From a virus, in the IMG/VR virus record IMGVR_UViG_3300028388_004683, positions 1-29,001 of that record: DNA of 29,001 bases, one strand, 5' to 3'. Numbering within the stretch: the stretch's first letter is position 1; every line of letters starts with the position of its first letter. The notes under the pieces are model-generated. The model saw nothing but the letters and a program-made list of their open reading frames with translations, had not been told where the DNA came from and did no database searches. The position numbers and the translations under genes are program-made. Positions 1 to 29,001 of this stretch are shown piece after piece.

Positions 1-1
1 A

Positions 2-121
2 GCTCAGATGAATGAACCAGCTCCAGCTAAATTGGAACCAGTCACTGCTGAGGAAGTTCCTTTTGACACTGATGAAGATGACACGATGTCATACTTCGCC
101 AAGTTGGCAAATGACGACTAG
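2..121 (+). CDS. C-terminal end of an upstream gene, possibly ssDNA-binding protein gp32 (partial)
   Basis: The open frame enters from the left edge and stops with TAG at 119-121, leaving 39 residues. The visible part is rich in Ala, Pro and Glu, then strongly acidic (PFDTDEDD), and ends in a short amphipathic stretch (TMSYFAKLANDD). An acidic tail closed by a hydrophobic patch is typical of phage ssDNA-binding proteins such as T4 gp32, where the tail recruits replication partners. That identity is an inference from tail composition only, because no DNA-binding domain is in view. The gene converges with the minus-strand block: its stop overlaps the stop of the tape-measure-like gene (118-120 on the minus strand), so there is no space for a terminator between the two coding regions. 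Confidence 0.4.
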   Translation, partial: AQMNEPAPAKLEPVTAEEVPFDTDEDDTMSYFAKLANDD

Positions 122-1848
122 TTTCTAGTCCCATCCATATAGTCATATTTATCGTAGACTGACGCTGGTGGAATCATCATAGATTGATTGGTGGTTCCAC
201 CAGATACTTGAGATCGATTACTGTTATCCATAATAATTGTTGGAGCCGATGCGCTCGGCATTTCTTCAATTTGCTCATTTAATTTAAATCCAGTAGAGCT
301 AGTAGGCGCTGTAAAATCAGCCTGACTCTTTGGTGTTGGAGTAACTTCGACTTGCACTCCAGGTGATTTTGCTCCTAGTTGTTGTGCAGCAGTTTCACCG
401 ATATTGTTATTGATCATATCGTTAATCGAGTCTAAAGGAAACGCTGTTACTTTATTACCTGTTAGATATTCACCTAGTGCTTGTCCTAGAATATCTCCAC
501 CTAAGTATCCAGCAATACCACCGACAGTAAGTCCTACAGGTCCTCCAACAGTTGCACCTAGTAAGCCACCTAGCACACCTCCACCTAATCCACCAATCGC
601 GCCGCCTATAGCAATTGCTTTGTCGGCATCAGTAAGACTATCATCCATTAATATACTTGCAACAGTACCGCCTGCAATAAGTGCTCCTAGTCCAGGAATA
701 CTTCTAGCAAATCCTAGGAACTTACTAAACCGAGGAAACTTAGATGCAGCTTTAGCTACAGTAGCTGGAGTTGCAACTTTGACACCAGATCTTTTAAGTG
801 CTTCAGCAGCCTTTTGTGGACTTACTGCTTTACCTTTTAGATCAGTAATTCCGCCAGCTTTATTGACTTTAAATCCTTGCTTTTCAAGTTTAGCAGCTTG
901 TCTTTTACTTAAATTTTTAGCTGCTTCGGTGTTTGCTTTAGTCTGATCAAACTTTGCGATTGGACCATCAGCTCCTGGAATTGGTGGTGGCTTTATCTTG
1001 CCAAGACCAGTAACAGCTGCTACAGCAGATCCAATAGCACCTGCCACAAGCTTAAATGATTTAAGTATTGCGCCTCTTAGTGTTTTACTTAGCGTTGCAA
1101 TACCGCCAATAGTAAGTAATGCTTCATCCCAATTTTCTTTAAATGCTTCAGAGTCAAACTCACCTTTCAAACTAGCATTTAGAAAATCAATACCGCCACC
1201 GACAGTTTCACTGATAAATTTTAAAATACCTTCGAAATCAGGTAAGGTCACATTAAAGAAAGACGCAATGTCTTCTCCGACGAGCTTTAGATTTTCTCCT
1301 AACTCTGATAACTTAGCTCTATTATCTTCGGTAAGTATAGCACCAATGACTGCGCCAAATAGAGCAAAGCGTTTTCCTAATAGTAATCCAAAAGAGCCTA
1401 GCTTTAAAGCTCTAAAGACAGCGTCGCCAAGAGCTTCACTTCCAGTCTCTTTTTCTATAAAGTCCGCGATCTCATCAGCAAATACGTTTGCTAATAGCGC
1501 CGGAATACCTCTCTTTAAAAGGGCAGCTCCAAGCGCGCCGATCAATCCTATTCCGGCTCCAATGCCAAAGCCTCCGGGCAAACTTCCAAGAAGATCGTCG
1601 AAAAACCCACCAAACAAACCTTTTTTACTTGACTCAGATGGTTTTGTTTTTACTCTTGATTCTTTGTCTTTTTGCTTTGATCTTGCTTCAATATCAGCTT
1701 CTAGTTGATCGCCCGCCGCAGACTTCATACCATCGATAAACGCCTTCAAGTTAGAAGATACGTTACCAATACCTTTCGAAGTTGTATCTAGTATTTTGTT
1801 CTGCTCACTTAATGTAGCGTTTACATCAGCTAGAGTAACGTCTGCCAT
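118..1848 (-). CDS. Tape-measure / baseplate hub protein, gp29-like
   Basis: This is a 576-residue protein, close in length to T4 gp29 (about 590), which sets tail length and occupies the tube. The first ~75 residues are polar and helical (charged Lys/Glu/Ser-rich up to about residue 75). Several long Gly/Ala/Leu-rich hydrophobic segments follow, at roughly 90-125, 147-172, 265-285, 375-400 and 412-465. They look like transmembrane or glycine-zipper helices, as in tape measures that reach the host membrane. The last ~90 residues are polar and Pro/Ser/Thr-rich. The ATG at 1846-1848 directly follows the TAA of the short frame at 1849-1851, and an AGGG lies about 9 nt upstream. Its place just after the gp26/frameshift pair matches the chaperone-then-tape-measure order of lambda- and P2-type phages. 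I see no diagnostic gp29 motif, so the call rests on size, composition and position. Confidence 0.65.
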   Translation of the reverse strand: MADVTLADVNATLSEQNKILDTTSKGIGNVSSNLKAFIDGMKSAAGDQLEADIEARSKQKDKESRVKTKPSESSKKGLFGGFFDDLLGSLPGGFGIGAGIGLIGALGAALLKRGIPALLANVFADEIADFIEKETGSEALGDAVFRALKLGSFGLLLGKRFALFGAVIGAILTEDNRAKLSELGENLKLVGEDIASFFNVTLPDFEGILKFISETVGGGIDFLNASLKGEFDSEAFKENWDEALLTIGGIATLSKTLRGAILKSFKLVAGAIGSAVAAVTGLGKIKPPPIPGADGPIAKFDQTKANTEAAKNLSKRQAAKLEKQGFKVNKAGGITDLKGKAVSPQKAAEALKRSGVKVATPATVAKAASKFPRFSKFLGFARSIPGLGALIAGGTVASILMDDSLTDADKAIAIGGAIGGLGGGVLGGLLGATVGGPVGLTVGGIAGYLGGDILGQALGEYLTGNKVTAFPLDSINDMINNNIGETAAQQLGAKSPGVQVEVTPTPKSQADFTAPTSSTGFKLNEQIEEMPSASAPTIIMDNSNRSQVSGGTTNQSMMIPPASVYDKYDYMDGTRN

Positions 1849-2037
1849 TTAAGAATGCCCTTGTTGTTTTGCCTTATCGTTCTTTTCTTTTATATCATTA
1901 ATCAGCATATCTAAGTAAACCTCTCTCTCCCACGGTATCATATCCTCAACTTCTTTTAACGAGTAGTGAAAATTTTGCAAAAGTTGAAAGTTAACTCTAT
2001 AATAATTTTCCAGTGTTTCATGAGAGAGGTTGATTAA
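1849..2037 (-). CDS. Frameshift extension of gp26 (gp51-like / tail-chaperone 'T' segment), no start codon of its own
   Basis: This is a 62-codon open frame in the -1 frame relative to gp26, missed by ATG-based gene calling. It begins inside the T-run that ends gp26 and stops with TAA at 1849-1851, directly before the ATG of the tape-measure gene. The peptide reads LINLSHETLENYYRVNFQLL, then a segment containing YSLKEVEDMIPWEREVYLDM, then a Lys-rich end (KEKNDKAKQQGHS). The helix-W/P-helix look resembles C-terminal extensions of phage tail assembly chaperones and the small proteins labelled gp51-like in marine T4-like phages. The frame has no ATG, GTG or TTG before the internal ATG that would leave only 30 residues, and no ribosome-binding site. 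I infer that it is translated as an extension of gp26, giving a 298-residue fusion. Internal initiation at ATC or CTG is possible but less likely. Confidence 0.65.
   Translation of the reverse strand, partial: LINLSHETLENYYRVNFQLLQNFHYSLKEVEDMIPWEREVYLDMLINDIKEKNDKAKQQGHS
1918..2031 (-). repeat. Inverted repeat downstream of the slippery run, 10-bp arms
   Basis: On the minus strand AACCTCTCTC (2031-2022) is perfectly complementary to GAGAGAGGTT (1927-1918), with a loop of about 94 nt. It starts 5 nt after the heptamer. It could be a long-range stimulator of frameshifting. The arms are low-complexity CT/GA repeats, so chance is a real alternative. Confidence 0.35.
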
Positions 2038-2744
2038 AAAAAATCATCTAATCCTTTTAATAGCTTCTCGTTTTCAGCGCCACAGTTGATACAATTAAAT
2101 TGTACTGTATGCTCCATTGCTGGAAGATTCTGCGCAAACTCAGCAATTTGACTAAACTGATTTGTGTTCATCGACTCTATGAACTTTTCTATTTCGCTTC
2201 GTGGCTCGTCTTTTATTCGAATACTTTCTTCTTCAGTTATGATAGAATCGATACACGCCATAATAACTTCCATTATGATTTCTGATGTAGACTCTGAGCT
2301 GAAAAACTTATCGTTTGTAAGAAGCTTAGAATAATTTGGATATACTAGCTTAACAGAAATTTCATCTGTCAATTCAATTGTTTTAGACGGCTCGTCGACT
2401 TCTATTTGAATCTCTTCTAAATTAAGATCAATATCGTTTGGTGTATCACACTCTATACAATTGATGATGAGCTCTACTTTTTCGCCGACAGATTTTCCAC
2501 GAATTTGTGTGAACATGTAATCAATGTCAAACGTAGTAAGAGAGTAAACGTCAATATCGTCAACAACACAAGCAACAACTGTATCTAAAATTGCTTGAAT
2601 AACGTTCTTTTTGTCTTGTGTCTCGTAAGCAAGTAAAAGAACTTTTTGCTCTTTTACTAGAAAAGGTCTAAACCGTACAATCTGTTGTGTCGACGGTATT
2701 GTCAATTCATATTTTGGTTCTGTATTCAACGATGGTAATGCCAT
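2034..2744 (-). CDS. 26: Baseplate hub assembly protein gp26 (T4 baseplate protein family), short form
   Basis: The 236-residue protein begins MALPSLNTEPKYELTIPSTQ, followed by VRFRPFLVKEQKVLLLAYE. This is the characteristic start of gp26-type hub proteins of T4-like marine phages (T4 gp26 is about 208 residues). Two CxxC pairs, C96/C99 (NCIEC) and C218/C221 (NCINC), could form a four-cysteine zinc site bringing the two ends together. The protein ends GLDDFF, with FF encoded by TTTTTT inside the slippery run. In T4, gp26 is needed to build the central hub. Its position before a frameshift and a tape-measure-like gene suggests that the role here is as a tail assembly chaperone rather than a fixed hub part (inference). 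Start choice: ATG at 2742-2744 with a strong AGGAG 7 nt upstream. It follows the tube-protein gene by 8 nt. Confidence 0.87.
   Translation of the reverse strand: MALPSLNTEPKYELTIPSTQQIVRFRPFLVKEQKVLLLAYETQDKKNVIQAILDTVVACVVDDIDVYSLTTFDIDYMFTQIRGKSVGEKVELIINCIECDTPNDIDLNLEEIQIEVDEPSKTIELTDEISVKLVYPNYSKLLTNDKFFSSESTSEIIMEVIMACIDSIITEEESIRIKDEPRSEIEKFIESMNTNQFSQIAEFAQNLPAMEHTVQFNCINCGAENEKLLKGLDDFF
2036..2043 (-). promoter_or_regulatory. Putative -1 ribosomal frameshift site, T_TTT_TTT
   Basis: On the minus strand the end of gp26 reads GAT TTT TTT TAA. The last T of GAT plus two TTT codons form a perfect slippery heptamer (X_XXY_YYZ with all T), immediately followed by the zero-frame stop. Slipping back one base gives TTT TTT TTA ATC and enters the 62-codon extension. 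Five bases downstream begins a 10-nt element (2022-2031) that is perfectly complementary to 1918-1927, so a long-range stem at the usual spacer distance is possible. RNA polymerase slippage on the T8 run would give the same fusion. Confidence 0.65.
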
Positions 2745-2752
2745 GATAACTC

Positions 2753-3454
2753 CTACACTATACTACCAATATTTAAGTCAAGATCGAGATCGATAAAGTT
2801 CTGCGATGGTTCAATTATCTTCCATCTCGTATAAGATAACTGAACGGTTAGTTCTAATAATCCGTCAAGATCATTTGATAAATCAACGGTGCTGATCGAT
2901 GTAGGAAATGCCTCTTCTAGCTCTATGCTATAAACACTTCCTTCGCCTACTCTAGCGTTTAAAGTTACAGGTCCTAAGCTTCTACTAATTGCTCCTTGAG
3001 CTTTTCTTAGCTGATGAATCTTAACACTTCGCGAATATTCATTCTTATATGCAACTTCACTAGTTTCTTCATTTACTATTTTCTTTCGCCATATGTCAAA
3101 GTACCGTTTAACACCATAGTCATTGAGTAAGTAAAATGACATTGAAACATCATCCTGCGCAAATCCGTACGCTATCTTTTCTCTGTATTGACCAATGTTT
3201 CTTTCTGTAGTAAGTATTTGCTTACCCGGCATATTCACTCGAGTGCACAATATGTTTAGATCTTTTGGTACAGCAGCAGCTGTGTTAAACACACCAGGAA
3301 CAGATGGTATTAGTCCAGCGTTTCCACTTAATATTTCATTAGCTGCAAATGTTAGAAGATTTCCTGCGAACGGAAGCTCTACCAGATACTGATTTGGTCT
3401 TGCAAAGCCAAGTTTTGAAGAAACTCTTGCTTTTAATTCGTTGATTGCACTCAT
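2753..3454 (-). CDS. T4 gp19-fold tail tube protein, probably the baseplate tube initiator gp54
   Basis: The protein has 233 residues. The N-terminus (LGFARPNQYLVELP) and centre (CTRVNMPGKQILTTERNIGQ, then FAQDDVSMSFYLLNDYGVKR YFDIW) are typical of the gp19 tail-tube family, which also includes the tube initiators gp54 and gp48. The main tube gene gp19 normally sits beside the sheath gene gp18, which is absent here. This copy lies with hub genes (gp26, tape measure), so I prefer the gp54 role of seeding tube polymerisation on the hub. T4 gp54 is longer (about 320 residues), so a gp19 paralogue is the main alternative. The start is ATG at 3452-3454, sharing its A with the TAA of the upstream gene (TAATG), which indicates translational coupling. 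No strong ribosome-binding site is visible beyond GGAT. Confidence 0.68.
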   Translation of the reverse strand: MSAINELKARVSSKLGFARPNQYLVELPFAGNLLTFAANEILSGNAGLIPSVPGVFNTAAAVPKDLNILCTRVNMPGKQILTTERNIGQYREKIAYGFAQDDVSMSFYLLNDYGVKRYFDIWRKKIVNEETSEVAYKNEYSRSVKIHQLRKAQGAISRSLGPVTLNARVGEGSVYSIELEEAFPTSISTVDLSNDLDGLLELTVQLSYTRWKIIEPSQNFIDLDLDLNIGSIV

Positions 3455-4038
3455 TAAATCATCCGTCTAGAATCTGAGTATACTTTTGATGCAGATGCTT
3501 TTTCCCAACTTGCTGTTGGTAGAAATGTAGCGATTTCCCATTCAGGTGCTTCTACTTGAGCAAATTGGCTTTTCACGTGTTTGCTTAAATAGTGTTTAAA
3601 GCACGGCTTATAGTATTTCATACTTGAAGCTCGTTTAAGCAAAGCATAATTCATTTTAAACTTAGTGTTGTTGTCAAACGAATTATTGCTTAGTACTTTA
3701 TACAGCTCATTTAAAAATCTTGCTCTTAGAATTGGCGGGAGATAGTGTAGGTTCAATCCATAAAATCCGTCTTTTGCCGGACCTATCACTATGACAAGAG
3801 GAAACTTATCGTAATAAGGTAAAGTCTCTTTTGTCTTAGGATCATAAAAAAACATGTACATTTTGCCAGCAATTTGGTCGTTATCTCTTTTTAAAGAGTC
3901 TGATCTGAGTAATTTTTCTCTATTCACGCGAGTCAATTGTTGAGCTTTTTTACGAAACCATTCTCGAGACTCTTTTGTTCTCGGTGTAATTCCAGCTCTA
4001 AAAGCTTCTAATTCTAACTTTTGAAATAAGTCTGCCAT
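3454..4038 (-). CDS. 2: DNA end protector protein, gp2-like
   Basis: The protein has 194 basic residues, including FRKKAQQLTRVNREKLLRSD near the N-terminus and a core YDPKTKETLPYYDKFPLVIV followed by FYGLNLHYLPPILRARFLNE. That core is what I recall from proteins annotated as the DNA end protector in marine T4-like phages. In T4, gp2 binds the ends of packaged DNA and protects them from RecBCD; T4 gp2 is longer (about 270 residues). The gene follows gp4 and overlaps the next gene by one base. The 27-nt gap to gp4 contains a perfect TATAAATA box ending 5 nt before the ATG and no Shine-Dalgarno sequence, so a transcript from it would be nearly leaderless. The family call is from memory of motifs, not a search. 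Confidence 0.68.
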   Translation of the reverse strand: MADLFQKLELEAFRAGITPRTKESREWFRKKAQQLTRVNREKLLRSDSLKRDNDQIAGKMYMFFYDPKTKETLPYYDKFPLVIVIGPAKDGFYGLNLHYLPPILRARFLNELYKVLSNNSFDNNTKFKMNYALLKRASSMKYYKPCFKHYLSKHVKSQFAQVEAPEWEIATFLPTASWEKASASKVYSDSRRMI

Positions 4039-4043
4039 ACCGA

Positions 4044-4051
4044 TATTTATA
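4044..4051 (-). promoter_or_regulatory. T4-type late promoter box TATAAATA in front of gp2
   Basis: The minus strand reads TATAAATA followed by TCGGT and then the ATG of the gp2-like gene. T4 late promoters start transcription about 5-7 nt after this box, which would place the start at or within the ATG. The match is exact, but chance in AT-rich DNA is possible. Confidence 0.45.
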
Positions 4052-4065
4052 ATAGCGCTAGTAGA

Positions 4066-4566
4066 TTATTGCTTTTTCTTTTTCCTGTATGGCGGTAGCT
4101 TTTTAAGAGGCTTTTTAATTTTACCTGGCATTTTTTTAGACAACAGACCCATCTCAATAAGAGTGTCTTCAGTCCAGATTTGAAATTCCCACTTTCGATC
4201 TTTACAATACTCACTAGCAGCTTCCCACTTATTCATGTTTTTGACGTACGTCAGTCCTTCGTTGATATATCTTTTTGTCTTTCGTGCACCTGTCGGAGGT
4301 TTAGTCTCCTTATCAGGTTTGATCTCTATCAACATTGACTTTTCTTCGGTCTGAATAAATATGTCTGGAAAGTACCGATGGTATTTTTTGTCTACGTCGT
4401 AGTAGTATGGAATCACAATTTCTTCTGATGACCACTTTTTAACTTTTGGATTTGTATCGCACCAGATAAAAACATACTTTTCCCACAATGATCTATAAAC
4501 TACTTTACTAGGATCACCGTTGTACTTGTCACGATTGATTACTTGGTATCTACCGGAATACGCCAT
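4066..4566 (-). CDS. 4: Head completion protein gp4 with PD-(D/E)XK nuclease-like motif
   Basis: The 166-residue protein (T4 gp4 is about 150) begins MAYSGRYQVINRDKYNGDPS, followed by KVVYRSLWEKYVFIWCDTNP, the signature start of T4 gp4. The core carries nuclease-fold residues in the expected order: E29 in SLWEK, P67-D68 in RYFPDIF, and E81-x-K83 in LIEIKPDKE. Together these form a PD-(D/E)XK arrangement like TnsA-type nucleases. The C-terminus is very basic (PGKIKKPLKKLPPYRKKKKQ). In T4, gp4 acts on DNA-filled heads before tail joining. Start is ATG at 4564-4566 with AAGG about 6 nt upstream. The gene is first in the minus-strand block and is divergent from gp48 across 48 bp. Confidence 0.9.
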   Translation of the reverse strand: MAYSGRYQVINRDKYNGDPSKVVYRSLWEKYVFIWCDTNPKVKKWSSEEIVIPYYYDVDKKYHRYFPDIFIQTEEKSMLIEIKPDKETKPPTGARKTKRYINEGLTYVKNMNKWEAASEYCKDRKWEFQIWTEDTLIEMGLLSKKMPGKIKKPLKKLPPYRKKKKQ

Positions 4567-4573
4567 ATTACCT

Positions 4574-4581
4574 TATAAATA
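4574..4581 (+). promoter_or_regulatory. T4-type late promoter box TATAAATA upstream of gp48
   Basis: An exact TATAAATA lies in the 48-bp divergent intergenic region. The predicted start at about 4587 gives a ~28-nt leader containing AGGA about 8 nt before the gp48 ATG. This is well placed to drive the gp48-gp53-gp27-gp5 run. No convincing minus-strand counterpart for gp4 is visible in the same gap. Confidence 0.7.
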
Positions 4582-4614
4582 AAATTAAATCTTTCTATAT
4601 CTATAGGAATACTA

Positions 4615-5652
4615 ATGCCAAGAACAGCAAAGGGTCCTTATGCGTTTCCGCTTCTGGACCAAGATCGCTACAGAGCAAAGATACAGTTTCAAGCTCTAAA
4701 TGTAAGACCTCCAAGTTTTGGAGAGAACTTAAATTTAGTAGTGCCTGCGGTAGGAGAAGCATTTAAGTCAGCTACTAACTTAAGTAGAGAAAATCAAGAA
4801 GACAAGGACAAAGCGTCTGCAGAAGCTGGTGCTGGTATTGTAGCTCAATCAAGAGCAGCTGCAGCTTCAACCTCTCTGCAAACGAATCCAATTCAAGGCG
4901 AAAGAGCAACAATCTACCTTCCCGTATCAATTACGTTTGATGATAGACTTCAGTACAATACGCCGAATCTAGATGTCATGGGTAGTACTGTTCTAGCTGG
5001 TCTTAATCAAGGTAGTGGGTTACTAGCGTCTGCGACAAGCGCAATAGAACAAGGATTTGCATCTATCACTGATATGTTTCAGGGTAATTTTCCTTCTACT
5101 CAAGCGGCCGCCCTTGCAGCTTATCGCGCATCTAAGTCTATTCCCTTTGTGCCTGATTCAGTCAGAAACGCTATTTCTGTTGCTGGGAGAGTTACTCTAA
5201 ATCCAAACACAGTTGCCGCATTCGGCTCGGTCGGACTAAGAACATTTACATATCAGTTTAAATTTATACCAAAGTCTAGAGATGAAGCTGAAGAAGTAAA
5301 AAAGATAATTTACTTCTTTCGGAAAAACGCATATCCAGAAAAAATTGGTGGACTTGTCGGATATAAGTTTCCGAACATGTTTAGAATTAGACTACTGTAT
5401 CAGGTAGAAGGTGTAAACTCTTATTTTAAATCGATCGGGACTGGTATTCTAGACAGCTATCTACAATCTGTAACTACTAATTACAATCCGACTACTATGG
5501 CATTTCACCCAGACGGAAATCCAGTTGAGATCGACGTGTCACTGACGTTTATTGAGCACCGTACACTTTCGAAGAGTGATATTACGTTAGAAGCTGATCC
5601 CGTAAGAAACTTAGACTACGACATCTCATCCTCAGAGGATTATTACACATGA
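4615..5652 (+). CDS. 48: Baseplate tail tube cap, gp48
   Basis: The 345-residue protein is close to T4 gp48 (364). It begins with a fold-independent leader (PYAFPLLDQDRYRAKIQFQA), then an Ala/Gln-rich variable stretch (about 60-95). A tube-like domain follows, with ATIYLPVSITFDDRLQYNTP, RTFTYQFKFIPKSRDEAEEV, KFPNMFRIRLLYQ and, near the end, NPVEIDVSLTFIEHRTLSKS. These are typical of gp48-type proteins, in which a gp19-like fold caps the hub and seeds the tail tube. The start has AGGA 8 nt upstream and a late promoter box before that. Its 3' end overlaps gp53 (ATGA). Confidence 0.88.
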   Translation: MPRTAKGPYAFPLLDQDRYRAKIQFQALNVRPPSFGENLNLVVPAVGEAFKSATNLSRENQEDKDKASAEAGAGIVAQSRAAAASTSLQTNPIQGERATIYLPVSITFDDRLQYNTPNLDVMGSTVLAGLNQGSGLLASATSAIEQGFASITDMFQGNFPSTQAAALAAYRASKSIPFVPDSVRNAISVAGRVTLNPNTVAAFGSVGLRTFTYQFKFIPKSRDEAEEVKKIIYFFRKNAYPEKIGGLVGYKFPNMFRIRLLYQVEGVNSYFKSIGTGILDSYLQSVTTNYNPTTMAFHPDGNPVEIDVSLTFIEHRTLSKSDITLEADPVRNLDYDISSSEDYYT

Positions 5653-6398
5653 GTTTTTTTAGATACTTACCTAGAACGTTTTATAGCTTTGGAAATGAAG
5701 AGCTTCCTAGTTACGTTCAAGATATATCTATTTTTGCTGACATCATCGACAGAGTGCGGCAAGATATTTCTTTTTACCAAGACTACTATATTCAAGAAGG
5801 CGAAAGACCCGATCAGGTTTCTTTTAAACTGTATGAAACTCCGAACTACCACTGGACATTTCATATGATGAATGACAAACTAATAGAGTCTGGTTGGCCG
5901 TCAAAAACAAGTGATATCTTAACAAAAGTGCAGACTGATTATCCTGGATCAATAATTACTACTTACAATCCGTTGTTTTCAAATGGTACACCATTATTTC
6001 AGATTGGAAGCCAGATAGAAAATATTCAACAAACAAAGTTTGGAACTATCGTCGGAAAAGATGTTAATAAAGGACACATTAAATTTACGTCGACTTCTGG
6101 AACATTTGCCGCTGGTGATGTTATTAGAGTGATTGATACTGAAGATTTAATCACTATTAACTCTGTTGTTGCTGAACATCTATCAACCAAGTACTATAAA
6201 GATGCAAATGGAAATGAAGTAGACTTGGCGATCGATGATCAAACAGGAGGGCTTACTCCTCCAGGCGCAAGCGTTGTGCCAATCACGTATTTAGATTACT
6301 ATCTAGAGCAAAACGATAATTTAAAATTGATTAAGACAATTAGACCTGAGCTTATTCAACAGGTGGTCTCTTTGTTTAGAGAGGCGGTTGAAGTTTGA
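5649..6398 (+). CDS. 53: Baseplate wedge subunit gp53
   Basis: This 249-residue wedge protein has the gp53 family N-terminus: SFFRYLPRTFYSF, FADIIDRVRQDISFYQDYYI, and especially SFKLYETPNYHWTFHMMNDK followed by GWPSK. T4 gp53 has 196 residues; the extra length lies in the middle (about 110-200), a beta-rich region with GTIVGKDVNKGHIKF and a D/G-rich loop. The last ~30 residues (YYLEQNDNLKLIKTIRPELI) are in the position of the family's LysM-like segment. gp53 joins neighbouring wedges when the baseplate closes around the hub. The ATG overlaps the gp48 stop (ATGA), indicating coupled translation, with AGAGGA inside the gp48 end. Confidence 0.9.
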   Translation: MSFFRYLPRTFYSFGNEELPSYVQDISIFADIIDRVRQDISFYQDYYIQEGERPDQVSFKLYETPNYHWTFHMMNDKLIESGWPSKTSDILTKVQTDYPGSIITTYNPLFSNGTPLFQIGSQIENIQQTKFGTIVGKDVNKGHIKFTSTSGTFAAGDVIRVIDTEDLITINSVVAEHLSTKYYKDANGNEVDLAIDDQTGGLTPPGASVVPITYLDYYLEQNDNLKLIKTIRPELIQQVVSLFREAVEV

Positions 6399-7705
6399 GC
6401 GAACAACAGTCAGATTATCTGATAGAAGAAATTAATTTTTTCAGTGAGAGAATTCCTAGTGGTGTTGATCTATCCAAGGTGTATTCTGACTTAGAAATAT
6501 TTGAACACATTGAAAAGCCTTATTTGACTGGAACACTTACAATATCTGAGTCATCGAGGTTTTACGAAAAAGTTGACGTCCTTGGTGGCGAGCAAATACT
6601 TGTTCGACTTAAAAGCACAAAAGAAGATTCAAGAGCAATACAAAAAATATTTTATATTGACAGAGTAATTACAGCTCAAAAATCAACTGAAAGAGATACA
6701 ACTATCATTTTTCATTTAGTTGAAGACATAAAATATATTTCTACGCTTTTAAATGTAAATGAATCATATCAAGGTAAACCATCAGAAATAATAGAAAAGA
6801 TTGCAAAAATAGTAAATAAAGACATATCTGTAGTAGGATCAGATGCTCAAAAAATGAAGGTGATTGTGCCAAACATGTCTCCTCTAGACGCAGCGTCGTG
6901 GGTAAAAAATAGAGCAACTACTACGAATGGTTATCCGTTTTACTTGTTTTCAACGCTTGTCGGCGACAGGCTAAAGTTTATTGATCTTGGAACTTTGATT
7001 TCTCAAAATCCAATTACTGGTTCACACCCATTAAGATACTACCAGGCTGCAGCCGGATCTTTGGATTTATCAGTGAGAAGAAGAACAATACAAAATTATA
7101 AATTAAATGATGTCGAAGACTTATACACAATGATCGCAAGAGGGCTTGTCGGTTCTAAGTATACGATGATTAATACAATAGATGAAGAATTAGTAAACTT
7201 TGATTTTAATATAGTAGATGACTTGCTAAAACCAGTGACAAACAAGCTACTTACTGGAAAACAAAAAAACGTTCTTTATTCTCCAGATTTTTCATACAAA
7301 GATAAAAAGTTTCATGAAATTCAATCGAGGCACATTTCAATTCTAAGTGGTGCTCACTCGTACGACACATCTGCTAGAACTTTTAGTTACAGAGAAGCAG
7401 CTGATAAAGCAAATCATAAGCTAACTATTATTTCAAAAGCAATGGATGCTATATTGAAAAAAGCGCCGATGGAGATCGGTGTAAGAGGTTATGAATTTAT
7501 CGACGGTAATAATCACACAACAATTGGAAATAACGTCGCACTTGAATTTTTATCAAGTAATCCAAGAGATCCAGTTGAAGAACCTTTGATTGACGTAAAG
7601 CTTTCTGGTAATTATATGATCTTTGCCTCAAGACATATTTTTAAGAAAGAAAAGCATGATCTTGTTTTATCGTGTGTTAAACTAGCAAATTACGGAAAAT
7701 CATAA
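6395..7705 (+). CDS. 27: Baseplate central hub protein, gp27-like
   Basis: The protein has 436 residues (T4 gp27 is 391). It begins SDYLIEEINFFSERIPSGVD and SDLEIFEHIEKPYLTGTLTI, then carries FYIDRVITAQ and HLVEDIKYISTLLNVNESYQ, and KPSEIIEKIAKIV. This pattern belongs to hub proteins of the gp27 / gpD family, whose tube-like and hub domains hold the gp5 spike. The last domain (about 370-436) has RGYEFIDGNNHTTIGNNVAL and ends in SCVKLANYGKS. Position between gp53 and the gp5-like spike supports the hub role. The start is unusual: TTG at 6395-6397 overlapping the gp53 stop as TTGA, with no nearby AUG that keeps the conserved N-terminus, so re-initiation after gp53 is likely. Confidence 0.78.
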   Translation: MSEQQSDYLIEEINFFSERIPSGVDLSKVYSDLEIFEHIEKPYLTGTLTISESSRFYEKVDVLGGEQILVRLKSTKEDSRAIQKIFYIDRVITAQKSTERDTTIIFHLVEDIKYISTLLNVNESYQGKPSEIIEKIAKIVNKDISVVGSDAQKMKVIVPNMSPLDAASWVKNRATTTNGYPFYLFSTLVGDRLKFIDLGTLISQNPITGSHPLRYYQAAAGSLDLSVRRRTIQNYKLNDVEDLYTMIARGLVGSKYTMINTIDEELVNFDFNIVDDLLKPVTNKLLTGKQKNVLYSPDFSYKDKKFHEIQSRHISILSGAHSYDTSARTFSYREAADKANHKLTIISKAMDAILKKAPMEIGVRGYEFIDGNNHTTIGNNVALEFLSSNPRDPVEEPLIDVKLSGNYMIFASRHIFKKEKHDLVLSCVKLANYGKS

Positions 7706-8487
7706 TGATACCACAAGGCTTTCCAGATTTTTATGGAGATCAAATTCGCTGGTTTACAGGTGAGGTGATTGATATACAAGATCCTCTACAAATTGCTAGA
7801 GTAAAAATAAAAGCGCACGGCGTACATGATAACATCAAAGATGACGATTTACCTTGGGCTCAGGTCATGGCTCCTATTACTCAAGGTGGAACAGAAGGAC
7901 TCGGTAATTTTTTAGGTATTCAGCCTGGCTCTAGAGTCGTAGGACTTTTTTTAGATGGCCAGAATTCTCAAGTTCCACTTATCATGGGATCTCTTCCGAA
8001 GTATGAAGAAGCTTCTGACGGTGGTTCAAGTGTTAATGTTCTTGCAAAAGGAGAGCAAAAGTATCCTATATCATTAGATACGGGTGGTTGTTTTCCCGAT
8101 CCAGGTGATCCTTACGCTGCAGTGTATCCACACAATAAAGTTCGCGAAACCGAAAGTGGGCACGTCAAAGAATATGATGATACCGAGGGTGCAGAAAGAA
8201 TTAGAGAACGGCACAAGTCTGGAACTTTTTATCAGATGGGTCCGGACGGCGAGTTATTAACACATGTTATAACTGATAGATATAGTGTAATTGCTGGTAA
8301 CGATTATTTAAAGGTTACTGGAGAAGTGAAAATTTGTGCTGGAACAATAACAGCTGAAGCAGATACTATTAATGTTACAGGACCGAATGGCGATATAGTC
8401 ATCGACGGAGTGTCTTTAGTTAATCACACTCATCAAGATAATCCAGGTTTGTCTCCAGGCATAACTTCTCCGCCCATTAAGGAATAA
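7705..8487 (+). CDS. 5: Baseplate spike (gp5-like OB-fold and beta-helix), no lysozyme domain, HxH tip
   Basis: The 260-residue spike protein has an N-terminal OB-fold like T4 gp5 and P2 gpV: IRWFTGEVIDIQDPLQIARV, LPWAQVMAPITQGGTEGLGN, GSRVVGLFLDGQNSQVPLIM and GSLP. A linker and a short beta-helix with T/I/V/D repeats follow (about 180-240: YSVIAGNDYLKVTGEVKICA, ITAEADTINVTGPNGDIVID). The end is GVSLVNHTHQDNPG, then a Pro/Gly-rich tail. The H241-T-H243 motif followed by PG residues matches the iron-binding needle tip of P2 gpV-type spikes. T4 gp5 (575 residues) has a lysozyme domain between these parts, and none is present here, so cell-wall cutting must come from elsewhere or be unneeded. 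The start overlaps the gp27 stop as TAATG. Confidence 0.82.
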   Translation: MIPQGFPDFYGDQIRWFTGEVIDIQDPLQIARVKIKAHGVHDNIKDDDLPWAQVMAPITQGGTEGLGNFLGIQPGSRVVGLFLDGQNSQVPLIMGSLPKYEEASDGGSSVNVLAKGEQKYPISLDTGGCFPDPGDPYAAVYPHNKVRETESGHVKEYDDTEGAERIRERHKSGTFYQMGPDGELLTHVITDRYSVIAGNDYLKVTGEVKICAGTITAEADTINVTGPNGDIVIDGVSLVNHTHQDNPGLSPGITSPPIKE

Positions 8488-8491
8488 AACT

Positions 8492-9715
8492 ATGAGCTTT
8501 CAAGATTTTAGAATTATTGGTAATAGAGTAGCACAAATTGATAGTGACGGCGTTGTCGGCTATAGATTTCCAAATGAAGGTGGAGAATTCGGACAAGCAA
8601 TGATTCTTGATTCGAATAACACATTAAGTTTTAAAGATATAGCTGCTGAAGGTGGAGGAGGCGCTAGTGTTACTATAGCTGATAATCCACCAGAAAATCC
8701 AAACGAAGGTGATCTTTGGTACGATACTTTATACGATTACAAAACATACGTTTGGTACGAAGAAGAGCAAAAGTGGATCGACACTCAAACGCGGATCGGT
8801 TCGTTTTTTAATACGTCTTTACGCATTCTTAATTCTAATAATCAAGTTTTAAAAAAAATATACGGCTCTGGATTTGGTAGTGACTTAGTAGAAACTTCGA
8901 TAGATCAAGTAGATCCAATTCCTAATGTCCCTGAAGAACTTCTGACTATTGCTAACTTCGATAATATTACTTTAAAAAATTTATTTCTTAAGCGCCCTCC
9001 GCTTCGACCAGTTGAAGGCGTTACTGAAAATGAAGCTGATCCTAGAGATCTTACTAAGTGGGCTCACTATGGAGGTTTTGGCCCTGAGATTACCGACTGG
9101 AAAAGAGCAGGTCGAACAGCCGGTGCTGTTTCTGATCAAAATCTCGAGGCGACGTTTTCGTTCCGAGTAGAACCATACAACTCAACAGAACGTACATACG
9201 ATAGACTAGCTACTCAGAGAGGACACACGTTTGACTTAAGAATTACTTCTACCAATGGCGGCGCAATTGGAAATCCTAACAGTTGCCGAAGACAAGTACA
9301 AATTATTGTTGACAAGCCATTTGGTACTAGAAATGTTGTAGCTCAGACGGGGATATATGGAGCTGGAACATATAACATTGACAACGGTAAAAATGTAGGT
9401 GTTACTCAAACAATCTATTTCAACCCGTTGAATCCTGGCTTTGACGCTGTGTCACCCGAGTTTCTCTACATATCTGCGCCAGATTCGACTCGCCGTTTTA
9501 ACACAGGAGTAGAATGGTCAGTTTTAGCTACTGAAGATTCACAAATACAGACTATACGACTGTTTAACGTTGTAATAGTAGGAACGGGGAGAGTACTTTT
9601 AAAATATATAGAATCAGGCTGGGATGGAGACTGGGAGGATAGAGGAGTAAGTATTTTTACTAAATTTACACCATCGTCTCGAATGGCGCCATTCGGCGAA
9701 TATGAAGAGGCATGA
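8492..9715 (+). CDS. Probable baseplate-attached fibre or decoration protein, function unknown
   Basis: I do not recognise the family of this 407-residue protein. The N-terminus (FRIIGNRVAQIDSDGVVGYR FPNEGG) is a beta-rich head. At about 66-100 there is a hairpin module, NPPENPNEGDLWYD followed by YKTYVWYEEEQKWIDTQ. This recurs in other proteins of this window and is common in marine phage fibres. The rest is predicted beta-rich with many Thr, Asn and Gly residues (e.g. HTFDLRITSTNGG, RRQVQIIVDKPFGT, GRVLLKYIESGWDGDW). It sits 4 nt after the spike gene with AAGGA before the ATG, so it is co-transcribed with hub genes. Position in the hub/wedge operon and composition suggest a virion fibre. 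The stop lies in a 10-bp tandem duplication (ATGAAGAGGC twice, 9702-9721). Confidence 0.6.
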   Translation: MSFQDFRIIGNRVAQIDSDGVVGYRFPNEGGEFGQAMILDSNNTLSFKDIAAEGGGGASVTIADNPPENPNEGDLWYDTLYDYKTYVWYEEEQKWIDTQTRIGSFFNTSLRILNSNNQVLKKIYGSGFGSDLVETSIDQVDPIPNVPEELLTIANFDNITLKNLFLKRPPLRPVEGVTENEADPRDLTKWAHYGGFGPEITDWKRAGRTAGAVSDQNLEATFSFRVEPYNSTERTYDRLATQRGHTFDLRITSTNGGAIGNPNSCRRQVQIIVDKPFGTRNVVAQTGIYGAGTYNIDNGKNVGVTQTIYFNPLNPGFDAVSPEFLYISAPDSTRRFNTGVEWSVLATEDSQIQTIRLFNVVIVGTGRVLLKYIESGWDGDWEDRGVSIFTKFTPSSRMAPFGEYEEA

Positions 9716-9721
9716 AGAGGC
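9702..9721 (+). repeat. 10-bp tandem duplication spanning a stop codon
   Basis: ATGAAGAGGC occurs twice in a row. The first copy is in the last codons of the 407-residue gene and the second supplies its TGA (9713-9715). Because 10 is not a multiple of 3, the duplication changes the C-terminal frame. The AGAGG in the second copy is the only Shine-Dalgarno-like sequence before the next gene, 13 nt from its ATG. Confidence 0.8.
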
Positions 9722-9733
9722 ACTTTAATCACA

Positions 9734-10108
9734 ATGGAAATAAAACACAATTGGAATTATTTTGATTCAGATGACAAAATATTTGTTTTGACATCGAAAA
9801 AAGACCACGAAATATTCTATTATTACAAAAATCAAATTGTAGATGATATAAATCTGGCGAATATTATAGTTAAAATTTTAGGCGAGTCTGAGCAATTAGA
9901 ATATCAAATAGAAGAGTTCAAAGAAGATAGACTTGTAACAACTCTTCCAATGAACGTAGAATTTTTAACAAAATCTCAGAGAGAATTAGCTCGCACAGAT
10001 TGGATGGTGATTAGAGAATTAGAAAAATTACTTCCAGATTCAAATGAAACAAGAATTTTAAGAGATAGACTTAGGTTAAATGTTGACTCCGAGATTAGAA
10101 ATAAGTGA
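9734..10108 (+). CDS. Small acidic protein, possible tail fibre assembly chaperone
   Basis: The 124-residue protein is soluble and Glu/Lys/Leu-rich with no Cys, signal or membrane segment. The N-terminal half is short-strand-like (WNYFDSDDKIFVLTSKKDHE) and the C-terminal half helical, with the pattern LTKSQRELARTDWMVIRELE followed by KLLPDSNETRILRDRLRL. An 'R-x-x-DW-x-x-x-R' helix before a Leu/Arg-rich helix is often seen in small phage fibre-assembly proteins (XkdW and tail-fibre-assembly type). It lies between two probable fibre genes, which fits such a chaperone role. This is inference from pattern and context; no catalytic motif is visible. Confidence 0.55.
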   Translation: MEIKHNWNYFDSDDKIFVLTSKKDHEIFYYYKNQIVDDINLANIIVKILGESEQLEYQIEEFKEDRLVTTLPMNVEFLTKSQRELARTDWMVIRELEKLLPDSNETRILRDRLRLNVDSEIRNK

Positions 10109-10130
10109 AGAAATTAATGGAGAATGATAC

Positions 10131-12005
10131 ATGGCAATAAGTATTGATTGGCCAAATAATCCTCAAGACGGTGATATTCATGAGCACCAAGGATACTATT
10201 ACCGGTACTCGTCAGAGCAAAACAAATGGACGTCGACTATTCCGCCATCTTTTGTTACAAACACTGCAGTTGATCTTGTAAGAGCTAGAGTTACAAAAGA
10301 ATTCGATTTTGTAAATTTAGAAAGCGAGTATTCGATGAATAATCCAGGAAGCAACACAGATTTACTATACTATGATGATACTTTAAGTGGCACTCCGCTA
10401 AGAGGCCTTCAGGGGTGGCAAAAAATTAGTTTTCCAAAAACCCGCACTCTTAATAATGATGTAATCTACATACGTGCACAGATATACGCTAATGGATATA
10501 CTCCAACTCCTACGGGGATTGATTCTCCGAATGTGCAAGCGTATATTACAGCGTTCGAACCAGACGGTAATGCCGTAAACACCTCTACAAAAAAACCTCT
10601 TTTATTCTTCCAAGCGTCAGCATATCACGAGTCAGCTTTTCAGGTCCCTAGTCAGCCACAAGCGCCATACTCAGATATCAATGTATATGCTTTTTTGAAA
10701 GTTTTCGAAGATCCTGATAACAGTAACAACTTTGCGATCTGGCACGACGTATATCGAAATTCTAAGGAAGGTAAAATTAGATATGCACTTGCTGGATATA
10801 TGAAAAAGGAAGCGGAAACAGACGTTGAACTACAAGTTAGCGCTGACGTTACAGTAACTGGAACACGTGGATTAAATGGTGTTACGTCTGGTCCAACGCC
10901 GCCGCCAACTGTTGAAGAAGGCGACGTTTGGTTTCAAAAAAATTTAGATGGGTCTTACACACCAAAAGTGTACAATATTAGTACGGGTCAATTTGAAGAA
11001 ACAAACCTTGCTGGAGTTGAGCCTGCAGACGCGCTTCCAACTGGAAATCTTGGAGAAGTTTATTATATTAATCAAAGCAACACAAATAGTGTTGTTCCTC
11101 AAGAGATCGCAACAGTCGGTAGATTTGTTAAAAGTAGTGAAGTTGCAGCCTTACAAACTGAAGAGGGAATTAACGAAGAAATCTTTAATAACTGGGACAG
11201 GTTTTCTCATACCGGCAACACCGGTGGAGATTATCCAGCAGTCGAATCAGAGTTGAGCGCGTGGCAGATTAACTCACAGGGTAGAATTGAGTGTACAACA
11301 AATACTGGATCGTACGTCGGATTTTATTCGCCCGATGATGCAACTGATTATACGCTAGAAGTTACACTTTCTTCTTCTGGTGGTGATGATGATGTACTAA
11401 GTGTTGTAGTTGCCTTTGTCGAAGAAGGAAGTCCGACTGATGCAGACTATAGACAACACACAATATCTGCTGTACGCGACCACGGAGGTTTTGGGCGTCG
11501 GTGGCAGCTAGTATATAATTTAGGACAAGCCGATGAAAAAACGCTTGCCAACGGAAATTCTCAGGCGCCAGCTGGCGCCGGTGGTTGGTCTGGAGTAGAA
11601 ACTCGAGTTTATATTGAAAGATCACCTACCAGTATAACAGCATACACTTCTCAATTTGGAAGTTTATCAAAAGATAATAACACCGAATTGACATTTAACT
11701 TGGCTGGCGATGCAGACACTCAAAAGTTTACAACTGCTGGTAGATACGGATACGGAGCGTGGTCTCAAAATAACGCGACGTTTTATGACATAGTGACGTC
11801 TGGAATACCACAAGCTACTATATTTGATGTAGACGCTCAAACTGCTTCTACGTATAACTCATCAACTGGCCAGTGGGAACAAGATCAATCGGTGTGGAAT
11901 GATTTTGTATCAAACAATAGAGGAAGATTTCTAATCAATTTAGAAGACAATGATCTTTTCTATGTTGATATTAAGGGCAACGTGCGTCAAATTACTGGTA
12001 ATTAG
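10131..12005 (+). CDS. Large fibre-like virion protein with probable lectin-like domain
   Basis: The 624-residue protein looks modular. The N-terminus (about 5-38) is a hairpin module, WPNNPQDGDIHEHQGYYYRY followed by NKWTST, and similar modules recur at about 255-285 (PTVEEGDVWFQKN, then TPKVYNISTGQFEET) and at the C-terminus (YNSSTGQWEQDQ and DNDLFYVDIKGNVRQITGN). Between about 350 and 565 is a beta-sandwich-like domain: WQINSQGRIECTTNTGSYVG, YTLEVTLSSSGGDDDVLSVV, TRVYIERSPTSITAY and AGRYGYGAWSQNNATFYDI. The last segment resembles the closing strands of concanavalin/LamG-type lectin folds, suggesting sugar binding. Start is ATG at 10131 with GGAG 9 nt upstream. Host-surface adhesion is an inference; T4 itself has no counterpart here. 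Confidence 0.6.
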   Translation: MAISIDWPNNPQDGDIHEHQGYYYRYSSEQNKWTSTIPPSFVTNTAVDLVRARVTKEFDFVNLESEYSMNNPGSNTDLLYYDDTLSGTPLRGLQGWQKISFPKTRTLNNDVIYIRAQIYANGYTPTPTGIDSPNVQAYITAFEPDGNAVNTSTKKPLLFFQASAYHESAFQVPSQPQAPYSDINVYAFLKVFEDPDNSNNFAIWHDVYRNSKEGKIRYALAGYMKKEAETDVELQVSADVTVTGTRGLNGVTSGPTPPPTVEEGDVWFQKNLDGSYTPKVYNISTGQFEETNLAGVEPADALPTGNLGEVYYINQSNTNSVVPQEIATVGRFVKSSEVAALQTEEGINEEIFNNWDRFSHTGNTGGDYPAVESELSAWQINSQGRIECTTNTGSYVGFYSPDDATDYTLEVTLSSSGGDDDVLSVVVAFVEEGSPTDADYRQHTISAVRDHGGFGRRWQLVYNLGQADEKTLANGNSQAPAGAGGWSGVETRVYIERSPTSITAYTSQFGSLSKDNNTELTFNLAGDADTQKFTTAGRYGYGAWSQNNATFYDIVTSGIPQATIFDVDAQTASTYNSSTGQWEQDQSVWNDFVSNNRGRFLINLEDNDLFYVDIKGNVRQITGN

Positions 12006-12013
12006 AATAAATA
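12006..12013 (+). promoter_or_regulatory. Near-consensus late promoter box (AATAAATA) before gp25
   Basis: AATAAATA follows the stop of the fibre gene and differs from TATAAATA in one base. The 16-nt stretch AATAAATAAAAGAAAA (12006-12021) is repeated exactly at 25332-25347, in front of another gene. Such reuse in non-coding DNA favours a functional element. Confidence 0.45.
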
Positions 12014-12031
12014 AAAGAAAAGAGATCTACA

Positions 12032-12472
12032 ATGGCAAAAGCATTTTCAATCGAAGACGGGAACATTGCGAATAAACCAATTTATTCGTCAGTGACTCGC
12101 GTGTATAAAGATATTGATTTGACTTTTGCTAGAAAACCTTCTGGCGATATCTTTAAAAAGCAAGACGGTGCAGCTGTTAAGCAAGCTGTGAAAAATCTTC
12201 TCCTTACTAATTTTACAGAGAAGCCATTCAATCCATACTATGGTGGAGACTTAAACCGATTTTTATTTGAGCTTGCTGATGGTGTTGATGAAATTGATAT
12301 AAAAGATAGAATTTTTAGCGTAATAAGAGAGTTTGAGCCTCGCGCCGAAGTGCAAAAGGTTGAAACCAATCTAAAGCCAGACGAAAACTCAATTCAAATT
12401 TCAATATATTTTACCGTATTAAATGTTACTGACGTTGTGCAGTTAGATATCTCAATTGCGAGGCTAAGATAA
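12032..12472 (+). CDS. 25: Baseplate wedge protein gp25
   Basis: The 146-residue protein (T4 gp25 is 132) belongs to the gpW/gp25 family: VYKDIDLTFARKPSGDIFKK, AVKQAVKNLLLTNFTEKPFN, YYGGDLNRFLFELADGVDE and IQISIYFTVLNVTDVVQLDI. The KPFNPYYGGDL segment holds the family's conserved proline/glycine core, seen across contractile injection systems including TssE. gp25 sits at the wedge-sheath junction with gp6 and gp53 and presents a strand that templates sheath assembly. The stop is directly followed by the gp6 ATG with no gap, matching the strict gp25-gp6 pairing seen in contractile systems. Confidence 0.95.
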   Translation: MAKAFSIEDGNIANKPIYSSVTRVYKDIDLTFARKPSGDIFKKQDGAAVKQAVKNLLLTNFTEKPFNPYYGGDLNRFLFELADGVDEIDIKDRIFSVIREFEPRAEVQKVETNLKPDENSIQISIYFTVLNVTDVVQLDISIARLR

Positions 12473-14299
12473 ATGGCAATCATTAAATCTTCAGATTTAG
12501 ACTTTGATAATATCAAAAGTAATCTTAAGACATATTTACAACAAAGCGAAGAATTTAGCGATTACGACTTTGAAGCTTCTGGAATTTCTAATATTCTTGA
12601 TGTACTTGCGTACAATACGCACATTAATGGGTTAGTTGCTAACTTTGCAATCAACGAATCTTTCATCACAACTTCACAGCTTAGACCTAGTGTTGTTAGT
12701 CATGCTGAGTCTCTTGGTTATTTTCCAAGATCTAAAACATCGGCTTTTGGTGTTATTAACGCTAGCGTAAATGCAGCTTCAACAACGCTTGATCAAAGAA
12801 TTGTCCTTCCAGTGAATACACAGTTTACAGCGTCAGTAGACGACGTTACTTACACTTTTCAAACTCTTGAAGAGCATGTGGCTATTGTTGATGATAATGG
12901 AGTGTACACGTTTAAGAACAGTGATGGTACTAATGATTTAATCATTACTGAAGGAGAGATTAAAACTAAGACATTCTTAGTTGGCGAAGCTGAAGAAGAG
13001 CAGGTGTACGTCATTCCAGACGAAAATATGGATACAGCTACACTAGTGATAAAGGTATACGACAATGCGACAGCAACAACACATACGACTTTTACGAATG
13101 TCAAAGACGTCGCAAGAGTTGACGCTGATTCCAGAGTATATTTGATTAGAGAAGTGCCGAATGGATATTATGAAGTAACATTTAGTGATGGTAATGTTCT
13201 TGGCCTTGCACCTGTCGCTGGTAATAAAATCGTAATGGAGTACATTTCTTCTAGCGGACCAGACGCAAATGGTGCTACAGCTTTTAGTGCAATTGATACT
13301 GTCGAAATATCTGGAAGTGACTTTGATCTTTCTGTCACTACAGTCTCTAATTCTACGGGCGGATCAGAAAAAGAGTCAATACCATCAATCAAGCTGAACG
13401 CGCCTCTTAGTTTTGCATCTCAGCAAAGACTGGTAACAGCTGATGATTATAGAGCAGCAATTTTAGCGAAATACTCTAACACAATTGATGACGTAATTGC
13501 CTTTGGCGGAAATGATCAAGTGCCACCTCAATATGGAAAAGTTTTTGTAAGTATTAAATTTAAAGATAACATCGGTGCGGTTGTACAGCAAAGTGTAAAA
13601 GATTCTATTATTAATGATCTATCAGCTAACTTAGCTATTATGTCAATCGACACTGTATTTGAAGATCCAGAAACAACTTTTCTCGAGCTTGGCACTACAT
13701 TTAATTTTAATCCAGACCTCACAGGCGAAACTGATCGAGCAATTGAAGCGCAAGTTACGTCAACCATTAATCAATATTTTACAGATAACTTGAAAAGATT
13801 CGACAAAATCTTTAGAAGATCAAATTTACTTACTCAGATAGATGAAATTTCTCCTGCAATCTTAAACTCTAAGATGACAGTAAAAATGCAGCAGCGATTC
13901 ACTCCAATAATTGGAGTATCTGGAGTCTATAGACTTTATTTTCCAGCAGCTATTGCTGATCCAGACGATGAAAATTATATTGTTACAACAACTAACTTTA
14001 CATTTTCAGGACAAGTGGCTCAGATTAGAAATGCTTTGAACTCGCAACAACTACAGATCGTGTCTCCTACTGGAGAAGTTTTAAGAGATGCCATTGGTGA
14101 ATATACACCTTCGACTGGAAAATTTGAACTCATCGGATTTTTACCAACTAGTTTTATCGGAGAATCGATCAAAGTGTCAGCAACTCCAGCAAATCAAAGC
14201 ACGATAAAACCACTAAGAAGTTATGTAATAGATATCGATAACTCGCGCTCATTCTCTCAAGCGGTTGCCGATTACGAAGAAACTAGAGTTACGCTGTGA
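12473..14299 (+). CDS. 6: Baseplate wedge subunit gp6 (baseplate J-like)
   Basis: The 608-residue protein (T4 gp6 is 660) carries conserved N-terminal wedge sequence, KSSDLDFDNIKSNLKTYLQQ and SGISNILDVLAYNTHINGLV, and an ANFAINESFITTSQLRPSVV segment. The middle holds the baseplate-J-like core: YEVTFSDGNVLG, then SFASQQRLVTADDYRAAILA, and PQYGKVFVSIKFKDN. The C-terminal third has RRSNLLTQIDEISPAILNSK and further beta-rich domains. gp6 forms the dimeric ring that surrounds the hub and is the backbone of the wedge. The ATG follows the gp25 TAA immediately, and the end overlaps the next gene (GTGA). Confidence 0.95.
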   Translation: MAIIKSSDLDFDNIKSNLKTYLQQSEEFSDYDFEASGISNILDVLAYNTHINGLVANFAINESFITTSQLRPSVVSHAESLGYFPRSKTSAFGVINASVNAASTTLDQRIVLPVNTQFTASVDDVTYTFQTLEEHVAIVDDNGVYTFKNSDGTNDLIITEGEIKTKTFLVGEAEEEQVYVIPDENMDTATLVIKVYDNATATTHTTFTNVKDVARVDADSRVYLIREVPNGYYEVTFSDGNVLGLAPVAGNKIVMEYISSSGPDANGATAFSAIDTVEISGSDFDLSVTTVSNSTGGSEKESIPSIKLNAPLSFASQQRLVTADDYRAAILAKYSNTIDDVIAFGGNDQVPPQYGKVFVSIKFKDNIGAVVQQSVKDSIINDLSANLAIMSIDTVFEDPETTFLELGTTFNFNPDLTGETDRAIEAQVTSTINQYFTDNLKRFDKIFRRSNLLTQIDEISPAILNSKMTVKMQQRFTPIIGVSGVYRLYFPAAIADPDDENYIVTTTNFTFSGQVAQIRNALNSQQLQIVSPTGEVLRDAIGEYTPSTGKFELIGFLPTSFIGESIKVSATPANQSTIKPLRSYVIDIDNSRSFSQAVADYEETRVTL

Positions 14300-15243
14300 G
14301 TACTACACTACAAAGAAGACAATTAGATTTAAAACAAAGTAGAGTACAGGAACTTCTGCCTGAACACTTTGTTTCTGAGTACCCAGATCTAGTTGCTTTT
14401 TTAGAAAAATACTATGAATTTTTAAAGTTAAGTGACGACAATGACTTTGATGAATCTGTCAAAGGATTGCTCTCTGTAAGAGATATCAAAGAGACAACCG
14501 TTTCTTACTTAGATTTAATTATGGGTGAAATTGGTAATGGAATACAGGCTTCTGACTTCTTTGATCAACCCAGACTTATGTCAGCACTACTTGCTGATTA
14601 TTATAGAGTTAAAGGTTCTCTTAATTCTATAGAAGGCTTTTTCAGAGGATTCTTTGGAGAAGAAGTTTTCATAGAATATCCCAAGAGAAATATATTCATT
14701 GTTGGAGAATCTGAGATTGGATCTGAGTCTTTAAAGTTTCTTCAAAACGATACTTTATATCAGATTTTTTCTATCTTAATTAAAGTAGGATTATCAACAG
14801 CAGACTACGAAGATCTCTATAAAAAGTTTGTACACCCTGCAGGATTTTACTTTGCAGGTGAAGTGCTAATCGAAAACGAGCTTACGTTTCCAAACTTAGA
14901 TGATATTCCAGGAATTGCTGATCCTAGAGATTCTGGAAATATTGCTCCAGTATTTGTAAGTGAGGCTATACTTTCACCAGCTGCAGAGTTTCATGAGCTT
15001 ACTGTATTGTACGAGCAAAATGGTATCACATACAGATCACGTGTTGGCGAAGATATTGAGAAATATAGAGATTTAACTACAGATCGCTTAGATATTTTGT
15101 ATGGTGGTGATGGCGCTCTGATTAAAGACCTCATGACACCTAATTCACTAACGTTTGATAACAATAAAGCTGTTATGTCTCTTGGATTAGAAACAATGGA
15201 CAACAGTATGTTTACACGTTATCTTAGCGATTCTTCGTACTAA
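14296..15243 (+). CDS. Baseplate wedge protein, gp7 N-terminal / gpI-like
   Basis: The 315-residue protein has features of the gpI family and the N-terminal part of T4 gp7: RVQELLPEHFVSEYPDLVAF LEKYYEFL, DFFDQPRLMSALLADYYRVK GSLNSIEGFFRGFFGE, and later LYKKFVHPAGFYFAGEVLIE. The last matches the 'V-P-AG' turn of these proteins. T4 gp7 has 1032 residues and pairs with the gp6 dimer to form the core bundle; here only the core-bundle part is present as a separate gene. The remaining gp7 tasks may be taken by the 1766-residue protein downstream. Start is GTG at 14296 overlapping the gp6 TGA (GTGA), with no better ATG nearby, which indicates coupling. The match is by pattern and order; the T4 name is uncertain. 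Confidence 0.65.
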   Translation: MSTTLQRRQLDLKQSRVQELLPEHFVSEYPDLVAFLEKYYEFLKLSDDNDFDESVKGLLSVRDIKETTVSYLDLIMGEIGNGIQASDFFDQPRLMSALLADYYRVKGSLNSIEGFFRGFFGEEVFIEYPKRNIFIVGESEIGSESLKFLQNDTLYQIFSILIKVGLSTADYEDLYKKFVHPAGFYFAGEVLIENELTFPNLDDIPGIADPRDSGNIAPVFVSEAILSPAAEFHELTVLYEQNGITYRSRVGEDIEKYRDLTTDRLDILYGGDGALIKDLMTPNSLTFDNNKAVMSLGLETMDNSMFTRYLSDSSY

Positions 15244-15246
15244 CTA

Positions 15247-15254
15247 TATAAATA
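15247..15254 (+). promoter_or_regulatory. T4-type late promoter box TATAAATA
   Basis: An exact TATAAATA lies 3 nt after the stop of the gpI/gp7-like gene (15241-15243). A start at about 15260 would give a ~24-nt leader with AGGTGA before the ATG at 15284. It would drive the mini-fibre, gp8-like and DUF4815 genes separately from the gp25-gp6 run. Confidence 0.7.
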
Positions 15255-15283
15255 ATTTAGTAAATTTTAATAGGTGATATGTA

Positions 15284-15538
15284 ATGCCGAAACAAAGTAT
15301 TGACATAGGAGATGCTGCCAACGACGGGCAGGGAGATACTCTTAGACAAGCTGGTCAAAAAATTAATGCTAACTTTGACGAGCTATACGCCGGTGGTGAA
15401 AATACTCTCATTGCTCAAAATCTAACTACAACTGAGAGAAACGCGCTAACTAATCCATCTGATGGACAAATCATCTATAATGTAACAGAGAATAAATTAC
15501 AAGTATTAGTGAATTCAAACTGGATTAATCTTAATTAA
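15284..15538 (+). CDS. Mini-fibre / baseplate-attached protein with IDIGDAANDGQGDTLR head
   Basis: The 84-residue protein has two parts. Residues 4-37 (SIDIGDAANDGQGDTLRQAG QKINANFDELY) form a head motif that is widespread at the start or inside phage tail fibre and baseplate proteins. Residues 48-84 (TTTERNALTNPSDGQIIYNV, then LQVLVNSNWINLN) form the same hairpin module seen in larger fibres of this window. The whole protein therefore looks like a fibre with no shaft. It may act as a connector or trimeric plug in the baseplate. The ATG has AGGTGA 8 nt upstream, and the protein is first after a late promoter box. Confidence 0.7.
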   Translation: MPKQSIDIGDAANDGQGDTLRQAGQKINANFDELYAGGENTLIAQNLTTTERNALTNPSDGQIIYNVTENKLQVLVNSNWINLN

Positions 15539-15552
15539 GAACGGAAACAACT

Positions 15553-16902
15553 ATGCCAGCAATTGCACCAGACGGTATTAGACATCTATTTGCTAACCTG
15601 CTAAAAACTGATGTTGAAGGTGATTCTAGTAATCCATATTATATCGGGTTCGGAAAATCTGATTTATGGGATACAGAAGATACTGTGCCCGTTCCTACTA
15701 GAACAAAATACGACGAAATGTTAGCCCGTGAAAATCTTCAGTCTGTGAAGCAAATCAACGACCAGTCATTAGTTGTTCCAAGAACAAACTGGAGTAGCGG
15801 AACAATCTACGATGCTTGGGATGATCAACAAGCTGGGTATCCTACTCGGCCTTACTATGTTTTGACAGAAGACAACCACGTCTACATTTGTTTAAAACAA
15901 GCATTAGATGACAACGGATCTCCAGTTGTATCTTCTGTCAAACCAAATTACTCAGACGAAAGCGCAAGTATCGAAGAAGAATTTGAAACTTCTGACGGGT
16001 ATGTGTGGAAGTTTTTATATAAGTTAAGTGCTATTAACGCATCAAAATTTTTATCAGCTTCCTTTTTGCCCGTAGAGAAAGTCGAGTGGACATCTCTTGG
16101 AGATTCAGCGAGTTTAAATCCAGATCAGCTTGATCAACTAGTAATACAACAGAATGCTGTAGCCGGAGCAATTTATTCTGTAGAGTTAATATCTGGTGGT
16201 TCTGGTTATACTAATCCGGTTGTGACAATAACCGGTGATGGATCTGGCGCGACAGCAACTGCTACTGTATCTAACGGCATTATAACTAAAATTGAAATGG
16301 ATACATATGGAAGTGGATACAATATAGCAAATATTGTGATCACTGATGCTGCTGGATCAGCCGCTAGTGCTAGGCCCAAAATTGCTCCAGTTGATGGATT
16401 CGGCGCTGATGCAACAAAAGATTTAAAGTCTTCTTCAGTAATGCTTAATTCAGTTGTCGCTGCAGATGAAAATGATTTCACAGTTGAAAACGACTTTAGA
16501 CAAGTTACAGTACTTCAGAACATAGAAGCATTTAGCGGTGGTGCGTTCACTGACTTAACTGGTAGAGCTTTAACTGGCCTTCAGCTAACAGATACATCTT
16601 CTGCAGGTAGCTTTACGGTTGACAACACGATCGTTGGAGACAATACTGGAGCAAAGGCATACATAGACTATATTGATGGTGATACTGTGTACGTTCACCA
16701 AAATGAAAATACTGGATTCTTGCAATTCAGTGGTACTGAACCAGTGAGTGAAGAAAATGGAAATGGAAGCGGAACACTAATATCAATAGTAGATCCTGAA
16801 TTTGATCGACACAGTGGAAGTATACTGTACCTTGAAAATAGAGTACGTATTATCAGATCAGAAGCTCAACAAGAAGATGTAAAAGTCGTTATAACACTTT
16901 AA
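15553..16902 (+). CDS. 8: Baseplate wedge protein, gp8-like, with an inserted Gly-rich repeat domain
   Basis: The protein has 449 residues (T4 gp8 is 334). The first 170 residues (APDGIRHLFANLL, NPYYIGFGKSDLWD, YYVLTEDNHVYICLKQALDD, TSDGYVWKFLYKLSAINASK FL) fit gp8-type wedge proteins, which in T4 dimerise and bind gp7, gp10 and gp6. At about 217-273 is an insert with two imperfect repeats (SGGSGYTNPVVTITGDGSGA and YGSGYNIANIVITDAAGSAA), a small beta domain common in marine phage structural proteins. The C-terminal part (about 290-449) is beta-rich and ends IRSEAQQEDVKVVITL. ATG at 15553 with ACGGA upstream. The gp8 name rests on the DGYVWK-type motif and the position. Confidence 0.75.
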   Translation: MPAIAPDGIRHLFANLLKTDVEGDSSNPYYIGFGKSDLWDTEDTVPVPTRTKYDEMLARENLQSVKQINDQSLVVPRTNWSSGTIYDAWDDQQAGYPTRPYYVLTEDNHVYICLKQALDDNGSPVVSSVKPNYSDESASIEEEFETSDGYVWKFLYKLSAINASKFLSASFLPVEKVEWTSLGDSASLNPDQLDQLVIQQNAVAGAIYSVELISGGSGYTNPVVTITGDGSGATATATVSNGIITKIEMDTYGSGYNIANIVITDAAGSAASARPKIAPVDGFGADATKDLKSSSVMLNSVVAADENDFTVENDFRQVTVLQNIEAFSGGAFTDLTGRALTGLQLTDTSSAGSFTVDNTIVGDNTGAKAYIDYIDGDTVYVHQNENTGFLQFSGTEPVSEENGNGSGTLISIVDPEFDRHSGSILYLENRVRIIRSEAQQEDVKVVITL

Positions 16903-16911
16903 GGTATAAAA

Positions 16912-19900
16912 ATGCCAAATAATTTTACTACAGAAACTTTTTCAGCCGTATATAAAGATGATTTCGCTGACAGCGATCACTACCATCGAATACTGTTTAA
17001 CGCTGGTAATGCTCTTCAAGCAAGAGAGCTTACGCAGATGCAAACTATTATTCAAAAAGAAATTGCTAGGTTCGGCTCGAACATTTTTAGAGATGGTGCT
17101 TCTGTAAACCCTGGCGGAATTACAGTTAATAACAAATATCCTTTTATTAAGTTAGACTCGACTTTTAATACACTTCCAGAAGATCCAACTGTTCTCATAG
17201 GACAGACATTTACTACAACAACTGTCACTTCAGGCATTGAATTTACGGTTGATCACGTAATTCCTGGAGAAAATGGAGATCCTCCTACACTTTATGTTGT
17301 GTATAACTCTACTTTAACCGGTAGTGATTCAGACTTATCAACTGTACAAGATGTTTCAGTGGTTGTACCTGATGCATGCGAATTTGAAGTACCTGGTGTA
17401 TATCAATTTAAATCAGCATCTTCTAATGCAACAGGCGAAGGAACTAGAGCTTATGTAAATGCTGGTGACTTTTTCACAAAAGAACATTTTGTAAAAGCAG
17501 ATACACAGTCGATAATGATCAGCAAATATTCTTCGTTTCCAAATGCTGATCTTGGTTTTAAAATTGTAGAAGATGTTATCACTATAGCTGATGACACTGC
17601 ATTATACGACAATCAGGGTGCAACACCCAATATAACCTCTCCAGGCGCTGACAGATACAGAATTAGATTAATACTTACAACCAGAGATCAGGTTACTAAC
17701 GAAGATAATTTTGTATACGTCGCTAAGATTGAAGCTGGACTATTGGTTGATGAACAACAAGGCTTTGACAAATATAACGAAATTAGAGAGATCTTAGCTC
17801 AACGTACTAGAGAAGAATCTGGCAACTATGTTGCTAGACCTTTTATTGTTGGAATCAATGATTTAAATGACTCTAACTTACAAGCAGAAGTTTCACCTGG
17901 ATTGGCATACATCAACGGCTACAGAATCGAGCTACCGGCACAAAAACTTAATATACCAAAAGCTCTAGATACTGAAACAGTCACAAACCAAGTTGCATAC
18001 CCAGCTTATGGTAATTATGTCGAAGGAGACGGACAAGACAATAAAGGTTCGTTTGAAATATCTTCTCTTGAGGAAGTTAATTTAAATAACGCAGCTGACT
18101 ACGGCGGAAATGTTATCGGCACTGCCAGAGTAAGAGCCATTGAGCCTTCAGCAATTACAACAAAACAAAAATATTACCTAATAAAAGTTGAAATGGATGC
18201 TGGCGAAAATTTTAGAGATGTTTTAAGCTTCGGCACAGGCACTGATAACTACGTAAATGTAGTTCCGAATGCATTTGGAGTTACTGAGCTATACGAGACT
18301 CAGAAGAACTATGCAATCTATGCTTTACCAAGAGCTAGAACAACATTTGACGCGGCAACAAATGTTGTTCTAACCACACAGAAATCAGAAGCGATCGTAG
18401 CAACAGCAACAACATACTCTTTTAACTTAGGCGGCGGTGATATCGCCACTGACCAAGGATCTTGGCTATTAGCACCTGAGGGACAACCATACACGTCAAA
18501 TTATACTGTCACGCTTGGAGGAGTGCCATTTGGTTCTCAAATTACTATTGGTGGTATTAGTGCCGGCAACTATACACTTATTTACTATGTGCAAAAGGGA
18601 TCACCATCAGCTAGAACAAAGAGTTTAATTAGTACTAATCAGACGTTCGATTATGATAATGATAAAGAAACAAATGCTTCTACCGGGGCTGAATTTTTAA
18701 CACTTACTTATCCAGATATCTACAAAGTAACAGCAATTAAAGAAACTGATGCCAATGGCGCTGATTTATCGGAAAGTTTCATAGTCGATAACGGAGCTAG
18801 AGATAATTATTATGCACGCGGCAGATTAATATTAAAGGCTGGAAGAACACTTGACACTAGCCTTAGCATTTATGTAGAGTACTCTTATTTCCAACACTCT
18901 AGTGCTGGAGACTTTTTTGATGCGTCGTCATATTCTGGAGCACTAGCTTACAACAGAATTCCAAATTATACTACGCAAAACGGAATTGAGGTACCACTTC
19001 GTGACGTCCTTGATTTTAGATCAGTAGAAAATGCTAATGGCGATTTTGTAGGCGGAGATGGTAGAATACAAGATATACCGCAAAACAACTCTCCCATTAC
19101 TTCTACAAGAACCTATTATAATCCAAGATTTGATAAACTAATTGTTGATACTGTTTTATTAGAAAGAAGCATTAATAGAGGAACTTTAAAGTTAGAACAA
19201 GGCACTTCGTCTTCTCAACCGAGACTGCCAAGCAGACCTGCAGACACACTTGACATTTACGACATATATTTAAATGCTGGCACTCTTCACGATTCAGATT
19301 TAACTTTGCAACAAGTCAGAAATAAAAGATATACGATGAGAGATATCGCAAGACTTGAAGATAAAGTCGATAGAATAGGAAGAGTTGCGTCACTCGGCCT
19401 TTTAGAAGTCAATACTGCTATTTTAAAGACTCTCGACTCTGACGGTAATGATAGAACTAAATCTGGATTCTTTGTTGACAACTTAAAAGATTTTTCTTTT
19501 AGCGATATTTTAAATGAAGACTATAGAGCTTCTTTAGATAAAGACAACGATCTTGTTACTCCAAGATATTATCCACACAATGTTCCTTTAGTGTATAACT
19601 CGAATGATGGTAGAAACGAAGTAGTAAAACACGGTGATTTGATTACACTACCGTATACTACAGAAACATTTGCATATCAAGATCTTGCCACTACTACAAT
19701 CAACGTAAATCCATTTGATGTTATTTTGAATATAGGTTACATGCAACTTTCTCCTTCTTCTGACAACTGGATTGAAGTTGAGTGGGCGCCAGACGCGATT
19801 ATTGACAAAGGAGCTCGCGTTAAGAATGTTGGTACTAAAACAACTGAGCGGCGAGATTGGGGTGGTTTTTTTGGTGGCCTAGTCGGTGGATTAATTGGTG

Positions 19901-22212
19901 GTGCTGTTATTCTTGCTACAGGTGGCCTTGGCTCAACTATAGTAGGATCTGCGCTGACTGGACTAGGAAGTGCAGGCGCGCTGACTGCAGGCGCAATCTA
20001 CTCTGTTCCAATCTTAGGGCAAAGCATTTTATCTGCAACTGTAGGCCAAGTCGTTGGCTCTTATGTTGGTGGCCAAATAATGACAGAGAAAGGAGTATCA
20101 AATAGTGACATTGTTACGGATGACTATATTGAGCTTGTTCACAAAGAAGATAAGCTAATAAGAACTACATCTATACCTTACATGAGATCAGTTAATGTTC
20201 ACTTTAAGGTAAACTCACTAAGACCGAATACTCGCCATTGGCCATTTTTTGATGGTGTAAAAGTAGATGATTGGTGTAGACCCGAAGCTTCGTTCAAAAG
20301 AGTCAGCGAAAGAACAGATGATGGAGAGCCGATCGCGTACGAAAATGAGTATCAAAATGCAGCTGAGCACCCTGATGGACCAGCAGCGCTGTATTCTGAT
20401 TCTGCAGGAACATTAAAAGGTTCGTTCTTTATTCCAAGCACTGAAGCCATTAAGTTTAGAACAGGCGAAAAAATATTCAAGCTTTTGGACATTAGTGTTG
20501 ACAGCGACAATGGAGCTTTGTCTTCTGCTGCAGCAAGCTTTGCTTCGGCAGGAACTTTAGAAACTTACGAAAAACAAATTGAAGCTACACGAATAATTGA
20601 GGTCATGACTCACGTTGTCAAGACAAAACCATGGTATTGCTTTTTGGATCCAATTGCACAAAGCTTCTTTGTTCCCAAACGAACATATCAGAACGGAATG
20701 TTTCTTACCGACGTAGACATTTTCTTTAAGACTAAATCAGACTCTGTACCGGTTTCAGTACAAATTCGCGAAGTTGTAAATGGAACACCAGTTGAGTACC
20801 CGATGCCAGGAGCTGTGAAATTTGTTGCAGCTGCAGATGTACAAGTTCCGTCAGACTTGACTGAAGATGATGGACTGATGGGTAGAATTAGAAACGCACC
20901 AACTAATTTTGAATTTGACGAACCAATATATCTTTTACCAAACAAGGAGTACGCGATTGTAGTCCTTGCTGATACCACTGATTATGAAGCATACGTGGCT
21001 GAGACGTACGATTTTATAATTGGTACAACTAGTGCAAGGATTAGTAAGCAGCCATATCTGGGAGTGTTGTTCCAATCTCAGAATGGTACGACTTGGACTC
21101 CAGATCAAACAAAAGATCTTATGTTTAGGATTAATAAGGCAGTATTTGAAACATCTGCAAGTTTGTATTTAGAAAATGGAGATATACCAAATAAAAAGCT
21201 GCAAAATAACCCAATAGAAACTACAAGCGGATCATCGATAGTACACGTGTACCATTTAGGACACGGCTTTATCAAAAATGATAAAGTAACAATCAGTGGA
21301 GTTGCAACAAGCATTGCTGGAATTCCGCTTAATAGTCTCAATGGAACATTTGATATTATTAATTGTGATTGGTCCGGTTACACTATTGACACTGGAACAC
21401 CTGCAGTTAATTCTATTAGAAGCGGTGGTAATGACGTCATTGCAAGTCAAAACGTTATGATCAACGAGATCATTCCGATTTTAGAAAATATTACACCTAA
21501 TTCTACATCGATATCTCCTAGCATTAAGTTTACGACTGGTGCTGCGTGGGGAACTGGAAGAAACACAGATGTGAATGACGCATATGGCGAGACTGATTAT
21601 ATTCCAGTTTCTTTAGAAAATCTAAATCTTACTGTTGAGCCATATCTAGTAGCTAATCGTGAAAACGAAGTAGAAAACTTTTCAAGTAATAGAACCATGT
21701 CAGCAAAAGTTGATCTTGCTACTAGTGATACTAACGTGTCTCCAATAATTGATCTTGAAAGAACTTCAGTTGTCACTGTAGAGAATTCTATTGATTATCA
21801 AACTGAATTCAATACACCAATTGATCTTGTGGCTGAGACAGAGCCTGATGGTGGATCTTCAGCGTCTAAGCATATAACAACCGTGACTGAGATTCAAAAC
21901 TCAGCAACAGGATTACACATAATCTACAGCGCAGCGATACCACCATTTGCTGACATTGATTTGTACTATAGAACTAGTACTTCTGACGAATCAATAACAG
22001 ATAAGAATTGGGTATATCGTCCAAGAACTGGATCAGCAACTCAAGGCACAGATAACCAAGAAACCTTTAGAGAATATCAAGCTTTGATTGGTGGTCCTGG
22101 CGGCTTTATGCCACCATTTACTAAGTTCCAGTTAAAGTTTGTGCTTAAGTCTTCTAACTCAAGCTTTATTCCTAGGCTAGCAGATATCAGAGCAATCGCG
22201 TTATCGGTATAA
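16912..22212 (+). CDS. Very large DUF4815-type baseplate/tail protein
   Basis: At 1766 residues this is the largest gene in the window. The N-terminus (DDFADSDHYHRILFNAGNAL QARELTQMQTIIQKEIARFG, then IFRDGASVNPGG) is the signature of DUF4815 phage structural proteins, and this domain probably fills the first ~550 residues. Around 983-1058 is a Gly-rich hydrophobic stretch (GGFFGGLVGGLIGGAVILAT and onward) resembling membrane or glycine-zipper helices. At about 1240-1350 is a conserved block (WYCFLDPIAQSFFVPKRTYQ, TDVDIFFKTKSDSVPVSVQI). At about 1443-1490 is an inserted small domain (YHLGHGFIKNDKVTISGVAT), and the C-terminus is beta-rich. Position after gp8 suggests a peripheral wedge or fibre-network role, perhaps taking the place of the outer domains of T4 gp7 and gp10. 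The ATG has AAGG 8 nt upstream. Confidence 0.75.
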   Translation: MPNNFTTETFSAVYKDDFADSDHYHRILFNAGNALQARELTQMQTIIQKEIARFGSNIFRDGASVNPGGITVNNKYPFIKLDSTFNTLPEDPTVLIGQTFTTTTVTSGIEFTVDHVIPGENGDPPTLYVVYNSTLTGSDSDLSTVQDVSVVVPDACEFEVPGVYQFKSASSNATGEGTRAYVNAGDFFTKEHFVKADTQSIMISKYSSFPNADLGFKIVEDVITIADDTALYDNQGATPNITSPGADRYRIRLILTTRDQVTNEDNFVYVAKIEAGLLVDEQQGFDKYNEIREILAQRTREESGNYVARPFIVGINDLNDSNLQAEVSPGLAYINGYRIELPAQKLNIPKALDTETVTNQVAYPAYGNYVEGDGQDNKGSFEISSLEEVNLNNAADYGGNVIGTARVRAIEPSAITTKQKYYLIKVEMDAGENFRDVLSFGTGTDNYVNVVPNAFGVTELYETQKNYAIYALPRARTTFDAATNVVLTTQKSEAIVATATTYSFNLGGGDIATDQGSWLLAPEGQPYTSNYTVTLGGVPFGSQITIGGISAGNYTLIYYVQKGSPSARTKSLISTNQTFDYDNDKETNASTGAEFLTLTYPDIYKVTAIKETDANGADLSESFIVDNGARDNYYARGRLILKAGRTLDTSLSIYVEYSYFQHSSAGDFFDASSYSGALAYNRIPNYTTQNGIEVPLRDVLDFRSVENANGDFVGGDGRIQDIPQNNSPITSTRTYYNPRFDKLIVDTVLLERSINRGTLKLEQGTSSSQPRLPSRPADTLDIYDIYLNAGTLHDSDLTLQQVRNKRYTMRDIARLEDKVDRIGRVASLGLLEVNTAILKTLDSDGNDRTKSGFFVDNLKDFSFSDILNEDYRASLDKDNDLVTPRYYPHNVPLVYNSNDGRNEVVKHGDLITLPYTTETFAYQDLATTTINVNPFDVILNIGYMQLSPSSDNWIEVEWAPDAIIDKGARVKNVGTKTTERRDWGGFFGGLVGGLIGGAVILATGGLGSTIVGSALTGLGSAGALTAGAIYSVPILGQSILSATVGQVVGSYVGGQIMTEKGVSNSDIVTDDYIELVHKEDKLIRTTSIPYMRSVNVHFKVNSLRPNTRHWPFFDGVKVDDWCRPEASFKRVSERTDDGEPIAYENEYQNAAEHPDGPAALYSDSAGTLKGSFFIPSTEAIKFRTGEKIFKLLDISVDSDNGALSSAAASFASAGTLETYEKQIEATRIIEVMTHVVKTKPWYCFLDPIAQSFFVPKRTYQNGMFLTDVDIFFKTKSDSVPVSVQIREVVNGTPVEYPMPGAVKFVAAADVQVPSDLTEDDGLMGRIRNAPTNFEFDEPIYLLPNKEYAIVVLADTTDYEAYVAETYDFIIGTTSARISKQPYLGVLFQSQNGTTWTPDQTKDLMFRINKAVFETSASLYLENGDIPNKKLQNNPIETTSGSSIVHVYHLGHGFIKNDKVTISGVATSIAGIPLNSLNGTFDIINCDWSGYTIDTGTPAVNSIRSGGNDVIASQNVMINEIIPILENITPNSTSISPSIKFTTGAAWGTGRNTDVNDAYGETDYIPVSLENLNLTVEPYLVANRENEVENFSSNRTMSAKVDLATSDTNVSPIIDLERTSVVTVENSIDYQTEFNTPIDLVAETEPDGGSSASKHITTVTEIQNSATGLHIIYSAAIPPFADIDLYYRTSTSDESITDKNWVYRPRTGSATQGTDNQETFREYQALIGGPGGFMPPFTKFQLKFVLKSSNSSFIPRLADIRAIALSV

Positions 22213-22215
22213 TAT

Positions 22216-22437
22216 ATGGATTTAGTAAAGATAAAAGACTTTCCTGGATTAGCTAAAGATGAAAATACAGGTGTGGTCGTGAATATAAATAATATGGAAA
22301 TTGAAGAAGCTAAGAAAAGAAAGCAGCTTAAGATAGAAAAACAAAAAAGAGAAAAAGCTCTTGTATCAGACGTAAATGAGTTAAAAAAAGATATGTCTGA
22401 AATAAAAGATCTTCTCAAAAAATTAGTAGAGGATTAA
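22216..22437 (+). CDS. Small coiled-coil virion-associated protein
   Basis: The 73-residue protein begins with a short conserved head (LVKIKDFPGLAKDENTGVVV NINNMEIEEAKKRKQ), then a continuous highly charged helix (residues ~28-73, ending VNELKKDMSEIKDLLKKLVE) with heptad-like Leu/Ile spacing. This is a type of small protein often found in marine T4-like phages next to fibre genes: an N-terminal DPxTGxVxN-like motif and a C-terminal coiled coil that probably trimerises. Function is unknown; a connector or assembly factor for fibres is plausible. It starts 3 nt after the DUF4815 stop with no clear Shine-Dalgarno sequence. A TATAAATA box (22284-22291) lies inside its coding region. Confidence 0.75.
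   Translation: MDLVKIKDFPGLAKDENTGVVVNINNMEIEEAKKRKQLKIEKQKREKALVSDVNELKKDMSEIKDLLKKLVED
22284..22291 (+). promoter_or_regulatory. Possible internal late promoter box TATAAATA
   Basis: An exact TATAAATA lies inside the coiled-coil gene, where it encodes part of the Asn/Ile-rich NINNM segment. It could give a separate transcript for the cysteine-rich fibre gene starting at 22439, with a ~140-nt leader. A chance match forced by the AAT/ATA codons is equally possible. Confidence 0.3.
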
Positions 22438-22438
22438 G

Positions 22439-23434
22439 ATGCCAGTTACTATAGTAAACTTTTCAGATTTACTCGCAACTCAAGTTACAAAGATTAACAC
22501 AATATCTCGTGATGTTGGAGATCTTGACGATTTGCAGACTGGCGACAGTAATCTAGTTGACGCTATTAATAATGTCAAATCTACTACATCTTTAGATAAT
22601 CTTACAGACGCGTTCAGCGATAGTTCATCTATCGGCATTGGCGTCAATTCAATGGAAAACGTCGAACCTAACAAAAGAAACGTAGGTGTCGGTGTAAATT
22701 CTCTTGCAACTGTAACAACAGGCATATGTAACGTAGCAATTGGTTATGGTGCGATGCAATATGGTGACTCAGCGTTTGGTAATGTTGCGGTAGGACATGT
22801 ATCACAGCATTGCGGGTGCGGAGCCAGACATAATGTTTCAGTTGGAGATAGAACACTAGTAGAAAACATATGTGGATTCATGAACGTGGCTGTTGGCCAC
22901 AGAGCTCTTGGATTTGCAACAGAACACTATAACACTGCTATCGGCGGTGATAACATGTGTATACTTACAACCGGTGAGTGTAATACTTCGGTAGGCACTA
23001 CCGGAATGTATAATGCACTGACAGCTGACAGAAACGCCGGATTAGGAATAGACAATCTGTGTGATATCACAAGTGGTAAGTGTAATGTTGCAATTGGCGC
23101 TAGGTCTGGCTGTGCTGTAACCTCAGGATGTAATAACATCACAATTGGATTTGAAGCAACAGCTAGTACTCCTACTACTTGTCATGAAATTGTAATTGGT
23201 AATAACAACAGTAATAGACTTCGAATTCCTGGACTTAGCTTAGATACTGACAGCGCTACAAGCGGCGACATATTAGGCTGGGATGGTAACTCTTTCGGTT
23301 GGGTAAATTCAACCAGTCCACTAGCGTACACACCAGCTACTACTGCGCACTGGCAAGATCCAGATCCCACCACTTTCTACGAAGCAATGGATAGAGTAGC
23401 TGCAGCACTTGTTCTATTAGGTAGAACTCCATAA
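22439..23434 (+). CDS. Tail fibre with 17-residue NxxxG repeats and a cysteine ladder
   Basis: The protein has 331 residues. The N-terminal ~60 residues are helical (NFSDLLATQVTKINTISRDV), a likely trimerisation or attachment part. From about 64 to 250 there are about eleven repeats of 16-17 residues, each starting with an N-[VTAI]-x-[VIL]-G motif (NVGVG, NVAIG, NVAVG, NVSVG, NVAVG, NTAIG, NTSVG, NAGLG, NVAIG, NITIG). This resembles the stacked strands of YadA-like heads and fibre beta-helices. Eleven Cys fall in this region, several at the same place just before the motif (GIC-N, GEC-N, GKC-N, SGC-N), so they should stack in the fold. The C-terminus (GDILGWDGNSFGWVNSTSPL, then FYEAMDRVAAALVLLG) is a typical marine phage fibre ending. 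ATG has GAGGA about 6 nt upstream. Confidence 0.75.
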   Translation: MPVTIVNFSDLLATQVTKINTISRDVGDLDDLQTGDSNLVDAINNVKSTTSLDNLTDAFSDSSSIGIGVNSMENVEPNKRNVGVGVNSLATVTTGICNVAIGYGAMQYGDSAFGNVAVGHVSQHCGCGARHNVSVGDRTLVENICGFMNVAVGHRALGFATEHYNTAIGGDNMCILTTGECNTSVGTTGMYNALTADRNAGLGIDNLCDITSGKCNVAIGARSGCAVTSGCNNITIGFEATASTPTTCHEIVIGNNNSNRLRIPGLSLDTDSATSGDILGWDGNSFGWVNSTSPLAYTPATTAHWQDPDPTTFYEAMDRVAAALVLLGRTP

Positions 23435-23443
23435 GCGATACCA

Positions 23444-24697
23444 ATGGCTTTTCGAAGACCTCTTTATTATGATACGTCAAAAGACGATCTCGCGTTGATG
23501 TCAGACGATGACATTTTGTGTTTTTCTTGTAATTTAATTCCAGGCTTATCTAGCTCTCTTGCAGATATCACTGTCACTGAAGGTAGTGACGATGGCAACA
23601 TGGGAGAGCTTGTAGACACCCGTGTAACAAATAGTGGTCCGCTGACTTGGCCCGGCGGCGATTTTTATGAGAATCCAGCACTTGGCGATCAAGGCCCTGA
23701 TGTTGTCACAACATTTAATAGACTAAAACTTACAAAGAAAGCTGTTCCGTCTACTCCACCCGATAACAACGGTAAGAGATATCCAGTATATTATGACTCT
23801 TACGCTCAAACTATTAGAGCAATGGATTATCAAGACTTTGTAGATACATTCGTTAATTCTATGTTAACACTTGTCGATATTCAATGCGATAACTTTGATA
23901 TTTTTAGAGAGTTATCTCCGTATAAAGTTCTTCCAGTGGCGCGAGAAAATGCGTTTCCGTGTTATGAGTTAGTTTCTAGTACTCCAATTTTTGTTGACAC
24001 GGTGCAGAATGGCTACAGGCAAGACTACGGCTTCAATGTGTTGTGTCCTGCCGGCACACGACGTGGTTTACGTCCAATCGATGATCCGGACATCTGGAGA
24101 AGAGACTTTCTTTATAAACTGACAGATTTTAACGTAAACAGTAAAGCACCTTTGTATATCACTGAAAACGATAATCTAAAAGAATATGGTGCTCAAGATG
24201 TGCGCGATTGCTTAACACCAGCTTTAGCGTATGAATTTTGCTACAATAATCCAAATAGAAGTTTCGAGTATAGTCTTGGTCCAATTACGCCTGGATCTTC
24301 TTATGTAGCAATGGGTTGTAAAATAGTTGATGAAAACAATGAAGGGGCGATCAACTATCCTGAAATAATCTTCGACCCGCAAACAACTGTATTTTTTCAG
24401 TGGAATCGTGAGAGAAACGGGCCTACAGGGTCGACCCGACAATATCGTAATGTTGAGTTTACTGGAAAATATCAAGTAATGGCTTCGCAAGAGTATCCAA
24501 ACGACGGCGCGACAGACCCTGGATTCAATAATGTTATTAATGGAGAATGGCCTGATATTTTTGTGAGTCGAGTACCGTTCGGTAGTGCAAGGTCATATGC
24601 AAGCTATCCTGATTTAAATGGTAGCTTTGGTGGACCGTTTGTCACCGGCTGTGGAGTTCAGGTAAGTACTAATTATTTAAGACTAAAAATCACTTGA
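23444..24697 (+). CDS. Virion structural protein of unknown function
   Basis: The 417-residue protein opens AFRRPLYYDTSKDDLALMSD DDI, a start often seen in marine T4-like phage virion proteins of unknown role. Residues ~10-60 include a DILCFSCNLIPGL segment. The middle (about 100-160) has TFNRLKLTKKAVPSTPPDNN and an IRAMDYQDFVDTFVNSMLTL helix. The last third is beta-rich (VFFQWNRERNGPTGSTRQYR NVEF) and ends STNYLRLKIT. No enzyme motif, signal peptide or membrane helix is visible. It is surrounded by fibre genes and is probably part of the fibre or baseplate periphery. No Shine-Dalgarno sequence is obvious before the ATG, which is 10 nt after the upstream stop. A late promoter box follows the gene. 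Confidence 0.65.
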   Translation: MAFRRPLYYDTSKDDLALMSDDDILCFSCNLIPGLSSSLADITVTEGSDDGNMGELVDTRVTNSGPLTWPGGDFYENPALGDQGPDVVTTFNRLKLTKKAVPSTPPDNNGKRYPVYYDSYAQTIRAMDYQDFVDTFVNSMLTLVDIQCDNFDIFRELSPYKVLPVARENAFPCYELVSSTPIFVDTVQNGYRQDYGFNVLCPAGTRRGLRPIDDPDIWRRDFLYKLTDFNVNSKAPLYITENDNLKEYGAQDVRDCLTPALAYEFCYNNPNRSFEYSLGPITPGSSYVAMGCKIVDENNEGAINYPEIIFDPQTTVFFQWNRERNGPTGSTRQYRNVEFTGKYQVMASQEYPNDGATDPGFNNVINGEWPDIFVSRVPFGSARSYASYPDLNGSFGGPFVTGCGVQVSTNYLRLKIT

Positions 24698-24711
24698 CAT
24701 TTTCATAAACA

Positions 24712-24719
24712 TATAAATA
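24712..24719 (+). promoter_or_regulatory. T4-type late promoter box TATAAATA
   Basis: An exact TATAAATA lies in the 48-nt gap after the 417-residue gene. A start at about 24725 gives a short leader with GGGA about 12 nt before the ATG at 24746. It would open the last fibre operon (two small genes, then the 914-residue and collagen-like fibres). Confidence 0.7.
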
Positions 24720-24745
24720 AATCCAAAGACTACGGGATTTATTAT

Positions 24746-25105
24746 ATGCCAGCACAATACGAAGAGTTTAATATTGATCAAGGCGCAGATGTAGCTATTG
24801 AGCTGTTTTTAGTAGACGCTGAGACTGATGAGCCAAAAAATTTAAACTCTTATTCAGCACGCGCAAAGATGATGCTAAGCTATAGTTCTGATAGTGCTGA
24901 CACAACAAATTTTACCACTATTATTTCTGATCCACCTGACGAAGGCATTGTTACGCTTAGTTTGACTAAAGAGCAAACAGGTGCTTTAAAAGCTAATGCA
25001 AAATATGTTTACGGTGTAGAAATTTCTTTTGATGACAGCGATGGTAACACGATTCGAGAGCTGATTCTTGATGGTAGAATTACTGTAGAACCAAGCGTAT
25101 TTTAG
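24746..25105 (+). CDS. Small fibre-associated protein, BppU-N-like beta domain
   Basis: The 119-residue protein is a single beta-rich domain: YEEFNIDQGADVAIELFLVD, LNSYSARAKMMLSYSS, DPPDEGIVTLSLTKEQTGAL KANAKYVYGVEISF, and DGRITVEPSVF. The pattern 'F.I.QG.D..I.L' then a YxAR strand, then 'G.V.L.L....T..L' and 'Y.Y.V.....' then 'G.I.V.P.V' is that of a small N-terminal domain found in baseplate upper and fibre proteins of many phages. It likely binds the baseplate or a fibre shaft. It is first after the 24.71 kb late promoter box and 9 nt before the next gene. Exact role unknown. Confidence 0.65.
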   Translation: MPAQYEEFNIDQGADVAIELFLVDAETDEPKNLNSYSARAKMMLSYSSDSADTTNFTTIISDPPDEGIVTLSLTKEQTGALKANAKYVYGVEISFDDSDGNTIRELILDGRITVEPSVF

Positions 25106-25114
25106 GATAATCAC

Positions 25115-25333
25115 ATGCCAGCTCAACAAACAATAGTAAGAACAATTCGTGTTGGTATTCCAATTAGAAAGGTTGTGCCAAGCGATTTATTGAGCGATCT
25201 TGCTGACGTTAGGATCGACAGTCTTCAACATAATCAACTATTGTTATACGATAGTGATATTGGAAAATGGACGAATAGAACTGCTTTACCAGAAGAGCTA
25301 TTCTTCCAAACGATCGACGGTGGATCTTTCTAA
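25115..25333 (+). CDS. Mini-fibre protein with 'LSDLxDV...W' hairpin module
   Basis: The 72-residue protein carries the module LSDLADVRIDSLQHNQLLLY DSDIGKWTNRT at about 27-57. This matches the marine phage fibre element 'LSDV.DV.I.....GQ.L.YDS..G.W.N'. The first ~25 residues are basic (TIVRTIRVGIPIRKV) and the last ~15 are acidic and hydrophobic. It may cap or connect a fibre. AGGATAA lies about 7 nt before the ATG. Together with its neighbours at 24746 and 15284 it is one of three very small fibre-module proteins in this window. Confidence 0.6.
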   Translation: MPAQQTIVRTIRVGIPIRKVVPSDLLSDLADVRIDSLQHNQLLLYDSDIGKWTNRTALPEELFFQTIDGGSF

Positions 25334-25339
25334 TAAATA
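25332..25339 (+). promoter_or_regulatory. Near-consensus late promoter box (AATAAATA) before the 914-residue fibre gene
   Basis: AATAAATA overlaps the TAA stop of the 72-residue gene. The 16-nt sequence AATAAATAAAAGAAAA (25332-25347) is identical to that before gp25. An ACGGAG ribosome-binding site follows before the ATG at 25367. Confidence 0.45.
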
Positions 25340-25366
25340 AAAGAAAATAATTAAACGGAGCATTGA

Positions 25367-28111
25367 ATGTCAACCACAACTATCCAGCTAAAAAGAAGCT
25401 TGGTCGAAGGAGAGGTACCTGGCGTAGATGACCTTGCCCTCGGTGAGTTGGCTGTCAATACGCATGATGGTAAAGTATTCTTAAAGATTGATCAGGATGG
25501 ATCACCTGAAATACGTGAAGTTGGTGGCGACGAAGCAGCAAATGTTTTTTATGTTTCAGAGACAGGTAGTGATAACAACGACGGTAAGACTCTGACGAAT
25601 GCTTTTAGAACACTTGACAAAGCGCTTGAGGTAGTACAACCTGGAACAGCAATTACTCCGGGCGATACAATTTTTGTAAAGTCAGGTGATCATGTTGTCA
25701 ACAATCCTCTTACTATTCCAAAATTCTGCTCTATCATTGGTGACAATCTTAGAACAACTTTTATTAAGCCGTTAAACGTATCAGAAGATATTTTTTACGT
25801 TAATACTGGTTGCTACGTAAATGGTTTTACTTTTAAAAATCATAGAGACGGCGCGGCTGTGGTGGCTTTCCCACCTGACGGTTCTGCGGGAGTAATTACA
25901 ACTTCGCCATATATTCAAAACTGCTCTTCTATTACGTCAGACGGCGTAGGAATGCGCATTGATGGTGATTTAGTAGGTGGAACCAAGTCAATGGTTTGCG
26001 ACGCCTTTACACAAATTAATGTTGGTGGAATTGGTGTACACCTTTTAAACCGTGGCTATGCGCAGCTAGTATCAATATTTACAATTACGTGTGACATTGG
26101 TATTAAAGCAGAGTCTGGTGGACTTTGCTCTATTACAAACTCAAACTGTTCTTTTGGTAACTATGGGTTATGGGCAACTGGCGTATCAGATCCTCTGTAC
26201 ACAGCAACTTTAGTTGACAGCGCTTTAGAATTAGCGACTGAAATTAGAGTGCGAGGCGTTGCGTATAAACCAAGCTATGGCGATGCAATTAAGGTTGACG
26301 GCATTCAACAGTATCTTACTGTAAATAATTCTACGACAATCTTTTCTACTGGAAACAGCCCACTTTACACAAAAAATGAAGGTGGTTATCCAAATGCTGC
26401 AGCAATACTTCAAGCAAACGATAGTGCGAATGGATATATTTCAAATAAAGTTGTTGCACACATCGATGAGAAATTACCAGACATTTCAATTGAAAATTCA
26501 ATCAGACAAAGAGATGTTCCGTTTTTAATCGAAGCAGTTGCTTCTGACTTAGTTAGTGGTGGGTATGGAGCAACTAAACAAAAAGCAAAGTATTATTTTG
26601 ACAACGTGCTTGCAACGTTCGAACCAAACCGTCAAGGTACTTCGGACGCGATTAGATATGTAGCTACATTAGTTGACGAGATATTAGAAGGCACAGCTGA
26701 TTCAGCAAGGACACTAGGTCTTACGCCAGAAGACAGCGCAGCTGATATTATTAAAGGTTTAATTAACGATTTTGCTGATGACATTACAGCAAATTTTGTA
26801 GATGCTGCTGCTATTCTAAATAATAATAAAGGAAAGTATGACTACGTCGCAAATGAAGTAATTGACTACGTAACAGACAATTTTCCAAATTTAGAATACG
26901 ACTCAAACAAATGCCGTAGAGATATTAGATTCCTTTTCGAAGCTGTAGCTAGTGATATCACTACGGGCGGTAGAGAAGAAGTAGAAAGAGCATCTAGGTA
27001 TTATTTCACTGCTGTTACTGGTACCTTTGAAGGACAGAGATCACAGACGTCTGATGCAATTAGATTTATCAACACGCTAATACCTGAAGTACTAAATCCA
27101 ACTCTTGATAGTAATAGAGAGCCGGTACAAGACGGCATCTATTATGATTCTGCTTTAACGGCTGCGGTCGATTCAGGTGCTAGTAGAAACATTACTCAAT
27201 TAATTAATTTGTATGCAGACGCTGTTGATGGACAATATGTAAACGCGGTGTCAATTATTCGCAACAACTTAGGTCTAGTAGTTGACTCTGACGGTGATCC
27301 AGAGCCAACTGAAAGAACAAAAGGACCAGATTATGTTAATGCCACAGGTGTCATTTCTAATAAAGTAATCGATTATATCTCAGACAGAGTTTCTAATGCT
27401 GATTCTTCTGGAGATGTTTTTTATCAATTTACTGATTATGATTCAACAAAGTGTAGAAGAGATGTTGGGTTGATTCTGCAAAGTGTAGCAAATGATATGA
27501 TTGCAGGTGGTGTGGAAAATAGTGAGCTGTCTGCAAGGCTGTATTGGACAGGCGTAGCTCCAACATTTGAAGATCAAAGACTTCCTACGGCCGCGGCTGT
27601 AAAGTATATTGGTGATGAGCTAATTGAACCTCTTTTAGATCAAACACTTTCTGGAATGGATTCATCTCCTTCTATATCAGCAGATTACAACTCAAAGAGA
27701 ATTGCTAAAGAGTTAATTTTAGATATTGCTGATGCTATCGATGGAAACGCAACTACTACGGTTACTATTGAACCAGCTCTTGCACAAGACTTAGCACCTG
27801 GCACAACAATGTCATTCCATCAAAGATCTTTGATTACCGCTTCTTCGATCACATTTGAGTTCGTAGGATCTGGTATAGATATCAAAAAGGCAGAACCACG
27901 ATTTGGCGGAGTGCCAATTCAAGCGAATGAAATCGTACAAGATGATGATGGCGGTGGTCAAGTTTACTTTACAAGTACCGACCAACGAGGTGACTTTAGA
28001 ATCGGTAGCGAGCTTACAATCAACCGTCAGGCTGGTACAATCACCGGTGATGCATTTGACCGGTCGCTCTTCGCAGTTCTGACACCATACATTCTTGCCC
28101 TGGAGGATTAA
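25367..28111 (+). CDS. Long tail fibre: phage head domain, pectin-lyase-like beta-helix, tandem KCRRD helical repeats
   Basis: The protein has 914 residues. Residues 1-48 (TTIQLKRSLVEGEVPGVDDL ALGELAVNTHDGKVFLKI) form the fibre head found in Mtd-like and hyaluronidase-like phage fibres. Residues ~60-300 (FYVSETGSDNNDGKTLTNAF RTLDKALE, then IFVKSGDHVVNNPLTI) are a right-handed beta-helix of pectin-lyase type with several Cys. Residues ~340-800 hold three copies of a helical repeat whose best-conserved part is (KC)RRDxxFLxEAVASDxxxGG, at about 376, 512 and 692, followed by YYF...FE..R..TSDAIR. The C-terminus (SITFEFVGSGIDIKKAEPRF GGVP, VYFTSTDQRGDFRIGSELTI, DRSLFAVLTPYILALED) is a conserved marine phage fibre tip. 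Likely role is host binding. ACGGAG precedes the ATG. No polysaccharide-lyase catalytic residues are assignable. Confidence 0.8.
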   Translation: MSTTTIQLKRSLVEGEVPGVDDLALGELAVNTHDGKVFLKIDQDGSPEIREVGGDEAANVFYVSETGSDNNDGKTLTNAFRTLDKALEVVQPGTAITPGDTIFVKSGDHVVNNPLTIPKFCSIIGDNLRTTFIKPLNVSEDIFYVNTGCYVNGFTFKNHRDGAAVVAFPPDGSAGVITTSPYIQNCSSITSDGVGMRIDGDLVGGTKSMVCDAFTQINVGGIGVHLLNRGYAQLVSIFTITCDIGIKAESGGLCSITNSNCSFGNYGLWATGVSDPLYTATLVDSALELATEIRVRGVAYKPSYGDAIKVDGIQQYLTVNNSTTIFSTGNSPLYTKNEGGYPNAAAILQANDSANGYISNKVVAHIDEKLPDISIENSIRQRDVPFLIEAVASDLVSGGYGATKQKAKYYFDNVLATFEPNRQGTSDAIRYVATLVDEILEGTADSARTLGLTPEDSAADIIKGLINDFADDITANFVDAAAILNNNKGKYDYVANEVIDYVTDNFPNLEYDSNKCRRDIRFLFEAVASDITTGGREEVERASRYYFTAVTGTFEGQRSQTSDAIRFINTLIPEVLNPTLDSNREPVQDGIYYDSALTAAVDSGASRNITQLINLYADAVDGQYVNAVSIIRNNLGLVVDSDGDPEPTERTKGPDYVNATGVISNKVIDYISDRVSNADSSGDVFYQFTDYDSTKCRRDVGLILQSVANDMIAGGVENSELSARLYWTGVAPTFEDQRLPTAAAVKYIGDELIEPLLDQTLSGMDSSPSISADYNSKRIAKELILDIADAIDGNATTTVTIEPALAQDLAPGTTMSFHQRSLITASSITFEFVGSGIDIKKAEPRFGGVPIQANEIVQDDDGGGQVYFTSTDQRGDFRIGSELTINRQAGTITGDAFDRSLFAVLTPYILALED

Positions 28112-28114
28112 TAA

Positions 28115-28453
28115 GTGGCAACTCCATTAAACGTATTTAAAACAGTGACTGCTGATCTTGTTGATTCTGATCAAGTAATCTATACAGCACCTCTTGGAAT
28201 TACTGCTATTGTTTTGATGGCGCAAGCCACAAATATTAGTGAAGACGAGACAAGTATAACTTTTTCTCACAATGAAACGACAAACTCTATTCAAACAGAG
28301 CTTGTTAAGAACTTTCCAGTTCTTCCAAAAGACGCAGCTAGTGTAATCACTGGTAAATTAGTAGTTGAACAGAACGATCAAATAAAAGCTTTTGCTGGTG
28401 AAAGCAATAAGCTGAAGGTTACAATTTCTTTATTGGAATCATTAAATGCGTAG
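28115..28453 (+). CDS. Small conserved virion protein following the long fibre
   Basis: The 112-residue protein is a single beta-sandwich-like domain: [40 protein letters not shown], then [33 protein letters not shown] and [14 protein letters not shown]. This kind of small protein is common in the fibre clusters of marine T4-like phages and has no proven function. It may decorate or cap the fibre. Start is GTG at 28115 with GGAGG 8 nt upstream, located in the last codons of the long fibre gene. Its end overlaps the collagen-like gene by 8 nt. Codon use is like that of its neighbours. Confidence 0.7.
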
Positions 28454-29001
28454 TCTTGTTTCACTTTCTGGAAGAATCAGAAAAAGATCTGGTATCGATT
28501 TAGATTCTGATCGTTATCGCTTTATATCTTTAGATCAAGCAGAACCAGATTTTGGTCTTCCCGATAGTGGGTTTAGATTTGAAGGCTTTGGCGTCGCGGC
28601 TTCTTTCGGAAGTGGAACGCGTACTTTTGCTGGACTTGGTGAAGGTCTGGCGTATGACTCTGATAGCAAATTAATCTTTGTCGACTCAGGCGGTGCTCAA
28701 GGACCACAGGGTCCTCAAGGAGAAATCGGCCCTCAGGGTATTCAAGGCATACAGGGTCTTCAAGGAATTCAGGGTGATTCCGGTCCTCAAGGCATTCAAG
28801 GCCTTCAGGGTCTTCAAGGTATTCAAGGCCTGCAAGGTATCCAAGGGCTTCAGGGTATTCAAGGAGACTCTGGAGCTCAGGGTATTCAAGGTATCCAAGG
28901 CCTTCAGGGTATCCAAGGAATCCAGGGTGACTCTGGTGTCCAAGGCTTACAAGGTATCCAAGGCCTTCAGGGTATCCAAGGAATCCAGGGTGACTCTGGT
29001 G
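28446..29001 (+). CDS. Collagen-like tail fibre, 5' part (runs off the window)
   Basis: The ATG at 28446-28448 overlaps the end of the previous gene, and 185 codons are visible with no stop. The first ~78 residues are a globular head ([20 protein letters not shown], then [32 protein letters not shown]). From about residue 79 the chain is pure Gly-X-Y, almost entirely G-[I/L/P/A/V]-Q with a GDS triplet after blocks of 9, 9, 6 and 6 triplets. There are 34 full triplets before the edge. The shaft should form a collagen triple helix without hydroxyproline, as known for bacterial and phage collagen-like fibres. Gln in the Y position is the striking bias. The receptor-binding end and total length are not in view. 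Confidence 0.85.
28887..29001 (+). repeat. Perfect 52-nt direct repeat at 63-nt spacing in the collagen-like shaft
   Basis: Positions 28887-28938 and 28950-29001 are identical over 52 nt. The period is 63 nt, equal to 21 residues or seven Gly-X-Y triplets, each ending in GDS. Exact identity at the DNA level, including third codon positions, points to recent duplication or recombination. The repeat may continue beyond the window. Confidence 0.9.

Follow-up and report, generated by a model that had tools for sequence, protein, structure and literature searches.

Gene 26 of T4-Like Phages and the Start-Less Frame That Follows It Are Probably One Gene for Two Tail Assembly Chaperones

The gene for gp26 and the frame without a start codon that lies just downstream of it very probably constitute a single gene with two products, a short and a long tail assembly chaperone generated by a -1 slip of the ribosome, whereas T4 obtains the corresponding pair from its separate genes 26 and 51. 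The evidence comes from a window (the whole stretch of viral DNA that was analyzed, 29,001 nucleotides in length) and from related loci in viral contigs and isolate phages.

A Slippery Heptamer at the End of gp26

The window contains, on the minus strand, a gene (2034..2744) for a gp26 protein of 236 residues, the predicted short form (TAC-N, G-like). The protein belongs to the PF12322 family (E 1.6e-57; 195 bits, where the cut-off is 24.5), and its residues 1-236 align to positions 5-232 of the 282-position phrog_150 profile. Read on the minus strand, the gene ends GAT (2048-2046) GAT (2045-2043) TTT TTT TAA (2036-2034). The sequence-only reading had claimed that gp26 ends at a T_TTT_TTT heptamer abutting its stop codon, and this is indeed the case: a run of eight T's (2043-2036) contains the heptamer (2037..2043), which conforms to X_XXY_YYZ in the zero-frame register and is followed immediately on its 3' side by the zero-frame TAA (2034..2036).

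The -1 frame (1849..2037, minus strand) is open for 62 codons and closes with a TAA (1851-1849) that directly abuts the ATG (1848-1846) of a gene for a 576-residue protein, again as had been claimed. Joined to gp26, it would give a predicted fusion of 298 amino acids (TAC-NC), which reads across the junction as ...GLDDFF|LINLSHETLENYYRVNFQLL... (also given as FF|LINLSHETLENYY...) and has the predicted junction peptide ...GLDDFFLINLSHETLENYYR. The +1 frame was rejected as an extension of gp26, as it closes within 16 nt of the stop. The earlier statement that the -1 frame has no ATG, GTG, or TTG before about codon 33 holds for ATG, the first of which is codon 33, but not for TTG, which is present at codon 20; no ribosome-binding site was found upstream of either codon, in agreement with what had been said of the small frame. 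The description of the frame as gp51-like is likewise upheld by its match to phrog_634 ("baseplate hub assembly catalyst," gp51; E 3.7e-23). It also matches the C-terminal end of the phrog_150 profile (236-282), and alignment with the gp51 proteins of T4 and RB49 identifies it as the putative C-terminal domain of gp51, that is, the T-like part of the fusion.

Upstream of gp26 lies a gene (2753..3454, minus strand) for a protein of the tail-tube family (phrog_45, E 1.5e-31). The 576-residue gene (118..1848, minus strand), which starts directly after the stop of the -1 frame, had been called tape-measure-like. Its position and size bear this out, and it has weak matches to tape-measure PHROGs (best 1.2e-5), but no sequence homology to T4 gp29 was detected, even with an eight-member profile of syntenic genes. 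The order of genes is thus tube family, chaperone, and tape-measure-like, the last so named from its place and its weak PHROG matches. At the far end of the window, the last ORF (28446-29001, plus strand), which is cut by the window end, encodes collagen-like GxQGxxG repeats and is possibly tail-fibre-like.

The Heptamer and the -1 Frame Are Conserved

Viral contigs and isolate phages yielded 196 loci in which the end of gp26 is complete, and dereplication at less than 80% protein identity left 115 lineages. The slippery run proved to be conserved in relatives, as the sequence-only reading had predicted: T_TTT_TTN, with its last two triplets in the zero frame, is present in 113 of the 115 lineages, at zero, one, or three codons before the stop. 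Its last base is C in 63 of these lineages, T in 41, A in seven, and G in two. The codon that precedes TTT TTN is GAT, AGT, TCT, GCT, AAT, or GGT, and so always has T in its third position. On the tree this codon has undergone at least 34 changes, 24 of them changes of amino acid, and not one change of its third base (the X position of the heptamer), as compared with 20-56 third-base changes in each of 13 comparison columns on the same tree. Among 25,782 other gp26 codons, only 15 instances of an in-frame T_TTT_TT were counted. Naive probabilities for conservation of the heptamer come to 10^-40 and 10^-18 but overstate the independence of the loci because these share ancestry; it is safer to rely on the count on the tree.

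Purifying selection acts on the -1 frame, whose median pN/pS is 0.22 over 864 close pairs as against 1.0 and 2.5 for the other two frames. Its lack of a required start codon is conserved as well, since 66 of the 113 lineages have no ATG, and 35 no ATG, GTG, or TTG, in the stretch from the slip site to 30 nt beyond the stop. In 37 of the 113, many of them cyanophages, an ATG lies 5 nt after the gp26 stop; the methionine annotated as the start of cyanophage gp51 alternates with leucine, and the peptide is conserved upstream of it also. The worry that the break might be a sequencing error in what is really a single ORF did not materialize, for the heptamer and the same break in reading are kept in 193 of the 196 loci, including finished isolate genomes. 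The presence of the heptamer at the end of gp26 together with an open -1 frame is not due to chance.

The sole dereplicated lineages that lack the heptamer are those of Vibrio phage K475 (L030) and Rhizobium phage RHph_I1_18 (L200). In both, gp51 starts at a TAATG overlap, which suggests that frameshifting was lost with a switch to separate translation of gp51. In one contig (L165; IMGVR_UViG_3300049043_000112) the slip site is two bases shorter than in its relatives, with the result that gp26 and gp51 are in frame in a single ORF of 297 amino acids. Either the fusion is natural, in which case the short form would no longer be made, or the contig was misassembled.

Elements That May Stimulate Frameshifting

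A candidate Shine-Dalgarno (SD)-like stimulator, AAAGGA (2052..2057, minus strand; anti-SD energy -5.4), is found 8 nt upstream of the heptamer in the window. Across the 113 lineages, a purine-rich SD-like block occupies positions -15 to -9 before the heptamer, with G at -11 and -10 in 99%. The mean best anti-SD energy of the block is -6.9 kcal/mol, as compared with -1.7 elsewhere in gp26, and synonymous recoding of the same residues yields a mean of -5.07 (SD of replicate means, 0.14). The block is therefore maintained by codon choice as well as by amino-acid constraint.

Downstream of the heptamer, the RNA from +12 to +52 is more folded than shuffled sequences (mean z -1.86 +/- 0.20; control windows, +0.05 to -0.43). 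An 11-bp hairpin that starts 5 nt after the heptamer is present in 31 of the 63 lineages with T_TTT_TTC, which are mostly cyanophages. One of its pairs appears as T-A, G-C, or A-T in different lineages, whereas control pairings shifted by 1-6 nt gave at most one case with such swaps. A parsimony count of the 14-28 pair of the hairpin over all lineages was uninformative because the hairpin is absent from most of them. No stable hairpin was found downstream of the window heptamer (-1.6 kcal/mol). Of the two kinds of stimulator, then, the SD-like element is found both in the window and across lineages and the hairpin in about half of the C-type lineages.

T4 gp26 and gp51 as the Short and Long Forms of One Family

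The gp26 (208 aa) and gp51 (249 aa) proteins of T4 both belong to PF12322/phrog_150, the family to which the short form and the fusion of the window also belong. T4 gp26 ends at position 235 of the phrog_150 profile, which is the frameshift point of the frameshifting phages, and T4 gp51 continues to position 280 and includes the phrog_634 part. In keeping with this, hhalign matched frameshift-type gp26 to T4-type gp51 with a probability of 97.8 (E 1.2e-12). Judged by these profile matches, T4 gp26 and gp51 are paralogues, the short and the long form of one family. The arrangement is what differs: T4 has two separate genes on opposite strands, whereas the window makes do with a single gene that carries a slip site. 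We observed the two-gene arrangement in T4-type phages (T4, RB49, Tulanevirus, Providencia, and Serratia X20). In a tree of the shared domain, which is unrooted and has long branches, T4-type gp26 (15 sequences, support 87) and T4-type gp51 (15 sequences, support 100) are each monophyletic, and both clades are separate from the frameshift-type proteins. In one further locus (L209, position 2501 onward) the T4-type gp51 ORF breaks off after 120 aa and similarity continues beyond the break, which may reflect a frameshift or an assembly error.

On balance we favor a history in which the frameshift cassette (an SD-like element, U_UUU_UUN, and often a hairpin) was ancestral and a duplication replaced it in the T4-type branch, with gene 26 losing the C-terminal domain and gene 51 losing the slip site. 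The direction of change, frameshift first and duplication later, comes from parsimony, the tree of gp26, gp51, and frameshift-type proteins being unrooted. Were it correct, the two "hub catalysts" of T4 would be the frozen record of a lost frameshift. Whatever the direction, the family would illustrate clearly how duplication of a gene and programmed frameshifting can stand in for each other in supplying one protein pair.

A Model for Chaperone Function

Whereas the conserved cassette, the coding constraint in the -1 frame, and the paralogy of the T4 proteins were computed directly, we infer the rate of slippage, the chaperone function, and the binding partners. In the model that we propose, the SD-like sequence would pair with 16S rRNA and cause ribosomes to pause. 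Most ribosomes would then terminate at the TAA to give the 236-residue short form, and a minority would slip back by one base on U_UUU_UUU to give the 298-residue long form with its gp51 domain. By analogy with λ G/GT, the short form most likely coats the tape measure, in many copies, and the rarer long form most likely links the tape measure to tube or hub subunits, a few copies sufficing to recruit them. T4 would make the same pair from its paralogous genes 26 (short) and 51 (long).

The paralogy between gp26 and gp51 of T4 and the order of the genes support the proposal that the proteins are of the G/GT type, and the fold does so weakly. AlphaFold models were confident (pLDDT of 90 for gp26 and 84 for T4-type gp51), and the PDB matches of highest probability to the gp26 model were the HK97 tail assembly chaperone 2ob9 (0.85, E 0.63) and the entry 3fgx (0.75). 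The gp26-2ob9 comparison gave probabilities of 0.63-0.85, E-values of 0.6-1.8, and target TM scores of 0.40-0.52, and no match to gp26 had an E-value below 0.001. The likeness is only suggestive because the E-values of the two top matches are 0.6-1.1. Fold search with the T4-type gp51 model returned nothing useful, the HK97 chaperone 2ob9 not being among the matches listed, and a PDB sequence search with gp26 and T4 gp51 found no relatives.

Alternative Explanations

Might gp51 instead be a small gene of its own, translated when ribosomes re-initiate once gp26 has terminated, with no fusion being made? The ATG at +5 in 37 of 113 lineages, from which records annotate gp51, would fit this explanation, as would the TAATG overlap in the two lineages without a heptamer. 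It is nevertheless very improbable in light of the position of the first ATG in the window, the many lineages that have no ATG (66), or no ATG, GTG, or TTG (35), from the slip site to +30, and the alternation of the "start" methionine with leucine inside a conserved peptide. Moreover, the fusion has a homologue over its full length in T4-type gp51, and the register of the heptamer has been held with zero changes at the X position. For the window itself, separate translation was rejected for want of a start codon and in view of the conservation of the peptide upstream of the cyanophage ATG. Nor do we give much credence to the idea that the long form arises from slippage of RNA polymerase rather than of the ribosome. 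Bacterial RNA polymerases can slip on runs such as eight T's, and the run in the window is within that range. However, 63 of the 113 lineages have only six T's followed by C, what is conserved is X_XXY_YYZ in register with the codons, and the SD-like element is spaced as in known ribosomal -1 sites, with a hairpin a few nucleotides downstream in many lineages; slippage by the polymerase is accordingly a highly unlikely source of the long form.

That the gene is in reality one ORF broken by a sequencing error, or that it has decayed and gp51 is dead, is hardly credible at all. Homopolymer runs are typical sites of error, and contig L165 does have a single ORF over the junction, but the heptamer and the break are kept in 193 of 196 loci, finished isolates included, which refutes error as an explanation for the family as a whole, and purifying selection on the -1 frame argues against decay. 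Finally, the frameshift could be real and its products structural or catalytic hub proteins instead of chaperones of the λ type, an explanation that we regard as unlikely, if less so than the others. The weakness of the fold similarity to a solved tail chaperone speaks for it. Against it are the hallmarks of tail chaperones that the locus displays (a short and long pair, a frameshift, and a position flanked by a tube-family gene and a tape-measure-like one) and the fact that the two PDB fold matches of highest probability are the HK97 tail chaperone 2ob9 and the entry 3fgx. Also, both proteins are listed as hub assembly chaperones, and T4 gp51 as absent from the particle (PMC3004832), and the title of a 2022 paper (Vladimirov et al.) gives the same tail-chaperone assignment. 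Programmed -1 frameshifting that yields two tail chaperones remains the reading that we adopt.

Distribution of the Cassette and Annotation of gp51

Most of the wider T4-like superfamily, as sampled here, has retained the slip signal. The cassette is found in the Kyanoviridae (P-SSM4, P-RSM4, P-SSM5, S-PM2, C48C1, and S-CRM01), in Straboviridae outside the T4-type branch (phi-pp2, Aeromonas AP1, 65, PX29, and Aeh1), in the Pootjesviridae (RL2RES and Atu_ph04), in Ochrobactrum phage OC, and in Stenotrophomonas DLP6. None of the frameshift-type records examined has a joined CDS spanning gp26 and gp51. Public cyanophage records annotate gp51 from the ATG just after the gp26 stop, and in Aeh1, Aeromonas AP1, and S-MbCM6 the frame is present without a nearby ATG and is unannotated. 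In Aeh1 the frame has 57 codons, follows GAT TTT TTC GAC TGA, and contains no ATG until about codon 17. The interval in question (3278-3443 of our Aeromonas phage Aeh1 locus, L215) carries no annotation, and gp51 was reported missing from this phage in 2010.

Cyanophage gp51 is on record as "lacking" its first 200 residues (Sullivan et al.). If T4 has two genes where its relatives have one frameshifted gene, cyanophage gp51 would "lack" these residues because they are supplied by gp26. The single-gene arrangement would likewise explain why Aeh1 appears to "lack" gp51. A widespread annotation would thereby be corrected: cyanophage gp51 would not be truncated, and Aeh1, AP1, and S-MbCM6 would not be without gp51.

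Comparison with Known Systems

In -1 frameshifting of the Escherichia coli dnaX type, an SD-like element about 10 nt upstream of a heptamer acts together with a downstream hairpin. The gp26 cassette has the same layout, but its heptamer is a U-run where that of dnaX is A_AAA_AAG, and its hairpin is present in part of the lineages only.

Tail-chaperone genes of T4-like phages were identified by Vladimirov, Gautam, and Davidson (Virology 2022;566:9-15), a paper known to us through two others that cite it (PMC10885494 and PMC12846349). The first refers to it for the presence in T4-like phages of a short gene alongside a longer one that encodes a fusion; the second credits it with -1 frameshift signals of the polyT type in the TAC-N genes of T4-like phages. 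Its title puts the emphasis on a mechanism that is not frameshifting. The short TAC-N and the longer, fused TAC-NC of that work appear to come from the same genes as those treated here. The core idea is therefore already in print, and the sequence-only reading, which knew of no such description for T4-like phages, does not stand as regards the chaperone genes or, apparently, the polyT signals. In the accessible literature, where the 2022 paper is represented by its citations, we found no report of the SD-like element or the hairpin and no description of a tree-level test or of the present explanation for gp51 of Aeh1 and the cyanophages. In the Vandenendeviridae and Andersonviridae, too, TAC-N has been described as ending in a polyT motif with a conserved -1 frame, one that had been wrongly annotated as a hypothetical gene (PMC12846349); these are different phage families from those considered here, and their motif, GTTTTT, is also different.

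The G-T frameshift was described in 2016 as widely conserved "except T4" (PMC5009743). In λ, G and its -1-frameshifted long form GT are encoded before the tape-measure gene (PMC5009743), as the short form and the predicted fusion of the window are encoded before a tape-measure-like gene. The likeness is one of arrangement, the slippery sequence, the stimulators, and the sizes of the domains being different in the two systems.
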